NCBI RefSeq assembly: GCF_040782645.1
Contig: NZ_CP160403.1
Span: 7,723,001-7,787,000 of the forward strand
Length of the DNA: 64,000 nucleotides
DNA from: Streptomyces sp. HUAS ZL42
GTDB taxonomy: Bacteria > Actinomycetota > Actinomycetes > Streptomycetales > Streptomycetaceae
Direction: 5' to 3'
Part shown: positions 1 to 64,000 of the stretch, in pieces
How positions within the stretch are numbered: position 1 is the stretch's first letter
Layout: the number at the start of each line of letters is the position of its first letter
Made by a program: the position numbers and the translations under genes
The notes under the pieces: model-generated
What the model was told of the DNA's origin: nothing
Seen by the model: only the letters and a program-made list of their open reading frames with translations
Database searches by the model: none

Positions 1-2
1 CC

Positions 3-803
3 GCCGTCACCTTCCCCGCCACCGCCGCCCACGCCGCCGACTCCCACAGCGGTTGGAACGACTACGACTGCAAGCCGTCCGCCGCCCACCCCCGCCCCGT
101 CGTCCTGGTCCACGGCACCCTCGCGAACTCCGTCGACAACTGGCTGGCCCTCGCGCCGTACCTGGAGGACCGCGGCTACTGCGTCTTCTCCCTCGACTAC
201 GGCCAACTGCCGGGCGTCCCGTTCTTCCACGCCCTCGGCCCGATCGACAAGTCGGCAGAGCAACTGTCCGCCTATGTCGACAAGGTGCTCGCCGCGACCG
301 GCGCCGCCAAGGCCGACCTCGTCGGCCACTCGCAGGGCGGCATGATGCCCCGCTACTACCTCAAGTTCCTCGGCGGAGCCACCAAGGTGAACGCCCTGGT
401 GGGCATCGCACCCAACAACCACGGCACCACCCTCAGCGGGCTGACCAACCTGCTGCCGTACTTCCCCGGCGCCGAGGACCTGCTCACGAGCGCCACTCCC
501 GCCCTCGCCCAGCAGATCGCCGGGTCCGACTTCATGGCCAAACTCAACGCCGGCGGCGACACCGTGCCCGGCGTGCGCTACACGGTCATCGCCACCAGGT
601 ACGACGAGGTGGTCACGCCGTACCAGACCCAGTTCCTGAGCGGGTCCGCCGTGAAGAACGTCCTGATCCAGGACCTGTGCCCGCTCGACCTGTCCGAGCA
701 CGCGCTGATCGGGCTGACCGACCGGATCGCCTTCCACGAGGTGGCCAACTCTCTCGACCCGGCCCACGCCACCGCCACCACCTGCGCGTCGGTGTTCAGC
801 TGA
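3..803 (+). CDS. Secreted triacylglycerol lipase/esterase (alpha/beta hydrolase), 5' end outside window
   Basis: An open frame runs from the window edge to a TGA at 801-803. It starts inside an export signal (a PATAAHAADS-like cleavage region) and the mature part begins with a short Cys-containing stretch. The oxyanion motif VLVHGT is followed by the nucleophile elbow VGHSQGGMMPRYYLKF, with the catalytic Ser in GHSQG, and later an Asp/His region near SEHALIG and IAFHEVANS. This is the Lipase_2 (class 2) family of secreted actinobacterial lipases, which hydrolyse acylglycerols or short esters outside the cell. Several Cys residues, including TTCASVFS at the C-terminus, suggest disulfides. Only the upstream part of the signal peptide is missing. 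It converges on the LPMO gene across a strong hairpin. The family call is firm and substrate range cannot be read from sequence. Confidence 0.9.
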   Translation, partial: AVTFPATAAHAADSHSGWNDYDCKPSAAHPRPVVLVHGTLANSVDNWLALAPYLEDRGYCVFSLDYGQLPGVPFFHALGPIDKSAEQLSAYVDKVLAATGAAKADLVGHSQGGMMPRYYLKFLGGATKVNALVGIAPNNHGTTLSGLTNLLPYFPGAEDLLTSATPALAQQIAGSDFMAKLNAGGDTVPGVRYTVIATRYDEVVTPYQTQFLSGSAVKNVLIQDLCPLDLSEHALIGLTDRIAFHEVANSLDPAHATATTCASVFS

Positions 804-826
804 GCGTGGGTCGTACGAACGTACCG

Positions 827-865
827 CCGGGGCCCGACCGGCCTGAGCCGCCGGTCAGGCCCCGG
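827..865. terminator. Bidirectional intrinsic-type hairpin between lipase and LPMO genes
   Basis: The 16-base arms 827-842 and 850-865 pair with a single mismatch around a 7-base loop. The hairpin lies in the 73-bp gap between two convergent genes and has no clear T-run, as is usual in Streptomyces. Confidence 0.8.
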
Positions 866-876
866 AGTCCTGTGGC

Positions 877-1830
877 TCAGCGCCTGCCCACCGCACGCCG
901 GCGCACCGACGTGAACAGGGCCGCCGCACCGAGCGCGAGGGCGGCGGCGCCACCGATCGCGAAGTACGCGGTGCTGCTGTCGCCGCCGGTCTCGGCGAGG
1001 TTCGCCGTGGCACCGGCCGCCGCAGGCCGGTTGTGCGCGGCCGTCGCGGTCGGCTCCGCGGACGTGGCGGCGTCGTCGTCACCGTGACCGCCGTGCTCGA
1101 TCGTCGACTTTTCGGCACCGTCCTCGATCTGCTCCTCCGAGGGAGCGGAGGCGGTCGGGGCGGGGGAGGAGCCGCTCCCACCCCCGGCACTGCCGCCTCC
1201 AAAGGTGACGTCGGAGCAGGAGTAGAACGCCTCGGGACTGTCCGAGCGCTGCCAGACCGCGTACAGCAGCTGCCTGCCGGAGCGCTCGGGAAGGGCCCCG
1301 GTGAACGTGTAGAAGCCGCCTGACGCGACCGGGTCGGCAGCCGTCGCGACCGGGTGCTCCAGATCCAGGTCCTCCCAGGCCAGCGGCCGGGCCGGGTCGT
1401 AACCGGCCTTGGTGATGTACACCTTGAAGGTGCCCCTGTGCGGTGCCGTGACGCGGTACTTGAAGGTGTACGAGCCGCTGCTGACGCCGGTGGCCGGCCA
1501 GTCGGCGCGGGCCAGGTCGAGCCCCTTGAACTCCTCGTTGTTCGCGCTGCACAGCTTGCCGTCCGGGATCAGCGCCTGATGCCGCCCGTCGGCGTCGCCG
1601 ATGCGGATGCCGTTCCAGTCGTAGAGCGCCTGCGTGCCACCGGCCGCGACGGCCGCCTTGCAGGCGTCGGACCTCGGACTCTCGGGCCCTTCCGCGTAGC
1701 ACTGCGAGACCCGGCTCACCGGATCCCCCATCGAACCGTGCGCGGATGCGGGGGCGGCGGCGAGCGCGGTGATCGCGAGCGGCACCGCGCCGAGGGCGGC
1801 GACCGTGACGACCGTGCGGCGTGCGGGCAT
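877..1830 (-). CDS. AA10 lytic polysaccharide monooxygenase with C-terminal LAXTG sortase signal
   Basis: A 317-residue copper monooxygenase expected to cut chitin or cellulose oxidatively at the cell surface. The signal peptide covers residues 1-30 and ends ASA, leaving His31 as mature His1. With His131 (APHRGTF) it forms the histidine brace. The AFYSCSDVTF signature near 201-210 closes the AA10 domain. A Gly/Ser/Thr-rich, acidic linker follows, then LAETG at 278-282, a hydrophobic helix and an Arg-rich tail, which is a class E sortase cell-wall sorting signal. The ATG at 1830 was chosen because GAGGAGTT precedes it at good spacing and the ORF upstream has no signal-like sequence. It resembles S. 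coelicolor SCO1734 as I remember it. The protein is probably displayed on peptidoglycan rather than freely secreted. Confidence 0.93.
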   Translation of the reverse strand: MPARRTVVTVAALGAVPLAITALAAAPASAHGSMGDPVSRVSQCYAEGPESPRSDACKAAVAAGGTQALYDWNGIRIGDADGRHQALIPDGKLCSANNEEFKGLDLARADWPATGVSSGSYTFKYRVTAPHRGTFKVYITKAGYDPARPLAWEDLDLEHPVATAADPVASGGFYTFTGALPERSGRQLLYAVWQRSDSPEAFYSCSDVTFGGGSAGGGSGSSPAPTASAPSEEQIEDGAEKSTIEHGGHGDDDAATSAEPTATAAHNRPAAAGATANLAETGGDSSTAYFAIGGAAALALGAAALFTSVRRRAVGRR

Positions 1831-1990
1831 GCGGGAACTCCTCGAGACGGTCCTGGAAGCGGGACTGAACGCCGTGGGGGCGATCAGAAAGCTAGCCCCA
1901 AGAAACCGCGAAATCGCCTGCTGGAGGCCGGTGATGGAGATCCTTATGGTGGCGTTAAGGGAGTGCTCAGGCAGGGATGAGGTAGGTAGC

Positions 1991-2449
1991 GTGAGCGGCA
2001 TGCCGGACGACGAGATCCGGGCGGCGGTGGCCGCCGACGTACCCGCCGTGAAGGCCGTCACCGATGCCGCCTACCACCACTACATCGAGCGCATCGGGGT
2101 CGTGCCGCAGCCAATGGAAGCGGATCACGCGGCGAACGTGGCCGCGGGGCGGGTGTTCGTGATCGGGGAACCCGTGATCGGACTCGTGGTGGTCGAGGCG
2201 TTTGCGGACCATCTGTTCCTCGACAGCATCGCCGTCCGTCCCGACGCCCATGGCAGGGGTGTCGGGCGGCGGCTGCTCGAGTTCGTGGACGCACGCGCGC
2301 GTGCGCTGGGTCTGGCCGAGGTCAGGCTCTATACGAACGCCATGATGTGGGAGAACCAGAGGATCTACCCGAAGTACGGCTACGAGCTCGTGGAGCGTCG
2401 GGCCGAGGGGCCCTACGACCGCATCCACTACCGCAAGCGGCTGGCCTGA
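1991..2449 (+). CDS. GNAT family N-acetyltransferase
   Basis: A 152-residue single-domain GNAT. The acetyl-CoA binding segment reads VRPDAHGRGVGRRLL (motif A, R/Q-x-x-G-x-G/A), preceded by the beta-4 strand FLDSIAV, and the C-terminal NQRIYPKYGYELVERR is the usual GNAT aromatic tail. The substrate cannot be read from the sequence. The GTG at 1991 is preferred because GAGG lies eight bases upstream. The internal ATG at 2000 is in frame but too far from that site. The gene is divergent from the LPMO gene and convergent with a small ORF. Confidence 0.85.
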   Translation: MSGMPDDEIRAAVAADVPAVKAVTDAAYHHYIERIGVVPQPMEADHAANVAAGRVFVIGEPVIGLVVVEAFADHLFLDSIAVRPDAHGRGVGRRLLEFVDARARALGLAEVRLYTNAMMWENQRIYPKYGYELVERRAEGPYDRIHYRKRLA

Positions 2450-2462
2450 CGAACCTCGCTGG

Positions 2463-2597
2463 TCATCCGTCCGGCCACCAGGTTCGTGCGATGTCCTTTC
2501 GGACCTCCGGGCGTCCGGCGGGGCTTTCGTCGGCCTCGTCCCGGACTCGGCGGGAGTCCTTCTTCTTCAGGGGCTTCTGCACTGTCATGCGGCGCAT
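2463..2597 (-). CDS. Small charged protein, 44 residues, unknown
   Basis: A short frame with a near-ideal ribosome site (GGAGG five bases before ATG at 2597). A second in-frame ATG lies three codons in. The predicted product is very basic at the N-terminus (KPLKKKDSRR), acidic in the middle, and ends ARTWWPDG. There is no signal peptide or membrane helix. It points away from the methyltransferase gene at 2738, and the 140-bp gap between them carries four regularly spaced TGTCA elements. I do not recognise the family. It could be a small regulatory or RiPP-precursor-like protein, but no modification enzyme other than the adjacent methyltransferase is visible. The start signal, not homology, is the reason for calling it. 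Confidence 0.45.
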   Translation of the reverse strand: MRRMTVQKPLKKKDSRRVRDEADESPAGRPEVRKDIARTWWPDG

Positions 2598-2681
2598 GGC
2601 TGCCTCCTTCAGGGGCTATCGGGTTCCGCGTTCTCACGGAGATAGACCCTTTCGAGGAGAGTTCCTCATCGATTGCCGGTC

Positions 2682-2726
2682 TGTCAGTGGCGGCTGTCAC
2701 GATGGGACTGTCAGTGGCGGGTGTCA
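2682..2726. promoter_or_regulatory. Four TGTCA elements at 13/14/13-bp spacing (operator-like direct repeat)
   Basis: TGTCA occurs at 2682, 2695, 2709 and 2722 on the plus strand. Seen at larger scale, a unit of the form TGTCAGTGGCGGnTGTCAC is present twice, offset by 27 bp. It lies between the divergent 44-residue ORF and the methyltransferase, just upstream of the latter's start. A variant of the unit is found at 28646-28667. It could be a regulator binding array or a dispersed intergenic repeat. Confidence 0.5.
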
Positions 2727-2737
2727 CTCTTGGGCGC

Positions 2738-3352
2738 ATGACGAACACGGGTGACGGCAAGACTTCGGTGAGTGTCGACTGGGACGCGGCGGCGGCAGCC
2801 TTCGACGACGAGCCGGACCACGGGCTGCGCGATCCCGCGGTGCGCGCGGCCTGGGCCGAGCGGCTGCGCACCTGGCTTCCCGAGCGACCCGGCGACGTCC
2901 TCGACCTCGGCTGCGGCACCGGCAGCCTCTCGCTCCTCGCCGCCGAGCAGGGCCACCGCGTCACCGGCGTCGACCGTTCCCCGGCCATGGTGGACCTGGC
3001 CCGCACCAAGCTCGCCGGGCGTGACGCGGTGTTCCTGGTGGGTGACGCGGGCGCGCCTCAGGTGAGGGAGCAGTTGTTCGACGTCGTCCTCGTACGGCAT
3101 GTGCTGTGGACCTTCACCGACCCCGCCCGCGTCCTGCGGCACTGGCGCGACCGGCTCCGGCCCGGAGGCCGGTTCGTGCTGGTCGAGGGCGTGTGGGGGA
3201 CGGCCGGTCCGGTCGGTGTTTCGGCGGACCGGCTGACCGCCCTGCTGAGGCCGATCACCGGGGACGTGCGCGTGGAGCACCTGTCGGGCGACGCGCTGCT
3301 GTGGGGGAAGGCCGTCGACGACGAGCGATACGCGGTGGTGGCGACGGTGTGA
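2738..3352 (+). CDS. Class I SAM-dependent methyltransferase
   Basis: A 204-residue small-molecule-type methyltransferase. Motif I is VLDLGCGTGSLS near residues 52-63, motif II VTGVDRSPAMVDLA, and the post-motif strand is FDVVLVRHVLWTFTDPARVL, all typical of Methyltransf_11/25 folds. The C-terminal third (RLRPGGRFVLVEGVW) is also standard. The acceptor is unknown. The start at 2738 follows the TGTCA repeat array closely; an ATG at 2702 is in frame but would place the start inside the repeats. The gene converges on the DUF402 gene with six bases between stops. Confidence 0.85.
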   Translation: MTNTGDGKTSVSVDWDAAAAAFDDEPDHGLRDPAVRAAWAERLRTWLPERPGDVLDLGCGTGSLSLLAAEQGHRVTGVDRSPAMVDLARTKLAGRDAVFLVGDAGAPQVREQLFDVVLVRHVLWTFTDPARVLRHWRDRLRPGGRFVLVEGVWGTAGPVGVSADRLTALLRPITGDVRVEHLSGDALLWGKAVDDERYAVVATV

Positions 3353-3358
3353 GGTCGC

Positions 3359-3859
3359 TCACGCCAGCAGTGCGCCGAAGTCGCCCCCGCGCGCCAGCGC
3401 CTCCAGTTCGTCGAGCGCCCTCACCGCCGAGGCCGCCGCCTCCGGGTCCCTGTCCGCCAGACCGCTCTCCGCGAACTCGTCCTCGTCCAGCCGCCGTACG
3501 TCCGTGCCGTCGGCCGAGCGCCAAAGGTCCAGGTCGAGGTCCTCGACGACGAGTTCGGTGCCGGAGAAGGCGGCCGGGCGGGTGATGTCGCAATACCAGC
3601 CCTTGAGCGCACCCGCGGCGTCGCGGACCTCCTTCACGGAGTACCACCGGTCCCGCCAGTAGTACTCCGTGAAGACGTCACCGGACTGGAAGCGTACGAA
3701 GCCGAAGTCGCGGGCACCCTCGCCCGCCCACGGGGCCCGTACGGCGATGCGTGAGCCGTCGTCACCCAGCAGCTCCGCCTCGTAACGGATCTTCGTCCGG
3801 CCGCCCTTGACCAGGACGACATCCACGAGGCGTGTCCCGTCAGCCGAGTTCGCGGACAT
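3359..3859 (-). CDS. DUF402 family protein
   Basis: A 166-residue protein with the DUF402 core: the strand VLVKGGRTKIRYEAELLGDD, FVRFQSGDVFTEYYWRDRWYSVKEVRD, then GWYCDITRPA and the acidic ELVVEDLDLDLWR. Characterised DUF402 members are nucleotide phosphatases (Ntdp) or the fosfomycin-pathway FomD. The conserved acidic cluster VVEDLDLDLW fits a divalent metal site. The ATG at 3859 has GGAGGT upstream and lies 20 bp inside the preceding GNAT gene, so the two are probably translationally coupled. Confidence 0.85.
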   Translation of the reverse strand: MSANSADGTRLVDVVLVKGGRTKIRYEAELLGDDGSRIAVRAPWAGEGARDFGFVRFQSGDVFTEYYWRDRWYSVKEVRDAAGALKGWYCDITRPAAFSGTELVVEDLDLDLWRSADGTDVRRLDEDEFAESGLADRDPEAAASAVRALDELEALARGGDFGALLA

Positions 3860-4805
3860 GGCGCACCTCCGTCGCGCAGATCTCGTACCCGAGCCACTTG
3901 TTGATCGCGAGCATCGGGCCGTTGCCGCTGTCGTTGCCCGTGAACGCCTCCGTGAACCCGGCGGCACGGGCCCGGTGCAGGGAGTGGATCTTGGTGAGTT
4001 TGGCCAGGCCCCGGCCGCGGTGGGCCCGGGCCGTGCCCGTCATGGCGGTGGAGATGGGGGTCCCCCCGCTCGAGCGCAGTCGAGAGTGGGGGAGGCCGAC
4101 GCCGTCCGTGTGGGCGACGCTGAAGGCGGCCGGACGGCCGTCCACGACCGCGACCACCGTCAGCTCGCGGTCGAGCAGCGGGTGCTTCCAGTTCTCCTCG
4201 ACCCAGGCGTCGTAGTCGGTGAACTCGGTTTCGACGTCGCTGGGTTCGTCGGACGTCGTCTCGGTGTCCAGCTCGAACAGCGGGCGTGGATCGGCCGCGA
4301 AGTCGGCGGCGGTGCGCAGTTCGACGCCCGGCGGCGGGGGCTGGAGCGCGGGGAGCGTGCCGTCGGCCAGGTCCAGGCGCAGGAAGTGTGCGATGCGGCT
4401 GGCCCGGTAGCCGTGCCGCTCGGCGAAGGCGCGGTTCGCCGGCTCGTCCAGGACCCAGGAGAACAGCCTGGTCGCCCCCTCCACGGCCAGGTGCTCCTCG
4501 GCCGCGCGGACCAGGAGTCGGCCCGCGCCGCGGCGTGTGCGGTCCGGGCGCACGTAGATGTTGAGGTAGCCCTGCCCCGGCTCCGGGCTGTCGTGGGCGA
4601 GGCCGAGCTGGGCCGTGCCGATCACCTCGCCGTCCTCCTCCGCGACGAGGGACCGGTACCGGGCGTCCGGATGCGTGTGGACGAGGCGGTGGAGGACGCC
4701 CTCGGGGGTCCACAGGACATAAGGGAGGGCGAGGTGGCGGACATGGGCGAAGCCCTCGACGTCGGCCCGGACGTCGGGACGGAGATCGCGCACGATCACG
4801 GTCAT
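3840..4805 (-). CDS. Tandem-GNAT acetyltransferase carrying an in-frame repeat insertion
   Basis: A 321-residue protein with two GNAT-like halves. The N-terminal half holds GYLNIYVRPDRTRRGAGRLL (acetyl-CoA loop) and the C-terminal half holds AHRGRGLAKLTKIHSL, with GYEICATEVRH at the end. Tandem GNATs of this shape occur in actinobacterial resistance and metabolite-modifying enzymes, and the substrate is unknown. Just before the second acetyl-CoA loop lies an out-of-character stretch (VGLPHSRLRSSGGTPIS) encoded by the palindromic element at 4056-4094. It keeps the frame and may extend a surface loop. The gene overlaps DUF402 by 20 bp downstream and is divergent from the GntR gene. Confidence 0.85.
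   Translation of the reverse strand: MTVIVRDLRPDVRADVEGFAHVRHLALPYVLWTPEGVLHRLVHTHPDARYRSLVAEEDGEVIGTAQLGLAHDSPEPGQGYLNIYVRPDRTRRGAGRLLVRAAEEHLAVEGATRLFSWVLDEPANRAFAERHGYRASRIAHFLRLDLADGTLPALQPPPPGVELRTAADFAADPRPLFELDTETTSDEPSDVETEFTDYDAWVEENWKHPLLDRELTVVAVVDGRPAAFSVAHTDGVGLPHSRLRSSGGTPISTAMTGTARAHRGRGLAKLTKIHSLHRARAAGFTEAFTGNDSGNGPMLAINKWLGYEICATEVRHVRELG
4056..4094. repeat. Palindromic GC-rich repeat inside a coding sequence
   Basis: A C6 run followed by GCTCGAGCG, then an imperfect mirror ending in GTGGGGGAG, forms a hairpin. An 18-base core, GGTCCCCCCGCTCGAGCG at 4059-4076, is repeated exactly at 5256-5273 in intergenic DNA. It resembles the small palindromic elements scattered through Streptomyces chromosomes. 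Confidence 0.75.
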
Positions 4806-4876
4806 GTGCGGGCACGCTACGCGGGGGACGCCCCCGGATGCCTCCCATTTTCCGGCGGGTACGGGACAATCTCTGC

Positions 4877-5245
4877 GTGACCTTGAAGATCCACATCGAT
4901 GAGAGCGCTCCGCCGTACGAGCAGGTGCGGGCACAGATCTCCGAGCAGGCGCGATCGGGGGCGCTGCCGGTGGGGTACCGGCTGCCGACGGTGCGGGGAC
5001 TGGCGGAGTCGCTGGGACTGGCGGCGAACACGGTCGCCAAGGCGTACCGGGCGCTGGAGACCGACGGGGTGATCGAGACGCGGGGGCGCAACGGGACGTT
5101 CGTGGCCGCGGCGGGCTCCGCTGCGGAGCGGGAAGCGGCGGCAGCCGCTCAGACGTACGCCGAGCGTGTCCGACGGCTGGGACTCCCCGAGGACGCGGCG
5201 CTCGCCGCCGTGCGGGACGCCCTGCGGGCGGCCTATGGGGGGTAG
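4877..5245 (+). CDS. GntR family (YtrA-type) transcriptional regulator
   Basis: A 122-residue short GntR protein: the winged helix-turn-helix occupies residues 5-72 (PPYEQVRAQISEQARSGALP, YRLPTVRGLAESLGLAANTVAKAYRALE) and a short helical tail replaces the large effector domain, as in the YtrA subfamily. The GTG at 4877 gives the canonical N-terminus. No ribosome site precedes it, but GACAAT lies about seven bases upstream, so the transcript may be leaderless. YtrA-type regulators usually control an adjacent ABC transporter operon, but none is present here. The gene is divergent from the tandem GNAT. Confidence 0.85.
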   Translation: MTLKIHIDESAPPYEQVRAQISEQARSGALPVGYRLPTVRGLAESLGLAANTVAKAYRALETDGVIETRGRNGTFVAAAGSAAEREAAAAAQTYAERVRRLGLPEDAALAAVRDALRAAYGG

Positions 5246-5518
5246 TCGCCAGGAGGGTCCCCCCGCTCGAGCGAAGCCGTGAACGGGGGGAGTCGGCAAC
5301 CGACGACAACGCCGCGGATGTGCGTGCCGAACCCCGCGTCGGCGGCATGATCCGCCCGAAAGGCCCAGGCCCCAAGCGCGTCGGGCGAAGTCCGCTGCGG
5401 TTCGGCGGCGCCCTGAAGGGGCGCGGGGCCCTATCGATATGCGGCTCCGCCGCGTCACGACCGGCCACGAGGGCGCCGTAGACGATCGACGGCACAGCGC
5501 GGCACTTCAGCGGAGCGC
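5246..5518. other. Intergenic region with repeat copies
   Basis: 273 bp without a convincing gene. The second copy of the palindromic element lies at 5256-5292. Around 5412-5455 there is a CTGAAGGGGCGCGGGGC segment followed by a short CGGCTCCGCCGCG palindrome, a common type of Streptomyces intergenic repeat. It may act as terminator material for the GntR and DUF72 genes, which converge here. Confidence 0.6.
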
Positions 5519-6289
5519 TCAGGCCTGCGCCAGGTGCTCCGGTGTGCGGGTGACCTCCATGCCAGTCGTCCTTGCCGCCCGAGCGAAGGTCATCGCGTCC
5601 CGCACCGCCGCCCCGTTCGGGTCGTTGTTGAAGTACGCGTACACGTCCTGGCCGGCGGACCACGTCTGCGAGATCCGCTCGACCCACGTCTCCAGCGACT
5701 GCCGGCCGTAGCGCGGCCACGCCTGGGCCCGGCCCTGGTGGAAGCGGACGTAGCCCCAGTCGGTGGTCCGCCACAGCGGGGTCACCGGGCGGGCGCGCAC
5801 GTCGGCCCAGCACAGGGCCGCGCCACGCGCCTCCAGGATTTTGCGGACCTCGGGTGTCCACCACGACTCGTGCCGGGGTTCCACCGCGATCCGGGTGCCG
5901 GACGGGAAACAGGCCAGGCAGGTGTCCAGCAGGTCGGCGTCGACGCGCAGGGTCGGCGGGAGCTGCAGCAGTACCGGCCCGAGGCGGGCACCCAGGCCCT
6001 CCGCGTGGGACATCAGCCGGTGCACCGGCTCCTCGGGGTCCCGCAGCCGCTTGATGTGGGTCAGATAGCGGCTCGCCTTCACCGCGACCACGAAGCCCGG
6101 CGGCAGCCGGCTCCGCCAGGCCTCGAAGTTCTCGCGCGTCGGCAGCCGGTAGAAGGCGTTGTTGATCTCGACCGTGGCGAAGTGTTCCGCGTACTCCTCC
6201 AGCCACAGCCGCATGGGCACACCGGACGGGTACAGGACGTCGCGCCAGTCCTTGTACTGCCACCCCGACGTACCGACGAACAGGGCCAT
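5519..6289 (-). CDS. DUF72 (YecE-like) TIM-barrel protein
   Basis: A 256-residue protein that starts with the family signature VGTSGWQYKDWR and continues with the typical blocks FATVEINNAFYRLP, FVVAVKASRYLTHIKRL, GPVLLQLPP, RIAVEPRHESWW and DVYAYFNNDPNGAAVRDA. It spans the whole family length. DUF72 proteins are predicted phosphoesterase-like TIM barrels of unknown physiological role. The ATG at 6289 has only a weak ribosome site. A short 30-bp gap separates it from the upstream AAA ATPase gene, so they may be cotranscribed. Confidence 0.88.
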   Translation of the reverse strand: MALFVGTSGWQYKDWRDVLYPSGVPMRLWLEEYAEHFATVEINNAFYRLPTRENFEAWRSRLPPGFVVAVKASRYLTHIKRLRDPEEPVHRLMSHAEGLGARLGPVLLQLPPTLRVDADLLDTCLACFPSGTRIAVEPRHESWWTPEVRKILEARGAALCWADVRARPVTPLWRTTDWGYVRFHQGRAQAWPRYGRQSLETWVERISQTWSAGQDVYAYFNNDPNGAAVRDAMTFARAARTTGMEVTRTPEHLAQA

Positions 6290-6319
6290 ACACCCATGAA
6301 AGCACCGGCTCGAAGGTGG

Positions 6320-7414
<1,095 letters not shown>

Positions 7415-7581
7415 GGCGCCATGATCCGGCACGGGGGCGCCGTGTGCATCCGGTTTCCGCGGTACGCGCCGAAGGCGAACCGGGCAACCGTGTGTCGGTC
7501 GTATCCTTTTCGTCCTGTTACAAGGCTGTGCATCTACGGCATCTGCCCGCGCCGCCGTCTCCCCCACTACTGTTGCCCTTG

Positions 7582-9000
7582 ATGGGACGTCATGGGTGGA
7601 ATTCGGGGGCACGGCGGTGGCGGCTCACCGCGCTGCTCGGCGTGGGCGTGGCCGTTCTGGCCCTGATCGTGACCCTGCTCAACACGCTGCCGGGGAACGG
7701 AAGTACGAGCGGCACCACCCCCGACGGCGACAAGGTGCACGGCACGCCCGCCACCCAGCAGGCCGAACGGGCCGGACCCGAGGTGGGCTGGGGCTTCACC
7801 CACACCCAGTTCAGCGCCGACGAGGGCAGCGGCGCGGCCACGAAACGTGTGGAAGGGCTGCTGGCCAAGACTCCCTTGCCGCAGGTCCAGGCCATCATGG
7901 GCTGGGGCGCCGACAACCCCGAGCCGGTCAAGGGGCGCTACGACTTCGAGGCGCTGGACCGCCGCGTCGACTTCGTCCGCGCGTCCGGCGGCACACCGGT
8001 CATCACCCTGTGCTGTTCCCCCGACTGGATGAAGGGCGGCAAGGCGGGCGTGGACAACACCGACTGGAGCCAGGCCGCCCTGGAGACCGCGCCCGAATCC
8101 GAGCACTACAAGGACTTCGCCGCGCTCGCCGCAACCGTCGCCAGGCGCTACCCGGACGTCCGCCACTTCATCGTCTGGAACGAGTTCAAGGGCTTCTGGA
8201 ACGACGCCGAGGCCCGCTGGGACTACGAGGGGTACACGCGGATGTACAACCTCGTCTACCGGGCGCTGAAGAAGGTGAGCAACGACATCATGGTCGGCGG
8301 GCCGTACCTGGTGATGGACAGCGTCGACCCGCGCGCGGCAGAGGCCTCGAAGACCTTCAAGGGCAGTTGGGGCGCCATGGACCAGCGCGTCCTCGACGCC
8401 TTCTCCTACTGGAACAAGAACAAGGCGGGCGCCGACTTCGTCGTCGTGGACGGCTCCAGCTACACCAACGACGACGAACTGCTGCCGAACGAGTTCGCCG
8501 CCACCGACAAGTTCACCGCGGTGGGCCGGTGGGTGCGGCGGCAGACGGGCAACCTGCCGCTGTGGTGGGCCGAGTACTACGTCGAGCCCGCCGACGGCAA
8601 GGACGAGCGCAAGGGCTGGTCCGAGGCCCGCCGCGTCGCCGTCCAGGCCGCCGGAATGATCGCCATGGCCAAGGGCGGCGCCTCCTCCGGCTTCTACTGG
8701 AACCCGGAGAAGGAGAACGGCCCCGGCTGCCCCGGCTGCCTGTGGACGCCGACGGACAGTGGCGACGGCGGTGCGAAGCTGCCCATGTACGACCTGATCT
8801 CGCGGTTCAGCTCGGAGTTCCCGGCGGGCACGAAGTACCGGACCGTGTCCGTCGCCGCCGACGACGTGCCCAACGTGCGGGTCCTCGCCTCCGACAAGGC
8901 CGTCCTCGTGGTCAACATCCTGGACCGGCCGATCAGCGCGCTGATCGACGGCAAGCGCTTCGAGATGCAGGCGTACGAAGTGAAGTGGCTCACCGGGTGA
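7582..9000 (+). CDS. GH39-like membrane-anchored glycosidase
   Basis: A 472-residue protein with a single N-terminal membrane anchor (WRLTALLGVGVAVLALIVTLL) and a (beta/alpha)8 clan GH-A catalytic domain. The acid/base Glu is in FIVWNEFKGFW and the predicted nucleophile Glu in LPLWWAEYYVE, each at the end of the expected strand. It resembles xylosidase/GH39 proteins annotated in polysaccharide loci, and the true substrate is unknown. It converges on the flippase-fusion operon, so it may trim or process the polymer that operon makes. A 12-bp hairpin overlaps its stop codon. ATG at 7582 is the only start that gives a short basic N-terminus before the anchor. Confidence 0.85.
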   Translation: MGRHGWNSGARRWRLTALLGVGVAVLALIVTLLNTLPGNGSTSGTTPDGDKVHGTPATQQAERAGPEVGWGFTHTQFSADEGSGAATKRVEGLLAKTPLPQVQAIMGWGADNPEPVKGRYDFEALDRRVDFVRASGGTPVITLCCSPDWMKGGKAGVDNTDWSQAALETAPESEHYKDFAALAATVARRYPDVRHFIVWNEFKGFWNDAEARWDYEGYTRMYNLVYRALKKVSNDIMVGGPYLVMDSVDPRAAEASKTFKGSWGAMDQRVLDAFSYWNKNKAGADFVVVDGSSYTNDDELLPNEFAATDKFTAVGRWVRRQTGNLPLWWAEYYVEPADGKDERKGWSEARRVAVQAAGMIAMAKGGASSGFYWNPEKENGPGCPGCLWTPTDSGDGGAKLPMYDLISRFSSEFPAGTKYRTVSVAADDVPNVRVLASDKAVLVVNILDRPISALIDGKRFEMQAYEVKWLTG

Positions 9001-9013
9001 TCCCGGTGAGCCA
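8986..9013. terminator. Hairpin terminator overlapping the GH39-like stop codon
   Basis: Perfect 12-base arms (8986-8997 and 9002-9013) flank a four-base loop. It sits between two convergent genes and probably works in both directions. Confidence 0.85.
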
Positions 9014-9027
9014 CATACGGGACTTCG

Positions 9028-12000
9028 TCACTTCAGGGTCAGGAACCGCTGGATCAGCGCGGCGAACAGCACCGCCAGCAGCGGCAGCGAGAACCAGAAG
9101 CTGCTCTGCAGCCACCGCAGCTGCCGTACGCCCGGCCGCACCGCGACCCGGACCGCCTCACGCGCCGTCAGCAGCACGATCAGTGCCAGCGCGGCGAGGG
9201 CGCCGACGACCGACCAGGGCGTCCATGTCACCTGCGGCCCGATCGGCCCGGGATCGGGCTTCGGGACCTTGCCTTCCGGCTGCTTCTTCAGCGCGTACAT
9301 GGTCACGTCGTCGTTGACGAGGACCTTCTTCAGCTCCGGCCGCCTGTCCAGGTTCTGGATCAGCCGCGGTTCCCAGGTCGCCGAGTAGCCCACGTCCATC
9401 TGGAGGTAGGTGACCTGGCTGACGTTGATCATCAGATAGGAGTTCGGGCCCGCGTCCTTGAGCGCCTTGACCAGCCCCGACACCAGCACCGGGTCGCTCG
9501 GGGCGAGGGTGGGGACGTAGTTCACCTTCTCCATGTCCTGCGCGCCCCACGGCATCGCCGGCGTCACGTTGTTCAGCGTGTCGTTGCTCAGCCACAGCAG
9601 CCGCACGGTCGGATCGTCGTGGGCGTAGACGTAGTTCATGGCCGCGACCTCGCCGGGCCGGATCCGCTCGAACGGCTCGTTGCCCCAGCGGGCCACCAGG
9701 AAGCCGCCCATGAGGACCAGGCCGGCCATGAGCGCGGCAAGCGGGGCCAGGCTGACGCGGTCCTTGTCGCGTTCCTCCGCGGTGACGCCGGTGCGCGGGA
9801 AGAGCGCCAGGGCGGCGAGCAGGGCCGCGCCCGGAAGGGCGAACATGAAGACGCGCAGCGCCATCTCGCCGCCGTACGACTGCATGCCGAACCCCAGGAA
9901 CGGCACGAAGGTCAGGACGAGCAGCGACCGCTCGCGGTACTTGTGGTCGCGCCGCCGCCACCAGCCCCAGCAGGCGAACGCCATCACACCGCCGGCCAGC
10001 AGCACCCGCGCGTACAGCACGAGCTTGTGCGTCGAACTGCCGCCCTCGATCCGGCCGGACACGGAGGACGACACGTTGCTGCCGACGCCGCCCACCCCGC
10101 CGAACAGTTCGTCGAAGTGCCCGGACCAGTACGGCTCGGCCATGAAGCCGACCCACGCCGAGACCAGCACGGCGAACAGCAGGGGCAGCCCGCGCAGTTC
10201 GGACTTGCCGATGGCGACCAGGACCGCCACCACGCCGAGCATCACGAACGGGGTGAGCTGGTGGGCCGGGACGCTCGCCGCGAACAGGCCGATCAGCACG
10301 GCCAGCAGGACGGCCCGCTGACGCCGGTTCGTCGGCTCGACCTCCGCCTCGCCGGGCCGCTTCTTCGTCCAGATCACGCGCGGTGCGCGGAACCAGACGA
10401 GCAGGATCGCCACGAAGACCAGGTACAGCAGGTACGTGAAGCCCTGCGGGGAGAAGTAGTCCTGGCCGACCCAGCCACTGAGCACGAAGACCCAGATGCC
10501 GGTCCACCTGGCCCGCCAGCTCGCCCGCATCGAGCGCACCAGGAGGAACATCGGCGCGAGGTACAGCAACTGGACGGCCGTCGGCCACCAGCGGATGACC
10601 TCGGTGAAGTCGTCGACCCCGCAGGCCTTCAGCACGAAGGCGGCGACCGCGAAGAAGCCCGGCCAGCTCCAGCGTGCGTCCAGGTCGGGCACGGCCGACC
10701 CGGTGCGGTCGATGTAGTCGAGGAACCCGAGGTGCTGCCAGGCCGTCGCGAACCGCGGCTCGGTCTCGATCACCGCGGGCAGCGCGTGCAGGGACACCAC
10801 GGTCGCGAGCAGGGTGACCAGCAGCAGCGTCTTGTGCTCGCGCCCCAGCCACAGCAGCGAGGCGAACACCACCACCAGCAGCGCGGCCCCGACGAGGGTC
10901 GGCAGGGGCAGCACCGAGATGAGGCCGAGGCCGCCCATCTCGTCGAGGTCGGTCTCGCCGAGGCGCAGCGCGGGCACCCAGTACAGCAGGAGCGCGGCGG
11001 TCAGCAGACAGCCGAGGACCACCCCGACGCGGGTGGGCAGCAGGCGCTCGCGCAGCGACACGGGCGGCGGCACGGACACCGGTGGTACGTCCGGTTCCCG
11101 TACGAGCGACGCCTCCGCCTTCCGTACGAGCGACGCCTCAGCCTTCCGTACGACCGCTTCCTCCGCTTCGGCGTCCGCCCCGAACGGCGCGTCCACCTCG
11201 GCCGGGCCCAGCGAGGCCTCCGATCCGGGTTCGCGCGCTTCGACGGGCAGTCCCAGTTCGGGCCTGCGCGCCCAGGCCGGCCGGTGGTCCTCGGGGACCA
11301 CCGGGGTGCCCGTGGGCGGTGTGCCCGGGCCGGGCCGGACGTCGGGGCGGCGTTCCAGGTGGTCGAAGTCGACGTGGACGCCGAGGGCCAGGGTGTCGTT
11401 GTCGAGGGCCCAGGCGGGCCGGTGCGTCCCGTTCGTGGCCGAAACCTCGCGCGCCCCCAGGTCGGCGAGGTCCCCGTCGGGTGCCGCGTCCTCGGGGACG
11501 GCGGACGCCGTGGCCCTGGCGGTCCGGTACAGCTTGGGTGCGGCGATTGCGACGATCACCGTGAGGGACGAGATCTCGGCGACGCCGGCGCCGGTCAGGC
11601 CCATGCGGGGGAGCAGCAGCAGGGTCAGACCGAGCACCAGGACGCACAACAGGCCCTGCAGCCAGGCGAGTCCGGCGGTGCGGCTCTGGGCGCGCAGGAC
11701 CGCGAAGTACGTCTCCATGACGACCCGCAGCACCGCGCCGACCGCGAACCAGCGCAGCAGCGGGGTGGCCGCGTCCGCGTATCCCGCGCCGAAGACGCCG
11801 AGGATCCACGGCGCCCCGACGAACAGCACACAGGAGACCGGCAGCATGATCAGCGCCATGCGCCTGAGCGCGGCCCGGGTGTTGGCGGCCAGCCGTCCCG
11901 GATCGTGGGAGCCCTCCACGGTGAGGGAGGCGCCCATGTTGATGGCCAGGAGGTTGACCGTGCCGCCGATCGTCGTGGTGATGTAGAAGTACGCGTTGTC

Positions 12001-12849
12001 CTCGGAGCTGACCTGCGAGGCGATGATCACCGGGATGAGGTAGACGACGGCGAGCGAGAACAGCGAGCCGGTGTAGTCGCCGGCGAGGAACCTGCCGATC
12101 TCCTTGAGCGTCGGCGGATCCGCGTGGTCCTCGGTCGCCTCGACGTGCCGGGGCACCAGACGCCGGAACACCAGCCAGCCCAGCGGCACCACGGAGAAGG
12201 CGATGGCCGCCACCCAGGACACGAAGACGCCGGTGGTGGGGATGGCCACCGCGAAGGCGACCAGCAGCCCCAGCTTCACCGCCGAGAACACGGTGTTGCC
12301 GACGGGCACCCACAGCGCGCTGCGCAGGCCGGTGAGCACACCGTCCTGGAGGGTCAGCACGTTCCAGGCCACGATCGCGACGATGAAGCCGAGCCCGTTG
12401 AGCGGCCCGTGCAGGAAGCGGTACGACGGTCCCCAGACGTCCAGCGTCAGCAGGAAGACGCCCGCGGCCGCCGCCACGACGAGCGAACTGCCCGCGTAGG
12501 TGCGGAAGATCAGCCGTCCGGTGCGCCGCCCCGCGACGGGTATGAAGCGGGCCAGGGCGCCGGTCAGCGTCACCGCGGTCAGGCCCGCGAGGAGCTTCAT
12601 CGCGGCGATCGCGGCGGAGCCCTGGCCGACCGCCGACTCGGAGTAGTAGCGGGCCGCGGCGAGCCAGAACCCCAGGCCGAGCACCGCGGAGATGCCGGTG
12701 TTCAGCATCAGGGCGTAGGCGTTGCGGAACAACTGACCGCCCCCGCCGGGAGACCTGCCGAGGCCGGGCAGGCGCAGCCGGCGCGCCGGCTGCTGGGGCG
12801 CTTCGGCCGCGGGCGACGCTGCCTGGGTCGTGGTCGTCGTGTCAGACAC
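9028..12849 (-). CDS. Wzx-like flippase fused to a second multi-pass membrane module (1273 residues)
   Basis: Residues about 35-470 form a 12 to 14-helix MATE/Wzx (oligosaccharide flippase) domain, beginning FRNAYALMLNTGISAVLGLGFW. Residues about 470-640 are a hydrophilic, acidic, Pro-rich cytoplasmic linker that includes a nine-residue tandem repeat (RKAEASLV twice). The rest is another polytopic domain with roughly ten helices and a C-terminal extracytoplasmic segment, resembling GT-C glycosyltransferases or Wzy-like polymerases. The frame is uninterrupted, so this is one polypeptide. GTG at 12849 overlaps the deacetylase stop by eight bases. Flipping and polymerising or capping a lipid-linked glycan by a single protein would be the natural reading, but the second function is inferred. 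Confidence 0.85.
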   Translation of the reverse strand: MSDTTTTTQAASPAAEAPQQPARRLRLPGLGRSPGGGGQLFRNAYALMLNTGISAVLGLGFWLAAARYYSESAVGQGSAAIAAMKLLAGLTAVTLTGALARFIPVAGRRTGRLIFRTYAGSSLVVAAAAGVFLLTLDVWGPSYRFLHGPLNGLGFIVAIVAWNVLTLQDGVLTGLRSALWVPVGNTVFSAVKLGLLVAFAVAIPTTGVFVSWVAAIAFSVVPLGWLVFRRLVPRHVEATEDHADPPTLKEIGRFLAGDYTGSLFSLAVVYLIPVIIASQVSSEDNAYFYITTTIGGTVNLLAINMGASLTVEGSHDPGRLAANTRAALRRMALIMLPVSCVLFVGAPWILGVFGAGYADAATPLLRWFAVGAVLRVVMETYFAVLRAQSRTAGLAWLQGLLCVLVLGLTLLLLPRMGLTGAGVAEISSLTVIVAIAAPKLYRTARATASAVPEDAAPDGDLADLGAREVSATNGTHRPAWALDNDTLALGVHVDFDHLERRPDVRPGPGTPPTGTPVVPEDHRPAWARRPELGLPVEAREPGSEASLGPAEVDAPFGADAEAEEAVVRKAEASLVRKAEASLVREPDVPPVSVPPPVSLRERLLPTRVGVVLGCLLTAALLLYWVPALRLGETDLDEMGGLGLISVLPLPTLVGAALLVVVFASLLWLGREHKTLLLVTLLATVVSLHALPAVIETEPRFATAWQHLGFLDYIDRTGSAVPDLDARWSWPGFFAVAAFVLKACGVDDFTEVIRWWPTAVQLLYLAPMFLLVRSMRASWRARWTGIWVFVLSGWVGQDYFSPQGFTYLLYLVFVAILLVWFRAPRVIWTKKRPGEAEVEPTNRRQRAVLLAVLIGLFAASVPAHQLTPFVMLGVVAVLVAIGKSELRGLPLLFAVLVSAWVGFMAEPYWSGHFDELFGGVGGVGSNVSSSVSGRIEGGSSTHKLVLYARVLLAGGVMAFACWGWWRRRDHKYRERSLLVLTFVPFLGFGMQSYGGEMALRVFMFALPGAALLAALALFPRTGVTAEERDKDRVSLAPLAALMAGLVLMGGFLVARWGNEPFERIRPGEVAAMNYVYAHDDPTVRLLWLSNDTLNNVTPAMPWGAQDMEKVNYVPTLAPSDPVLVSGLVKALKDAGPNSYLMINVSQVTYLQMDVGYSATWEPRLIQNLDRRPELKKVLVNDDVTMYALKKQPEGKVPKPDPGPIGPQVTWTPWSVVGALAALALIVLLTAREAVRVAVRPGVRQLRWLQSSFWFSLPLLAVLFAALIQRFLTLK

Positions 12850-13642
12850 TGGTGAGGCCGGCCTTCCGGCGGATCTGGCGGGCTCTGCGGACCATGGCGT
12901 ACCCCTTGGTGAGGACACGGTCCCGGGCGAAGGTGCGGGCGATCGCGCGGCCTTCGACCAGCCGCTCGAACGCCTCGATGCCGGTGCTGCGGCGCACCGT
13001 CACGCGGCGCAGGGCGTACGGCCCCTGGCGGCGGCGGGCGAGAGAGTTGCCGACGGCGAGCGCCTGGGCGAAGCCGTTCTCGCGCACCGCCTGCCGCACC
13101 CGGCGGCTGGAGTAGCCGTAGGGGTAGGCGAACGAGACGGGCAGGGCACCCAGTTCGTCGGCCACGATGTCCCGGCAGCGGGTCAGCTCGCGCCGGAGGC
13201 TGTCGTCGTCGAGCTGGTCGAGCTGCGGGTGGGTGTGGCTGTGCCCGCCGATCTCGACGTCGGCGCCGGCCAGCTCGCGCACCTGGTCCCAGTCCAGCAT
13301 GGTGTCCAGGCCGCCTCCGGTGTCGTACGCGCCCCGGATCCAGCCGGTCGACACGAACAGGGTCGCCGCGAAGCCGTGCTTGGCCAGGACGGGCAGGGCG
13401 TGGCGGTGCACGCCCTCGTAGCCGTCGTCGAAGGTGATCAGGACCGGCCGCTCGGGCAGCGGCCCGCCGGAGCGCCAGCGGGCGGCGAGGGCCGCCGTGG
13501 TGACGGGCGTGAGGCCCAGGTCGCCGATCAGGGCCATCTGTTCGGCGAAGGCCTCCGGGCCGACCGACAGGACGCGGGTGGCGTCGTTCGGATCGGTCGC
13601 TATCGCGTGGTACATGAGGATCGGCACGGGCGTCTCACTCAC
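12842..13642 (-). CDS. Polysaccharide deacetylase (NodB/CE4 family)
   Basis: A 266-residue protein with the CE4 signatures: ILMYHAI at the N-terminus, motif 1 LITFDDGYEG (catalytic Asp plus metal Asp), and motif 2 EIGGHSHTHPQL (metal His pair), then SFAYPYGYSS. There is no signal peptide, so it probably acts on a cytoplasmic or membrane-proximal glycan. CE4 enzymes remove N- or O-acetyl groups from GlcNAc-type sugars. GTG at 13642 overlaps the upstream glycosyltransferase by eight bases, and its stop overlaps the flippase start by eight bases, so all are translationally coupled. Confidence 0.9.
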   Translation of the reverse strand: MSETPVPILMYHAIATDPNDATRVLSVGPEAFAEQMALIGDLGLTPVTTAALAARWRSGGPLPERPVLITFDDGYEGVHRHALPVLAKHGFAATLFVSTGWIRGAYDTGGGLDTMLDWDQVRELAGADVEIGGHSHTHPQLDQLDDDSLRRELTRCRDIVADELGALPVSFAYPYGYSSRRVRQAVRENGFAQALAVGNSLARRRQGPYALRRVTVRRSTGIEAFERLVEGRAIARTFARDRVLTKGYAMVRRARQIRRKAGLTSV

Positions 13643-14624
13643 TGGTTCCCCCCTCGATCGTCACCACCGAGAACGCACCTCCGCCCCTGCGCGCCCGGAC
13701 ACTCCCCACGACGTACCCCCCGGCCGCCGTGAGCACTCCGGCGACGATCGCGCCCGCCCGTCCCGCGCCGCCCGGCCGGGCGAGCAGCGCGTCGCGCAGC
13801 CCGCGCGCCACCCCGGCGGGCAGGACCCGGGTGGTGTACCGGCGTTCCGACTCGAGCCCCTTGCCCGCGCCCACACTCCGGGCGACGAGCGCTTTCGACA
13901 GGCCCTCGGCGTAGGTGCGCGTGCGGAAGTACCCGAAGTGCTCGCGCGCCTCGGGCACCCGGTGGTGGATCACCGCACGGTCGTCGATCAGCAGGACCGC
14001 GTCGGGTCTGGCGCGGGCGAGACGGATGCACAGCTCCGTCTCCTCGCAGCCCAGCGGACGCTTGTCCCCGTCGCGCCCGATGCCGGTGGCGAAACCGCCC
14101 GCCGCGTCGAACGCCGTACGGCGGAACGAGGCGTTCCCGCCGAGGACGTTGCGGACGCGGACCCGGCCGGACGGCAGACCCTTGTACGTACAGCCCACCA
14201 CCCAGTCGAACTCCTCGGGGAACCACTGCGGCCGCCGCCCCGACGCCCAGATCGGCACCGTCCGGCCGCCGACGGCCATCACGCGCGGGTCGGCGTACGC
14301 GGAGGCGAAGTGCCGCAGCCAGTACCGCTCGGCCACCGCGTCGTCGTCGAGGAAGGCGACGACCTCGCCGCGCGAGGCCGCGATGCCGGTGTTGCGGCCT
14401 GCGGACAGCCCGCGGGGCCCCGCGTTGGCGAGCACGCGGACCTCGTCGGCCTCCTTGTACTCCTTGGTCAGCCGGTCCAGGAGCGCCGGGTTGTGGTCGA
14501 CGACGAGGAGCGTCTCGAGCGCGGGATGCGATTGCGTCCGCACGGAGGAGACCGCCGCGAGGATGTCCTCCCAGCGGTCCTCGGTGTAGACGCAGATCAC
14601 GACGGAGATGTCGGGACCGCTCAA
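13635..14624 (-). CDS. Family 2 glycosyltransferase
   Basis: A 329-residue GT2 (GT-A fold). The nucleotide-binding strand is DISVVICVYTEDRW, the metal-binding DxD-type motif is VAFLDDDAVAERYWL, the acceptor region is VLGGNASFRRTAFDAAGGF, and LGCEETELCIRL supplies the catalytic-base E-D/E-E region. A TTG start at 14624 is chosen because GGAGAGG lies just upstream and TTGA overlaps the previous gene's stop by four bases. There is no membrane helix strong enough for a processive synthase, so it probably adds one sugar to a lipid-linked acceptor. Confidence 0.88.
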   Translation of the reverse strand: MSGPDISVVICVYTEDRWEDILAAVSSVRTQSHPALETLLVVDHNPALLDRLTKEYKEADEVRVLANAGPRGLSAGRNTGIAASRGEVVAFLDDDAVAERYWLRHFASAYADPRVMAVGGRTVPIWASGRRPQWFPEEFDWVVGCTYKGLPSGRVRVRNVLGGNASFRRTAFDAAGGFATGIGRDGDKRPLGCEETELCIRLARARPDAVLLIDDRAVIHHRVPEAREHFGYFRTRTYAEGLSKALVARSVGAGKGLESERRYTTRVLPAGVARGLRDALLARPGGAGRAGAIVAGVLTAAGGYVVGSVRARRGGGAFSVVTIEGGTSE

Positions 14625-15442
14625 GACACCTCTCCCCGGACCGTGTCGAGCAACGGCGAGTGCTGGGCCCGCGCGCGCAGCGCACGCCGGTTCGAGCGCT
14701 CCTTGAGGATCACCTTGAGCACCCGGAACCCGTCCCGCACGGCCCGCAGATTGCTGGCGCCGTGGATGCGCAGGTACTCGTGGCTGGGGATCTCCTGCAC
14801 CTTGAGTCCGGCCTTGACCACCCGGATGTTCATCAGGGTCTCCACCTCGAAGCCGGTGCAGTCGAGGTCGATCTTGTCGAGGCAGTGCCGCCAGAACGCG
14901 TTGTATCCGTAGCAGAGGTCGGTGTAGCGGGCCCCGAACTTGCGGTTGACCACCGTGCACAGCGCCCAGTTGCCCAGCTTGCGGATGAGGGTCATGTCGT
15001 CGGTGCCGCCGCCGTTGGCGAAGCGGGAGCCCTTGGCGAAGTCCGCGCCCGAGACGAGGGCGGAGACGTACGACACGATCTCGTTGCCGTCGGCGGAGCC
15101 GTCCGCGTCGACCATCACGATGATGTCGCCGGTGCAGGCCTCGAAGCCGGTGATCAGGGCGTCTCCCTTGCCCTTGCCGCGCTGCTTCACGACCTTGACG
15201 CCGGGCCACAGGTCACGGGCGACCTCGACGGTGTTGTCGGTGGAATTGCCGTCCACGAGAACGACTTCGTGGATCCAGTCCGGAAGTGTCTTGAAGACGT
15301 ACGGGAGGTTCTCCGCCTCGTTCATGGCGGGGATCACCACGCTCACCGGCGGCGCGATGGCCAGGTGGGTGGAGATAGGCCGGTATTTCCCGGCCGTCAG
15401 AGGACGATGCCCCGACGACGCCGGGCGCAGAACTGAGCTCAT
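14621..15442 (-). CDS. Family 2 glycosyltransferase (DPM1/GtrB-like)
   Basis: A 273-residue protein: PPVSVVIPAMNEAENLPYV, then VVLVDGNSTDNT and the DxD motif DIIVMVDADGSADG, followed by FAKGSRFANGGGTDDMT and GYNAFWRHCLD. These are hallmarks of polyprenyl-phosphate sugar transferases of the dolichol-phosphate mannose synthase type, which load a sugar from a nucleotide donor onto a lipid. It lacks the C-terminal membrane helices of GtrB. It is the first gene of the overlapping operon 15442 to 9028, with AGGGA before ATG. It may provide the lipid-linked sugar used by the downstream transferase. Confidence 0.9.
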   Translation of the reverse strand: MSSVLRPASSGHRPLTAGKYRPISTHLAIAPPVSVVIPAMNEAENLPYVFKTLPDWIHEVVLVDGNSTDNTVEVARDLWPGVKVVKQRGKGKGDALITGFEACTGDIIVMVDADGSADGNEIVSYVSALVSGADFAKGSRFANGGGTDDMTLIRKLGNWALCTVVNRKFGARYTDLCYGYNAFWRHCLDKIDLDCTGFEVETLMNIRVVKAGLKVQEIPSHEYLRIHGASNLRAVRDGFRVLKVILKERSNRRALRARAQHSPLLDTVRGEVS

Positions 15443-15808
15443 GAGTCTTGTCCCTCTCGTCCGGCGGACCGCCCGCCCCTGGGCGGCCCGGCTATGTGTC
15501 CGGTTCGAAAGGGGGGTTTCTCACTCACGGCACGACAAAGGCTCTGCGTGCACGCGGGTGAGCTGGCAAAGCTGGCCGGGCTGCCGGGAAGAACGGCAGC
15601 CGGTCGCGCGGCACGACCCGGTCACAAGTGCGGTCACCGAGCACGGCACCCCCCTACCGCGCCCCGCGCCGGAACGTCACGGTCCCTAGGCCCTCCCCTG
15701 GAGCCGTGTGCTGACGGACCGATGCGGGTGAGATGTATGACGGTATTGACGATTGAACCCGTATGGCAAGACCTGAAACTAGGCCTCACGTTTTTGTTGG
15801 TTTGACCG
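15443..15808. other. Intergenic region upstream of the polysaccharide operon
   Basis: 366 bp with no convincing gene. Positions 15730-15835 are distinctly AT-richer than the surroundings, which fits a promoter zone for the minus-strand operon starting at 15442. A GGCTGCCG...CGGCAGCC hairpin lies at about 15579-15602. The ORF that can be drawn here has no start signal or recognisable family. Confidence 0.5.
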
Positions 15809-16243
15809 TTACACAACTTTGTCGGAGTTTGTACGGCCGCGCAGCCGGCGCATCAGCACCAGCAGCAGAATGAGGGCGCTGATCACGGTCACGGCCGCGA
15901 CGCCCCCGGGCACCGACCAGCGGTGCACGGCCAACATGCCCTGCGCCACCAGCATGTTGAGGACGATCGCACCCGCAACCGAGGCGAGCACGCGACCGAA
16001 CGGATCCAGCCCGCGCAGCGCGGCGGCGACGGCTGTCGCCGGGGCCGCGAGCAGGAAGAACAGGGTGAACGGGCCGCGCAGGGGTGAGTCCGTGTCGGTG
16101 AGCGCGAGGAGCGCGCCGATCCCCCCTACGGCCGCCGCGGCGCCCGCGAGCAGTGGCGACAGGTCCCTCCCCGGTCCTGTTCGCGCACGCTCGGCGCCGT
16201 TCGCCGAAGATCGTGAAGATGTCTTGATACGTATGGTCTGCAT
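15809..16243 (-). CDS. Small membrane protein with four predicted helices
   Basis: A 144-residue protein with a basic N-terminus (MQTIRIKTSSRSS) and four hydrophobic segments at roughly 35-53, 62-83, 90-108 and 115-137. No recognised domain is visible. It lies directly upstream of the polysaccharide operon on the same strand and may encode an accessory membrane component, but the 366-bp gap argues for a separate transcript. The ATG at 16243 was chosen from the position of the first membrane segment; an ATG at 16381 is in frame but would add a sequence that looks non-coding. Confidence 0.65.
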   Translation of the reverse strand: MQTIRIKTSSRSSANGAERARTGPGRDLSPLLAGAAAAVGGIGALLALTDTDSPLRGPFTLFFLLAAPATAVAAALRGLDPFGRVLASVAGAIVLNMLVAQGMLAVHRWSVPGGVAAVTVISALILLLVLMRRLRGRTNSDKVV

Positions 16244-16358
16244 TGGCGACTTTGCCCCCTGAAGCGCCGGATGCCGGGCTTCAATGTGTCGCAGCCCGGC
16301 CGGGGGCGTCAAGATGTGAAAGGTGTTCACGCCGGTTATTGTCCGGCTTTGAACAGGT

Positions 16359-16392
16359 GTTCCCCGGAGGTGCGTTGGCACCTCCGGGGAAC
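16359..16392. terminator. Strong hairpin terminator downstream of the protease
   Basis: Perfect 15-base arms (16359-16373 and 16378-16392) with a GTTG loop, 16 bp past the protease stop codon at 16408. Confidence 0.9.
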
Positions 16393-16407
16393 GATGGTTC
16401 GAACGCG

Positions 16408-17619
16408 CTACGACACGATCTTCAGGAGCTTGTTCGGCGAGCCGGTGCCCACGCTGGTGAGGACGCCGGAGGTGGCGCCGTTCACCAGGGCCGAGGCGAC
16501 CGTGGCCGGAGTCGCCGAGGTGTGGCCGGAGAGGTAGATCGCCGCGGCGCCCGCGACGTGCGGGGTGGCCATCGAGGTGCCGGAGAGCGTGGCGGTGGCG
16601 GTGTCACTGGTGTTGTAGCCCGCGACGATCGACGAGCCGGGCGCGAAGATGTCCAGGACGGAGCCGTAGTTGGAATAGCTTGCCCTGGCGTCCGAGCTGG
16701 TGGTGGCGCCGACCGTGATCGCCGTGGAGACACGGGCCGGGGAGTACGAGGAGGCGTTGGCGCTGCTGTTGCCGGCCGCGACCGCGTAGGTCACCCCACT
16801 GGCGATGGAGTTGGCGACGGCCGTGTCCAGCGAGGTGGAGGCGGAGCCGCCGAGGGACATGTTGGCGACTGCCGGGGTGGTGTGGTTCTCGGTGACCCAC
16901 TCGATGCCGTCGATGACGCCGGCGGTGGTGCCGGAGCCGTTGTTGTCGAGGACCCGGACGGCCACGACGTCGGCCTTCTTGGCGACGCCGTAGGTCGTGC
17001 CGGCGATCGTGGTGGCCACATGCGTGCCGTGGCCGTTGCCGTCGGAGGCGGTGGTGTCGCCGTCGACGGCGTCGTAGCCGTACGAGGCACGGCCGCTGAT
17101 CTGGGTGTGCGTGATGCGGACGCCCGTGTCGATGACGTACACGGTCACGCCGCTGCCCGCGCTGTCCGGGTAGGTGTAGGTGCCGGAGAGCGGCAGGGAG
17201 GTCTGGTCGATGCGGTCCAGGCCCCAGGGGGCGCTGGACTGCGTGGTGTCGAGCAGCTGGACCCGCTGGTTCTGCTCGACGGAGGCCACGGCCGGGTCGG
17301 CGGCGAGCCGCTCGGCCTCGGTGGCGGAGAGGGTGGCGGTGTAGCCGTTGAGGACCTTGTCGAAGGTCTTCCCGACCGTGCCGCCGTACTCCTTGATCAG
17401 GCCCTTGCCCTCGCTCGAGGACGCCTTGAAGCCGGCGGACCCCGTCTTCAGCGTGACGATGTAGCTGTCCTTGACGGCGGTGGGGGAGCCGGCCGCCAGC
17501 ACCTTGCCCTCGGCCGGGGCGGCCTGGGCGGGAAGTGCGGTGAGCCCGCCCACGAGGGCGGCGGTCGCCAGGCCGGTTATCGCGGCGAACCGAAGTCTCT
17601 TGCTACGCAGTTGTGCCAT
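16408..17619 (-). CDS. Secreted subtilisin-like serine protease (S8, proteinase-K type)
   Basis: A 403-residue pre-pro-enzyme. The signal peptide covers about 1-33, an I9 inhibitor propeptide about 51-120 (DSYIVTLK...), and the S8 domain about 130-403. Catalytic residues are Asp164 (VIDTG), His197 (GHGTHV), oxyanion Asn284 (AAGNSS) and Ser349 (GTSMATPH). It has no C-terminal P-domain or anchor, so it is released. It should be an alkaline extracellular protease similar to other Streptomyces S8 enzymes. ATG at 17619 has GGAGG about 11 bases upstream. It is divergent from the GDSL lipase. Confidence 0.95.
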
Positions 17620-17936
17620 TACGAGGGAGTCCTCCTCATAGGCGACGCGCGTACGGGGGCCGGACGCGCGTTCGTGGGGGGGCGCGCGTCTTCGCGCACA
17701 CGGCCTGGAGCGTCGCGTTCCGCTCCCGGCTGCCGTAAAGCCTGGGTCATCTACAGGCGTAGCGGAAGGAAGTTGAGGGAGCGTCAACAAATCTGTCATG
17801 AGCACGTAATCAATCACATGGGGAACCCACAGGAACGGGTGTGAAGGATCCCGAAAAGTCTTGGCATGGACACTTCCCGTCAACACGCGTAGTTGCTACG
17901 ACGGTTGTGGCAGAGATCCTGCTAAAGGGAGGTTCC
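17620..17936. promoter_or_regulatory. Divergent promoter region between protease and GDSL lipase
   Basis: 317 bp that must hold the promoters of both secreted enzymes. The central part (about 17745-17830) is AT-richer than its flanks, but I cannot assign -35/-10 boxes with confidence. No gene is visible. Confidence 0.4.
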
Positions 17937-18743
17937 ATGAGACGTTCCCGACTTGCCCTTTTCCTGGGCTCGATCCTCCTCGCCGCCGTCTCCGCTCTCA
18001 CCGGGGCGACCACGGCGCAGGCATCCCAACCGGCCGCCACAGGCGGCTATGTGGCGCTCGGCGACTCCTACTCCTCCGGAGTCGGCGCAGGCAGTTACAT
18101 CAGCTCGAGCGGCGACTGCAAGCGCAGCACGAAGGCCTACCCCTACCTCTGGAAGGCCGCCCACTCACCGTCGTCGTTCACGTTCGCAGCATGCTCGGGC
18201 GCCCGAACGGATGATGTTCTGGCGAGTCAGCTCGGCGGACTCGGCTCCTCCACCGGCCTCGTCTCGATCACCGTCGGAGGAAACGACGCCGGATTCGCGG
18301 ACGTCATGACCACCTGCGTCCTGCAGTCCGACAGCGCGTGCATCTCCCGCATCAACACAGCCAAGGCGTACGTCGACTCCACGCTCCCGGGAAAGCTCGA
18401 CAAGGTCTACGCGGCGATCACCACCAAGGCCCCGGGCGCCCACGTCGTCGTCCTCGGCTACCCCCGCTTCTACAAGCTCGGCACCACCTGCCTCGGCCTC
18501 TCCGAGACCAAGCGCAAGGCCATCAACGACGCGGCCGACTACCTCGACACCGCCATCGCCAAGCGCGCCGCCGACCACGGCTTCGCCTTCGGCGACGTCC
18601 GCACCACCTTCACCGCCCACGAGATCTGCTCCGGCAGTTCCTGGCTGCACAGCGTCAACTGGCTCAACATCGGCGAGTCCTACCACCCGACCGCCTCCGG
18701 GCAGTCGGGCGGCTACCTGCCGGTCCTGAACAACACCGCCTGA
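17937..18743 (+). CDS. Secreted GDSL/SGNH lipase (S. rimosus lipase type)
   Basis: A 268-residue enzyme, the same length as the well-studied S. rimosus GDSL lipase and closely similar as I recall its sequence. The signal peptide covers about 1-29. Block I GDSYSSGVGAGSY contains nucleophile Ser44, block III is VGGNDAGF (Asn116 oxyanion), and block V is SYHPTASGQ with His250. Six Cys residues should form three disulfides. The enzyme hydrolyses a broad range of esters outside the cell. ATG at 17937 follows GGGAGGT at good spacing. The stop is four bases from the kinase stop on the other strand. Confidence 0.95.
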   Translation: MRRSRLALFLGSILLAAVSALTGATTAQASQPAATGGYVALGDSYSSGVGAGSYISSSGDCKRSTKAYPYLWKAAHSPSSFTFAACSGARTDDVLASQLGGLGSSTGLVSITVGGNDAGFADVMTTCVLQSDSACISRINTAKAYVDSTLPGKLDKVYAAITTKAPGAHVVVLGYPRFYKLGTTCLGLSETKRKAINDAADYLDTAIAKRAADHGFAFGDVRTTFTAHEICSGSSWLHSVNWLNIGESYHPTASGQSGGYLPVLNNTA

Positions 18744-18747
18744 CCCG

Positions 18748-20406
18748 TCACGGGGAGGGCGAAGGTGAAGCGGAGGCCCCGTCCGACGGGGTCTCCGTCA
18801 CGCACGTCACCGAGAACGGCACCGCGTTGGACGTCTTGTGCACCGGGTCGCGCACCTCGACGCCGATCTCGTTCTGGTACGTCCCGCTCTCCGCGTACGT
18901 CGTCACGACCACCGTGTCCTGCTTGGACTTCCCGCCCCCGGAGGGGAACGAGAGGGTCTTCCAACCCGGGTTGGAGACCTCGCCGTCCTTGGTCACCCAG
19001 CGGTAGTCGACCTTTGCGGGCAGCCGGCCGACCGTGAACGTCGCCGTGAACGACGGCGCCTGCGCGTCGGGCGGCGGGCAGGCCCCGGTGTACTGCGTGT
19101 TCGCTCCCGTGACGGTGACGTGGACGGTCTGCGCCGGAGCGGCGGTCGTGGCGCTGCTGCTCTGGCTGGGGGAGGCGCTCGGCTCCGGTGTCGTCGCCGT
19201 TGCCTCGCCGCTCGTGGGCGCCGTGACGGGCCCGCTCCGGGTGCCGGTGGGGCTGCCACTGGCGCCCTTGCCGTCGTCCTGGTTCAGCAGCGCGTACGTC
19301 AGACCCGCCACGGCCAGCGCGACGGCGACCACGCCCGCCAGGAGGAACACGGCGGCGCGGCGGTTGCGGTCCGGCTCCGTCGTGGTGGTGGTCGCCGCCG
19401 CGGGGGCGGGCTGCGTCGCCCCGGTCGTGGCGGGCCACGGCGGCGTGGGCGGCTCCTGGTGGAACCGCTGGGGATAGGGCTGCGGAGGAGTGGCGATCGT
19501 CGGTGTGTACGGCGCCGCCTGCACGGTGTCGGAACCGGGACCGCCTTCCCCGGAGGGGGTACCCCCAGCGCCGATCACCCGCAGGTCCTGCTCCGCCCGG
19601 TCGGCGGGCAGCCGCTCGGCCGGGTCCTTGCGCAACAGCCCCTCGATCACCGGCGCGAGCGGGCCCGCCCTTCGCGGCGGCGGCAGTTCCTCGTCGACGA
19701 TCGCGCGCAGGGTGCTCAGCGGGGTGTCCTGGCGGAACGGGGAGTTGCCCTCGACCGCGGCGTACAGCAGCACGCCGAGCGACCACAGGTCGGACTCCGG
19801 GCCGGGCGTGCGGCCGAGCGCCCGCTCCGGCGCCAGGAACTCGGGCGAACCGATGACCTCACCGGTCATCGTCAGCGCGGAGCTGCCCTCGACCGTCGCG
19901 ATACCGAAGTCGGTGAGCACGACCCGGCCGTCGTTCGCCATCAGCACGTTCGCCGGTTTCACGTCCCGGTGCAGCACACCGGCCTCGTGCGCGGAGCGCA
20001 GCGCCGCCAGCACCTCCGCGCCGATGTGCGCCGCGCGCTGCGGGGACAGCGGGCCCTCGGCGTCCAGGAGCTCGGCCAGGGAGATGCCCCGGACCAGCTC
20101 CATGACGATCCAGGGGCGGCCGTCCTGTGTGGCCACGTCGTACACCGTCACCACGTTGCGGTTGGCGACCCGGGCCGCGGCCCAGGCCTCCCGCTCGAGA
20201 CGGGCGTACATCCGTTCCACGTCGGCGGCCGCCAGTCCGGCCGGGGCGCGCACCTCCTTGACGGCGACCTCGCGCTGCAGCACCTCGTCGCGGGCCCGCC
20301 ACACCGTGCCCATACCGCCCTCGCCCAACGGGGAGAGGAGACGGTAGCGGCCCGCGATCAGACGTTCACCGCGCGGTTCTTCGGACACGCGCTCCCCCAT
20401 TCGCAT
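18748..20406 (-). CDS. Transmembrane Ser/Thr protein kinase (Hanks type)
   Basis: A 552-residue membrane kinase. The kinase domain spans about 20-280: P-loop LGEGGMGTVW, Lys50 in VAVKEV, HRDVKPANVL with catalytic Asp148, DFG at 166-168 and the SPEFLAPE activation-segment end. A Pro/Thr-rich juxtamembrane linker of about 70 residues, one membrane helix at about 351-374 and a 175-residue extracytoplasmic domain follow. The outer domain is not PASTA: it begins with a Thr/Ser-rich stretch and ends in a beta-rich fold with one Cys pair (GACPPPD...TCVTETP). The start is uncertain: ATG 20406 has GGAGG 11 bases upstream, while GTG 20388 has GGGGGAG very close. Confidence 0.9.
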   Translation of the reverse strand: MRMGERVSEEPRGERLIAGRYRLLSPLGEGGMGTVWRARDEVLQREVAVKEVRAPAGLAAADVERMYARLEREAWAAARVANRNVVTVYDVATQDGRPWIVMELVRGISLAELLDAEGPLSPQRAAHIGAEVLAALRSAHEAGVLHRDVKPANVLMANDGRVVLTDFGIATVEGSSALTMTGEVIGSPEFLAPERALGRTPGPESDLWSLGVLLYAAVEGNSPFRQDTPLSTLRAIVDEELPPPRRAGPLAPVIEGLLRKDPAERLPADRAEQDLRVIGAGGTPSGEGGPGSDTVQAAPYTPTIATPPQPYPQRFHQEPPTPPWPATTGATQPAPAAATTTTTEPDRNRRAAVFLLAGVVAVALAVAGLTYALLNQDDGKGASGSPTGTRSGPVTAPTSGEATATTPEPSASPSQSSSATTAAPAQTVHVTVTGANTQYTGACPPPDAQAPSFTATFTVGRLPAKVDYRWVTKDGEVSNPGWKTLSFPSGGGKSKQDTVVVTTYAESGTYQNEIGVEVRDPVHKTSNAVPFSVTCVTETPSDGASASPSPSP

Positions 20407-20433
20407 CCCGGCGAATACCTCCACAAACGTATC

Positions 20434-22173
20434 TCAGCCGAGTACGGATGCCGCCCCCTTGAGCAGCAAACCGGCCCCGAGCGCCACGACGACCAGCGCG
20501 GACCCCAGGGGAGCGGTCCTGCGGACGAAGGCCGCCGGCGGACCGGCGGTCAGGCGGGGGCGCCGGTCCAGCAGCCGGTTCATGCCCGTGCCCAGCTTCA
20601 CGACCGCGACACCGGCCGCGGTGAGAGTGAGGGCGAGGCCGATGCCGTACGCCACCACGAGGAGCAGGCCGAACCAGGCCTTGCCCAGTGCCGCCGCGCC
20701 GACCAGCACCACCACGGCGGAGGGACTGGGGACGAGCCCGCCCGCGAAGCCGAGGAGGATCGTGCCGCGGAGGGTGGGGGCGGTCGCGTGGGTGTGGGTG
20801 AAGCCGCCGTGGGTGTGTGCGAAGGTGTGGGGATCGCGGTCGTGGTCGTGGCTGTGGCTGTGGCTGTGGTCGTGACCGTGCTCGTGGTCGTGGTTGTGCT
20901 CGTGCTTGGCGTCGTGCGTGGGTGCGGGGGCCGCGATGGCGGTTGCCGTGGGTTCGGCGTGTGCGCCGGCCAGGACCAGGTGGCGTTCGGGGACCTCGGT
21001 GTCCTCGTCGTGCGAGTGCTCGCCACCGTGGTCGTGCGGGTGGGGATGCGGGTGCGGGTGGTCGTGATCGTGCCCATGCCCGTGCGAGTGCCCATGCCCA
21101 TGCCCGTGCGAGTGCCCGTGCCCGTGTCCATGCCCGTGTCGCCGGTTGTGCCAGGCCCGTCGTACGAGGCTCGCGCCCGCCGCCATCACCAGGGCGCCGC
21201 TCGCCAGGCCCAGCCAGGCGATCACCGAGGGCGCGGCGGCCGAACCGGCGGTGACCAGGAGGCCGAGCGCGACCACCCCCAGGGTGTGGGTGACCGTCAC
21301 CGAAGCGGCCAGGGGCAGGACGTCCTTGAGGCGGGCCCGGCCGCCCCGGGCGGCTGCCGTCGCGGCCATGAGGGTCTTGCCGTGGCCCGGGGCGAGCGCG
21401 TGCAACGCGCCCAGGCCCACGGCGATCACCAGGGCCAGCGCGGCGAAGCCGAACGTGAGGTCGTGGCGGGAGACCAGGCCGTCGAGGGCGCGCGTCCAGC
21501 GGTCGGCGCCGCGTGGCAGGACGGACGCGGCGGGCGCGTCGCGGTCCTCCTCGGCAAGGGCCGGGCCGCCGGGGCGCACGCGCAGCGAGGCGGTCGCGGT
21601 GTCGGCGGGCGAGGAGAGCAACTCCGCCGGATAAGTGGTGAGTTCGCGGGACGGCGACTTCGTGGGTACGTCCGACGCGGTGAGCGTCATACGGTCGCCG
21701 CGCGCGGTGATCTCCCGCCAGCCCGGGCCGGAGGAGGCGCCCGCGCCGTGGAACCCGAGGGCCACGGTGTCGCCCTGGGGGAGGGGAGCCGTGAAGCGGC
21801 ACTCGACGCGCAGGGTGTTCAGCCCCGCCTGCCCCGGACGCAGGACCGCCTTGCTGGTGACCACCGTGAGCGCGGTCGGACGGCCGTCGACGGTGAGCTT
21901 GCTGCCCCCAGCGGCCGTCTCGCACCGCTGCCGGGCCCACTCGGTGGTGCCGAGCCGTTCGAGGTCCGGTTCGGCCTGGGTGGCCGGGATCTCGGCGAGG
22001 TCCTCGACATGGTCGACGCGCAGCCCGCCGGGGGCGGCGACGAGACCGTCGTAGCGGTTGACGGTGAAGTTGCCCAGGGGATGCGCGCTCGCGCTGGTGG
22101 AAGGGAACAGCGCGAGCGCGCAGGCGGCCGTCAGGACGGCCGCGCCGGAGGCGAACACACGACGGGCTTTCAC
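20434..22173 (-). CDS. NicO/RcnA-type nickel-cobalt exporter-like membrane protein, His-rich
   Basis: A 579-residue protein. The signal peptide covers about 1-30 (ends SASA), followed by a 200-residue extracytoplasmic domain and a polytopic NicO-family domain with the hallmark LHALAPGHGKTLMAATAA. Two extended His/Asp/Glu-rich segments lie between helices, one of alternating HG/HS/HD and one HEHNHDHEHGHDHSHSHSH, suited to binding Ni, Co or Zn. A second membrane half contains GLVPSPSAVVVLVGA. The fused N-terminal outer domain, absent from E. coli RcnA, is typical of actinobacterial members. Its ATG overlaps the TPR gene's stop (ATGA), so the two are cotranslated. Confidence 0.88.
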   Translation of the reverse strand: MKARRVFASGAAVLTAACALALFPSTSASAHPLGNFTVNRYDGLVAAPGGLRVDHVEDLAEIPATQAEPDLERLGTTEWARQRCETAAGGSKLTVDGRPTALTVVTSKAVLRPGQAGLNTLRVECRFTAPLPQGDTVALGFHGAGASSGPGWREITARGDRMTLTASDVPTKSPSRELTTYPAELLSSPADTATASLRVRPGGPALAEEDRDAPAASVLPRGADRWTRALDGLVSRHDLTFGFAALALVIAVGLGALHALAPGHGKTLMAATAAARGGRARLKDVLPLAASVTVTHTLGVVALGLLVTAGSAAAPSVIAWLGLASGALVMAAGASLVRRAWHNRRHGHGHGHGHSHGHGHGHSHGHGHDHDHPHPHPHPHDHGGEHSHDEDTEVPERHLVLAGAHAEPTATAIAAPAPTHDAKHEHNHDHEHGHDHSHSHSHDHDRDPHTFAHTHGGFTHTHATAPTLRGTILLGFAGGLVPSPSAVVVLVGAAALGKAWFGLLLVVAYGIGLALTLTAAGVAVVKLGTGMNRLLDRRPRLTAGPPAAFVRRTAPLGSALVVVALGAGLLLKGAASVLG

Positions 22174-23768
22174 TTGGCCGCCTCCAGGTCCTTCAGCGCC
22201 GTACGGGCCTCACGGGCGCCCAGGGGCGAGAAGCCCGGGTTCAGCTTGAGTGCCGCCGTGAGGTGGGTGCGGGCGTCCTTCGCACGGCCCGTGGCGTGTT
22301 CGATCACGCCGCGGTGGTAGAGGAACGCGGCGTTGCGGTAGCCGGTGGCGGTGGCCTGCCGGGCGTAGGGGAGCGCCTCCGCGTCCTTGCCGTTGACGTG
22401 CAGGGCCCAGGCGAGGGCGTCCGCGGTGTGCACGGTGTGGCGGCGGGCCCATTCGGCGCGGGCCGCGCGCAGCGCCGCCGCCCGGTCCCCGTGGTCGGCG
22501 GCGGCGAGCGCGGTGTCGAGGTCGGCGTTGACGCCGTTGGCGCGGGCGAGTGCCGTCCAGGCGTCCACGAGGGCGTACTGGTCGGCGGCCTTCGCCTTGT
22601 CGCCGTCGGCACCGCGGTCCTCGTACAGCTCACCCAGCGCGACAAGGGGGCCGGGGAGGGGGTAGCGGGCGACCACGTTCTGCAGGCCCTTGATCGCCCC
22701 CGCTCGGTCACCGCTCGCGGCCTGGGCGCGGGCGCGGCCCTCCAGGGCGGGGAGGTAGTTCTCGTCGGCGGCGAGGGCGCGTGCGTAGTCGGTGAGGGCC
22801 GTGTCGTAGTCGCCCTGGTTCCAGGCGAGTTGGCCCAGCTGGCCGGCTACGTACGCGATGTCCCCCGGGGTGGTGGAGGCCCTGAGGGCCTGCTCCAGGA
22901 CCCGGCGGGCGGTGGTCACGTCACCGCGCAGCTCGTGCACGTACGCGTACCGCGTGAAGACCGGGACGCCGGGGCGCCGGTCGTCGGCGATGTCGGCGGC
23001 CTTCGACGCCTCGTCGTAGCGGCCGAGTTCGACGAGGGCGTCGACACGGCTGCACAGGGCGCGTTCGCTGTAGGGGTTCTGCTTCAGGGCCTGGTCGGCG
23101 TACTTCAGGGCGTCCGCGAAGTCGTGGCGGGCGGCGGCGAGAGCGGCGCGTCCGGAGAGCGCGGAGTCGTTGTCCGGCCGCAGCTCCAGCGACCGCTTCA
23201 GCGCCTTCTCGGCCTGCGGGTAGCGGGAGGGATCGCCCTTGGTGCGGGCCTGTTCGACATAGGCGAGGCCGAGGGTGGCCCAGCTGCCGAAGTCCCGTGG
23301 CTGGCCGCGGAGATGGGCCTGCAGCGAGGTGATGCTGGCGTCGAGGTCGCCACTGGCGAGCAGGCCCGGGGAGACGGCACTGGAGGCGGCCGCGACGGTG
23401 GCACCGCCGCCGTCCCGCGCGGCGCCGAAGGCGATGGCGCCGCCGGTGAGGGCGATCGCCAACAGAGCGGCACATCCTGCGAGTTGCAGACTCCGCCAAC
23501 GCCGGCCCGCAGTGGCGACACGCCGGACCGCGGCCACGCGTTGTTCGTCGGTGGCCTGCGCTTCGGTCGGGGCCTCGTCCTGGGCGGGAAGCCGGTCCTC
23601 GGCGGTCAGCCGTTCCTCGGCCGGGACCGTCGTCGCGCCCTGCGCGGGGTTCGAGGAGCCGGGCTCCGGCGTGGCGCCCGCCTTCTCGCCGTGCTCACGC
23701 TGCGGCGACGAAGCCGGGGGCTCGCCGTGCTCACGCTCCCGTGCCTCGTCGTTCGTACGCGGGGACAT
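22170..23768 (-). CDS. TPR repeat protein with one membrane helix
   Basis: A 532-residue protein. Residues 1-105 are a hydrophilic, Glu-rich cytoplasmic segment, one membrane helix follows (LQLAGCAALLAIALTGGAIAFGA), and the remaining 400 residues are a run of tetratricopeptide repeats on the outer side (for example YPQAEKALKRSLELRPDN, DYDTALTDYARALAADENY, AKDARTHLTAALKLNPGF). TPR domains hold protein partners. Its stop overlaps the start of the NicO-type exporter, and a strong hairpin separates it from the DUF4331 gene upstream on the same strand. It may be a scaffold for a cell-envelope metal-handling complex, but this is inferred from position. Confidence 0.85.
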   Translation of the reverse strand: MSPRTNDEAREREHGEPPASSPQREHGEKAGATPEPGSSNPAQGATTVPAEERLTAEDRLPAQDEAPTEAQATDEQRVAAVRRVATAGRRWRSLQLAGCAALLAIALTGGAIAFGAARDGGGATVAAASSAVSPGLLASGDLDASITSLQAHLRGQPRDFGSWATLGLAYVEQARTKGDPSRYPQAEKALKRSLELRPDNDSALSGRAALAAARHDFADALKYADQALKQNPYSERALCSRVDALVELGRYDEASKAADIADDRRPGVPVFTRYAYVHELRGDVTTARRVLEQALRASTTPGDIAYVAGQLGQLAWNQGDYDTALTDYARALAADENYLPALEGRARAQAASGDRAGAIKGLQNVVARYPLPGPLVALGELYEDRGADGDKAKAADQYALVDAWTALARANGVNADLDTALAAADHGDRAAALRAARAEWARRHTVHTADALAWALHVNGKDAEALPYARQATATGYRNAAFLYHRGVIEHATGRAKDARTHLTAALKLNPGFSPLGAREARTALKDLEAAK

Positions 23769-23833
23769 GCCCTCTCCTCGGTCGCCTGGGGTGGATCAAC
23801 CTGCTTGCAGCACAGGGGTGTTGTGCATGGGGC

Positions 23834-23877
23834 GGCGCGGCCCGCACCGTGGGGGATGAGTACGTGCGGGCCGCGCC
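23834..23877. terminator. Hairpin terminator downstream of DUF4331
   Basis: Perfect 14-base arms (23834-23847 and 23864-23877) with a 16-base loop, 42 bp beyond the DUF4331 stop and 66 bp before the TPR start. It may only partly terminate, allowing read-through to the TPR-NicO pair. Confidence 0.8.
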
Positions 23878-23918
23878 AGTTGTGGGGGGAGGGGCCGGGG
23901 CCGCCCGGCCCACCCGGG

Positions 23919-25442
23919 TCAGTACGCCCGGCTCCGCATCCGGCGCCACCAGGCCAGGCCGGCGCCGATCAGCAGGATTCCGCCCGCGCCGGCGCCCGCG
24001 GAGGCGGCGATCAGCGTGGTGTTGCTGCTCCCGGCCGGCTGCAGCGCGTCGCCGAGCTGGCTGCGGACGTCGGCGTCACCGCTGGTGCCCTTGGCGAGCG
24101 GACCGCGCGAGCCCTCGGTGGGCAGTGCGACGTACGGGAAGTACTTCTCGAAGTCCTTGTCGTTCTTGTCGACCGCGTCGCCCAGGTCGTTCTTGGAACC
24201 GACCAGCTCACCCTCGACGACCTGCAGCGAGGCGTCGATCACGTCGTCCGTCAGCCGGCGCCCGTTCGGGAAGCCCGCGTTGTCGCCGTCGAGGACACCG
24301 AGCCGCTTGGGGCTGGCCGTCGGCTTGATCGAGGTGTTGAGGCGCAGCTCCTCCGACGGGCGCACGTACGGGGGCTGGTTGAGGCCCTTCACGCCCTTCA
24401 GGAAGACGTCGACCAGGTCGTTGCGCGGCTCGGCGGGCGCCTTGATCTTGTAGATCGCCTCGATGAGCTTCGGCAGCTCCGGGTTGGTCACGTTCTTCAG
24501 GAACTGGGCGTCGTCCCACGGCGCGGACGCGTTGAACTTGTCCTTGTCCTTCAGCGGGTTGACGACCTCGTTGACCAGCGGGTTGCCGAGGCGCGAGACC
24601 TGCTCGTAGTAGCCCTTGGCGTTCTGGCGCTGCGTGGTCGACCAGATGCCGACGATCGGCTGCTTCGACGACTCCGTGATCATGTGCGTCGGGACCTGGA
24701 GGGCGATCGAGTTGACGTTGTAGCCCTTGAGCGTGTCGTTGCCGACCTCGGAGAGGTTCCCGCCGTAGAGCAGGTCGAAGACCCGCAGGTCCAGGAAGAA
24801 CGGGTCGTCGGCCTGGCCGGCGAACGTCGTCGTACCGTTGTGCAGCTTGTAGATCGCCTGGTCGCGCAGCTTCTTGTAGTCCGGCATGGACGCCTTGCCG
24901 ACGTTCGACGGTGCCACCGCCACGTCGTTCGCGATCTTCGTCTTGGACATGACCTTCTGCTTGCGCAGCTTGATCAGCTCGAGGTCGTACGTCTGCGTCA
25001 CGTTGAGGTCGGGGTCGTCCAGACTCTCGACGGCACCCGTGTTGTACAGGAACGTCTTCTTGTTCTTCACATGCGTCTTGAACGTGTACCGGAACAACAG
25101 GTCGCCCTGGGCGTCACCGTTGCTGTCGATGTGGATGTCGTACTGGGCGTCCTCGGCGAACGGGAAGAAGTTCGGTCCGCCGGCCGGCTCCTCGAACGGG
25201 ATCCAGTTCGCGATGATCGTCGTCGTGTCCGGCTTGTCCGGGCTCACGAAGGCGTACACGTCGGTGTTGTCGTACTGGGGAGTGCCCGAGATCAGCGGCG
25301 CCTCCCGGTGGCTGGAGGCGGATGCCGCCCCCGGTTCCAGCGTGGCCACGCCGGCGGCTGCGAGCCCCCCGGCGGCCAGCGCACCACAGATCAGGGTCGC
25401 GACACTCCTGCGTCCCGCGCCACTCCTGGAGATAGGTGTCAT
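23919..25442 (-). CDS. DUF4331 exported protein with C-terminal membrane anchor
   Basis: A 507-residue protein. The signal peptide ends ASAS, followed immediately by the DUF4331 hallmark SHREAPLISGTPQYDNTDVYAF. Further family blocks are IPFEEPAGGPNFFPFAEDAQYDIHIDSNGDAQ and FFLDLRVFDLLYGGN. A C-terminal helix (TLIAASAGAGAGGILLIGAGLAWW) plus Arg tail anchors it in the membrane. The biochemical role of DUF4331 is unknown. Some members sit with sigma factor/anti-sigma pairs, as here: an ECF sigma gene starts 230 bp away on the other strand, and the two promoters share a motif. The start ATG 25442 gives a proper signal peptide. Confidence 0.9.
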   Translation of the reverse strand: MTPISRSGAGRRSVATLICGALAAGGLAAAGVATLEPGAASASSHREAPLISGTPQYDNTDVYAFVSPDKPDTTTIIANWIPFEEPAGGPNFFPFAEDAQYDIHIDSNGDAQGDLLFRYTFKTHVKNKKTFLYNTGAVESLDDPDLNVTQTYDLELIKLRKQKVMSKTKIANDVAVAPSNVGKASMPDYKKLRDQAIYKLHNGTTTFAGQADDPFFLDLRVFDLLYGGNLSEVGNDTLKGYNVNSIALQVPTHMITESSKQPIVGIWSTTQRQNAKGYYEQVSRLGNPLVNEVVNPLKDKDKFNASAPWDDAQFLKNVTNPELPKLIEAIYKIKAPAEPRNDLVDVFLKGVKGLNQPPYVRPSEELRLNTSIKPTASPKRLGVLDGDNAGFPNGRRLTDDVIDASLQVVEGELVGSKNDLGDAVDKNDKDFEKYFPYVALPTEGSRGPLAKGTSGDADVRSQLGDALQPAGSSNTTLIAASAGAGAGGILLIGAGLAWWRRMRSRAY

Positions 25443-25480
25443 GCCGTCCGTCCTCAGTCCCAACTTGCCTGACGAACGCC

Positions 25481-25507
25481 ATTCGGAGCGGTCGGCAGGG
25501 TGGATTG
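25481..25507 (-). promoter_or_regulatory. SigK-like promoter for DUF4331
   Basis: Read on the minus strand, CAATCC and CCGAAT are separated by exactly 15 bases, starting about 65 bp upstream of the DUF4331 ATG. It matches the divergent sigma-gene promoter in both boxes (one difference each) and spacing. CCATCC/CCGAAT is also the consensus I recall for M. tuberculosis SigK. Confidence 0.6.
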
Positions 25508-25592
25508 GTCGAATCCCAAACGTTCTTACGGAGCGTCTGAAAACTTGTTTCATCGTTGAGGACCCGCATTTTGGGCACGCTGATCCGTAACC

Positions 25593-25619
25593 CCATCCGG
25601 AGGTGCGTTCGTTGCGAAT
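25593..25619 (+). promoter_or_regulatory. SigK-like promoter for the ECF sigma gene
   Basis: CCATCC (25593-25598) and GCGAAT (25614-25619) are separated by 15 bases, 53 bp before the GTG start of the sigma factor. It probably provides autoregulation. Confidence 0.6.
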
Positions 25620-25671
25620 GCCTGGTGTGACGGGACGGGCCGGCGGCTGCGGCCGTAGAGAGGGGAACCGC

Positions 25672-26214
25672 GTGGAGGCGGACGAGCTTCTGATGCTCGT
25701 GGCAGGGGGCGATCAGAAGGCATTCGAGCAACTGTACGGACTGGTCTCCGGGCCGGTCTTCGGACTGGTCAAACGGGTCGTACGGGATCCTGCGCAGTCC
25801 GAGGAGGTGTCGCAGGAGGTACTGCTCGAACTCTGGCGGTCCGCCGCACGGTTCGACCCGGCGCGCGGCAGCGCCCTGTCCTGGATCCTCACCCTCGCCC
25901 ACCGCCGCGCCGTCGACCGGGTGCGCAGCGCCCGTGCGGCCGGCGAGCGCGAACAGCGCGAGGCCCGGCGCGCCCACCACCCCGCCTTCGACCAGGTGTC
26001 CGAGGAGGTGGAGGCGGGTCTGGAACGCGAGTGGGTGCGTCGCTGCCTGGACCGCCTGACGGCCCTGCAACGCCAGTCCGTCACACTCGCCTACTACGAC
26101 GGCTACACGTACCGTGAAGTGGCCGAGCGGCTCTCCCTGCCGCTCGGCACGGTCAAGACCCGCATGCGCGACGGACTCACCCAGCTGCGCAAGTGCCTGG
26201 GAGGTGTCGCATGA
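25672..26214 (+). CDS. ECF RNA polymerase sigma factor, SigK-like
   Basis: A 180-residue two-domain sigma factor. Region 2 is at about 10-78 (DQKAFEQLYGLV, QSEEVSQEVLLELW, ARGSALSWILTLAHRRAVDRVR) and region 4 at about 120-175 (LTALQRQSVTLAYYDGYTYREVAERLSLPLGTVKTRMRDGL). The sequence is of the SigK/ECF19 type, which is controlled by a membrane anti-sigma factor (RskA). GTG at 25672 is chosen for its GAGAGGGG ribosome site. Earlier starts overlap the putative promoter. Its TGA overlaps the anti-sigma ATG. Likely targets are itself and DUF4331. Confidence 0.92.
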   Translation: MEADELLMLVAGGDQKAFEQLYGLVSGPVFGLVKRVVRDPAQSEEVSQEVLLELWRSAARFDPARGSALSWILTLAHRRAVDRVRSARAAGEREQREARRAHHPAFDQVSEEVEAGLEREWVRRCLDRLTALQRQSVTLAYYDGYTYREVAERLSLPLGTVKTRMRDGLTQLRKCLGGVA

Positions 26215-27023
26215 GCATCCTCGACCGCTTCCGCCGCGAGGACCTCCACTCCCTCGCCGCCCCCTACGCCCTCGACGCCCTGGAACCCGCCGAGCGGATC
26301 CGCTTCGAGAAACACCTCAAGGCCTGCGACAGTTGCGCCGCCGAGGTGCGCGCCCTGTCGGAGGACGCCGTCCGGCTGGCCTGGTCGACGGCCGCCCCGG
26401 CGCCGGCCGCGATGCGCGACCGGGTGCTGGCCGCCGTACGGGCCACTCCGCAGGAGTCCGCACCGGTGCGCGAGCACACGCCCCAGTTGCCGCCGCACGT
26501 GTGGGGCACGCAGCCGCCGCCGGCGCGCACCCGTGCGCCCCACGCGCGCCGCCCCCTGTTCGTGCCGTTCGCCACCGCCACGGCCGCCGCGGCCCTCGTC
26601 GTCGCCTCGCTCTTCGCCGTCCAGGCCAACCGCGCCCAGGACCAACTGGACGCGGAGCGTGCGCAGTCACGTGAGATCGCCCACGTTCTCGCAGCTCCGG
26701 ACGCCCGGGCGAGCTTCGGGAAGGACACCCGGGGCCGCACTATCGGAGTGATCGCCTCCGCATCGGAGGGGGAGGCGGTCGTCACGTTGAGCGGATACGG
26801 CGACCTGCCCAGCGGACGGGTGCATCAGCTCTGGCTCATGCTCCCCGATGTGCAACCACGCTCCCTGGGGCTCTTCGACGGCGACACGCCCTTGGTCGCG
26901 ACCGGTCTCGACAAGACCGCGACGTCACTCGCCGTGACCGTCGAACCCGACGGCGGCTCACCGCAGCCCACTACCCAGCCAGTTGTTCAACTCGCCCTGA
27001 AATCGGTTGGATTCGGAGAGTAA
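26211..27023 (+). CDS. RskA-like membrane anti-sigma factor
   Basis: A 270-residue protein. The cytoplasmic anti-sigma domain contains the zinc-type signature His35-x3-Cys39-x2-Cys42 (EKHLKACDSCAAEV) after the HSLAAPYALDALEPAER leader typical of RskA. One membrane helix spans about 116-138, and an outer RskA C-terminal domain (VVTLSGYGDLPSGRVHQLWLMLPD) follows. RskA-type regulators release the sigma factor after stepwise proteolysis. It overlaps the sigma gene by four bases (ATGA), so the two are produced stoichiometrically. Confidence 0.92.
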   Translation: MSILDRFRREDLHSLAAPYALDALEPAERIRFEKHLKACDSCAAEVRALSEDAVRLAWSTAAPAPAAMRDRVLAAVRATPQESAPVREHTPQLPPHVWGTQPPPARTRAPHARRPLFVPFATATAAAALVVASLFAVQANRAQDQLDAERAQSREIAHVLAAPDARASFGKDTRGRTIGVIASASEGEAVVTLSGYGDLPSGRVHQLWLMLPDVQPRSLGLFDGDTPLVATGLDKTATSLAVTVEPDGGSPQPTTQPVVQLALKSVGFGE

Positions 27024-27138
27024 TCGTCAACCTCCTTACAGGGAAGGTGAATCCTGTGACCGCGATACACGAGTGCCCCGACGGAGCGATAGGGTTACCC
27101 TGCCCGGGCCGGGTGGACTCGTACGGGTGGGGAGTGAC

Positions 27139-27408
27139 ATGGAACAGATAACGATGCGCAGCAGGGCGAGGGTCCCTGCGATCACCTGCGGGAGCAGCGC
27201 GACCAGTTCGCGCCTCGACCGCCACCTCTCGGTGCTGGCGGGCCCCGCCGTACCGCAGCGGGAAGCGGCCGAGGCGACGACGCTGATGCGTGAGCTCACC
27301 GCACGCGACACCACGCAGCAGCGCAGCGACCGGGGTGCCCGAATGCGCCGCGTCTCGCTCTTCGCACCACTGCGCCGGCTGCGCCGTTCGCTGTTCGGCG
27401 GCAACTGA
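27139..27408 (+). CDS. Small basic protein, 89 residues, unknown
   Basis: A short ORF with GGGGAG before ATG at 27139. It is rich in Arg and Thr and ends with an amphipathic cationic segment, SLFAPLRRLRRSLFGG, that could bind a membrane surface. No signal peptide or known domain is visible. Its coding bias matches its neighbours. It lies between the anti-sigma gene and the convergent CoA-transferase, nine bases from the latter's stop. I recall a similar Streptomyces hypothetical protein but cannot verify that here. Confidence 0.6.
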   Translation: MEQITMRSRARVPAITCGSSATSSRLDRHLSVLAGPAVPQREAAEATTLMRELTARDTTQQRSDRGARMRRVSLFAPLRRLRRSLFGGN

Positions 27409-27417
27409 GGCCCGCGC

Positions 27418-28626
27418 TCAGGCGGCCACACCGTCCCGGCGCAGCGCTGCGATCTCGTCGTCCGTCATCCCCACGGCGCGCAGCAGTGTCTCGGTGTGCT
27501 CCCCGAGCGCGGGCACGTCCCCCATCCGCGCCTCCACACCTCCCGGCAGGGTGATCGGAGGCAGGAGCGCCCGCAGCGGCCCGACCGGCGTCCCCACCTC
27601 CCGCCACCGCTCGCGGGCCGCCAGTTGCGGATGCTCCGCCACCTCGTACAGATCCCTCAGGCGCGCGCACGCGAGTCCCGCGCCCTCCAGCCGGGCCAGC
27701 GCTTCCTCGGTGTCCAGCGCGCCCAGTGCCTTCGCCACGTGTGCGTCCGTGCGCTCCCGGTTCGCGACTCGTGCCGCATTTGTCGCATACGCCGGGTCCG
27801 CCCCCAACTCCGGCCGCCCGATGACCTGTTCGGCCAGCCGCCGCCACTCCCGGTCGTTCTGCACCGACAGCAGCACCCGCCCGCCGTCCGCCGTGGCGTA
27901 GGCGTCGTACGGCGCGATCACGGCGTGTGCGAGACCCGTGCGGGCCGGGGGAGTCCCGCCGTGCATCGCGTGGTGCAGCGGGTGCCCCATCCACTCGGCG
28001 AGCGCGTCCAGCATCGACACCTCCACGGGCCCGCCCCGCCCGGTCGTGCCCCGGCGTACGAGCGCCGCGAGCACCCCGGAGAAGGCGTACATGGCGGCCG
28101 CGATGTCCGCCGCCGGAATGCCCGCCTTGACCGGCTGCCCGGGCGTCCCGGTGACCGACACGAGCCCGGCCTCGCACTGCACGAGCATGTCGTACGCGCG
28201 CTTGTCCGCGTACGGGCCGGTCGCCCCGTACCCCGAGATGTCCACGGCGACCAGCCGCGGGTGCGCCGCGCACAGCGTGGCAGCGTCCAGGCCGAGCCGG
28301 GCCGCCGCGCCCTGTGCGAGGTTCTGCACGAACACGTCCGCGTCCGCGATCAGCCGCCGTACGACGTCCAGGCCGCGCGAGTCCTTCAGGTCGAGGGCGA
28401 TGGACTCCTTGCCCCGGTTGCACCACACGAAGTGCGAGGCCAGACCCTGGGCGACGGTGTCGTAGCCGCGCGCGAAGTCGCCGCCGTCGATGCGCTCCAC
28501 CTTGACGACCCGGGCGCCCAGATCGGCGAGCTGCCGGGTGGCGAAGGGGGCCGCGACGGCCTGCTCGACGGCGACGACGGTGATGCCCTCCAGGGGCAGG
28601 GGGAGACGGTCCATGGGGTGGATCAT
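27418..28626 (-). CDS. CaiB/BaiF class III CoA-transferase
   Basis: A 402-residue enzyme of the family III CoA-transferases, which move CoA between organic acids. Family blocks are LPLEGITVVAVEQAVAAPFATRQLADLGARVVKVER, SIALDLKDSRG, AVDISGYGATGPYADKRAYDMLVQ (the catalytic Asp lies in AYDMLVQ, residue 146), GIPAADIAAAMYAFSGVLAAL and HPLHHAM. The length is normal. The physiological acid is unknown. ATG at 28626 is listed; an in-frame ATG four codons later (28614) is equally possible. A TGTCA repeat lies 20 bp upstream. Confidence 0.9.
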   Translation of the reverse strand: MIHPMDRLPLPLEGITVVAVEQAVAAPFATRQLADLGARVVKVERIDGGDFARGYDTVAQGLASHFVWCNRGKESIALDLKDSRGLDVVRRLIADADVFVQNLAQGAAARLGLDAATLCAAHPRLVAVDISGYGATGPYADKRAYDMLVQCEAGLVSVTGTPGQPVKAGIPAADIAAAMYAFSGVLAALVRRGTTGRGGPVEVSMLDALAEWMGHPLHHAMHGGTPPARTGLAHAVIAPYDAYATADGGRVLLSVQNDREWRRLAEQVIGRPELGADPAYATNAARVANRERTDAHVAKALGALDTEEALARLEGAGLACARLRDLYEVAEHPQLAARERWREVGTPVGPLRALLPPITLPGGVEARMGDVPALGEHTETLLRAVGMTDDEIAALRRDGVAA

Positions 28627-28645
28627 GTCCCGCGGATGTCGGTTT

Positions 28646-28667
28646 TGTCAGTAGTGGTTCATGTCAC
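28646..28667. repeat. TGTCA pair related to the 2682-2726 array
   Basis: TGTCAGT is followed by GTGG and then TGTCAC, with 16 bp between the two TGTCA elements. It is like the unit at 2682-2700 but with three extra bases. It overlaps the stop codon of the broken permease gene and precedes the CoA-transferase start. Confidence 0.4.
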
Positions 28668-29185
28668 CGCTCCCCGCGCGCGGACCGGTGTACTGCCAGG
28701 GGCGCGAAAACGGCGAGCAGTACGACACGCCAGGCCGGCGACCCGGCGACGGGGTGCGCCACCGGCCAGGCGGCGCCCCCCGGCACGGGCGCGTTCCCGA
28801 ACAGATCCCGAAGGGCCGTCGTCACCGCACTGATCGGGTTCCACTCGGCGAGCGTGCGCAGCCAGTCCGGCAGGTTGCCGGTCGGGATGTACGCGGCGGC
28901 GCCCGCGCCCGCGAGCGCGGACTCCTCGATCCGCCAGCCCATCGCGAGCCCCACCAGCAGGAACGGCACCGTCCCGGCGGCCGTGACGACGAGGTCGGCC
29001 ACCGCCTGTCCGAGCGGCACGGCGGCCCGGCTCATCCGCAGCGTGCGGAGCCGGTCCATGACGCCCCGGTGCGTGTCCTGGGCCGCCTGGAACATGCCGG
29101 TCGTGATCCCGTTGGCGGCGGTCGCGACCAGCAGGCCGGGGACGAGGAAGGAGCGGTACTCCTCCTGGTCACCGCCGAGCGGACG
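28664..29185 (-). pseudogene. Truncated ABC-2 type exporter permease (DrrB-like C-terminal two thirds)
   Basis: The frame reads LGGDQEEYRSFLVPGLLVAT, then ATMFQAAQDTHRGVMDRLRTLRMSR-type residues, EWNPISAVTTALRDLFGN and a final helix, which are conserved parts of drug-exporter permeases. The N-terminal helices and the partner ATPase are missing: upstream of about 29179 the sequence becomes the opposite-strand TetR remnant. An ATG at 29095 is only an internal Met. The C-terminal part is intact and has no frameshift, so the damage is one deletion. A functional product is unlikely. Confidence 0.8.
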
Positions 29186-29374
29186 CGGTCACTGCCGTGG
29201 ACGCCGGAGCAGGAGAGTGCGGTGCGTATCGCGTACCTGGGGAGCCGGATCGCCACGGGGGCGTATCCGAGGATGGCGGTGGCGTTCGCGGAGGATTCGG
29301 GGCCAATTGACATGGAGGCCTATTTCAAGCGGTCGTTGGGGAGGGTGCTTGACGCGTTCGCGCCGCGGCCGTGA
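29186..29374 (+). pseudogene. TetR regulator C-terminal remnant
   Basis: About 60 codons beginning near TPEQESAVRIAYLGSRIATG and ending RSLGRVLDAFAPRP, which looks like the last two helices of a TetR ligand-binding domain. No helix-turn-helix precedes it. The frame upstream is the antisense of the ABC permease. Together with that permease it marks a deletion between a regulator and its exporter gene. Confidence 0.7.
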
Positions 29375-29380
29375 CCAGCC

Positions 29381-30529
29381 CTAGATCAATGCGAACTGTC
29401 CCTCCGGCCCCTCCTCGTGGTGGTCCAGGACCGAGGCAGGCCTGCGGGCCGACTCCGGTACCGGGAGCACTCCCGCCTTGCGCAGCTCCGTCGCCGTGAT
29501 CGGGGCCGTCACCGTCAACTCCTCCCGCCGCGGCTCCGGTTCCGCCAGCAGTGCCAGTACCGTGATCAGCTCCAGCAGCTCCGACGTCCACGTCTGCGGC
29601 CAGGTCGCCGGGCGGATCGCCTTCAGGGTGCCCGGCTCCGGGTCCGCCGTCCGCGCCGCGAACCACTGCTCCAGGACCCTGACCCCGCCCGACTCGAAGT
29701 CCCACGCCTCCGGCGGTACCGGGGAGATGCGGCCCTCGTCCAGGTGCAGGGTCTCCTCGTCGCGTTCGTAGTGGAGAGTCAGCGGGCGGGCGGGGAGCGG
29801 TGCGCGGACGTACGGCCGGCGGCCGCCGGGGAGCTTCGGGCGTTCGCCGTCGCGGCGCATCAGCCACAGGGTGCGGCGTCCGGACTCGACCCCGCGGGCC
29901 CAGAGCTCCGGGTCCCCGGTGAGCGGGACGGTGAGGTCGGGGCGGGCCGAGAACAGGATCCAGGACAGCACGTCCACCGGGTCGGGTGCGTGGCCGAGAC
30001 GGCCGGCCAGGTGCTTGAGCAGGCCCGGGGCCAGGTTGGGTTCCTCCCCGCCGGGGCGGCGGTAGAGGGGGTGGACACGGCCGGGGCGCAGCAGCGGGAG
30101 CAGCGAGGTCGCCAGCAGGGGGGAGCCGGGTGTCTCCACGATGAAGACCTGGTGCTCGTCGGTCACCCGCCACAACTCGGGGCGTGCCGCGTCGATCAGG
30201 CGGTGGTCGGGGATCAGCCACTGCTCGTCGAAGGGGGCGTGCAGGACGCGCACGGGCTCCGGGCAGGGGCCGGAGGCGCGCACCAGCTTCTGTGTGCCAC
30301 TGGACTGGCCCGGGAGCTGACCGACCGCCGTGTGCAGGGTGCGGGAGCGCGTCGGCTCGAACAGGGCCTCGCGGTCGGGTCCGTCCGCCTTCACCAGGGC
30401 GTCCCAGCGGGCCTTGAGGGTCGCCGCGTCGGGGGCCGTCGGCCAACCCCGGCCGAGCCGCGGCGGTGCGACGGACCACGGCATGAGGTCCGCCAGCGGC
30501 GGAGCGTCGTCGTGCGTCACGCTGGGCAT
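29381..30529 (-). CDS. Stand-alone type ISP restriction-modification C-terminal domain protein
   Basis: A 382-residue protein matching, as I remember the family, the type ISP restriction/modification C-terminal domain (target-recognition side). Recognisable parts are SRTLHTAVGQLPG, FDEQWLIPDHRLIDAARPELWRV, PLYRRPGGEEPNLAPGLLKHL and DPVDVLSWILFSARP. The helicase, nuclease and methyltransferase modules that precede it in real ISP enzymes (about 1500 residues) are absent, and no fragment is visible nearby. The ORF is intact with normal codon use, so it seems to be maintained as an independent protein of unknown role rather than a recent fragment. Confidence 0.75.
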   Translation of the reverse strand: MPSVTHDDAPPLADLMPWSVAPPRLGRGWPTAPDAATLKARWDALVKADGPDREALFEPTRSRTLHTAVGQLPGQSSGTQKLVRASGPCPEPVRVLHAPFDEQWLIPDHRLIDAARPELWRVTDEHQVFIVETPGSPLLATSLLPLLRPGRVHPLYRRPGGEEPNLAPGLLKHLAGRLGHAPDPVDVLSWILFSARPDLTVPLTGDPELWARGVESGRRTLWLMRRDGERPKLPGGRRPYVRAPLPARPLTLHYERDEETLHLDEGRISPVPPEAWDFESGGVRVLEQWFAARTADPEPGTLKAIRPATWPQTWTSELLELITVLALLAEPEPRREELTVTAPITATELRKAGVLPVPESARRPASVLDHHEEGPEGQFALI

Positions 30530-30555
30530 CGTACGACCTGCTGACGACAGTGGGG

Positions 30556-31305
30556 TCAGGTGGCGTCCAGCGTCACCGTGAAGGAGAAGCGGTCGCCCCG
30601 GTAGTGGATGACCGCCACGTCCAGCACCCGCCCTTCCGTGTCGTACGTCACGCCCGTGTAGTGCAGGATCGGGCTCAGCAGCGGCACCTGGAGCAGCTGG
30701 GCCGTCTCCGGGTCCGCGAGCCGTGCCTCGACGGTGTCCGTGATGCGGCTGATGTCCGCCCCCACGACGTCCCGCAGCACCTTGGTCATCGGCCAGCGGG
30801 CCAGGTCGCCGAGGTCGATGCGGGCGGCCAGTGCGGGGCGGACGAAGTTGCGGGCGTGGTTGGTCGGTTCGCCGGTCTTCTCGTCGCTGCGCAGACGGTG
30901 GTACGTCGCCACCTCGGCGACGTCCGGGAAGTACTCGGCGAGTTCGGACGGTACGGGGGCCCTGCCGTGGTCCAGCAGCCGCGTCGTCATGCCGGACTGC
31001 TGGGCGACGATCGCGTCCACCGAGCCGAGCAGCCGTACCGGGGCGCCCCGTTGGACGCCGGGCTCGATGAACGTGCCGCGCCTGCGGTGGCGGGTGATCA
31101 GCCCCTCGTCCTCGAGCTCCTTCAGTGCCTGCCGCATGGTCAGCACGCTCACCCCGTAGTGCCCCGCAAGCTGTTCCTCGGTGGGCAGGCGCAGCGGGTC
31201 CAGGGGCGAGCGGCCGAGTATCGAGGCGCGCAGCGACTGCGACACCTGGTACCAGAGCGGCAGCTTGCGGTTCAGGACGATCGAGTCCGGGGCGAAGGAG
31301 GTCAC
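30556..31305 (-). CDS. GntR family regulator with UTRA domain (HutC subfamily)
   Basis: A 249-residue regulator. The winged helix (WYQVSQSLRASILG, LPTEEQLAGHYGVSVLTMRQALKELEDEGLITRHRRRGTFI) spans about 15-85 and the UTRA ligand domain about 105-245 (RLRSDEKTGEPTNHARNFV, DIGRITDTVEARLADPE-like block). HutC-type regulators respond to small metabolites, and its place behind hmgA on the same strand suggests aromatic amino-acid catabolism. GTG at 31305 gives the family-typical N-terminus. No good ribosome site is seen. Confidence 0.88.
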   Translation of the reverse strand: MTSFAPDSIVLNRKLPLWYQVSQSLRASILGRSPLDPLRLPTEEQLAGHYGVSVLTMRQALKELEDEGLITRHRRRGTFIEPGVQRGAPVRLLGSVDAIVAQQSGMTTRLLDHGRAPVPSELAEYFPDVAEVATYHRLRSDEKTGEPTNHARNFVRPALAARIDLGDLARWPMTKVLRDVVGADISRITDTVEARLADPETAQLLQVPLLSPILHYTGVTYDTEGRVLDVAVIHYRGDRFSFTVTLDAT

Positions 31306-31356
31306 GGGGTCATCCGTACCGGTAGGGATTCTTCGGTGCAACCGGGCGAACGGCCG

Positions 31357-32676
31357 TCACGGCGAGCGGAAATGCCGCTCGAGGCCCTGCCACACGTCGT
31401 CGTAGCGCTGCTGCAGGTGCTCCGCGCGGGCCGCTTCCGGGGTGAGGAGGATCGGCCAGCGTGTCTCGAACATGAAGGCGAGGCCGTCGTCGATCTTCTG
31501 GGGCTTCAGCTCGGCGGCGCTCGCCCGGTCGAACGTCTCCCGGTCCGGACCGTGCGCCGACATCATGTTGTGCAGCGAGCCGCCGCCCGGCACGAAGCCC
31601 TCGGCCTTGGCGTCGTACGCGCCCTCGATCAGGCCCATGTACTCGCTCATCACGTTCCGGTGGAAGTACGGCGGCCGGAAGGTGTCCTCGCCCACCAGCC
31701 AGCGCGGCGCGAAGACCACGAAGTCGACGCCGGCCAGGCCGGGCGTGTCGGACGGCGACGTCAGCACCGTGAAGATCGACGGGTCCGGGTGGTCGTACGA
31801 GATCGTCCCCATGACGTTGAAGCGGCGCAGGTCGTACACGTACGGGACGTAGTTGCCGTGCCAGGCCACGACGTCGAGGGGAGAGTGGTCGTATGTCGCC
31901 GACCAGAGGTTGCCGCAGAACTTGTTCAGGACCTCCACCGGGCCCTCGACGTCCTCGTAGGCGGCCACCGGGGCCATGAAGTCCCGTGCGTTCGCGAGGC
32001 CGTTGGCGCCGATCGGGCCGAGATCGGGGAGGCGGAAGGGGGCACCGTAGTTCTCGCAGACGTAGCCGCGAGCGTCGCCGTCGAGGAGCTCCACGCGGAA
32101 GCGCACCCCGCGCGGGACGAGCGCCACATGCCCGGGCTCCGCATGCAGCAGCCCGAACTCCGTGCGCAGCAGCAGACCTCCGCGCTCCGGCACGATCAGC
32201 AGCTCGCCGTCCGCGTCGCTGAAGACCCGGTCCATCGAGGAGTTGGCGTGGTACAGGTGCACGGCCATCCCGGTGCGCTGGGTCACGTCGCCGTTGCCGC
32301 CGAGGGTCCACAGGCCCGCGACGAAGTCCGTGCCCTCGTCGGGCTCCGGCAGCGGATTCCAGCGCAGCCGGTTCGGATCCGGCGCCGACCCCGTGAAGGG
32401 GGCCGTACGGATCGCGCCGCCCGCCGTGCGGGTGAAGGCCGGGTGCGCGGCCGAGGGGCGGATGCGGTACAGCCACGAGCGGCGGTTGTGGGCCCTCGGC
32501 TCGGTGAACGCCGTACCGCTGAGCTGCTCCGCGTACAGGCCGAGGGGGGCGCGCTGCGGCGAGTTCCGGCCCTCGGGCAGGGCGCCGGGCACGGCCTCAC
32601 AGCTGTGCTCGTTGCCGAAACCGGAGAGGTAGGACAGCCCCTCGGCGGTCTTCCGTGCGTCGTCCCCGCTGCTCAT
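31357..32676 (-). CDS. hmgA: Homogentisate 1,2-dioxygenase
   Basis: A 439-residue enzyme of full family length that opens the ring of homogentisate to maleylacetoacetate in tyrosine and phenylalanine breakdown. The start region [19 protein letters not shown] is diagnostic. Iron ligands by alignment with the human enzyme are His339 and Glu345 (in [18 protein letters not shown]) and His375 (NMMSAHGPD). GGGAGC precedes ATG at 32676. The GntR gene 51 bp downstream on the same strand may be its regulator. No other genes of the pathway are adjacent. Confidence 0.97.
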
Positions 32677-32696
32677 GATCGCTCCCTTGCAACCTG

Positions 32697-32720
32697 ATTC
32701 CTATGTATCACCGTAGGATT
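32697..32720. promoter_or_regulatory. Inverted repeat upstream of hmgA
   Basis: ATTCCTA and TAGGATT, separated by ten bases, lie 21 bp upstream of the hmgA ATG (one mismatch between arms). It is a candidate operator for the GntR/HutC regulator encoded downstream. Confidence 0.45.
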
Positions 32721-32836
32721 GCGTTTTCGTGGGCGCAAGTGGTCCGCGGGACCTCCTCACCAGGGACTAGCCGTGCGCACGAGAACCAGACTCCAGGGGG
32801 ATCCGCGTGTCGGACCGGTGTTCTACGCTCCCCGGC

Positions 32837-33436
32837 ATGTCGTGGACACGGAGACTTCGTGCCGTGCTCGCGGTCTGTGTCCTGATGCTGACCGGATCCG
32901 CGGGCTGCGGCTCGAGCGATGCGCACCAGCAGGGAAACAACGGGGTGTCGCCCTCACCGGTGGGCAAGGTCCTCGAGCACACGGACCGGGAAGGCCGGCA
33001 CTACCGCGAGGTGGACGAGGAGGGCGCACCCGCGGTCGGCATCGAGGTGGAACCCGACGCCGACGGCAGCTGGGACGTCCGCCTGACCGTGCGGAACTTC
33101 CGCTTCTCCCCGGCGGGTGCGAAGTCGGAGGCGTTGCCCGGCCGCGGCGTCGCCCGCCTCTTCGTCGACGACCACCCCGTCGCCGGACTGCGTGCCCCCG
33201 ACTACCGTCTCGCGGCCGGTTACCTCCCGCACGGCACGCACCATGTCACCGCCCGCCTGTACGCCGACGACGGCACGGTGTGGGCCGTCGACGGCAAGCC
33301 GGTCGAGAGCACTGCGGACATCACCGCCTCGGAGCCCGAACCGACGTCCACCGCGTCGCCCGCGGTGAGTGCCGACGGTGCTTCCTTCCGTACCGGGGGG
33401 CGAGGTTCACCGGACCGCGGCGGAACGGCATCATGA
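32837..33436 (+). CDS. Putative lipoprotein
   Basis: A 199-residue exported protein with a lipobox LTGSAGC after a short basic N-terminus and hydrophobic helix. The mature part has a beta-rich domain (EVEPDADGSWDVRLTVRNFRFSP, RGVARLFVDDHPVAGLRAPDYRL, GTHHVTARLYADDGTVWAVDG) that resembles small metal- or copper-handling periplasmic domains, but no clear family motif. The ATG at 32837 is preferred because TACGCT sits seven bases upstream (leaderless). A GTG at 32807 with AGGGGGAT is possible. The stop overlaps the TetR ATG (ATGA). Confidence 0.7.
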   Translation: MSWTRRLRAVLAVCVLMLTGSAGCGSSDAHQQGNNGVSPSPVGKVLEHTDREGRHYREVDEEGAPAVGIEVEPDADGSWDVRLTVRNFRFSPAGAKSEALPGRGVARLFVDDHPVAGLRAPDYRLAAGYLPHGTHHVTARLYADDGTVWAVDGKPVESTADITASEPEPTSTASPAVSADGASFRTGGRGSPDRGGTAS

Positions 33437-34050
33437 AGCCCGTGCCCCACGCGACATCGCTTCGCCGTGCGCCCGTGCAGCGGCGCAGCGCAGAACGGCT
33501 GACCAGGATCCTCGACGCCTGCGCCGACCTCCTCGACGAGGTCGGCTACGACGCTCTGAGCACCCGCGCCGTCGCCCTGCGCGCCGGCGTCCCCATCGGT
33601 TCGGTGTACCGCTTCTTCGGCAACAAGCGAGAGATGGCCGACGCGCTCGCCCAGCGCAACCTCGAGCGCTACACCGAACGCGTCACCGAGCGCCTGAAGG
33701 ACGCCCGGGCGGGCGACTGGCGTGCGGCCACGGACGCCGTGCTCGACGAGTACCTGGCCATGAAGCGCACCGCGCCCGGCTTCTCGCTCGTCGACTTCGG
33801 CAACCAGATCCCGGTCGGCGCCCGCGACGCCGAACCCAACCACCGCGTCGCCGACCGCCTCGGCGACCTCCTCTCCGGCTACCTGGGCCGCGAGCCCGAC
33901 GCGGACCTGCGCCGCACCTTCCTCATCGCCGTGGAGACCGCGGACACCCTCGTCCACCTCGCCTTCCGGGTGGACCCGGCGGGGGACGAGAAGATCATCG
34001 AGGAGACGCGGGAGCTTCTGCGGGCCTATCTGGCGCGGACGCTGGACTGA
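33433..34050 (+). CDS. TetR family regulator
   Basis: A 205-residue TetR. The N-terminal HTH (RSAERLTRILDACADLLDEVGYDALSTRAVALRAGVPIGSVYRFFGNKREMADAL) is followed by an all-helical ligand domain ending in AHLAFRVDPAG-type sequence. Overlap by four bases with the lipoprotein gene suggests cotranslation and perhaps that the lipoprotein is part of its circuit. The palindrome at 34879, 830 bp downstream, could be one of its targets, but that is unproven. Confidence 0.9.
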   Translation: MKPVPHATSLRRAPVQRRSAERLTRILDACADLLDEVGYDALSTRAVALRAGVPIGSVYRFFGNKREMADALAQRNLERYTERVTERLKDARAGDWRAATDAVLDEYLAMKRTAPGFSLVDFGNQIPVGARDAEPNHRVADRLGDLLSGYLGREPDADLRRTFLIAVETADTLVHLAFRVDPAGDEKIIEETRELLRAYLARTLD

Positions 34051-34105
34051 CGCGTGGTGCCCCGGGTCGAGCCGGCGGGCCGGGCGGGTCAACGCGTCTG
34101 TTTCT

Positions 34106-34799
34106 TCCGCGCCGAGCACTGCCCGGGGCCGGTCCCTGGTCGTCCTCGACGACGTCTGGGAAGGCGAGTCGACCAACGTCGCCCGCCTGCTGCAGCGTGC
34201 CGCCCACCTGATCACCACGCGCTCGCAGTTGGTCGTCGCCCAGCTGCGCAGCACACGGCTGGAGGTGCGGCCACTGGAGCCGGCCGACGCGGTGCGGATG
34301 CTGCGCAATCTGCCGGCCGGCGAACCGGACCTCGCAGAGCACCATCTCGGGGACTTGGCGGAAGCCGTCGCTTCATCCGCTGGCCCTCGAACTGGCGGCC
34401 GGACAGGTGCAGTTGCAGGAGCGGCCCGCGACGGAGATCGTCGACCTGATCCCCTACGGGCACGTCCTCGCCCGCACGGTGGAGAGCGTCGGGCTCTTCC
34501 GAGGCGATCTCACCTGGCCGGGCAGTCTCACCGCCGACGAGATCCTCGGCTTCGCCCTGGGCGTCTACGGTGCCTGCACGCTCACCCCGGAAACCATCGC
34601 CGACCAGCGGACCCTGCTCGGCGAAGCGCGCGACACCCACCGCGTCGACGACCCGGAGACCCGCGCCTTCCTCGACGCCCTTCTGATCCTTCTCGACGGC
34701 CGCCCTTCCGACCTCCCCGAGGACAACCGGTACCGCCCCTTCCTCGTCACCCGCGACCGGATCACCGCCTTCCGCACCTCCGGCGAGGAAGCCCCGTGA
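34106..34799 (+). pseudogene. Decayed NB-ARC (AfsR/STAND-type) gene with frameshift, joined to an unknown C-terminal segment
   Basis: One frame contains the Walker B block RSLVVLDDVWEGES, then AAHLITTRSQLVV and VRPLEPADAVRMLRNL, all from an NB-ARC ATPase, but the P-loop and start are missing. Near 34373 the frame shifts: the expected HPLALELAAGQ continues only in the +1 frame, which then runs open to 34799. The last 120 residues (from VDLIPYGHVLARTVESVGLF) are not NB-ARC-like and I do not recognise them. An ATG at 34407 could start a separate 130-residue protein. The whole is best read as a broken regulator gene. Confidence 0.65.
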
Positions 34800-34878
34800 A
34801 GCCGGCGTCACGTGTCGTGCCGGGGCCTGGCGGCCGGCGAATTCGCGACTTCACCCCCTGAGGGGCCTCCCCACCGTC

Positions 34879-34894
34879 CATACCGGTCGGTATG
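34879..34894. promoter_or_regulatory. Perfect 16-bp palindrome, TetR-operator-like
   Basis: CATACCG-GT-CGGTATG, 50 bp upstream of the molybdopterin oxidoreductase start. Its half-site resembles the CATACCG elements at 44279 and 60226. Confidence 0.6.
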
Positions 34895-34943
34895 CTCGCT
34901 CCAGTCCGCGCGTCAGCGTCGCCGCCGCCCACCGGGAGGACCC

Positions 34944-37175
34944 GTGTCCCGCACCGCCCTACGAATCTGCCCCCTGTGCGAGGCCACCTGCGGGCTGACC
35001 CTGACCATCGAGGGGACCCGGGTCACCGGGGCCCGAGGTGACCGGGACGACGTGTTCAGCAAGGGGTTCATCTGCCCCAAGGGCGCCTCCTTCGGCGCCG
35101 TCGACGGGGACCAGGACCGGCTGCGCACCCCGCTCGTCCGCAAGGACGGCGAGCTGCGCGAGGCCACCTGGGAGGAGGCCTTCGACGCCGTCGCCGCGGG
35201 CATCCGGACGGTCGTCGAGCGGTACGGGGCGAACGCCGTCGGAGTCGTCCTCGGCAACCCCAACGTGCACACCATGGCCGGCGCGCTCTACCCGCCCGTG
35301 CTGCTCGCCGGGCTCGGCACCCGCAGCCTGTTCACCGCCTCCACGGTCGACCAGATGCCCAAGCACGTCTCCAGCGGGCTGCTCTTCGGCGACGCCAACG
35401 CCATCCCCGTCCCGGACCTCGACCACACCGACCACCTGCTGCTCATCGGCGCCAACCCCCTGGAGTCCAACGGGAGTCTGTGCACCGCCCCCGACTTCCC
35501 CGGCAAGCTCAAGGCGCTCAAGGCGCGCGGCGGCACCCTCACCGTCATCGACCCGCGCCGCACCCGCACGGCCAGGCTCGCCGACCGGCACATCGCGATC
35601 CGGCCGGGCGCGGACGCCCTGCTGCTCGCGGCGACGGCGTACGTCCTCTTCGAGGAGGACCTCGTCCACACGGGAGAGCTGGCCCCCCACCTCCAAGGGC
35701 TCGACGAACTCCGGGAAGCGGTACGCGACTTCACTCCCGAAGCCGTGGCCGCCGCCTGCGACGTGGACGCGGCCACCATCCGCACCCTCGCCCGGGAACT
35801 CGCCGCCGCCCCCACCGCCGCCGTATACGGTCGCATCGGCAGCTGCACCGTCCCCCACGGCACCCTCGCCAGCTGGCTCGTCGACGTCCTCAACATCCTC
35901 ACCGGCAACCTCGACCGCCCCGGCGGCGCCCTCTTCCCGCAGGCGGCCACCGACCGCACGCCCCGCCCCGCCGGACCCGGCCACGGCTTCCAGCTCGCCC
36001 GCTGGCACTCCCGGGTGAGCCGACACCCCGAGGCCAAGGGCGAGTTCCCGCTCTCCGCGCTCGCCGAGGAGATCGACACCGCCACCGAGGAAGGCGAGCC
36101 GATCCGGGCGCTCGTCTCGGTCGCCGCCAACCCCGTGCTGTCCGCGCCCGACGGCGACCGGCTCGACAAGGCCCTGGACTCGCTCGACTTCATGGTCAGC
36201 GTCGACCCCTACCTCAACGAGACCTCGCGCCACGCCCACGTCGTGCTGCCGCCGCCCCCGCCCTCGCAGAGCCCGCACCACGACTTCGCCTTCAACACCC
36301 TCGCGGTCCGCAACCAGGTCCGCTACACCCGCCCCGCCGTCCCCCTCGAACCCGGCCGGATGGCCGAGACCGAGATCCTCGCCCGGCTGGTCCTGGCGGC
36401 GACCGGCATGCACGGCGCCGATCCGTCCGCGGTCGACGACCTGGTCATCGGGCAGACCCTCGGCAAGGCGGTGAAAGAGCCCCACTCACCCGTGCACGGC
36501 CGGGATCCGAAGGAGCTGGCCGCGCAACTCACCGGCGACACCGGCCCCGAGCGGCGGCTCGACATGATGCTGCGCCTCGGCCCCTACGGCGACGGCTTCG
36601 GCGTACGACCGGACGGGCTGAGTCTGGAGAAGCTGCTCGCGCATCCGCACGGCATCGACCTCGGTCCGCTGCGGCCGCGGCTGCCGCAGCCGCTGAAGAC
36701 CCCGAGCGGGAAGGTCGAGCTGCTGCCGCGGCCCATCGCCGACGACCTGCCCCGGCTCAGGCGCGCCCTGGCCGAGCGGCCCGCCGGTCTCGTCCTCGTC
36801 GGGCGCCGGCACCTGCGCTCCAACAACAGCTGGATGCACAACGTCCCGGCCCTCACCGGCGGCACCAACCGCTGCACCCTGCACATCCACCCCGAGGACG
36901 CCGAACGGCTCGGCGTGCGCGACGGAGGGGCGGTGCGCGTGAAGGGCGCCGGGGGAGAGGTCACCGCCCCGGTCGAGGTCACCGACGGCGTGCGCCGCGG
37001 CGTGGTGAGCCTGCCGCACGGCTGGGGCCACGACCGGCCCGGCACCCGCCTCGGCCACGCCGCCACGGACCCCGGCGTCAACGTCAACCAGCTCCTCGAC
37101 GGCAGCCTGCTCGACCCCCTGTCGGGCAACGCGGTCCTCAACGGCGTACCCGTCGAACTGACCGCGGTGGGCTGA
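34944..37175 (+). CDS. Molybdopterin-dependent oxidoreductase (FdhF/BisC-like)
   Basis: A 743-residue enzyme of the DMSO-reductase superfamily. An N-terminal [4Fe-4S] site has Cys9-x2-Cys12-x3-Cys16 and Cys44 (CPLCEATC, ICPKG). Mo-cofactor domains follow (TWEEAFDAVAAGI, VLGNPNVHTMAGAL, ASTVDQMPKHV, LLIGANPLESNGS), and a C-terminal dinucleotide-binding domain ends NQLLDGSLLDPLSGNAVLNG. No Tat signal is present, so it is cytoplasmic. The electron donor and substrate are unknown. GGGAGGA precedes GTG at 34944. No dedicated iron-sulfur or FAD partner gene adjoins it. Confidence 0.9.
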   Translation: MSRTALRICPLCEATCGLTLTIEGTRVTGARGDRDDVFSKGFICPKGASFGAVDGDQDRLRTPLVRKDGELREATWEEAFDAVAAGIRTVVERYGANAVGVVLGNPNVHTMAGALYPPVLLAGLGTRSLFTASTVDQMPKHVSSGLLFGDANAIPVPDLDHTDHLLLIGANPLESNGSLCTAPDFPGKLKALKARGGTLTVIDPRRTRTARLADRHIAIRPGADALLLAATAYVLFEEDLVHTGELAPHLQGLDELREAVRDFTPEAVAAACDVDAATIRTLARELAAAPTAAVYGRIGSCTVPHGTLASWLVDVLNILTGNLDRPGGALFPQAATDRTPRPAGPGHGFQLARWHSRVSRHPEAKGEFPLSALAEEIDTATEEGEPIRALVSVAANPVLSAPDGDRLDKALDSLDFMVSVDPYLNETSRHAHVVLPPPPPSQSPHHDFAFNTLAVRNQVRYTRPAVPLEPGRMAETEILARLVLAATGMHGADPSAVDDLVIGQTLGKAVKEPHSPVHGRDPKELAAQLTGDTGPERRLDMMLRLGPYGDGFGVRPDGLSLEKLLAHPHGIDLGPLRPRLPQPLKTPSGKVELLPRPIADDLPRLRRALAERPAGLVLVGRRHLRSNNSWMHNVPALTGGTNRCTLHIHPEDAERLGVRDGGAVRVKGAGGEVTAPVEVTDGVRRGVVSLPHGWGHDRPGTRLGHAATDPGVNVNQLLDGSLLDPLSGNAVLNGVPVELTAVG

Positions 37176-37268
37176 AAAGCGCACCCCCTGTGACCTCAGC
37201 AAAGCTGTGACCTGGAGTTTTGCGCTTATTGCTCGCACGTCAACGTCTTGTTAACGCCACTTGACGGG

Positions 37269-37324
37269 ACCTAACGTCATGGCACCGCCTGCCCCGGTGG
37301 GATGTTCAAGGGCGAACGTTAGGT
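37269..37324. promoter_or_regulatory. Inverted repeat upstream of the citrate carrier
   Basis: ACCTAACGT at 37269-37277 and ACGTTAGGT at 37316-37324 form perfect nine-base arms with a 38-base spacer. They lie directly in front of the ATG at 37333, so they could be a pair of regulator half-sites or sequester the start. Confidence 0.55.
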
Positions 37325-37332
37325 ATCCACTC

Positions 37333-38739
37333 ATGCTGACCATCCTCGGCTTCGCCATGATCGCGACCTTCCTGGTCCTGATCATGCTGAAGAAGATGTC
37401 GCCGATCGCGGCGCTCGTGCTGATTCCCGCGCTGTTCTGCGTGTTCGTCGGCAAGGGCGCCAAGCTCGGCGACTATGTCATCGACGGCGTCACCAGCCTC
37501 GCCCCCACCGCGGCGATGCTCATGTTCGCGATCGTCTACTTCGGTGTGATGATCGACGTCGGCCTCTTCGACCCGATCGTTCGAGGCATCCTGAAGTTCT
37601 GCAAGGCCGACCCGCTCCGTATCGTCGTCGGCACGGCGCTGCTCGCCGCGATCGTCTCGCTCGACGGCGACGGCTCGACCACCTTCATGATCACCGTGTC
37701 GGCGATGTACCCGCTGTACAAGCGCCTGAAGATGTCCCTGGTCGTGATGACCGGTGTCGCCGCCATGGCCAACGGCGTGATGAACACGCTGCCGTGGGGC
37801 GGCCCGACCGCCCGTGCGGCCACCGCGCTGAAGCTGGACGCCAGCGACATCTTCGTGCCGATGATCCCGGCCCTCGCCGTCGGCCTGCTGTTCGTCTTCG
37901 CGCTCTCCTTCGTCCTCGGCCGCCGCGAGCGCAAGCGGCTCGGCGTGCTGACGCTCGACGAGGTGCTGGTGGAGGAGAAGGAGACCGAGACGGTGCTCGT
38001 GGGCGTCGGCGGCTCCGGCGACGGCAAGGCGCCCGAACGTACGGGTGGTGCGGGCTCCGGCACCGGCGCGGACGCCGACGACGAGCCCGAGGAGGGCCTG
38101 CAGGGCCTCGACCCGAACCGGCCCACCCTGCGCCCCAAGCTGTACTGGTTCAACGCGCTGCTCACGGTCGCCCTGCTGACCGCCATGATCATGGAGTGGC
38201 TGCCCATCCCGGTCCTGTTCCTGCTGGGCGCCGCGCTCGCGCTGACCGTCAACTTCCCGAAGATTCCGGACCAGAAGGCCCGCCTCGCCGCACACGCCGA
38301 GAACGTCCTCAACGTCTCGGGCATGGTCTTCGCCGCCGCCGTCTTCACCGGTGTACTGAAGGGCACCGGCATGGTCGACCACATGGCCAACTGGCTGGTG
38401 GACAACATCCCCAACGGCATGGGCCCGCACATGGCCTTCGTCACCGGCATCCTGAGCATCCCGCTCACGTACTTCATGTCGAACGACGGCTTCTACTTCG
38501 GTGTCCTCCCCGTCCTCGCCGAGGCCGGCCAGGCCCACGGAGTCTCCAGCCTGGAGATCGCCCGCGCCTCGCTCATCGGCCAGCCGCTGCACATGTCCAG
38601 CCCGCTCGTCCCGGCCGTGTACGTCCTGGTCGGCATGGCCAAGGTCGAGTTCGGCGACCACACCAGGTTCGTGGTGAAGTGGGCCGCGCTCACCTCGCTC
38701 GTCGTACTCGGCGCGGGAATCCTGATCGGCATCATCTGA
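37333..38739 (+). CDS. CitMHS-family citrate-metal symporter
   Basis: A 468-residue secondary carrier of the citrate:metal/H+ family. Two bundles of hydrophobic helices flank a 75-residue acidic, Gly-rich cytoplasmic loop (about 218-290). Family blocks are SLDGDGSTTFMITVSAMYPLYKRL and the second-half TYFMSNDGFYFGVLPVLAE with GQPLHMSSPLVPAVYVLVG. A Streptomyces member (SCO1710, as I recall) takes up Fe(III)- or Ca-citrate. ATG 37333 gives the family start (MLTILGFAMIATF). It is followed by an MFS gene 22 bp downstream. Confidence 0.93.
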   Translation: MLTILGFAMIATFLVLIMLKKMSPIAALVLIPALFCVFVGKGAKLGDYVIDGVTSLAPTAAMLMFAIVYFGVMIDVGLFDPIVRGILKFCKADPLRIVVGTALLAAIVSLDGDGSTTFMITVSAMYPLYKRLKMSLVVMTGVAAMANGVMNTLPWGGPTARAATALKLDASDIFVPMIPALAVGLLFVFALSFVLGRRERKRLGVLTLDEVLVEEKETETVLVGVGGSGDGKAPERTGGAGSGTGADADDEPEEGLQGLDPNRPTLRPKLYWFNALLTVALLTAMIMEWLPIPVLFLLGAALALTVNFPKIPDQKARLAAHAENVLNVSGMVFAAAVFTGVLKGTGMVDHMANWLVDNIPNGMGPHMAFVTGILSIPLTYFMSNDGFYFGVLPVLAEAGQAHGVSSLEIARASLIGQPLHMSSPLVPAVYVLVGMAKVEFGDHTRFVVKWAALTSLVVLGAGILIGII

Positions 38740-38761
38740 ACGCTCGACGGAGGTCTTCCTC

Positions 38762-40030
38762 ATGGGGCCCGGTAGGAACCGCGGCTGGCTGATACGCCTC
38801 GTCATCGCCTTCGGCTTCGCGCAGGGGGCGGTGTCGATGGCCCGGCCCGCCGTGTCCTACCGGGCCCTCGCGCTGGGCGCGGACGAGCGGGCGGTCGGTG
38901 TGATCGCGGGCGTGTACGCCCTCCTGCCGCTCTTCGCCGCCGTACCGCTGGGCCGGCGCACCGACCACGGCCGCTGCGCGCCGCTGCTGCCCGTCGGGGT
39001 GGTGCTGATCTCCGGTGGCTGCGCGCTCAGCGGAGTCGCCGGCTCCCTCTGGGCGATGGCCCTGTGGAGCGGTGTGATGGGGCTCGGCCACCTCTGCTTC
39101 GTGATCGGCGCCCAGTCGCTCGTCGCCCGCCAGTCCGCGCCGCACGAACAGGACCGCAACTTCGGCCACTTCACGATCGGTGCCTCGCTCGGCCAGCTGG
39201 TCGGCCCGATCGCGGCGGGCGTTCTGATCGGCGGCCGCGACATGGCGGGCACCAGCGCGCTCGCCCTGCTCGTCGCGGGCGCGGGCGCCGCGGTCGCGTT
39301 CACGTCGCTGTGGCGCATCGAGCATCGCGATACGACGCCCAAGTCCCGTACCGCACAGGGCGACCGCGTCCCCGTCGGACGCATCCTGCGCGCCCGGGGC
39401 GTGCCCGCGGGCATCCTGATCAGCCTCTCCGTGCTGTCCGCGACCGACATCCTCACCGCGTACCTCCCGGTGGTCGGCGAGCAACGGGGCATCGCGCCGT
39501 CCGTGATCGGCGTGCTGCTCAGCCTGCGCGCGGCGGCCAGCATCGCCTGCCGCCTGGTGCTCACGCCCCTGTTGCGGCTGCTCGGCCGGACCCTGCTGCT
39601 CACTGCGACCTGTCTGCTGGCGGCCCTCCTGTGCGCCGGGATCGCGCTGCCGGTGCCGGTGTGGGTGCTCGGCGTGATCCTGGCTGTCCTCGGCTTCTGC
39701 CTCGGCGTCGGCCAGCCGCTGTCCATGACGACGGTCGTCCAGGCCGCCCCCGGCGGCGCCCGCTCGACGGCCCTCGCCCTGCGCCTGACCGGCAACCGCC
39801 TGGGCCAGGTCGCCGCGCCCGCCGCCGCTGGCCTGGTCGCCGGAATCGCGGGGGTGGCCGCGCCGTTCGTGATGCTCGGGGTGCTGTTGCTGCTGTCGTC
39901 AGGAGTCGCCCTGCGCTCACCGGCGAAGCCGACGGAGCCGACGGAGCCGGCGCAGGGGCGGGCTGCGGCTTCCGGGGTCCGGCGGTTCTCGCCGGGCCGG
40001 AGGAGAACGGAGGGCCGCCTCGACCGCTGA
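38762..40030 (+). CDS. MFS transporter
   Basis: A 422-residue major facilitator superfamily protein with about 12 helices. The usual cytoplasmic motif between helices 2 and 3 is present as PLGRRTDHGRCAPLL, and the second half has ALRLTGNRLGQVAAPA. GGAGG stands before ATG at 38762, 22 bp after the citrate carrier, so the two may be cotranscribed. The substrate is unknown. The C-terminal tail after the last helix is Thr/Pro/Arg-rich and unusual, and a fragment of this gene is repeated just downstream. Confidence 0.88.
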   Translation: MGPGRNRGWLIRLVIAFGFAQGAVSMARPAVSYRALALGADERAVGVIAGVYALLPLFAAVPLGRRTDHGRCAPLLPVGVVLISGGCALSGVAGSLWAMALWSGVMGLGHLCFVIGAQSLVARQSAPHEQDRNFGHFTIGASLGQLVGPIAAGVLIGGRDMAGTSALALLVAGAGAAVAFTSLWRIEHRDTTPKSRTAQGDRVPVGRILRARGVPAGILISLSVLSATDILTAYLPVVGEQRGIAPSVIGVLLSLRAAASIACRLVLTPLLRLLGRTLLLTATCLLAALLCAGIALPVPVWVLGVILAVLGFCLGVGQPLSMTTVVQAAPGGARSTALALRLTGNRLGQVAAPAAAGLVAGIAGVAAPFVMLGVLLLLSSGVALRSPAKPTEPTEPAQGRAAASGVRRFSPGRRRTEGRLDR

Positions 40031-40036
40031 GGCGGC
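40014..40036. terminator. Hairpin overlapping the MFS stop codon
   Basis: Eight-base arms GCCGCCTC and GAGGCGGC with a seven-base loop. It may end the citrate carrier-MFS transcript. Confidence 0.6.
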
Positions 40037-40075
40037 GCGCATCGGACCGGACGGTTCTCGCCTGCCGGACCGGTT

Positions 40076-40138
40076 CGGCGTCGGCCGGCCGTCGTCCATG
40101 ACGACGGTCGTCCAGGCCGCCCCCGGCGGCGCCCGCTC
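40076..40138. repeat. Duplicated fragment of the MFS gene
   Basis: Bases 40094-40138 are identical over 45 bp to 39721-39765 inside the MFS gene, and the 18 bp before them (40076-40093 vs 39703-39720) match with a few differences. The copy lies in the 270-bp gap before the ABC ATPase gene and has no open reading frame of its own. Confidence 0.85.
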
Positions 40139-40300
40139 CACGCGTGGCCGCTGAACCCGGCGGGCCGCTTCTCGGCTGCCGCACCGGAGCGTCCGATTTC
40201 GTCACCTCTCTTCCCCTGGGTGCGCACATTCCGTTAGCTTCCGTGACTCACAAGCCCCGTACGACCCGCACGGGACGCAGTGAGCCCCCAGGGACACGTC

Positions 40301-41632
40301 ATGACACGCGCCATCTCCCTGCACGACATCAGCAAGGTCTACACGAAGGGCGTCCGCGTCGTGGACCGGCTGTCGCTGGACATCACGCCGGGCGAGTTCC
40401 TGGTCCTGCTGGGCCCCTCCGGCTGCGGCAAGTCGACGGTGCTGAGAATGATCGCCGGCCTCGAGGAGATCACCGCCGGGGAACTGCGGCTCGACGGCGA
40501 GTACGCCAACGAACTGCCGCCGTCCGCGCGGAACATCGCGATGGTCTTCCAGAACTTCGCCCTCTACCCGAACATGACCAGCCGCGACAACATCGGCTTC
40601 CCGCTGCGCATCGAGGCGCCCGGCGCGGACCCGAGCCCGCGCGTGGACGCCACCGCCCGCATGCTCGGCATCGAGGACCTCCTCGACCGCTTCCCCGGCC
40701 AGCTTTCTGGCGGCGAACGCCAGCGTGTCGCCATGGGCCGGGCCATCGCCCGCCACCCCTCCGCCTTCCTGATGGACGAGCCGCTGTCCAACCTCGACGC
40801 CAAGCTGCGCAACCATCTGCGGGCCGAGATATCCAAGCTCACCCGGGAGCTGGGCGTCACGACGGTGTACGTCACCCACGACCAGGCCGAGGCCATGTCG
40901 CTCGGCGACCGGGTCGCCGTTCTGCGCGGCGGGGTGCTGCAGCAGTTGGGCACCCCGCGCTCGGTCTACGCGCTGCCCCGCAACGTCTTCGTGGCCGCCT
41001 TCATCGGCACCCCGCGGATCAACCTGCTGCGCGGCCTGGTCCGCGCCCCCCTCGACGGCGCGATGACGATCAGCCTCGGCAAACAGTCGCTGCGCCTGCC
41101 CGAACCTCTCACCCTGGACCACCAGTTGCTGCGCGTCCAGCAGGGCCGCGAGGTCATCGTGGGCCTGCGCTCGGAGGCCGTGCGGATCGCGAAGCCGGCC
41201 GCCGCACGCCCCGGTGAGGTACCGATCAGCGGACTGGTGGAGCACGTGGAGTTCCAGGGCCACGAGGTTCTCGTCCACTTCAACACCGGCTCGCGCCCCG
41301 CTGTCGTACCGGACCTGGAGGCCCCGCGCCTGGCGCCCCGCCAGGTCCGGCGCCGCCGCCGCGAGGGCAGGGTCCTGGACCGCTTCCGGGAGCGGGCGGG
41401 GGCACTCCGCGCCGGCCCGGTGGTGGTCCTGGACGAGCCGCGGGAGGAGGCCCCCGCGTCCGCCGAGGCCCGCATCCCCGGCGACCTCGTCGTGCGCACC
41501 ACCCCAGATTTCGACCTCCGGCACGGCATGCAGGTTCCCCTCCTCGTCGACATCCCGCACCTCTTCGTCTTCGACCACGAGGGAGAACGCATCTGCCCGG
41601 CTCCGGCGCGGCTGCCCGACCTGGGGGAGTGA
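40301..41632 (+). CDS. Sugar-type ABC transporter ATPase (MsiK/UgpC-like), orphan
   Basis: A 443-residue ATPase. Walker A is GPSGCGKST, Q-loop VFQNFALYPNM, signature LSGGERQRVAMGRA, Walker B FLMDEPLSNLD and H-loop VTHDQAEAMSLGD. The C-terminal TOBE-like region follows, longer than usual. Between about residues 335 and 375 it is strongly Arg-rich (RQVRRRRREGRVLDRFRERAG), as if it had been altered. MsiK-type ATPases power several sugar importers whose permeases lie elsewhere, and no permease or binding protein is adjacent. ATG 40301 has GGGA before it. Confidence 0.88.
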   Translation: MTRAISLHDISKVYTKGVRVVDRLSLDITPGEFLVLLGPSGCGKSTVLRMIAGLEEITAGELRLDGEYANELPPSARNIAMVFQNFALYPNMTSRDNIGFPLRIEAPGADPSPRVDATARMLGIEDLLDRFPGQLSGGERQRVAMGRAIARHPSAFLMDEPLSNLDAKLRNHLRAEISKLTRELGVTTVYVTHDQAEAMSLGDRVAVLRGGVLQQLGTPRSVYALPRNVFVAAFIGTPRINLLRGLVRAPLDGAMTISLGKQSLRLPEPLTLDHQLLRVQQGREVIVGLRSEAVRIAKPAAARPGEVPISGLVEHVEFQGHEVLVHFNTGSRPAVVPDLEAPRLAPRQVRRRRREGRVLDRFRERAGALRAGPVVVLDEPREEAPASAEARIPGDLVVRTTPDFDLRHGMQVPLLVDIPHLFVFDHEGERICPAPARLPDLGE

Positions 41633-41694
41633 GCCCCACCAGGGTGCTTCCGTTGTGCCGGAGGTCTGATGCAATGGGACGTCTGGCGCCGGAA

Positions 41695-41711
41695 AACTAA
41701 CATCGCTAGTT
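41695..41711. promoter_or_regulatory. 17-bp inverted repeat, related to the 48104-48120 operator
   Basis: AACTAACATCGCTAGTT, with AACTA/TAGTT arms, lies 40 bp upstream of the aldehyde dehydrogenase start. Read on the opposite strand, AACTAGCGATGTTAGTT matches the TetR-gene operator AACTAGCAGTGCTAATT at 13 of 17 positions. Confidence 0.6.
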
Positions 41712-41751
41712 TGTGTGCCGGACGACGCCGCACCGCTCGGGAGGAAGCACG

Positions 41752-43140
41752 ATGAAGGCACACGACGGCATGTACATCGACGGCGCCTGGCGCCCCGCCG
41801 CCGGCCGGGACCTGATCGAGGTCGTCAACCCGGCCGACGAGCAGGTGATCGGCCGTGTTCCCGCCGGCACCGCCCTGGACGTCGACACCGCCGTACGGGC
41901 CGCCCGCGCCGCCCTCCCGGGCTGGGCCGCGACCCTGCCCGCCGAACGGGCCGCACGCCTGACCGCCCTCCGGGACGTCCTGGTGGCCCGCAAGGACGAG
42001 ATCGCCGAGACCGTCACCGCCGAGCTCGGAGCGCCGCTGCAGTTCTCGCAGGCGGTGCACGCGGGCGTGCCCATCGCGGTCGCGGGCTCGTACGCCGAGC
42101 TGGCGGCGACGTACGCCTTCGAGGAGAAGGTCGGCAACTCCGTCGTCCACCACGAGCCGATCGGCGTGGTCGGCGCGATCACACCCTGGAACTACCCCCT
42201 CCACCAGATCGTCGCCAAGGTCGCCCCCGCCCTCGCCGCGGGCTGCACGATCGTGCTGAAGCCCGCCGAGGACACTCCGCTGGTCGCCCAGCTCTTCGCC
42301 GAGGCGGTTCACGAGGCCGGTCTCCCGGCGGGCGTGTTCAACCTGGTCACCGGCCTCGGCCCGGTCGCCGGCCAGGCCCTCGCCGAACACCCGGGTGTCG
42401 ACCTGGTCTCCTTCACCGGCTCCACGGCCGTCGGCAGGCAGATCGCTGCGACGGCGGGCGCCGCTATCAAGAAGGTGGCCCTGGAGCTCGGCGGCAAGTC
42501 CGCCAACGTCATCCTCCCGAGCGCCGACCTGGCGAAGGCCGTCAACGTCGGCGTGGCCAACGTCATGTCCAACTCCGGGCAGACGTGCAGCGCCTGGACG
42601 CGCATGCTGGTGCACACCTCGCAGTACGAGGAGGCCGTCGGGATCGCCGCGACGGCCGCCGCGAAGTACGGCGAGCGCATCGGCCCCGTGGTCAACGCCA
42701 AGCAGCGGTCCCGCGTGCGGGGTTACATCGAGAAGGGCGTCGCGGAGGGCGCGCGCCTGGTCGCGGGTGGCCCCGAATCGCCGCACGAGCAGGGCTACTT
42801 CGTCAGCCCGACCGTCTTCGCGGACGTCGCCCCGGAGATGACGATCGCCCAGGAGGAGATCTTCGGCCCGGTCCTGTCGATCCTGCGCTACGAGGACGAG
42901 GAGGACGCCCTGCGCATCGCCAACGGCACGGTCTACGGGCTCGCCGGAGCCGTCTGGGCCGGCGACGAGGCGGAGGCGGTGGCCTTCGCGCGGCGCATGG
43001 ACACCGGTCAGGTCGACATCAACGGCGGCCGCTTCAACCCCCTGGCCCCCTTCGGCGGTTACAAGCAGTCGGGCGTCGGCCGCGAACTCGGCACGCACGG
43101 CCTGGCCGAGTACCTCCAGACCAAGTCCCTGCAGTTCTGA
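41752..43140 (+). CDS. NAD(P)-dependent aldehyde dehydrogenase
   Basis: A 462-residue ALDH superfamily enzyme. Catalytic Cys279 is in NSGQTCSAW, the general-base Glu245 in LELGGKSAN, and Asn147 in TPWNYP. The NAD-binding VLKPAEDTP and [11 protein letters not shown] are present, and [15 protein letters not shown] closes the domain. It oxidises an aldehyde to an acid, and the physiological substrate is unknown. AGGAAG precedes ATG 41752. The Zn-alcohol dehydrogenase starts 11 bases after its stop, so alcohol and aldehyde steps are probably in one operon under the operator at 41695. Confidence 0.93.
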
Positions 43141-43151
43141 GGAGCCTTCCC

Positions 43152-44231
43152 GTGGTTCGTGCCGCTGTTCTTCCCGCCGTGGGCGCTCCGTTGGAGATCA
43201 CCCGGATCGACCTTCCGGAGCCGGGCCCCGGCCGGGTCCGTGTCCGGCTCGCCGCCGCCGGGGTATGTCACTCCGACCTGTCCCTGTCCAACGGCACCAT
43301 GCGGGTGCCGGTGCCCGCGGTCCTCGGCCACGAGGGCGCGGGCACGGTGGTCGCCGTCGGTGCAGGGGTCACCCATGTCGTGCCGGGTGATGGTGTCGTC
43401 CTCAACTGGGCGCCTTCCTGTGGAAGTTGCCATGCCTGTTCACTGGGTGAGGTCTGGCTGTGCGCCAACGCGCTCACCGGTGCCGCCGACGTCTACGCCC
43501 GTGCGGCGGACGGCACCGACCTGCACCCCGGCCTGAACGTCGCGGCCTTCGCCGAGGAGACGGTGGTGCCGGCGGGCTGCGTGCTGCCCGTGCCCGACGG
43601 CATCCCGCTGACGGACGCGGCGCTGCTGGGCTGCGCGGTCCTCACCGGCTACGGCGCCGTCCACCACTCGGCGAAGGTCCGGGAGGGCGAGACGGTGGCG
43701 GTGTTCGGCGTGGGCGGAGTGGGTCTGGCGACGCTTCAGTCGGCCCGGATCGCGGGCGCGTCGAGGATCGTGGCGGTGGACGTCTCCCCGGAGAAGGAGG
43801 AGCTGGCGCGCCGAGCGGGCGCGACGGACTACGTCGCCGCCTCCGAGAACACGGCTCGCGAGATCCGCGCGCTCACCGGCAAGCAGGGCGTGGACGTCGC
43901 CGTCGAGTGCGTCGGCCGCGCGGTCACGATCCGCACGGCCTGGGACTCGACGCGCCGCGGCGGCCGTACGACGGTCGTCGGCATCGGGGGCAAGGACCAG
44001 CAGGTCACCTTCAACGCGCTGGAGATCTTCCACTGGGGCAGGACCCTGTCGGGCTGTGTGTACGGCAACTCGGACCCGGCGAAGGACCTGCCGGTCCTGG
44101 CGGAGCACGTGCGGGCGGGGCGCCTGGACCTCGGCGCGCTGGTGACGGAGCGGATCGGGCTGGACGGCATTCCGGCGGCGTTCGAGAACATGGTGGCGGG
44201 GAAGGGCGGACGGGCGCTCGTGGTGTTCTGA
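43152..44231 (+). CDS. Zinc-dependent alcohol dehydrogenase (MDR family)
   Basis: A 359-residue MDR enzyme. Catalytic zinc ligands include Cys39 (GVCHSD) and His60-Glu61 (GHEGAG), and the structural zinc site has Cys90-Cys93-Cys96-Cys104 (SCGSCHACSLGEVWLC). The Rossmann motif is VAVFGVGGVGLATLQSA, with Asp (AVDVSPEK) indicating NAD. It resembles class III/mycothiol-type enzymes. GTG 43152 has GGAG just upstream. It is coupled in position with the aldehyde dehydrogenase. Confidence 0.93.
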   Translation: MVRAAVLPAVGAPLEITRIDLPEPGPGRVRVRLAAAGVCHSDLSLSNGTMRVPVPAVLGHEGAGTVVAVGAGVTHVVPGDGVVLNWAPSCGSCHACSLGEVWLCANALTGAADVYARAADGTDLHPGLNVAAFAEETVVPAGCVLPVPDGIPLTDAALLGCAVLTGYGAVHHSAKVREGETVAVFGVGGVGLATLQSARIAGASRIVAVDVSPEKEELARRAGATDYVAASENTAREIRALTGKQGVDVAVECVGRAVTIRTAWDSTRRGGRTTVVGIGGKDQQVTFNALEIFHWGRTLSGCVYGNSDPAKDLPVLAEHVRAGRLDLGALVTERIGLDGIPAAFENMVAGKGGRALVVF

Positions 44232-44278
44232 GGGACAACCGCATGCACGGCAGAACCTCCGTGCACACCCGTTGACCC

Positions 44279-44298
44279 CATACCGTCCGGTCAGTATG
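44279..44298. promoter_or_regulatory. TetR-operator-like CATAC-N10-GTATG element
   Basis: A 20-bp element with perfect CATAC/GTATG arms, 44 bp before the MHS transporter start. It matches the element at 60226-60245 at 17 of 20 positions. Confidence 0.6.
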
Positions 44299-44341
44299 TT
44301 CCCGGGGAACGTCCCCACCGCACCCACCGGAGTGTGCACGC

Positions 44342-45670
44342 ATGGACACGTTCCCCTCCGCTCAGCCAACCACCACCGCCGCGCCCGCGACTCCCCATCG
44401 CCGCCGCGTGGCAACCGCGGCGGCGCTCGCCTCGGCCGTCGAGTGGTACGACTACTTCGTCTTCGGAATAGCCGCCGCACTCGTCCTCGGCGACCTGTAC
44501 TTCCCGGCCGGCAGCCCCACCGCCGCAGTGCTCGCCGCCTTCGCCACCTTCGCCGTGGGCTTCCTCGCCCGCCCGATCGGCGGCATCGTCGCCGGACACC
44601 TCGGCGACAGGCGCGGCCGCAAGCCGATGCTGGTTCTCGCGCTCACCCTCATGGGCGTGGCCACCACCGGCATCGGCCTGCTCCCGACGTACGCGACGAT
44701 CGGCGTCGCCGCCCCGATCCTGCTGGTCGTCCTCCGCGTCGCGCAGGGCGTGGCAGTCGGTGCCCAGTGGGGCGGCGCGATGCTGATGGCCACCGAGTAC
44801 GCCCCCGAGGGCAAGCGCGGCGTCTACGGCAGCTTCGTCCAGCTCGGCGTCCCGATCGGCGTGGTGACCGCCAACACCGTCTTCCTGCTGGCCGGCGCGT
44901 TCACCTCGGACGCCGCGTTCGCGGCCTGGGGCTGGCGCGTCCCCTTCCTCGTCGGCCTGTTCGTCCTCGCCCTCGCCTGGTACATCCACGCGCGCGTCGA
45001 GGAGACCCCCGAATTCCGGGAGGCGGAACGGGCGCTGGCCGAGCAGGAGAAGGAGCAGAACGAGCGCAGCTCCCCCCTGCGCACGATCCTCCGCGGCCAC
45101 CTCGGCACGGTCCTCCTCGCCGGAGGCTCCTTCGCCGTGAACACCGCGACCTTCTACATCATCATCACCGGCGTCCTCGACTACACCACCCGAGCACTCG
45201 GCATGGAACGCGGTGCGGTGCTCACCGTCTCGCTCTGCGTCAGCCTCACCCAGCTGGCACTGATCCCGGCGGCCGCCGCGCTGTCCGACCGCGTCGGCCG
45301 GATCAAGGTCTACGCGTTCGGCGCGGCCGGCATCGCCCTGTGGGCCGTACCGCTGTTCCTGCTGATCGACACCGGTTCGCTGCTGTGGCTGGCAGTCGGC
45401 ACGTTCGTCGCCAGCTGCTTCCTGAGCATCATGTACGGCCCCCAGGCCGCCCTGTTCGCCGAGCTGTTCACGCCCGAGATGCGGTACACGGGCGCTTCCC
45501 TCGGCTACCAGATCGCGGCCGTGTGCGGCGGTGGCCTCGCACCGTTCGTGATGGTGCTGCTCCTGGAGGCCACCGGCACGTCGATGGCGGTGTCCGCCTA
45601 CATCGTCGCGCTCTCGGTGATCGCCCTCGTCTCCATCAAGGTCCTTGCGGACAGGGCGCGCTCACGCTGA
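44342..45670 (+). CDS. MHS-family MFS transporter (metabolite:H+ symporter)
   Basis: A 442-residue transporter with about 12 helices. MHS-family marks are the start VATAAALASAVEWYDYFVFG, the loop GHLGDRRGRKPMLVLALTLMGVATTGIGLLPTY, and QGVAVGAQWGGAMLMATEYAP. Relatives import shikimate, alpha-ketoglutarate, proline or betaine, and the substrate here is open. It lies 111 bp downstream of the alcohol dehydrogenase under its own operator-like element. Its stop overlaps the convergent EamA gene by nine bases. Confidence 0.92.
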   Translation: MDTFPSAQPTTTAAPATPHRRRVATAAALASAVEWYDYFVFGIAAALVLGDLYFPAGSPTAAVLAAFATFAVGFLARPIGGIVAGHLGDRRGRKPMLVLALTLMGVATTGIGLLPTYATIGVAAPILLVVLRVAQGVAVGAQWGGAMLMATEYAPEGKRGVYGSFVQLGVPIGVVTANTVFLLAGAFTSDAAFAAWGWRVPFLVGLFVLALAWYIHARVEETPEFREAERALAEQEKEQNERSSPLRTILRGHLGTVLLAGGSFAVNTATFYIIITGVLDYTTRALGMERGAVLTVSLCVSLTQLALIPAAAALSDRVGRIKVYAFGAAGIALWAVPLFLLIDTGSLLWLAVGTFVASCFLSIMYGPQAALFAELFTPEMRYTGASLGYQIAAVCGGGLAPFVMVLLLEATGTSMAVSAYIVALSVIALVSIKVLADRARSR

Positions 45671-46603
45671 CGGTTCACGCGCGTCGGCCCGCGGCTCCGG
45701 AGCCGTCTCCGGGGCCGCGGCCTTCCGGGCCCGCGAGCGGGACACCGCGACCCCCGCCAGGCACAGCGCCCCGCCCGCCAGGGTGAGCATCCCCGGCACC
45801 TCGCCCAGCGTCAGCCACGACATCAGCACGACCAGCGCGGGCACCGCGTACGTGGTCGCGCCCATGCGGCTCGCGGTCGTACGGGCCAGGGCGTACGCCC
45901 ATGTCGTGAACGCGAGCGCGGTCGAAAAGACGCCCAGGTAGACCATGTTGAGTGTGGCCGAGAGCGGTGCCTCGCCCGCCTCCCGCACCAGTTGCCCCGC
46001 GAAGGGCAGGCAGGCAACGGCCCCGACCAGGCACCCGAACGTCGTCACCTGCAGCGCGCTCGCGCGTCCGAGGGCCGGCTTCTGCGCCACGACCCCGCCG
46101 GCGTACCCGACCGCGGCCAGCAGGCACAGGGCCACCCCGAGCACCGACGACCCGCCCCCGCCCGACATCGAAAGCCCCACCGTGACCGCACCGGCGAACG
46201 ACACCGCCATCCCCGCCAGCAGCCGCGGCGGCATCGGATCGCCGAGCAGCCGGGAGCCGAGCAGAGCGATGAGGATCGGCCCGATGTTCACGACCAGGGC
46301 CGCCGTCCCCGCGTCGACCTGCTGCTCGCCCCAGTTCAGGGCGACCATGTAGAAGCCGAACCACAGCAGGCCCGATATGGCGATCCCGCGCCAGGCCGTC
46401 CGCGGTGGCCACCCCTCCCGCCGTACCAGACAGATCGCCCCCAGCGCCAGCGCCCCGGCCAGCAGCCGGCCCAGCGCCAGCGCACCCGGCGAGTACGCGC
46501 CGCCCGCACTGCGGATCGAGACGAAGGCGGAGGCCCACAGGACGACGGTGACGCCGGCCGCACCGGCGGCGAACAGTTCCGTACGGCGGGAGGTGCTCAT
46601 CAT
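45662..46603 (-). CDS. EamA/DMT-family exporter
   Basis: A 313-residue protein of ten predicted helices formed by two EamA halves: LWASAFVSIRSAGGAYSPGALALGRLL in the first and a second repeat ending VPALVVLMSWLTLGEVPGMLTLAGGALCLAGVAV. Drug/metabolite transporters of this kind usually export amino acids or small metabolites. The C-terminal tail is a charged Pro/Glu stretch. The ArsR-like gene starting at 47400 is upstream on the same strand, 74 bp from its stop to this start, so the two may be cotranscribed. ATG 46603 and 46600 are both possible starts. Confidence 0.9.
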   Translation of the reverse strand: MMSTSRRTELFAAGAAGVTVVLWASAFVSIRSAGGAYSPGALALGRLLAGALALGAICLVRREGWPPRTAWRGIAISGLLWFGFYMVALNWGEQQVDAGTAALVVNIGPILIALLGSRLLGDPMPPRLLAGMAVSFAGAVTVGLSMSGGGGSSVLGVALCLLAAVGYAGGVVAQKPALGRASALQVTTFGCLVGAVACLPFAGQLVREAGEAPLSATLNMVYLGVFSTALAFTTWAYALARTTASRMGATTYAVPALVVLMSWLTLGEVPGMLTLAGGALCLAGVAVSRSRARKAAAPETAPEPRADAREPSA

Positions 46604-46677
46604 GCTCCTGAGGCTAGGAACGGAACGGATCGGGTGCTCGCGGATTTCGGACGGGGCACCGGACGCCGCGGACGTGC

Positions 46678-47400
46678 TCAGCGCAGATCACCCGACGCGA
46701 TGCCCAGCAGTTCGGTCAGGGCCTGCTCACCCGTCGCCGTCACCTTCACCGCCCGCTCGGTGCCGATGCGCACGCACCAGCCCGCGTCCAGGGCGTGCCG
46801 GCACAGCGCCGCGCCCGCGACGCCCGCGAGGTGCGGGCGGCGCTCGGTCCAGTCGAGGCAGGCCCGGGCCAGCGGGCGGCGCCCCCCGCGGTCGAGTGCG
46901 ATACCGGTGGCCTCGAACCACCGCACTCCCGCGTCCGTCAGCGCGAACCCCGTGTCCTGACGCAACAGTCCTTTCAGGGTCAGCGCCTCGGTGACCGCGA
47001 TGCCGAGCCGCCCGGCGAGATGGTCGTAGCAGGTGCGGCCCCGGGCCATCGCCGACCCGGCGCTCGACTCGCGCAGGGTGCGCGGCCGTACCGCGGTGTC
47101 CGGTGCGAACTGGGCGGCGAGGTCCTCCACCAGCTGCGCCACACGCGCGTCGGCCAGCCGCACGTACCGGTGCCGCCCCTGCCGCTCCTCGCCGAGCAGC
47201 CCGCCCGCGACCAGCTTTCCCAGGTGCTCGCTCAGCGTCGACGCGGCCACTCCCGCGTGCCGGGCCAGCTCACCGGCGGTCCACGCCCGCCCGTCGAGCA
47301 GCGCCAGCAGACACGCGGCGCGCGTCTCGTCGGCGATCAGCCCGGCGAGCCGGGCCAGCTGCGGTGCTCGGGGGTCCCTGCCGGTCATGCCTTCCAGCAT
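46678..47400 (-). CDS. ArsR-type winged-helix regulator
   Basis: A 240-residue regulator: the winged helix (RLAGLIADETRAACLLALLDGRAWTAGELARHAGVAASTLSEHLGKLVAGGLLGEERQGRHRYVRLAD) spans about 12-85, and the longer C-terminal half (about 110-240) is a second alpha/beta domain seen in a subset of ArsR proteins. An inverted repeat at 47411-47432 sits just in front of the start and may be its operator. No ribosome site is seen at ATG 47400; the in-frame ATG at 47388 is an alternative. It likely controls the EamA gene. Confidence 0.85.
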   Translation of the reverse strand: MLEGMTGRDPRAPQLARLAGLIADETRAACLLALLDGRAWTAGELARHAGVAASTLSEHLGKLVAGGLLGEERQGRHRYVRLADARVAQLVEDLAAQFAPDTAVRPRTLRESSAGSAMARGRTCYDHLAGRLGIAVTEALTLKGLLRQDTGFALTDAGVRWFEATGIALDRGGRRPLARACLDWTERRPHLAGVAGAALCRHALDAGWCVRIGTERAVKVTATGEQALTELLGIASGDLR

Positions 47401-47410
47401 GGGGTACGGA

Positions 47411-47432
47411 CACTTCGGCGCGCACCGAAGTG
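47411..47432. promoter_or_regulatory. Inverted repeat before the ArsR-like gene
   Basis: CACTTCGG and CCGAAGTG, perfect eight-base arms with a six-base spacer, lie 11 bp upstream of the ArsR-type start. Confidence 0.6.
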
Positions 47433-47437
47433 TGGCC

Positions 47438-48076
47438 CTAGGCCCGGCTCACCTGCTCGTACTGCTGGACCAAACCGTCGAGCAGTGCCGTGAGCCCCGT
47501 CTCGAAGGCCCGCTCGTCGATCTTCTCCTGCTGGTCGGCGAGGAGGTGGGCCTGGCCGAGGTGGGGATAGTCGGCGGGGTCGTAGGCGCTCGCGTCGTCC
47601 ACGAAACCGCCGGCGAACGAGCCCAGTGCGGAGCCCATGATGAAGTACCGCATCAGCGCTCCGATGGAGGTGGCCTGCGCGGCCGGCCAGCCCGCCTCGA
47701 CCATCGCGCCGTAGACGGCGTCCGCGAGACGGAGTGCGGCGGGACGGCGGCCGGGGCCGCGGGCGAGGACCGGGACGATGTTCGGATGGTCGCGCAGGGC
47801 CGCCCGGTAGGAGAGGGCCCAGTCGTGCAGGGCGGTGCGCCAGTCCCGGCCGTCCTCGAACATCGCCAGATCGACCTGGGCGCTCACCGAGTCGGCGACC
47901 GCCTCCAGGATCTCGTCCTTCGTCCGGAAGTGGTTGTAGAGCGAGGGCCCGCTCACCCCCAGCTCGGCGGCGAGCCGCCGGGTGGAGACGGCCGCGAGAC
48001 CCTCCGCGTCCACCAGTGCGCGGGCCGTCTCGACGATGCGGTCGGTGCTGAGGAGGGGCTTGCGCGGTCGGGCCAT
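47438..48076 (-). CDS. TetR family regulator (acyl-CoA dehydrogenase locus)
   Basis: A 212-residue TetR: HTH STDRIVETARALVDAEGLAAVSTRRLAAELGVSGPSLYNHFRTKDEIL and a C-terminal TetR_C domain. ATG 48076 is chosen because TACTAT lies seven bases upstream, so its mRNA is probably leaderless. An earlier ATG in the same frame (48100) would lie upstream of this box. The inverted repeat 48104-48120 overlaps its expected -35 zone and faces the acyl-CoA dehydrogenase gene, consistent with autorepression and control of the neighbour. Confidence 0.9.
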   Translation of the reverse strand: MARPRKPLLSTDRIVETARALVDAEGLAAVSTRRLAAELGVSGPSLYNHFRTKDEILEAVADSVSAQVDLAMFEDGRDWRTALHDWALSYRAALRDHPNIVPVLARGPGRRPAALRLADAVYGAMVEAGWPAAQATSIGALMRYFIMGSALGSFAGGFVDDASAYDPADYPHLGQAHLLADQQEKIDERAFETGLTALLDGLVQQYEQVSRA

Positions 48077-48103
48077 GGCGCACATAGTAGGGCTGCGCAC
48101 TGA

Positions 48104-48120
48104 AACTAGCAGTGCTAATT
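48104..48120. promoter_or_regulatory. TetR operator candidate AACTAGCA-G-TGCTAATT
   Basis: Inverted arms of eight bases (one mismatch) around a single G, midway between the divergent TetR and acyl-CoA dehydrogenase genes. Confidence 0.7.
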
Positions 48121-48150
48121 TAAATGTACGGCGTTCAATCGAGGTGAGGC

Positions 48151-49302
48151 GTGAACCTGGGGCTCAGTGAGGAGCAGGAGGCCGTCCGTCGGCTTGCCGA
48201 GGACTTCGTGTCGCGTGAGATCACGCCGAACGTCGTCACCTGGGACCGGGCCGAGGAGGTCGACCGTTCGATCGTCAAGAAGCTCGGCGAGGTCGGCTTC
48301 CTGGGACTGACCATCGACGAGGAATACGGCGGCTCGGGCGGCGACCACCTCGCGTACTGCCTGGTCACCGAGGAACTCGGCCGCGGGGACTCGTCCGTGC
48401 GCGGCATCGTCTCCGTCTCGCTCGGTCTTGTCGCCAAGACGATCGCCGGCTGGGGGAGCGGGGAGCAGAAGCGGCGCTGGCTGCCGGGGCTCACCTCCGG
48501 CGAGTCCGTCGGCTGCTTCGGCCTCACCGAGCCGGGCACCGGCTCCGACGCGGGGAACCTCGCCACGCGCGCGGTGCGCGACGGCGACGAGTACGTCATC
48601 AACGGCACCAAGATGTTCATCACGAACGGCACCTGGGCCGACGTCGTCCTGCTTTTCGCCCGCTCCACGGACGCGCCCGGCCACAAGGGTGTCTCCGCCT
48701 TCCTCGTCCCGACCGACACGCCCGGCCTCTCCCGCCGCACGATCCACGGCAAGCTCGGCCTGCGCGGCCAGGCGACCGCGGAACTGGTCCTCGAGGACGT
48801 GCGCGTCCCGGCCTCCGCGCTGCTGGGGGAGGAGGGCAAGGGCTTCTCGGTGGCCATGTCCGCCCTGGCCAAGGGACGGATGTCGGTCGCGGCGGGGTGT
48901 GTGGGCATAGCCCAGGCCGCGCTGGACGCGGCGGTGCGATACGCGGGTGAGCGCGAGCAGTTCGGCAGGACGATCGCCCACCACCAACTGGTGCAGGAAC
49001 TGATCAGCGACATCGCCGTGGACGTGGACGCGGCCCGGCTGCTGACCTGGCGGGTCGCCGACCTGATCGACCGGGGGCTGCCCTTCGCCACCGAGTCCTC
49101 CAAGGCCAAGCTCTTCGCCTCGGAAGCGGCGGTCCGTGCCGCCAACAACGCCCTGCAGGTCTTCGGCGGGTACGGCTACATCGACGAGTACCCTGCGGGC
49201 AAGCTGCTGCGCGACGCCCGTGTGATGACCCTCTACGAGGGCACGAGCCAGATACAGAAGCTGGTGATCGGGCGGGCGTTGACGGGGGTTTCGGCGTTCT
49301 GA
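48151..49302 (+). CDS. Acyl-CoA dehydrogenase
   Basis: A 383-residue flavoenzyme for the first step of beta-oxidation or branched-chain/isoprenoid degradation. Family marks are EEYGGSGGD, FGLTEPGTGSDAG, KMFITNGTWAD, GLRGQATAEL and the C-terminal FGGYGYIDEYPAGKLLRDARVMTLYEGTSQIQ. The catalytic base is Glu363 in LYEGTSQ, as in short- and medium-chain enzymes. GTG 48151 follows GAGGTGAGG. It is divergent from the TetR gene, with a shared operator-like repeat. The specific acyl chain is not deducible. Confidence 0.93.
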   Translation: MNLGLSEEQEAVRRLAEDFVSREITPNVVTWDRAEEVDRSIVKKLGEVGFLGLTIDEEYGGSGGDHLAYCLVTEELGRGDSSVRGIVSVSLGLVAKTIAGWGSGEQKRRWLPGLTSGESVGCFGLTEPGTGSDAGNLATRAVRDGDEYVINGTKMFITNGTWADVVLLFARSTDAPGHKGVSAFLVPTDTPGLSRRTIHGKLGLRGQATAELVLEDVRVPASALLGEEGKGFSVAMSALAKGRMSVAAGCVGIAQAALDAAVRYAGEREQFGRTIAHHQLVQELISDIAVDVDAARLLTWRVADLIDRGLPFATESSKAKLFASEAAVRAANNALQVFGGYGYIDEYPAGKLLRDARVMTLYEGTSQIQKLVIGRALTGVSAF

Positions 49303-49316
49303 GGCTCACGTCCGTT

Positions 49317-49350
49317 CGTTTTGAGTACGCGAGCGTTTTGAGTACGCGAG
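49317..49350. repeat. Two tandem 17-bp repeats upstream of a YiaA-like gene
   Basis: CGTTTTGAGTACGCGAG is present twice head to tail (49317-49333 and 49334-49350), followed by a partial third unit (CTGAGTATCC). It may be a regulator binding array or slippage. Confidence 0.75.
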
Positions 49351-49401
49351 CTGAGTATCCCGGCGGATGTGGGGCCGGCCACATTCGCCGACGCTTGTCC
49401 C

Positions 49402-49647
49402 ATGAGTGAAACCTCGGGCAAGCAGCAGAACACGGCCGCGTTCTACGGTCAGGCCGTCGCCTCGTTCTCCGTCGCCATGGCCGCCACCGCCATCGGGATC
49501 TTCAAGCTCAACGCGGACGCCTGGGTGCGGGCCTTCCTCGGGATCGCCGTCCTGTATCTCGTGACGTCCGCCTTCACCCTCGCCAAGGTGATCCGCGACC
49601 GGCAGGATGCGGCGGCCCGGGCCTACAGCCCCTTCGAAAAGCTCTGA
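49402..49647 (+). CDS. YiaA/YiaB family two-helix membrane protein
   Basis: An 81-residue protein with two membrane helices: FYGQAVASFSVAMAATAIGIFKL, then AWVRAFLGIAVLYLVTSAFTLAKVIRDRQD. The spacing and the closing KVIRDRQD fit the YiaA/YiaB family of inner-membrane proteins of unknown function. ATG 49402 has no clear ribosome site and may be leaderless. The upstream tandem repeat may carry its promoter. Confidence 0.8.
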   Translation: MSETSGKQQNTAAFYGQAVASFSVAMAATAIGIFKLNADAWVRAFLGIAVLYLVTSAFTLAKVIRDRQDAAARAYSPFEKL

Positions 49648-49655
49648 GCGGGCAC

Positions 49656-49673
49656 GCTAAGCGGCCGCTCAGC
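49656..49673. promoter_or_regulatory. TetR operator candidate GCTAAGC-GGCC-GCTCAGC
   Basis: An 18-bp near-perfect palindrome (one mismatch) 48 bp before the TetR gene at 49721. The half-site CTAAGC recurs at 50878. Confidence 0.75.
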
Positions 49674-49720
49674 TTCGGCGGTATGGTGGAGCTCCTGTCA
49701 CCGAGAGGGGCGAGCGAGCG

Positions 49721-50344
49721 ATGAGTACGGCGAAGGAGAGGGCCGGCGGCGAGGCGCAGGCGTGGGGCGAGGTCACGCCCGATGCGGCGCGGCGGCTGCT
49801 GATTGCCGCGGTGGAGGCCTTCGCCGAGCGGGGCTATCACGCGACGACGACCCGTGACATCGCGGGACGCGCCGGCATGAGTCCCGCCGCGCTCTACATC
49901 CACTACAAGACCAAGGAAGAGCTGCTGCACCGCATCAGCAGGATCGGCCACGAGAAGGCCCTCGAGATCCTGCAGACCGCGGCGCGGGGTGAGGGCAGCG
50001 CGACCGAGCGGCTCGCCGACGCGGTGAGCTCCTTCGTCCGCTGGCACGCGGGTGGACGCACCACCGCGCGGGTCGTCCAGTACGAACTGGAGTCGCTCGG
50101 CCCCGAGGCCCGCGCCGAGATCCTCGGACTGCGCCGCCAGGTGGACGCCGAGGTGCGCCAGATCGTCGAGGAGGGTGTGGCGACGGGCGAGTTCGACGTG
50201 CTGGACGTGCAGGGCACCACCCTTGCGGTGCTGTCGCTGTGCATCGATGTGGCCCGCTGGTTCAACGTCGACGGGCCGCGGACGCCCGAGGAGGTCGGCG
50301 CGCTGTACGCCGACCTCGTGCTGCGGATGGTGGGGGCGAAGTAG
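49721..50344 (+). CDS. TetR family regulator
   Basis: A 207-residue TetR. The HTH is TPDAARRLLIAAVEAFAERGYHATTTRDIAGRAGMSPAALYIHYKTKEELL, followed by a helical domain of the TetR_C type that binds acyl-CoA-like ligands in relatives (for example KstR2-like proteins). GAGAGGGG precedes ATG 49721. A palindrome lies in its own promoter and an almost identical one in the MaoC promoter 1.2 kb away, so it probably represses both. Confidence 0.9.
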   Translation: MSTAKERAGGEAQAWGEVTPDAARRLLIAAVEAFAERGYHATTTRDIAGRAGMSPAALYIHYKTKEELLHRISRIGHEKALEILQTAARGEGSATERLADAVSSFVRWHAGGRTTARVVQYELESLGPEARAEILGLRRQVDAEVRQIVEEGVATGEFDVLDVQGTTLAVLSLCIDVARWFNVDGPRTPEEVGALYADLVLRMVGAK

Positions 50345-50372
50345 TCACCGGCGTGTGCCGGTCCGCGGCCTC

Positions 50373-50834
50373 CTACAGGTAGTAGCGCGCGACGGACTCG
50401 GCGACGCACACGGGCTTGTCGCCGCCGTCGCGCTCCACGGTGAAGGCGACGGTGACCTGCACGCCGCCCGGGACGTCCTCGACGCCGGTGATGGCGGCGG
50501 TGGCGCGCAGGCGTGAGCCGACCGGGACGGGGGAGGGGAAGCGGACCTTGTTGACCCCGTAGTTGACACCCATCTTCACGCCCTCGACCTTGATGAGCTG
50601 GGGGCCGAAGAGGGGCAGCAGGGACAGGGTCAGATACCCGTGCGCGATGGTGGTCCCGAAGGGTCCCGCGGCCGCCTTCTCCGGATCGACGTGGATCCAC
50701 TGGTGGTCGCCGGTGGCGTCGGCGAACAGGTCGATCCGCTTCTGGTCGACATCCAGCCAGTCGGTGTGCCCCAGTTGCTCGCCCACCGCCGCCCTCAGGT
50801 CGTCGACGGAGGTGAAGATCCTCGGCTCTGCCAT
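50373..50834 (-). CDS. MaoC-like (R)-specific enoyl-CoA hydratase
   Basis: A 153-residue hot-dog-fold protein. The hydratase 2 motif is RIDLFADATGDHQWIHVDPEKAA, with the catalytic Asp43 and His48, then GTTIAHGYLTLSLLP and KVRFPSPVPVGSRLRATAAI. It adds water to trans-2-enoyl-CoA to give (R)-3-hydroxyacyl-CoA. GAGAGG precedes ATG 50834. It converges on the TetR gene, and its promoter carries the matching operator at 50878. Confidence 0.92.
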   Translation of the reverse strand: MAEPRIFTSVDDLRAAVGEQLGHTDWLDVDQKRIDLFADATGDHQWIHVDPEKAAAGPFGTTIAHGYLTLSLLPLFGPQLIKVEGVKMGVNYGVNKVRFPSPVPVGSRLRATAAITGVEDVPGGVQVTVAFTVERDGGDKPVCVAESVARYYL

Positions 50835-50877
50835 GTGCCCGGCCTCTCGCGTCACTCGGTTGTTCAGGTCGTCATGT

Positions 50878-50893
50878 CTAAGCAACTGCTTAG
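50878..50893. promoter_or_regulatory. TetR operator candidate CTAAGC-AACT-GCTTAG
   Basis: A 16-bp palindrome with perfect CTAAGC/GCTTAG arms and a four-base centre, 44 bp upstream of the MaoC start. The same half-site and spacing occur at 49656-49673. Confidence 0.75.
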
Positions 50894-50958
50894 CATGGTC
50901 GGGTGTGGGGTCGATGTCAACGGGACCGGGGTGTGACGCGGTCGGTAGGGTTCGAGGG

Positions 50959-51414
50959 GTGCCTCAGATTCCAGAGAAGATCCACGAGCTCACGGTCGGC
51001 CAGCTCGCGGCGCGCAGCGGCGCGGCCGTCTCCGCCCTGCACTTCTACGAGTCCAAGGGCCTGATCAGCAGCCGCCGCACGCCGGGCAACCAGCGCCGCT
51101 ACAGCCGTGACACCCTGCGCCGGGTCGCCTTCGTCCGCGCCGCGCAGCGTGTCGGCATCCCGTTGGCCACGATCCGTGAAGCGCTCGCAGAGCTCCCCGA
51201 GGAGCGCACTCCCACCCGCGAGGACTGGGCGCGCCTCTCCGAGGCCTGGCGCTCCGAGCTGGAGGAACGCATCAAACACCTCAACCGCCTCCGCGACCAC
51301 CTCACGGACTGCATCGGCTGCGGCTGCCTGTCCCTGAACACCTGCGTCCTGTCCAACCCGGACGACGCGTTCGGCGAACGTCGCGCGGGCTCCCGCCTGA
51401 TGGCGGAGCCGTAG
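50959..51414 (+). CDS. soxR: Redox-sensing MerR regulator SoxR
   Basis: A 151-residue MerR-family regulator. The HTH reads LTVGQLAARSGAAVSALHFYESKGLISSRRTPGNQRRYSRDTLRRVAFVRAAQRVGI, followed by a dimerisation helix and the [2Fe-2S] cluster with Cys118, Cys121, Cys123 and Cys129 (CIGCGCLSLNTC), the exact SoxR spacing. In Streptomyces SoxR responds to redox-active secondary metabolites rather than superoxide. GTG 50959 is seven bases after TAGGGT, so the mRNA is probably leaderless. SoxR targets are not adjacent here. Confidence 0.96.
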   Translation: MPQIPEKIHELTVGQLAARSGAAVSALHFYESKGLISSRRTPGNQRRYSRDTLRRVAFVRAAQRVGIPLATIREALAELPEERTPTREDWARLSEAWRSELEERIKHLNRLRDHLTDCIGCGCLSLNTCVLSNPDDAFGERRAGSRLMAEP

Positions 51415-51821
51415 GCCTCCGGCGGTCGGGCCGATTGCGCCTTGGGTCTGGTGGGTGGGTCGGGGGTGTGGTGGTGCGGCGAGCCCGTCGCGGGTTGTGC
51501 CCCTCTGCCCGCTGCCACGGTGGACGGCGTGGGGACCAGCTGAGCGACGGGCTGCGCCGCACCACCCCACCCCACTCCGGCGCGCGGGCGACTGCGGGTG
51601 CGTGGTGGCGCGGGGCGCGCTCAGCCCTGCCGCCCGGCCGCGGGTGCGCGCGGCGCTCGGCCACCGCGTTGGTCCGCGGGCAGTCGTGCCGCCTGGGGCG
51701 GCACGGGTGGGCGCGGGCGGCTCCCCGTCAGCGCCGGGTTGCGCGGCCCACCCCGCGCCAGCCGCAGCGCCGGGTTGGTGCGGCCCCCGCCCGCGTCAAC
51801 GCCGCGCACCGGGAACCCCGT
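51415..51821. other. GC-rich non-coding region with internal repeats
   Basis: 407 bp without a convincing gene. It holds CAGCGCCGGGTTG twice, each followed by a GCGGCCC-like run (around 51729-51790), several short palindromes, and a CCGCCTGGGGCGGCACGG hairpin around 51690. Such mosaics are common between Streptomyces genes and probably include the terminators of soxR and the RNA ligase. Confidence 0.55.
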
Positions 51822-52889
51822 TCACTCGAACTCCGTGCCCCCCTTGCGCGTCAGATACGCCGGGCTCACCGCCTTCGCGATCGCCCGACTCCCGGTCACC
51901 GCGCTGTAGCGCTCGCCGACCGGTCGTATCACCACACCCTCCCGCAGATGCAGCCCCCGCCCGGACACCGTCTCCCGCCCGCTCGCGATCCCCAGCACCC
52001 GGTCGATGCCGTAAGGCCCTTCGAACAGCCGTGGCACCAGAGGCAGTTCACCGTCCAGCAGCCCCGCCGCATCCAGCCACCGCACCTGCCCGTCGACATC
52101 CGCGGACACGTCGAACACCGCATACCCCAGCGTGTCCCGCCGCCCGTCCGCCCCGTACGTGAGGTCCTGCACCCCCGCCCCGTACACCTCGCCGAAGATC
52201 CCCACCCGGCGCGCCCCCAGCCGCTCGGCCAGCCGCGCCGCCGCCTCGGCGACGCCGTGCCCCCGCACCGCCCGCCAGTAGAGATTGCGCGGATCCTCCT
52301 TCAGCGCCAGGGACTTCGCCCCGAACCCCTTGGAGGACACGTACACCCGGCCCGTGTCGGCGAGATACGTCAGCAGGCACGCCGAGCCGTGCAGTTTCTC
52401 GGTCAGGACCACAGCCTCGCCCGGTGTGAAAATCCCCGGGTAGCGCTGGATGTTCTCGATGTCGACCCAGGGCAGCAGATCGGGCGCCGGCTCGACCTCG
52501 CCGCTCATCGTGGGCGGGATCGGCGGCACCCACTTGGTGATGCCCAGCCGCTCCGCGAAGTCGGTTCCCTCGGCCGCCGCCCGCAGCAGGTCGACGTCCG
52601 CCAGCGCCTTCGGCCGGCACACGATGCCCTGGGACAGCTCACCGCGCAGCCGCACCGCCTTGACCCGGTCGGACCTGCTGCCCGCCAGTCGCCCGGTCAG
52701 CCCCAGTTCCTCGATCAGCTCGTCCGGCAGCACGGACTGCTCGGGGATGTACACGGCGGCGTCACCGGTGCGGTACGCACCCTTGGCGACGACGGCCCGG
52801 TACAGGCCCACCTGGGCCAGTTCGAGGGCGTCGGCGTTCGGATGCTCGTGGACGGTCAGCAGTTCGGCGGTGACTCGCAGCGTCGACAT
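51822..52889 (-). CDS. RNA ligase of the DRB0094 (Deinococcus Rnl) family
   Basis: A 355-residue protein. An N-terminal OB-like module (STLRVTAELLTVHEHPNADALELAQVG) precedes a nucleotidyltransferase domain with motif I TEKLHGSA (adenylated Lys165, the same position as in the Deinococcus enzyme as I recall), motif III-like RRVGIFGEVYG, motif IV LREGVVIRP and a C-terminal Lys (AIAKAVSPAYL). The family seals 3'-OH RNA ends in duplexes. Its role in Streptomyces is not known. ATG 52889 is preceded by a weak site. Confidence 0.9.
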   Translation of the reverse strand: MSTLRVTAELLTVHEHPNADALELAQVGLYRAVVAKGAYRTGDAAVYIPEQSVLPDELIEELGLTGRLAGSRSDRVKAVRLRGELSQGIVCRPKALADVDLLRAAAEGTDFAERLGITKWVPPIPPTMSGEVEPAPDLLPWVDIENIQRYPGIFTPGEAVVLTEKLHGSACLLTYLADTGRVYVSSKGFGAKSLALKEDPRNLYWRAVRGHGVAEAAARLAERLGARRVGIFGEVYGAGVQDLTYGADGRRDTLGYAVFDVSADVDGQVRWLDAAGLLDGELPLVPRLFEGPYGIDRVLGIASGRETVSGRGLHLREGVVIRPVGERYSAVTGSRAIAKAVSPAYLTRKGGTEFE

Positions 52890-53001
52890 GGGCTACTCCC
52901 GGACTGTTTCGGCGCGTCAAATGTGTTTCATCGCCTCCAACTGTCCGTACGGGAAAGGGGTGGAGCGACCGGAATTGCGGCTGGTAACGTCGCCGTCCCT
53001 C

Positions 53002-53730
53002 CTACGACGAGCGCCGGGCCCTCGCGTACCGGTCCAGTCCCTCCGTCACCAACTGGGCGTTGGACACGGCCCGTTCCCCGTCCGGCAGGACCAGCGTGTC
53101 CTCCAGGCCCATCCGGGTCGCGAGCCCCAGCCGCCCCGCCAGTCGCAGCACCGGCCAGGCGCCGCCGTCCTCGCCGTGCAGCAGCAGCGGGCGGCCGTGG
53201 GCGGATCCCAGGTCGGTCAGAAGCCTGCGCGCGGAGTCCTCGGCCGTCCGCGGGTCGGTGTCGGTGACCTCGGCGAGAACCCGCAGCACCCTGGGTCCGA
53301 GCGGCGAGACCGCGAACCGCCCCGCCCCGTCCGTGCCCGACCAGATGCCCGCCTCCACCCCCACACCCAGGTCGATCAGAACGGCCGCGAGCTCCTCCGC
53401 GCCGGGCTCGTGCCAGTTGACCGAGGCGTGGTCGGGCAGGACCGTCCAGGCGCGGACGCGTGAGAGGCGGGCCGCCGGATCCGGTTCGGCCCATGCGCCG
53501 GTGGTCACGCCGACCGGCACCGGCACGCGCGCCCGTATCGCCTCGAGCGTCGCCGCCACCACACGCGGCGACACCGTGTCCCGTCCGCAGGGAGTCCTGG
53601 GGTGGACGTGGACGTCCGTGGCCCCGGCCGCGACCGCCTCGGCCGCGGACTCGGCCAGCGCTTTCGGCGTCAGCGGTACCAGCGCACCATCGGTGGACCC
53701 TCGGCGCCCGTTGAGACAGACCTGCACCAT
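53002..53730 (-). CDS. BKACE (DUF849) beta-keto acid cleavage enzyme-like protein
   Basis: A 242-residue TIM-barrel protein of the beta-keto acid cleavage family. Metal ligands His41 and His43 lie in TDVHVHPRTPCG, and RMGLEDTLVLPDG supplies the conserved Glu near the C-terminus. Such enzymes split 3-keto acids with acetyl-CoA, as in lysine fermentation (Kce). The protein is shorter than typical Kce (about 280), missing some C-terminal helices. ATG 53730 (MVQVCLNG) gives the family start. Confidence 0.85.
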   Translation of the reverse strand: MVQVCLNGRRGSTDGALVPLTPKALAESAAEAVAAGATDVHVHPRTPCGRDTVSPRVVAATLEAIRARVPVPVGVTTGAWAEPDPAARLSRVRAWTVLPDHASVNWHEPGAEELAAVLIDLGVGVEAGIWSGTDGAGRFAVSPLGPRVLRVLAEVTDTDPRTAEDSARRLLTDLGSAHGRPLLLHGEDGGAWPVLRLAGRLGLATRMGLEDTLVLPDGERAVSNAQLVTEGLDRYARARRSS

Positions 53731-53791
53731 TCCTCGATGGTGCCAGGGGCTCGAAAGGGGGGTGCGGCATCCCCGGCGCACCCCCGTCGTA

Positions 53792-54394
53792 CTACGCCGA
53801 CACCAGAAGTCGCCCCCGCCGCGCGTACGCCAGGGCCTCGGGTGTGAGGACGGGCCGCGGTACGAGAATTCCGCAGTCCGTGCAGACCGGACCCGACGAC
53901 GGTTCGTGGTCCAGGTCGTCCTTCCAGAACAGGCGCTCTCCGCCGCACACCGGGCAGCCCGCCCCCGGCTCGCGCTCCAGTGCGGCGATCAGCCGGCGCA
54001 GCACCTCGGCCAGCGGTTCACGGGGGTGGACCCGAGGGTCGTCGCACCAGGCGACACCGAAACCGCCCCAGGTCAGCCGGTGCCAGTCGTCCACGCTGCC
54101 CGGCCTGCGCAACCCGTCGTGCTTCTCCTTCTTGCGGCGCTCGGCGAACTCGACCTCATAGGCGAGCCATACCGCCCGCGCCTCCTCCAACTCCACCAGT
54201 GCGGCCACGAGCCGCGCTGGATCGGGGGACCGGTCCTCGGGACCGAACCCGGCCCGGGAGCACAAGTGGTCCCAGGTCGCCCTGTGCCCGTAAGGAGCGA
54301 ACCGCTCCAGGCACTTGCGCAGCGAGTAGCGCCGCAGCGCCAGGTCGCAGCGCGGATCTCGCACCTGTCTCGCCAGACTCCGGAAACCGGCCAT
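53792..54394 (-). CDS. Hypothetical protein with C-terminal zinc ribbon
   Basis: A 200-residue protein. The N-terminal 130 residues are helical and charged (RSLARQVRDPRCDLALRRYSLRKCLERF, LVELEEARAVWLAYEVEFAERRKKEK). The C-terminus has CPVCGGE and CTDCGI pairs, a probable zinc ribbon. I do not recognise the family, though it may bind nucleic acid. GGAGGT stands before ATG 54394. Confidence 0.7.
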   Translation of the reverse strand: MAGFRSLARQVRDPRCDLALRRYSLRKCLERFAPYGHRATWDHLCSRAGFGPEDRSPDPARLVAALVELEEARAVWLAYEVEFAERRKKEKHDGLRRPGSVDDWHRLTWGGFGVAWCDDPRVHPREPLAEVLRRLIAALEREPGAGCPVCGGERLFWKDDLDHEPSSGPVCTDCGILVPRPVLTPEALAYARRGRLLVSA

Positions 54395-54686
54395 CGCCTT
54401 GCACCTCCGTCACACCTGCACCTGTACTTCGGTCACCTCGGCGTCGTCGCACGGACTTCGCGCGACGTCGCCGAATAGACGTATCGACACGCGATCCGGC
54501 TCCATCCGATTTCGGATGACCCCCCATAAGCCGTCCGTGCTTGTGCGCGCACCGCCCCCGGTTACCCCTGTGCGCGCCCGTGACGGCCGTGCCTGCCGTG
54601 CCGACACCAAAACTTGACGCATGTTCATCTTCAATCCCGGGGATACCGGCGGTAACGTCCGGCCACCCCCGTCGCTAGGAGCCGCC

Positions 54687-57473
54687 ATGCCACGGCGCAC
54701 CCCACGCAACGTTCTCGACAGACTGAGAACTCCCCGCACCTTTCCCGGGTTCCTGAAGACCGCGTCCATATGCGTCCTGATTGCCGGTCTTTTGACCCCT
54801 CTTTCCCAAGCGGCCGTAGCCGCCGAGGCCACGGCCGCGAACGACTACTGCGGCGGCCAGTGTTCCGACATCCTGCCGCCGGGTGAGAACGGCAACGCCA
54901 CCCTCGCCCAGATCCTCCTCAACCAGGCCTTCGGCACCCAGCCGGACCACGCGGAGGACCAGCTCGGCCCGTACGCCAACCTGGCCAAGGGCTACTCCAC
55001 CCTCACCAACGCCACGATCAACTCGTTCTTCAACGACGCGTCGTTCGGGGTCGCTTCCGATCAAGTCGCCTCCACGAAGAAGCCTGCGGGCCGCAGCGAC
55101 GTGACGATCGTCCGCGACAAGAAGACGGGTGTGCCGCACATCACCGGTACCACTCGATACGGGACGGAGTTCGGCGCCGGTTATGCCGCGGCTGAGGACC
55201 GGCTGTGGCTGATGGACGTGTTCCGTCATGTCGGACGCGGTCAGCTCACCTCCTTCGCGGGCGGCGCGGCCGGCAACCAGGGCCTTGAACAGCAGTTCTG
55301 GCGCAACGCGCCGTACACCGAGGCCGATCTGCAGGCCCAGATCGACAACGCCGTGGCGAGCAACGGCGCGCGCGGCCAGCAGGCGCTCGCCGACGCGGGC
55401 GCCTACATCGCGGGCATCAACGCCTACATCGACGCCTCCGACAGCGGCCGTTACTTCCCCGGCGAATACGTACTGACCGGCCACAAGGACTCGATCACCA
55501 ACGCCGGAACCATCGACCACTTCAAGCTCACCGACCTGGTAGCGCTGGGCTCCGTGATCGGCGCCCTGTTCGGCTCCGGAGGCGGCGGCGAGGTCAACAA
55601 CGCGATCTCACTGCTGACCGCCCAGGAGAAGTACGGCGTGGCGAAGGGCACCGAGGTCTGGGAGTCCTTCCGCGAGCGCAACGACCCCGAGGCCGTCGTC
55701 ACCGTCCACAACGGCGAGAGCTTCCCGTACGCGAGCAGGCCCGCCGACCCGCAGGGCGAGGCCCTGCCCGACGCCGGCACGGTCGTCGAGGAACCGCTCG
55801 TCTACGACCGTACGGGCAGCGCGGCGACCACCTCCGCGACGACCGCCTCCGCCACGGCGGCCGCGACCACCCTCAGCTCCGCCAAGCGCGGCATGTCCAA
55901 CGCCCTCGTGGTGAGCGGCAAGTACACCGCGAGCGGCCACCCGATCGCCGTCTTCGGCCCGCAGACCGGCTACTTCGCCCCGCAGCTGCTCATGCTGCAG
56001 GAGATCCAGGGCCCCGGCATCAGCGCCCGCGGCGCCTCCTTCGCGGGTCTGAGCATGTACGTCGAACTCGGTCGCGGCCAGGACTACTCGTGGAGCGCGA
56101 CGACCTCCGGCCAGGACATCATCGACACCTACGCCGTCGAACTGTGCCAGGACGACTACCACTACCTGTACCACGGCACCTGCACGGCCATGGACAAGGT
56201 CGAGCAGAAGAACTCCTGGACGCCGACGACGGCCGACGGGACGCCCGCGGGCTCGTACACGATGCGGGTCTGGCGCACGAAGTACGGTCCCGTGGAGTAC
56301 CGCGCGACCGTCGGCGGCAAGAAGGTCGCCTACACCACCCTGCGCTCCTCCTACCTGCACGAGGCCGACTCGATCATCGGCTTCCAGATGCTCAACGACC
56401 CCGACTACGTCAAGGGTCCGCAGGACTTCCAGAGCGCGGCGCAGCACATCAACTACACCTTCAACTGGTTCTACGCCGACTCCACGCACACCGCGTACTA
56501 CAACAGCGGCAACAACCCGGTGCGCGCGAGCGGCGTCGACGCCGAGTTCCCGGTGTGGGCGCAGGCGGCGTACGAGTGGAGGAACTGGAACCCGACGACC
56601 AACACGGCCGACTACACGGCGGCCTCCGCCCACCCCAACTCCATCGACCAGGACTACTACGTCTCCTGGAACAACAAGCAGGCCAAGGACTACACGACGG
56701 CCCCCTGGGGCGACGGGTCGGTGCACCGCGGCAACCTGCTCCAGGACCGGGTGAAGAAACTGGTCGCGGCCGGCGGCGTCACCCGGGCGTCGCTGGTCAA
56801 GGCGATGGCGGACGCGGCACTGGCCGACCTGCGGGCCGAGGACGTGCTGCCCGACCTGCTGAAGGTCGTCAACAGCTCCACGGTGACCGACTCCACGGCC
56901 GCCGCGGCGGTGAGCAAGCTCCAGACGTGGCTGTCGGCCGGTGGCAAGCGGACGGAGACCTCCGCCGGTTCGAAGGCGTACGCCAACGCCGACGCGATCC
57001 GTCTTCTGGACGCCTGGTGGCCGCTGCTGGTGAAGGCCGAGTTCCAACCCGGACTCGGATCCGACCTGTACACCGCCTTCACCAACAACCTGCCGGTCGA
57101 CGAGTCGCCGTCGGCGGGCCACGGCCCGACCGGGGCGCACGCCGGAAGCTCCTTCCAGTACGGCTGGTGGAGCTACGTCGACAAGGACATCCGGGCGGTG
57201 CTCGGTGAGTCCGTACAGGGACCGCTCGCCGACGAGTACTGCGGCGGCGGCAGCCTCACCGCCTGCCGGGACATCCTGATCAGCACGCTGAAGGAGGCCG
57301 CCGGCAAGACCGCCGCCCAGGTCTACCCCGGCGACGACCAGTGCTCGGCCGGCGACCAGTGGTGCGCCGACTCGATCGTCCAGCGCACCCTCGGCGGCAT
57401 CAAGCACGGCAAGATCAGCTGGCAGAACCGGCCCACCTTCCAGCAGGTGGTGGAGTTCACCTCGCACCGGTGA
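54687..57473 (+). CDS. Secreted penicillin-acylase-family (S45 Ntn) amidohydrolase
   Basis: A 928-residue pre-pro-enzyme. The signal peptide covers about 20-47 (LKTASICVLIAGLLTPLSQAAVA). The alpha part runs to about residue 403, and the self-processing nucleophile is Ser404 in AKRGMSNALVVSG, preceded by a low-complexity Ala/Thr linker that is probably excised. The beta part has PQTGYFAPQLLMLQE, VELGRGQDYSWSATTSGQD and FNWFYADSTHTAYYNSGNNP. Relatives include penicillin G acylase and N-acylhomoserine lactone or lipopeptide acylases. A CGG-Cys pair near each end (DYCGGQCSD and EYCGGGS) may bond. AGGAG precedes ATG 54687. The natural substrate is unknown. Confidence 0.92.
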   Translation: MPRRTPRNVLDRLRTPRTFPGFLKTASICVLIAGLLTPLSQAAVAAEATAANDYCGGQCSDILPPGENGNATLAQILLNQAFGTQPDHAEDQLGPYANLAKGYSTLTNATINSFFNDASFGVASDQVASTKKPAGRSDVTIVRDKKTGVPHITGTTRYGTEFGAGYAAAEDRLWLMDVFRHVGRGQLTSFAGGAAGNQGLEQQFWRNAPYTEADLQAQIDNAVASNGARGQQALADAGAYIAGINAYIDASDSGRYFPGEYVLTGHKDSITNAGTIDHFKLTDLVALGSVIGALFGSGGGGEVNNAISLLTAQEKYGVAKGTEVWESFRERNDPEAVVTVHNGESFPYASRPADPQGEALPDAGTVVEEPLVYDRTGSAATTSATTASATAAATTLSSAKRGMSNALVVSGKYTASGHPIAVFGPQTGYFAPQLLMLQEIQGPGISARGASFAGLSMYVELGRGQDYSWSATTSGQDIIDTYAVELCQDDYHYLYHGTCTAMDKVEQKNSWTPTTADGTPAGSYTMRVWRTKYGPVEYRATVGGKKVAYTTLRSSYLHEADSIIGFQMLNDPDYVKGPQDFQSAAQHINYTFNWFYADSTHTAYYNSGNNPVRASGVDAEFPVWAQAAYEWRNWNPTTNTADYTAASAHPNSIDQDYYVSWNNKQAKDYTTAPWGDGSVHRGNLLQDRVKKLVAAGGVTRASLVKAMADAALADLRAEDVLPDLLKVVNSSTVTDSTAAAAVSKLQTWLSAGGKRTETSAGSKAYANADAIRLLDAWWPLLVKAEFQPGLGSDLYTAFTNNLPVDESPSAGHGPTGAHAGSSFQYGWWSYVDKDIRAVLGESVQGPLADEYCGGGSLTACRDILISTLKEAAGKTAAQVYPGDDQCSAGDQWCADSIVQRTLGGIKHGKISWQNRPTFQQVVEFTSHR

Positions 57474-57490
57474 CGCACGACGGCGGCGGG

Positions 57491-58810
57491 TCAGCGGATG
57501 CGGCCCGCCGCCACCACCACCTGCGCGAGTTCCCGGTGCACGATGTCGCTGTGCGCGCCGCTGGGCGCCCCGCCGCGCCTGACCACCTCTGCCGCGTCGA
57601 TGTTCACGCATCCCTGCGTCGGCAGCGGTGCGCGCAGCGCCTCGGCGAGCTTCAACGCGCGCGTTCCCGGTACCGCCTGCACGCCGTCGTGCCCCATGGC
57701 GCCCCACTTGGCGCCCAGCGCAGGCCCGATCCCGAACTCCTCGACCGCCCCCTGCGCGTCGCCCGCCATGCGTGAGGCCAGCGGGTAGAACGTGCCGAGA
57801 GCCGCGTCGTGCTTCGAGTAGCAGCACACCAGGGGGCCGTCGATGCGGTTCTGCTGCCCCTGCAGAACGCCTCCCGCGCGCGCGTCGTGCGGCAGGCGGG
57901 CCGCGAACGCATAGTGGGAGAAGGCACCTTGGAGCAGTGTCACGGACTTCACCGTGTGCACACCCTCCGGCAGCCCGCGCAGCGCGAACGACACCAGTCG
58001 CCCGCCGAAGCTGTGCCCGACGAGATGCACCCGTACGTCCGGTGCCGCACCGGCCAGTCGGCCGATCACCGGGCCGAGCCCACGCTCGCCGACTGTCCCC
58101 GCGCGCCGCTTCATCGCGTAGTACGTCGCCTGCCGCAGCAACTCCTGCGCGCCGTCCCAGGGATTGGGCAGCGCGAACCCTTCGGCCCCGTCCGGGGATT
58201 CGAGCCGGGCCAGCGCCTGCGCGAACTCCTCGCAGGCCACCGCGGTGGACCCGGAGAGCATGTCGGGTTCGTCCTGCGGCACCCCCTCCGCCAGCGTGTC
58301 CGCCGCGAACAGTGCCTGCGGCCCCGGCGGTACGACGTCCACGAGCAGCCGCACGAGCCGCCCGAACTCCTCGAGCTCGGCCTCCTCGCGCGGCTGCTGG
58401 TCCAGCATCCGCGCGATCTGGTCCACCACGGTCGCCCGCCCCGGGAACGTCTCCAGGAGCGCGTGCCGGGTGTCCTTGTCGAGCGCGGGGCGCGGTGTCT
58501 CCTGGGCCGCCACGGACCGCGGGAAGTCCGGGATCGGCTCGTCCGAGAACCGCATCGAGGGCCACACCACGCCCACGTACCCGATCCGGGCCCCCGGCGC
58601 CAGCTCGGGGAACGGCGCGAAGAAGCGGCTGTAGAGACGGGTCGCGCCCGAGCGGTCGCTGTTCCAGCCGTGCGAGAAGACGACCAGGTCACGCACGCGC
58701 CGCTCCCGCACCCCAGCCAGCAGCCGGTCCCGCCGCCCGCCGTCGACGTCCCCGTCCGCGTCGAAGGTCAGCTCCCAGTAGGGAGTCACGCTCATTGCCG
58801 GCTCTGCCAT
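57491..58810 (-). CDS. Alpha/beta hydrolase (serine lipase-like)
   Basis: A 439-residue protein with no signal peptide. The core has LVVFSHGWNSD (oxyanion), VHLVGHSFGGRLVSFAL (nucleophile Ser in GHSFG) and a later VCCYSKHDAALGTFYP with possible acid/His. The N-terminal domain before the fold is family-specific and the last 60 residues include VNIDAAEVVRRGG. ATG 58810 (MAEPAM) has GAGGGGA upstream; ATG 58795 is an alternative. It converges on the penicillin-acylase gene with 17 bp between stops. Confidence 0.82.
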   Translation of the reverse strand: MAEPAMSVTPYWELTFDADGDVDGGRRDRLLAGVRERRVRDLVVFSHGWNSDRSGATRLYSRFFAPFPELAPGARIGYVGVVWPSMRFSDEPIPDFPRSVAAQETPRPALDKDTRHALLETFPGRATVVDQIARMLDQQPREEAELEEFGRLVRLLVDVVPPGPQALFAADTLAEGVPQDEPDMLSGSTAVACEEFAQALARLESPDGAEGFALPNPWDGAQELLRQATYYAMKRRAGTVGERGLGPVIGRLAGAAPDVRVHLVGHSFGGRLVSFALRGLPEGVHTVKSVTLLQGAFSHYAFAARLPHDARAGGVLQGQQNRIDGPLVCCYSKHDAALGTFYPLASRMAGDAQGAVEEFGIGPALGAKWGAMGHDGVQAVPGTRALKLAEALRAPLPTQGCVNIDAAEVVRRGGAPSGAHSDIVHRELAQVVVAAGRIR

Positions 58811-58909
58811 GACAGGTCCCCTCATCCCCCGTAGCGGTGCGCGATGTGGCGCATCGTCCTGCCAACGGACCGGATTGGCCATACGTCACGGCACATCCGT
58901 ACATATGAC

Positions 58910-60142
58910 TCATTCGTACATGAGGTACTCCCGCCGTACCCTCCGGAACGCCGCCAGCTCCTCCCGCCAGCCCGCCACCACCTCGTCGGTGTCCGCGCCC
59001 GCGTCGATCGCCGTGCGCACCCGGCTGGAACCGGTGAGCTTGTCGATCCAGTTGTCCGGGCGCCAGGCGAAGCCGCTCCATACGTGCTTGGCGGTCACCA
59101 GGAGGGCGATGCCGGTGCGTACGGGGTCGTACGCGTCCCGGTCGTGCACATGGATCTGCACCCCTCCGATCGTCTTGCCCTGGAACTTGGAGAAGGTGGG
59201 CGCGAAGTACGCCTCCCTGAAGTGCACACCGGGCAGCCCGAGTCCGTTCACCGCGGCGGCCCACCGCCCGTCGAGGCCCTCCGCGCCGAGGAGTTCGAAG
59301 GGGCGGGTCGTGCCGCGGCCCTCGGAGAGGTTCGTTCCCTCGAAGAGGCACGTGCCGCAGTAGACGAGGGCCGTGTCGGGTGTCGGCATGTTCGGGCTCG
59401 GCGATACCCACGGCAGCCCCGAGGCGTCGTACCGGTCGGAGCGCCGCCATCCGCTCATCGGTACGGTGTCCAGCGCCACCGGCGAGGTCAGGAACTCCCC
59501 GTTGAACAGCCGTGCCAGCTCCGCGACCGTCATCCCGTGCGCCTGGGAGATCGGCTGCCGGCCGACGAAACTGGCGAACTCCTCGTGCAGGACCGGGCCT
59601 TGCGCGGACCGCCCGGTCACGGGGTTCGGCCGGTCGAGGACGACGAAGCGTTTGCCGGCGAGCCCGGCCGCCTCCATGCAGTCGTACAGAGTCCAGATGT
59701 ACGTGTAGAAGCGGGCGCCGACGTCCTGGATGTCGAAGACGATCGTGTCGACGCCGGAGGCGGTGAAGATGTCGGCCAGTGGCTGACCGCTCTTGAGGTA
59801 CGTGTCGTGGACGGGGAGTCCGGTGGCCGGGTCGTCGTAGCGGCCCTCGGAGCCGCCGGCCTGGGCGGTGCCGCGGAATCCGTGTTCCGGGCCGAAGACG
59901 GCGATCAGGTTCACTCGGGTGTCGGCGTGCATGACGTCGACGATGTGGCGTACGTCCCGGGTCACGCCGGTGGGGTTGGTGACAATGCCGATGCGCTGGC
60001 CGCTGAGAAGTCTGTAGCTGTTTCCGGCGAGGCGTTCAAAGCCGGTTTGTGTGTGGCGCCGGGCGCTGGAGGGTGGGGATGCTTTGGGGAGAGCCAGGGC
60101 TGCCGGGGTTGCTGTGAGAAGGGTTCGTCTGCGTAGGCGCAT
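58910..60142 (-). CDS. DUF1343/NamZ-like exo-N-acetylmuramidase, Tat-type signal
   Basis: A 410-residue exported protein. The N-terminus RRRTLLTATPAALAL has twin arginines and a hydrophobic stretch, so Tat export is likely. DUF1343 blocks are RIGIVTNPTGVTRD, AVFGPEHGFRG, GSEGRYDDPATGLPVHD, TIVFDIQDVGARFYTYIWTLYDCM, SQAHGMTVAELARLFN and CLFEGTNLSEGRGTTRPFELLGAEG. Bacillus YbbC/NamZ, the studied member, removes MurNAc from non-reducing ends of peptidoglycan. GGGAGG stands before ATG 60142. It probably acts in cell-wall turnover. Confidence 0.9.
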   Translation of the reverse strand: MRLRRRTLLTATPAALALPKASPPSSARRHTQTGFERLAGNSYRLLSGQRIGIVTNPTGVTRDVRHIVDVMHADTRVNLIAVFGPEHGFRGTAQAGGSEGRYDDPATGLPVHDTYLKSGQPLADIFTASGVDTIVFDIQDVGARFYTYIWTLYDCMEAAGLAGKRFVVLDRPNPVTGRSAQGPVLHEEFASFVGRQPISQAHGMTVAELARLFNGEFLTSPVALDTVPMSGWRRSDRYDASGLPWVSPSPNMPTPDTALVYCGTCLFEGTNLSEGRGTTRPFELLGAEGLDGRWAAAVNGLGLPGVHFREAYFAPTFSKFQGKTIGGVQIHVHDRDAYDPVRTGIALLVTAKHVWSGFAWRPDNWIDKLTGSSRVRTAIDAGADTDEVVAGWREELAAFRRVRREYLMYE

Positions 60143-60225
60143 GTGATGACCTCCCGTGGGCACGGTATGTGCTTCCGCGGGTTGTGGGGAGCCTGCGGGT
60201 CCGTTGCGGTCACCCTTTCCCACAA

Positions 60226-60245
60226 CATACCGACCGGTTAGTCTG
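60226..60245. promoter_or_regulatory. TetR-operator-like CATACCGACCGGTTAGTCTG
   Basis: A 20-bp element 32 bp before the SDR gene, overlapping a TAGTCT -10-like box. It matches the element at 44279-44298 at 17 of 20 bases, and its CCGACCGG core suggests autoregulation by the TetR at the end of this operon. Confidence 0.6.
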
Positions 60246-60277
60246 GCCGGCAGCAGAGCCGCAGCCGAAGGAGACCG

Positions 60278-61042
60278 ATGGTGGAAGCCGTTCAGGGTGC
60301 TGGAGTCGTCGTCACCGGGGCGGGGGGTGGGATCGGAGCCGCCCTGGCCCGTCGCTTCGCCGCGGAGGGGGCCCGGGTCGTCGTCAATGACCTGGATGCG
60401 GACAAGGCCGAGGCCGTCGCCGACGAGATCGGTGGCATCGCCGTGCCGGGGGACGCCTCCGCGATCGTCGGTGAGGCGAAGGACGCGCTCGGCGGCACCG
60501 TCGACGTCTACTGCGCCAACGCCGGAGTCGCCTCGGGCGGTTCCGAGGCCGCCGGTGAAGCAGTCTGGGCGCTCGCCTGGGACGTCAACGTCATGGCGCA
60601 CGTCCGTGCGGCCGAGGCGCTGCTTCCGGAGTGGCTGGAGCGTGGCAGCGGGCGTTTCGTGTCCACCGTCTCCGCCGCCGGGCTGCTGACGATGATCGGC
60701 GCCGCGCCCTACAGCGTCACCAAGCACGGCGCGTACGCCTTCGCCGAGTGGCTGTCGCTGACGTACCGCCACCGCGGGATCAAGGTCCACGCGATCTGTC
60801 CGCAGGGCGTCCGCACCGACATGCTTGCCGCCGCCGGCAGTGCGGGCGACCTGGTGCTCCAGCCGACCGCGATCGAACCGGCGGAGGTCGCCGACGCGCT
60901 GTTCAAGGGCATCGAGGAGGACCGCTTCCTGATCCTGCCGCACCCCGAGGTCGCCGGGTACTACCAGGCCAGGGCCGCCGAGCCCGATCGCTGGCTGACG
61001 AACATGAACCACATCCAGCAGAAGTGGGAGGCCGGGCGGTGA
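60278..61042 (+). CDS. Short-chain dehydrogenase/reductase
   Basis: A 254-residue SDR. The cofactor motif is TGAGGGIG (residues 13-20), Asp near VVNDLDADKAEA, catalytic Ser132 and Tyr145-x3-Lys149 in PYSVTKHG. It oxidises or reduces a hydroxy/keto group with NAD(P). GAAGGAG precedes ATG 60278. Its stop overlaps the AMP-ligase GTG (GTGA), and the TetR follows, forming a three-gene operon with the operator in front. The last segment (NHIQQKWEAGR) is outside the core. Confidence 0.92.
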   Translation: MVEAVQGAGVVVTGAGGGIGAALARRFAAEGARVVVNDLDADKAEAVADEIGGIAVPGDASAIVGEAKDALGGTVDVYCANAGVASGGSEAAGEAVWALAWDVNVMAHVRAAEALLPEWLERGSGRFVSTVSAAGLLTMIGAAPYSVTKHGAYAFAEWLSLTYRHRGIKVHAICPQGVRTDMLAAAGSAGDLVLQPTAIEPAEVADALFKGIEEDRFLILPHPEVAGYYQARAAEPDRWLTNMNHIQQKWEAGR

Positions 61043-62709
61043 CCGCGTCGAGGTATGCGGCCAAGCCCTGGCTGGCGCTTCTCGACGACGCGCAGCGGGC
61101 GGCGATCGACCCCGCCGACTCGCTGGTGCACGCCCTGCGCCGGGCCGTCGCCGAGGTTCCGGACCGCACCTTCCTGGCCTACTTCGACGGCCGCCTGAGC
61201 TACCGCGAGGTCGACGAGTTGAGCGACTCCGTCGCGGGCCGTCTGGCCGCCCGAGGGCTGGAGCGCGGCGACCGGGTCGCCGTGCTGCTGCAGAACTCCC
61301 CGCAGTTCGTGCTCGCCGTGCTCGGCGCCTGGAAGGCGGGTGCCACCGTCGTACCGGTCAATCCGATGTACAAGTCGGGGGAGGTGGCGCACGTCCTGCG
61401 GGACGGCGAGGTGGCCGCGCTGATCTGCTCCGACCGGGCCTGGGAGTCGTATCTGCGCGAGACGGCCGCCGACTCGCCGGTGCGGATCGTGCTCACCGGC
61501 TGTGAGCTGGACTTCCAGACGCGCGGCGACGCGCGCGTGCTGACCTTCGAGCGGTCGGCGCGGGCCGGTGACGCGGACGATCTGACGGCCGTGGCACGGG
61601 CAGGACACAAGGCGCCCGGGGACCGCGACCCCGCTCCCGCCGACGTCGCGCTGATCAGCTACACCTCGGGCACCAGCGGCACCCCCAAGGGGGCCACCAA
61701 CACACACGGCAACGTCATGTACAACGCCGAGCGGCAGCGGACCGGGCTGCATCTGCCCGAGGCACCGGTGTACTACGCGATGGCGCCGCTGTTCCACATC
61801 ACCGGGATGGTCTGCCAGTTCGGCGCCTGCCTCAACAGCGCGGGCACGCTCGTGCTGGCGTACCGCTTCGAGCCGGGCGTCGTCCTGGACGCGTTCGCCG
61901 AGCACCGGCCGCACTACACGGTCGGACCGTCGACGGCTTTCATGGCGCTGGCCGCTCACCCGTCCGTGACCCCGGACCACTTCTCCTCCTTCCGGGTGAT
62001 CTCCTCCGGCGGCGCCCCGCTGCCGCCCGCCCTGGTCGAGAAGTTCCGGGCGGGCTTCGGTCCGTACATCCGCAACGGCTACGGGCTGACCGAGTGCAGC
62101 GCGCCCTGCGCGTCCGTCCCGCCCGGCCGTGAGGCGCCCGTGGACCCCGCCTCCGGGACACTGGCCGTGGGCGTGCCCGGTCCCGACACGGTCGTACGGA
62201 TCGTCGACGACCGGGGCGAGGAGGTCCCCTTCGGCGAACAGGGCGAGATCGTCGTTCGCGGGCCGCAGGTCGTGCCCGGTTACTGGCGGCGGCCCGACGC
62301 CACCGCCGAGACCTTTCCCGACGGCGAACTGCGCACCGGCGACATCGGGTTCATGGACCCGCAGGGCTGGCTGTACGTCGTCGACCGCAAGAAGGACATG
62401 ATCAACGCGTCCGGCTTCAAGGTGTGGCCGCGTGAGGTGGAGGACGTGCTGTACACCCACCCTGCGGTGCGCGAGGCGGCCGTCGTCGGAGTGCCCGACG
62501 GGTACCGCGGGGAGACCGTCAAGGCCTACATCAGCCTGCGTCCGGGTGCCGAGAAAACGGACCCGGATGCACTCGCCGCCTACTGCAGGGAGAGACTGGC
62601 GGCTTACAAATATCCGCGGCAGGTGGAGATACTGCCCGACTTGCCCAAGACGGCGAGTGGGAAGATCCTCCGTCGGGAACTGCGTTCCCGCGCGGACGAC
62701 AGTCAGTAG
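61039..62709 (+). CDS. AMP-dependent acyl-CoA synthetase/ligase
   Basis: A 556-residue adenylate-forming enzyme (ANL superfamily). Motif A3 is YTSGTSGTPKGA, A5 GYGLTECSAPCAS, A7-A8 RTGDIGFMDPQGWLYVVDRKKDMINASGFKVWPREVE, and the catalytic Lys lies in KTASGKILRREL. It activates a carboxylic acid, probably a fatty or aromatic acid, to the CoA thioester. The GTG start at 61039 overlaps the SDR stop by four bases, so the two are translationally coupled. Confidence 0.95.
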   Translation: MTASRYAAKPWLALLDDAQRAAIDPADSLVHALRRAVAEVPDRTFLAYFDGRLSYREVDELSDSVAGRLAARGLERGDRVAVLLQNSPQFVLAVLGAWKAGATVVPVNPMYKSGEVAHVLRDGEVAALICSDRAWESYLRETAADSPVRIVLTGCELDFQTRGDARVLTFERSARAGDADDLTAVARAGHKAPGDRDPAPADVALISYTSGTSGTPKGATNTHGNVMYNAERQRTGLHLPEAPVYYAMAPLFHITGMVCQFGACLNSAGTLVLAYRFEPGVVLDAFAEHRPHYTVGPSTAFMALAAHPSVTPDHFSSFRVISSGGAPLPPALVEKFRAGFGPYIRNGYGLTECSAPCASVPPGREAPVDPASGTLAVGVPGPDTVVRIVDDRGEEVPFGEQGEIVVRGPQVVPGYWRRPDATAETFPDGELRTGDIGFMDPQGWLYVVDRKKDMINASGFKVWPREVEDVLYTHPAVREAAVVGVPDGYRGETVKAYISLRPGAEKTDPDALAAYCRERLAAYKYPRQVEILPDLPKTASGKILRRELRSRADDSQ

Positions 62710-62733
62710 CAGACGGAAAGGCAGGTGGCGGCA

Positions 62734-63327
62734 GTGCCCAGGACGACGGACGGGGACGGAGCTCCTGTGCCGCAGCGGCTCCTGGCCGCCGCCACCCGGC
62801 TCTTCGCCGAGCAGGGATACGACCGCACCTCGGTGCAGGAGATCGTCGAGGCGGCCGGCGTCACCAAGGGGGCGCTGTACCACTACTTCGGCTCCAAGGA
62901 CGACCTCCTGCACGAGGTGTACGCGCGCGTGCTGCGCGTCCAGCAGGAGCGGCTCGACGCCTTCGCGGGCGCGGACGAGCCGGTCGAGAAGCGCCTCAGA
63001 GCCGCGGCGGCCGACGTCGTCGTCACGACGATCGAGAACCTCGACGACGCGATGATCTTCTTTCGCTCCATGCACCATCTGAGCCCGGAGAAGAACAAGC
63101 AGGTGCGCGCCGAGCGCCGGCGCTACCACGAACGCTTCCGCGCGCTCATCGAGGAGGGCCAGGAGGCGGGCGTCTTCTCCACGGCCACTCCGGCCGACCT
63201 CGTGGTGGACTACCACTTCGGCTCGGTGCACCACCTGTCGACGTGGTACCGGCCGGACGGCCCGCTCAGCCCGCAGCAGGTCGCCGACCACCTGGCCGAC
63301 CTGTTGCTGCGGGCGCTGCGGCCGTAG
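62734..63327 (+). CDS. TetR family regulator (FadR-like), end of SDR-ligase operon
   Basis: A 197-residue TetR with HTH VPQRLLAAATRLFAEQGYDRTSVQEIVEAAGVTKGALYHYFGSKDDLLHEVYARV and a C-terminal ligand domain. In Streptomyces, similar TetRs bind acyl-CoA and control fatty-acid genes. GTG 62734 is chosen because AGGTGG lies at good distance; an in-frame GTG at 62725 is possible. It lies 24 bp after the ligase and is probably expressed with it. The operator candidate is at 60226. Confidence 0.9.
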   Translation: MPRTTDGDGAPVPQRLLAAATRLFAEQGYDRTSVQEIVEAAGVTKGALYHYFGSKDDLLHEVYARVLRVQQERLDAFAGADEPVEKRLRAAAADVVVTTIENLDDAMIFFRSMHHLSPEKNKQVRAERRRYHERFRALIEEGQEAGVFSTATPADLVVDYHFGSVHHLSTWYRPDGPLSPQQVADHLADLLLRALRP

Positions 63328-63347
63328 CCGCATCGCCGTACGCACGG

Positions 63348-63381
63348 GTAAGGGGCGGCCGCTCTGGCGGCCGCCCCTTAC
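63348..63381. terminator. Strong hairpin between TetR and acyl-CoA dehydrogenase
   Basis: Perfect 15-base arms (63348-63362 and 63367-63381) with a TCTG loop, between convergent genes. Confidence 0.9.
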
Positions 63382-63397
63382 ACATGCTCCATCCGGC

Positions 63398-64000
63398 TCA
63401 CAGGTACTTCTTCAGCTCCCGCCGCGCCAGCGACCGCTGGTGCACCTCGTCCGGGCCGTCGGCGATCATCAGCGTGCGGGCGGCCGCGTAGAGCTCGGCC
63501 AGCGGGAAGTCCTGGCTGACGCCGCCGGCGCCGTGCAGCTGGATCGCCCGGTCGATGATGTCGACGACCGCACGGGGCGTGGCGATCTTGATGGCCTGGA
63601 TCTCCGTGTGCGCGCCCCGGTTGCCGGCCGTGTCCATCAGCCAGGCCGTCTTCAGCACCAGCAGCCGCAGCTGTTCGACGGTCACGCGCGCGTCGGCGAT
63701 CCAGTTGTGCACCACGCCCTGCTGGGCCAGCGCCTTGCCGAAGGCGGTCCGGGACACGGCCCGCCTGCACATCAGCTCGATCGCCCGCTCCGCCATGCCG
63801 ATCAGCCGCATGCAGTGGTGGATGCGGCCGGGACCCAGCCGGGCCTGGGCGATGGCGAAGCCGCCGCCCTCCTCGCCGATCAGGTTCGACACCGGCACGC
63901 GCGCGTGGTCGAAGATCACCTCGGCGTGACCGCCGTGGTAGTGGTCCTCGTAGCCGAAGACCTGCATGGCACGCTCGACCGTGACGCCCGGCGTGTCGCG
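63398..64000 (-). CDS. Acyl-CoA dehydrogenase, partial (N-terminal part beyond window)
   Basis: A 200-residue C-terminal part of an acyl-CoA dehydrogenase, open to the window edge. Present are MQVFGYEDHYHGGHAEVIFDHARVPVSNLIG, GPGRIHHCMRLIGMAERAIELM, FGKALAQQGVV and the end LHGAGGVSQDFPLAELYAAARTLMIADGPDEVHQRSLARRELKKYL. The DGPDEVHQ ending marks the long-chain ACAD10/11-like subgroup rather than the YEGT type, and the catalytic base differs from the gene at 48151. It converges on the SDR-ligase-TetR operon. Confidence 0.92.
   Translation of the reverse strand, partial: RDTPGVTVERAMQVFGYEDHYHGGHAEVIFDHARVPVSNLIGEEGGGFAIAQARLGPGRIHHCMRLIGMAERAIELMCRRAVSRTAFGKALAQQGVVHNWIADARVTVEQLRLLVLKTAWLMDTAGNRGAHTEIQAIKIATPRAVVDIIDRAIQLHGAGGVSQDFPLAELYAAARTLMIADGPDEVHQRSLARRELKKYL

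Follow-up and report, generated by a model that had tools for sequence, protein, structure and literature searches.

The DNA analysed here, a 64,000-nt stretch of a Streptomyces genome (the window, in which all coordinates below are positions), carries an ECF sigma factor gene divergent from a gene for a DUF4331 protein, with genes for a TPR protein and a His-rich membrane protein behind the latter. The arrangement raises the question of which of these genes the sigma factor controls, and what their products may do together at the cell envelope. The features concerned are the following.

20434–22173, minus strand: NicO/HupE-like membrane protein with His-rich loops (matches to PRK10019, 136.5 bits, and to DsbD_2)
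22170–23768, minus strand: membrane-anchored TPR protein (several TPR families, best 4e-18)
23834–23877, minus strand: stem-loop between the DUF4331 and TPR genes, perfect 14-bp stem, no T tract
23919–25442, minus strand: DUF4331 protein, 507 aa (PF14224, 1.4e-163)
25308–25316, minus strand: Ser-Ser-His codons (residues 43–45), predicted mature N-terminus of ATCUN type
25481–25507, minus strand: SigK-type promoter of the DUF4331 gene, CAATCC-N15-CCGAAT
25593–25619, plus strand: SigK-type promoter of the sigma gene, CCATCC-N15-GCGAAT
25672–26214, plus strand: ECF sigma factor, SigK family (GTG start; NCBIfam SigK PRK09646)
26211–27023, plus strand: RskA-type membrane anti-sigma factor (RskA_C 1.2e-31, RskA_N 6.9e-8, zf-HC2 1.4e-5)
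27139–27408, plus strand: 89-aa ORF 3′ of the anti-sigma gene, conserved in position (77 sequences aligned; an association only), with no match in Pfam or NCBIfam

The sigma/anti-sigma pair

The sigma factor scored 291.9 bits against the NCBIfam SigK model PRK09646, above the curated cut-off of 226, and is the single SigK above that cut-off in the host genome, where the next-best sigma factor reached 130 bits. It aligned with PDB 4nqw (SigK) at 6.9e-51, including both SigK cysteines, which correspond to Cys125 and Cys175 and were present in 80 of 80 aligned sequences. The anti-sigma gene overlaps the sigma gene, as expected of a co-transcribed RskA-type partner, and its product matched both RskA_C and RskA_N. 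Its helix motifs, HSLAAPYALDAL and LEPAERIRFEKHL, were compared visually with HTLAGAYALDAL and LDDERAAFERHL of the AS19-1 consensus printed in a section of PMC7406223. The two proteins are a SigK-family/RskA-type pair divergent to DUF4331; the identity assigned in the sequence-only reading was thus borne out by the SigK model, the 4nqw alignment, and the RskA domains.

The locus resembles the M. tuberculosis SigK–RskA system (mpt83-sigK-rskA) in its sigma and anti-sigma families, in the cysteine pair, in having a divergent or adjacent exported-protein target, and, probably, in promoter type. It differs in the target itself, which is DUF4331 with TPR and NicO proteins here and the fasciclin MPT83 there. 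No fasciclin domain (PF02469), and hence no target of the MPT83 type, was found in the whole host genome. The mpt83-sigK-rskA cassette, with SigK cysteines 133 and 183, is described in a passage of PMC7509140, which also presents SigK sites as highly conserved among Actinobacteria.

Twin sites in the divergent gap

The 229-bp gap between the sigma and DUF4331 genes holds two SigK-type promoters, one on each strand, and the exact 15-base spacing claimed for the twin boxes is found at both. The DUF4331 site (25507–25481, minus strand) stops 38 nt short of the DUF4331 ATG. Boxes of the CCATCC/CGAAT type are presumably those of M. tuberculosis SigK. The pattern HMATCC-N15-SCGAAT, derived from these two sites themselves, gave six matches on both strands of the 9.87-Mb host genome, two of the six being these sites, while the reversed pattern, used as a control, gave one. 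The stricter CCATCC-N14-17-CCGAAT matched twice elsewhere in the host genome and nowhere in this gap.

Among 80 distinct Streptomyces gaps, the DUF4331-side site was exact in 67 and had one mismatch in 13, compared with 0/400 exact and 4/400 one-mismatch sites in shuffled controls. The sigma-side site was exact in 51 gaps, with one mismatch in 11 and at least two in 18. The SigK-type site was found at 77 of 80 loci with an adjacent sigma gene vs 5 of 21 without (Fisher 1e-11, ignoring kinship); 20 of these 21 were scanned together and G182:C26 (L141) separately, L141 and L066 being scanned with a slightly different pattern than the other no-sigma loci. Seventeen of 22 Streptomyces DUF4331 loci lacking an adjacent sigma gene also lacked the site. 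In other Actinomycetota (Streptomyces rows and loci with a DUF4331 domain score <100 bits left out), the site lay ahead of DUF4331 in 13/27 loci vs 0.30 expected. For the held-out non-Streptomyces loci, with L181 (3 nt upstream) also dropped, the count was 9/26 vs 0.21 expected, ~40-fold, with two of the nine positive loci belonging to one genus and sharing the same site. Five Pseudoalteromonas sigma/anti-sigma/DUF4331 loci carry twin promoters of their own: GCATC[C/T]-N16-CGT[A/T], drawn from the same five loci in which it was counted, gave 10 matches in their 117,246 bases, one ahead of each sigma and one ahead of each DUF4331 gene. The link between sigma factor and site is not universal, because besides the 17 of 22 loci above, the site was absent in 31/53 other Actinomycetota loci and present in just 1/11 further plasmid loci; a sigma gene lay ≤1.5 kb from DUF4331 in only 6/53 non-Streptomyces loci.

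The boxes could be chance matches or inherited similarity without function, since the pattern was first read from this locus and the Streptomyces gaps are related sequences. This explanation is highly improbable, given the excess in the held-out loci of other genera, the conservation of box letters while spacer sequences vary, and the loss of the site at most loci where the sigma gene is not adjacent. The twin-site pattern is confirmed as real and exceeding chance. The comparison supports a SigK-type promoter on each of the two divergent genes, with the sigma factor as the candidate that recognizes them.

The DUF4331-TPR-NicO module and the extent of the regulon

Conservation of the gene neighbourhood, set beforehand as one test on which the sequence-only reading could fail, held well beyond Streptomyces. 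In 121 Streptomyces genomes, DUF4331 and NicO occurred together in 60, NicO alone in 4, DUF4331 alone in none, and neither in 57 (Fisher 3.5e-30, ignoring kinship). Three genomes retain the sigma and anti-sigma genes without the three-gene block and without the promoter. DUF4331-TPR-NicO is a real module.

The TPR and NicO genes had been described as overlapping genes for a scaffold and a His-rich metal exporter. The overlap is there, at 4 nt; the exporter label is softer, for the protein stayed under the NicO cut-offs, with 21.6 bits against Pfam NicO (PF03824; cut-off 27.7) and a PRK10019 score short of the RcnA-type cut-off of 195, and passed that of DsbD_2 (26.0 bits, cut-off 24.9). It is thus related to NicO/RcnA nickel-cobalt efflux proteins, whose membrane core and His-rich loops it has, without being a member by score, and nickel/cobalt transport is putative. 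Unlike those proteins, it has an extracytoplasmic N-terminal domain, with His predicted as the first mature residue (residue 31, codon 22081–22083). The motif AxA followed directly by HPLG[N/K]F, which predicts such an N-terminal His, occurred in 31 of 33 NicO loci, since L142 (matched in an unrelated stretch) and L167 (unmatched) were excluded. In proteobacteria, HupE/UreJ_2 proteins (PF13795) occupy the same place behind DUF4331 and also have a predicted mature N-terminal His, a likeness of place and N-terminus; they differ from Streptomyces NicO in being shorter and without His-rich loops.

How far sigma control reaches may depend on the hairpin noted earlier behind DUF4331, which has a perfect 14-bp stem. 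The hairpin is unique within the host genome, and a stem-loop whose uninterrupted pairing spans 11 bp or more separates DUF4331 from TPR in 67/74 Streptomyces loci, so the regulon may end at DUF4331. In that case it would comprise only the sigma, anti-sigma, and DUF4331 genes, the hairpin would terminate the DUF4331 transcript, and TPR-NicO would have a promoter of their own, the three genes adjoining through shared function or old synteny rather than co-regulation. Solitary DUF4331 copies (L066, L227, and L228), which have no sigma, TPR, or NicO gene and yet keep the SigK-type site, fit such a restricted regulon. Against it, TPR and NicO lie overlapping on the same strand 3′ of DUF4331, loss of the block removes all three genes, and read-through is possible, since the hairpin lacks a T tract and a scan for terminators found none. 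We consider the restricted regulon a real possibility, at somewhat less than even odds. Of the proposed sigma control of DUF4331-TPR-NicO, the part concerning DUF4331 has comparative support in its promoter, while TPR-NicO may be separated from it by the hairpin.

The DUF4331 N-terminus and a possible metal-handling unit

The DUF4331 protein matched PF14224 over its full length (545.5 bits, above the cut-off; profile positions 1–421 of 421), and consists of a signal peptide, a beta-rich domain, and a C-terminal membrane tail, with a structure model that is confident over about residues 51–445. The family is large: protein searches returned at least about 8000 scored relatives each. A search of 5.39 million papers, in which DUF433-type words are indexed, found none naming DUF4331. 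The mature N-terminus was predicted from the −3/−1 rule and from leaderless starts. After the predicted signal cleavage, [S/A]SH ahead of RE[A/G] was found in 242/242 DUF4331 proteins, with Ala at −1 in 236/242, and leaderless forms start one residue ahead of SSH in 120/120. Mature DUF4331 is thus newly predicted to begin with [Ser/Ala]-Ser-His, a copper/nickel-binding motif matching ATCUN sites (NH2-X-X-His), and may bind Cu(II)/Ni(II) there. Unlike in ATCUN sites generally, a whole exported family is built on the motif, and Arg-Glu-Ala-Pro is fixed too.

DUF4331 could instead be a structural or adhesive surface protein, the role presumed for the fasciclins that mycobacterial SigK controls. 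It would then bind no metal, and SHREAP would be a fold element that lies at the mature start by coincidence. The invariance of S-H-R-E-A-P past the His exceeds what an ATCUN site needs. A buried fold element, in turn, would not require leaderless starts placed one residue ahead of SSH, and DUF4331 is steadily partnered by a membrane protein of the NicO/HupE type that has His-rich loops. A non-metal role appears tenable, though short of probable. As to the 'metal or redox' function suggested earlier, the predicted N-termini favour metal.

We favour, at a probability of roughly 60%, an envelope stress switch of the SigK/RskA type that has DUF4331, rather than the fasciclins MPT70/MPT83, as its conserved target and that may serve a metal-handling unit. 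By family knowledge, RskA would keep the sigma factor at the membrane until an envelope signal frees it, and the conserved cysteine pair makes redox input possible. Free sigma factor would then transcribe its own operon and DUF4331 from the matched promoters, a step with comparative support. DUF4331 would be exported, trimmed so that it begins NH2-Ser-Ser-His-Arg-Glu-Ala-Pro, and tethered to the cell surface. Its N-terminus may bind Cu(II) or Ni(II) there, and with the TPR scaffold and the NicO/HupE-type protein it may form an extracytoplasmic metal capture/transport unit. The findings suggest that the extracytoplasmic targets of SigK-RskA switches vary with lineage, which bears on the question of which signal such switches sense, stated as open in a passage of PMC7509140.

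A wider reading, rather unlikely, is that of an undescribed envelope metal system common to several phyla. In it an ECF sigma/RskA switch would drive DUF4331, and DUF4331, with its N-terminal Cu/Ni site, would pass metal to a TPR-scaffolded NicO/HupE transporter with an N-terminal His; cleavage of the signal peptide and removal of Met from leaderless forms would be two independent ways of preserving NH2-Ser-Ser-His. In the three Rhodobacterales loci examined, DUF4331 genes lie in type II secretion clusters, accompanied by neither TPR nor HupE. The Lichenicola TPR protein had no Pfam match, that of the Comamonadaceae locus had only sub-cut-off Pfam matches, and for Pseudoalteromonas the TPR Pfam test covered one locus (L206). 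HupE is annotated 3′ of DUF4331 in four of five Pseudoalteromonas loci, THAF3 being the exception. The Pseudoalteromonas sigma factor scored 144 bits against the SigK model, under the cut-off and level with other families. For the DUF4331 family, the analysis supplies a candidate regulator, constant partners, and a hypothesis, at the level of residues, on the mature N-terminus. With similar gene sets found again in distant bacteria, a possible metal-handling role of the family can be put to direct test.

The locus and its promoter pair

The genome is a single 9.87-Mb contig, and the features of the locus are as follows.

Features of the sigma/DUF4331 locus (window positions)
20434-22173, minus strand: NicO, a NicO/HupE-like membrane protein
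22170-23768, minus strand: TPR protein (Pfam family match)
23919-25442, minus strand: DUF4331 protein (family match)
25507-25481, minus strand: DUF4331 promoter, 15-base spacer
25593-25619, plus strand: sigma promoter, 15-base spacer
25672-26214, plus strand, divergent to DUF4331: sigma factor
26211-27023, plus strand: anti-sigma factor

The SigK-RskA pair named by the sequence-only reading was borne out by profile searches: the sigma factor scored 291.9 bits with the SigK model (cut-off 226), and the anti-sigma factor contains RskA_C and RskA_N. The sigma factor also matched M. tuberculosis SigK (PDB 4nqw; 6.9e-51), and the two SigK cysteines coincide in the alignment. The switch is of an already known kind. 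In the available part of PMC7509140, the conserved cassette is named mpt83-sigK-rskA and its target is a fasciclin, whereas here DUF4331 occupies the target place; a whole-genome profile search found no fasciclin gene in this genome. An 89-aa ORF (27139-27408, plus strand) lies directly 3' of the anti-sigma gene, without a match in a family search. It is 74-92% identical in Streptomyces loci where found (77 sequences aligned, minimum at locus L239), and remains beside sigma even in genomes without the DUF4331 block. ARAGORN called a tRNA-Ser(CGA) at 20163-20235 (plus strand), opposite a Ser/Thr kinase gene; the call is probably false.

Both of the divergent promoters that had been read by eye, each with a 15-base spacer, were located. 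The pattern HMATCC-N15-SCGAAT occurs six times in the genome, and two of these are the sigma and DUF4331 promoters. The 80 DUF4331 loci nearest in the species collection are all from Streptomyces; the window and 79 of them (L066, which has no sigma, was left out) gave 80 distinct gaps. The DUF4331 site, CAATCC-N15-CCGAAT, is exact in 67 of these and has one mismatch in 13, nine of which take the form CAATCC-N16-NCGTAT; its boxes are kept while the spacer letters vary. At the sigma site, 51 gaps match exactly, 11 have one mismatch, and 18 have at least two. Neither site had an exact match in 400 shuffled gaps, and on these counts the promoter pair is beyond chance expectation.

By one criterion, the DUF4331 site was found at 77/80 Streptomyces loci with an adjacent sigma gene vs 5/21 without (Fisher 1e-11, uncorrected for kinship); with L141 included in the count, it is absent from 17 of 22 loci with no adjacent sigma. 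The five that retain it are L225 and L226 (DUF4331 67% identical) and three isolated additional DUF4331 copies (L066, L227, L228) that have no accompanying sigma, TPR, or NicO and keep CAATCC...CCGAAT upstream. Judged by these distributions, site and adjacent sigma travel together in Streptomyces. Elsewhere in this genome, another CAATCC-N15-CCGAAT (C1:1515395-1515421, plus strand, L089) precedes a zf-HC2 anti-sigma-like ORF, a possible further target, by ~100 nt.

The DUF4331-TPR-NicO module

Conservation of the gene neighbourhood, previously suggested as a check, was seen among 121 Streptomyces genomes: DUF4331 is present in 60 and NicO in 64, with both in 60 and NicO alone in four. By hand tally, NicO adjoins 58 of 62 full-length DUF4331 loci (three apart, one at a contig end). 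Of the genomes, 43 have an orthologue of sigma (identity 73% or higher), which is divergent to DUF4331 in 41; in the other two, G506 and G482, DUF4331 and NicO are both missing. These two and G334, three genomes in all, retain sigma and anti-sigma together with the 89-aa ORF and an esterase, but the three-gene block and the promoter next to sigma are gone; G482 has additionally lost the kinase gene. Such patterns indicate that DUF4331-TPR-NicO is a module, more than synteny.

The hairpin noted earlier between DUF4331 and TPR is a 14-bp stem-loop (23834-23877), 42 nt 3' of DUF4331, without a T tract or a second copy of its sequence in the genome. In 67 of 74 Streptomyces loci the stem is perfect over 11 bp or more; 59 shuffles gave none longer than 10 bp. 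The stem-loop may end the DUF4331 transcript, so sigma control of TPR-NicO is a candidate only.

Loci beyond Streptomyces

Among 53 non-Streptomyces loci, uncorrected for contig ends, a same-strand TPR gene was found in 35, NicO in 24, and both in 23; sigma lies within 1.5 kb of DUF4331 in six. A looser pattern, NNATCC-N15/16-NCGAA[C/T], picked after inspecting a list of sites, was scanned for in the 400 nt upstream of DUF4331. It occurred in 13 of 27 loci, where the remaining sequence of those loci predicts 0.30, and in 9 of 26 fetched later (0.21 expected; two of these nine come from a single genus and have an identical site), and in none of the remaining 31/53.

In a second phylum, all five Pseudoalteromonas plasmids examined carry the sigma and anti-sigma genes, DUF4331, and a gene of Ig/cadherin-like type, followed in four by HupE/UreJ; in the one locus profile-tested, the anti-sigma contains RskA_C and a TPR gene precedes HupE. 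The motif GCATC[C/T]-N16-CGT[A/T], read off alignments of these loci, occurs 10 times in their 117,246 bases, once upstream of each sigma and each DUF4331 gene. Plasmids of Lichenicola, Comamonadaceae, and Marinobacter have DUF4331, one or two more genes, then HupE, and in Adhaeribacter TPR lies behind DUF4331; outside Pseudoalteromonas, one of 11 plasmid loci has a SigK-type site. On three Rhodobacterales plasmids (L207, L211, L212), DUF4331 lies, without TPR or HupE, within a type II secretion cluster with an A24 peptidase.

Predicted N-termini and a proposed metal unit

A signal peptide and C-terminal membrane tail in DUF4331, together with SLH domains in some relatives and sortase genes near others, indicate the cell surface; structure searches found no match to its fold. 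The predicted mature chain starts [Ser/Ala]-Ser-His in 242/242 relatives (221 Ser, 21 Ala), with Ala at −1 of the predicted cleavage in 236. In leaderless relatives the start residue directly precedes Ser-Ser-His (120/120, all relatives of one query), as in four loci, two with an in-frame stop codon shortly upstream; Met removal before Ser would yield the identical end. The ATCUN copper/nickel motif is given as NH2-X-X-His in the available part of PMC7701195. In 31 of 33 loci NicO carries AxA|HPLG[N/K]F, and all four translated HupE partners start with His after a likely cleavage site.

Families, promoters, conservation, and module are what sequence analysis establishes. In the mechanism judged most likely, RskA would retain sigma until a signal released it, and freed sigma would transcribe its own operon and DUF4331. 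On the strength of the predicted N-termini of DUF4331, NicO, and HupE, we propose that DUF4331 and its partners, with predicted metal binding, may form a sigma-controlled unit for extracytoplasmic capture and transport of Cu/Ni. Our literature search returned no paper using the word DUF4331, alone or with "sigma factor", and none combining any two of DUF4331, SHREAP, HupE, and "NicO family". The available part of the Streptomyces coelicolor RIViT-seq study (PMC9205884) does not name this pair. In the vicinity of SigK paralogues of other Streptomyces (L189, L192, L199, L200) are ORFs that, by eye, resemble photolyase, cyclopropane synthase, or MerR, or encode small lipoproteins.
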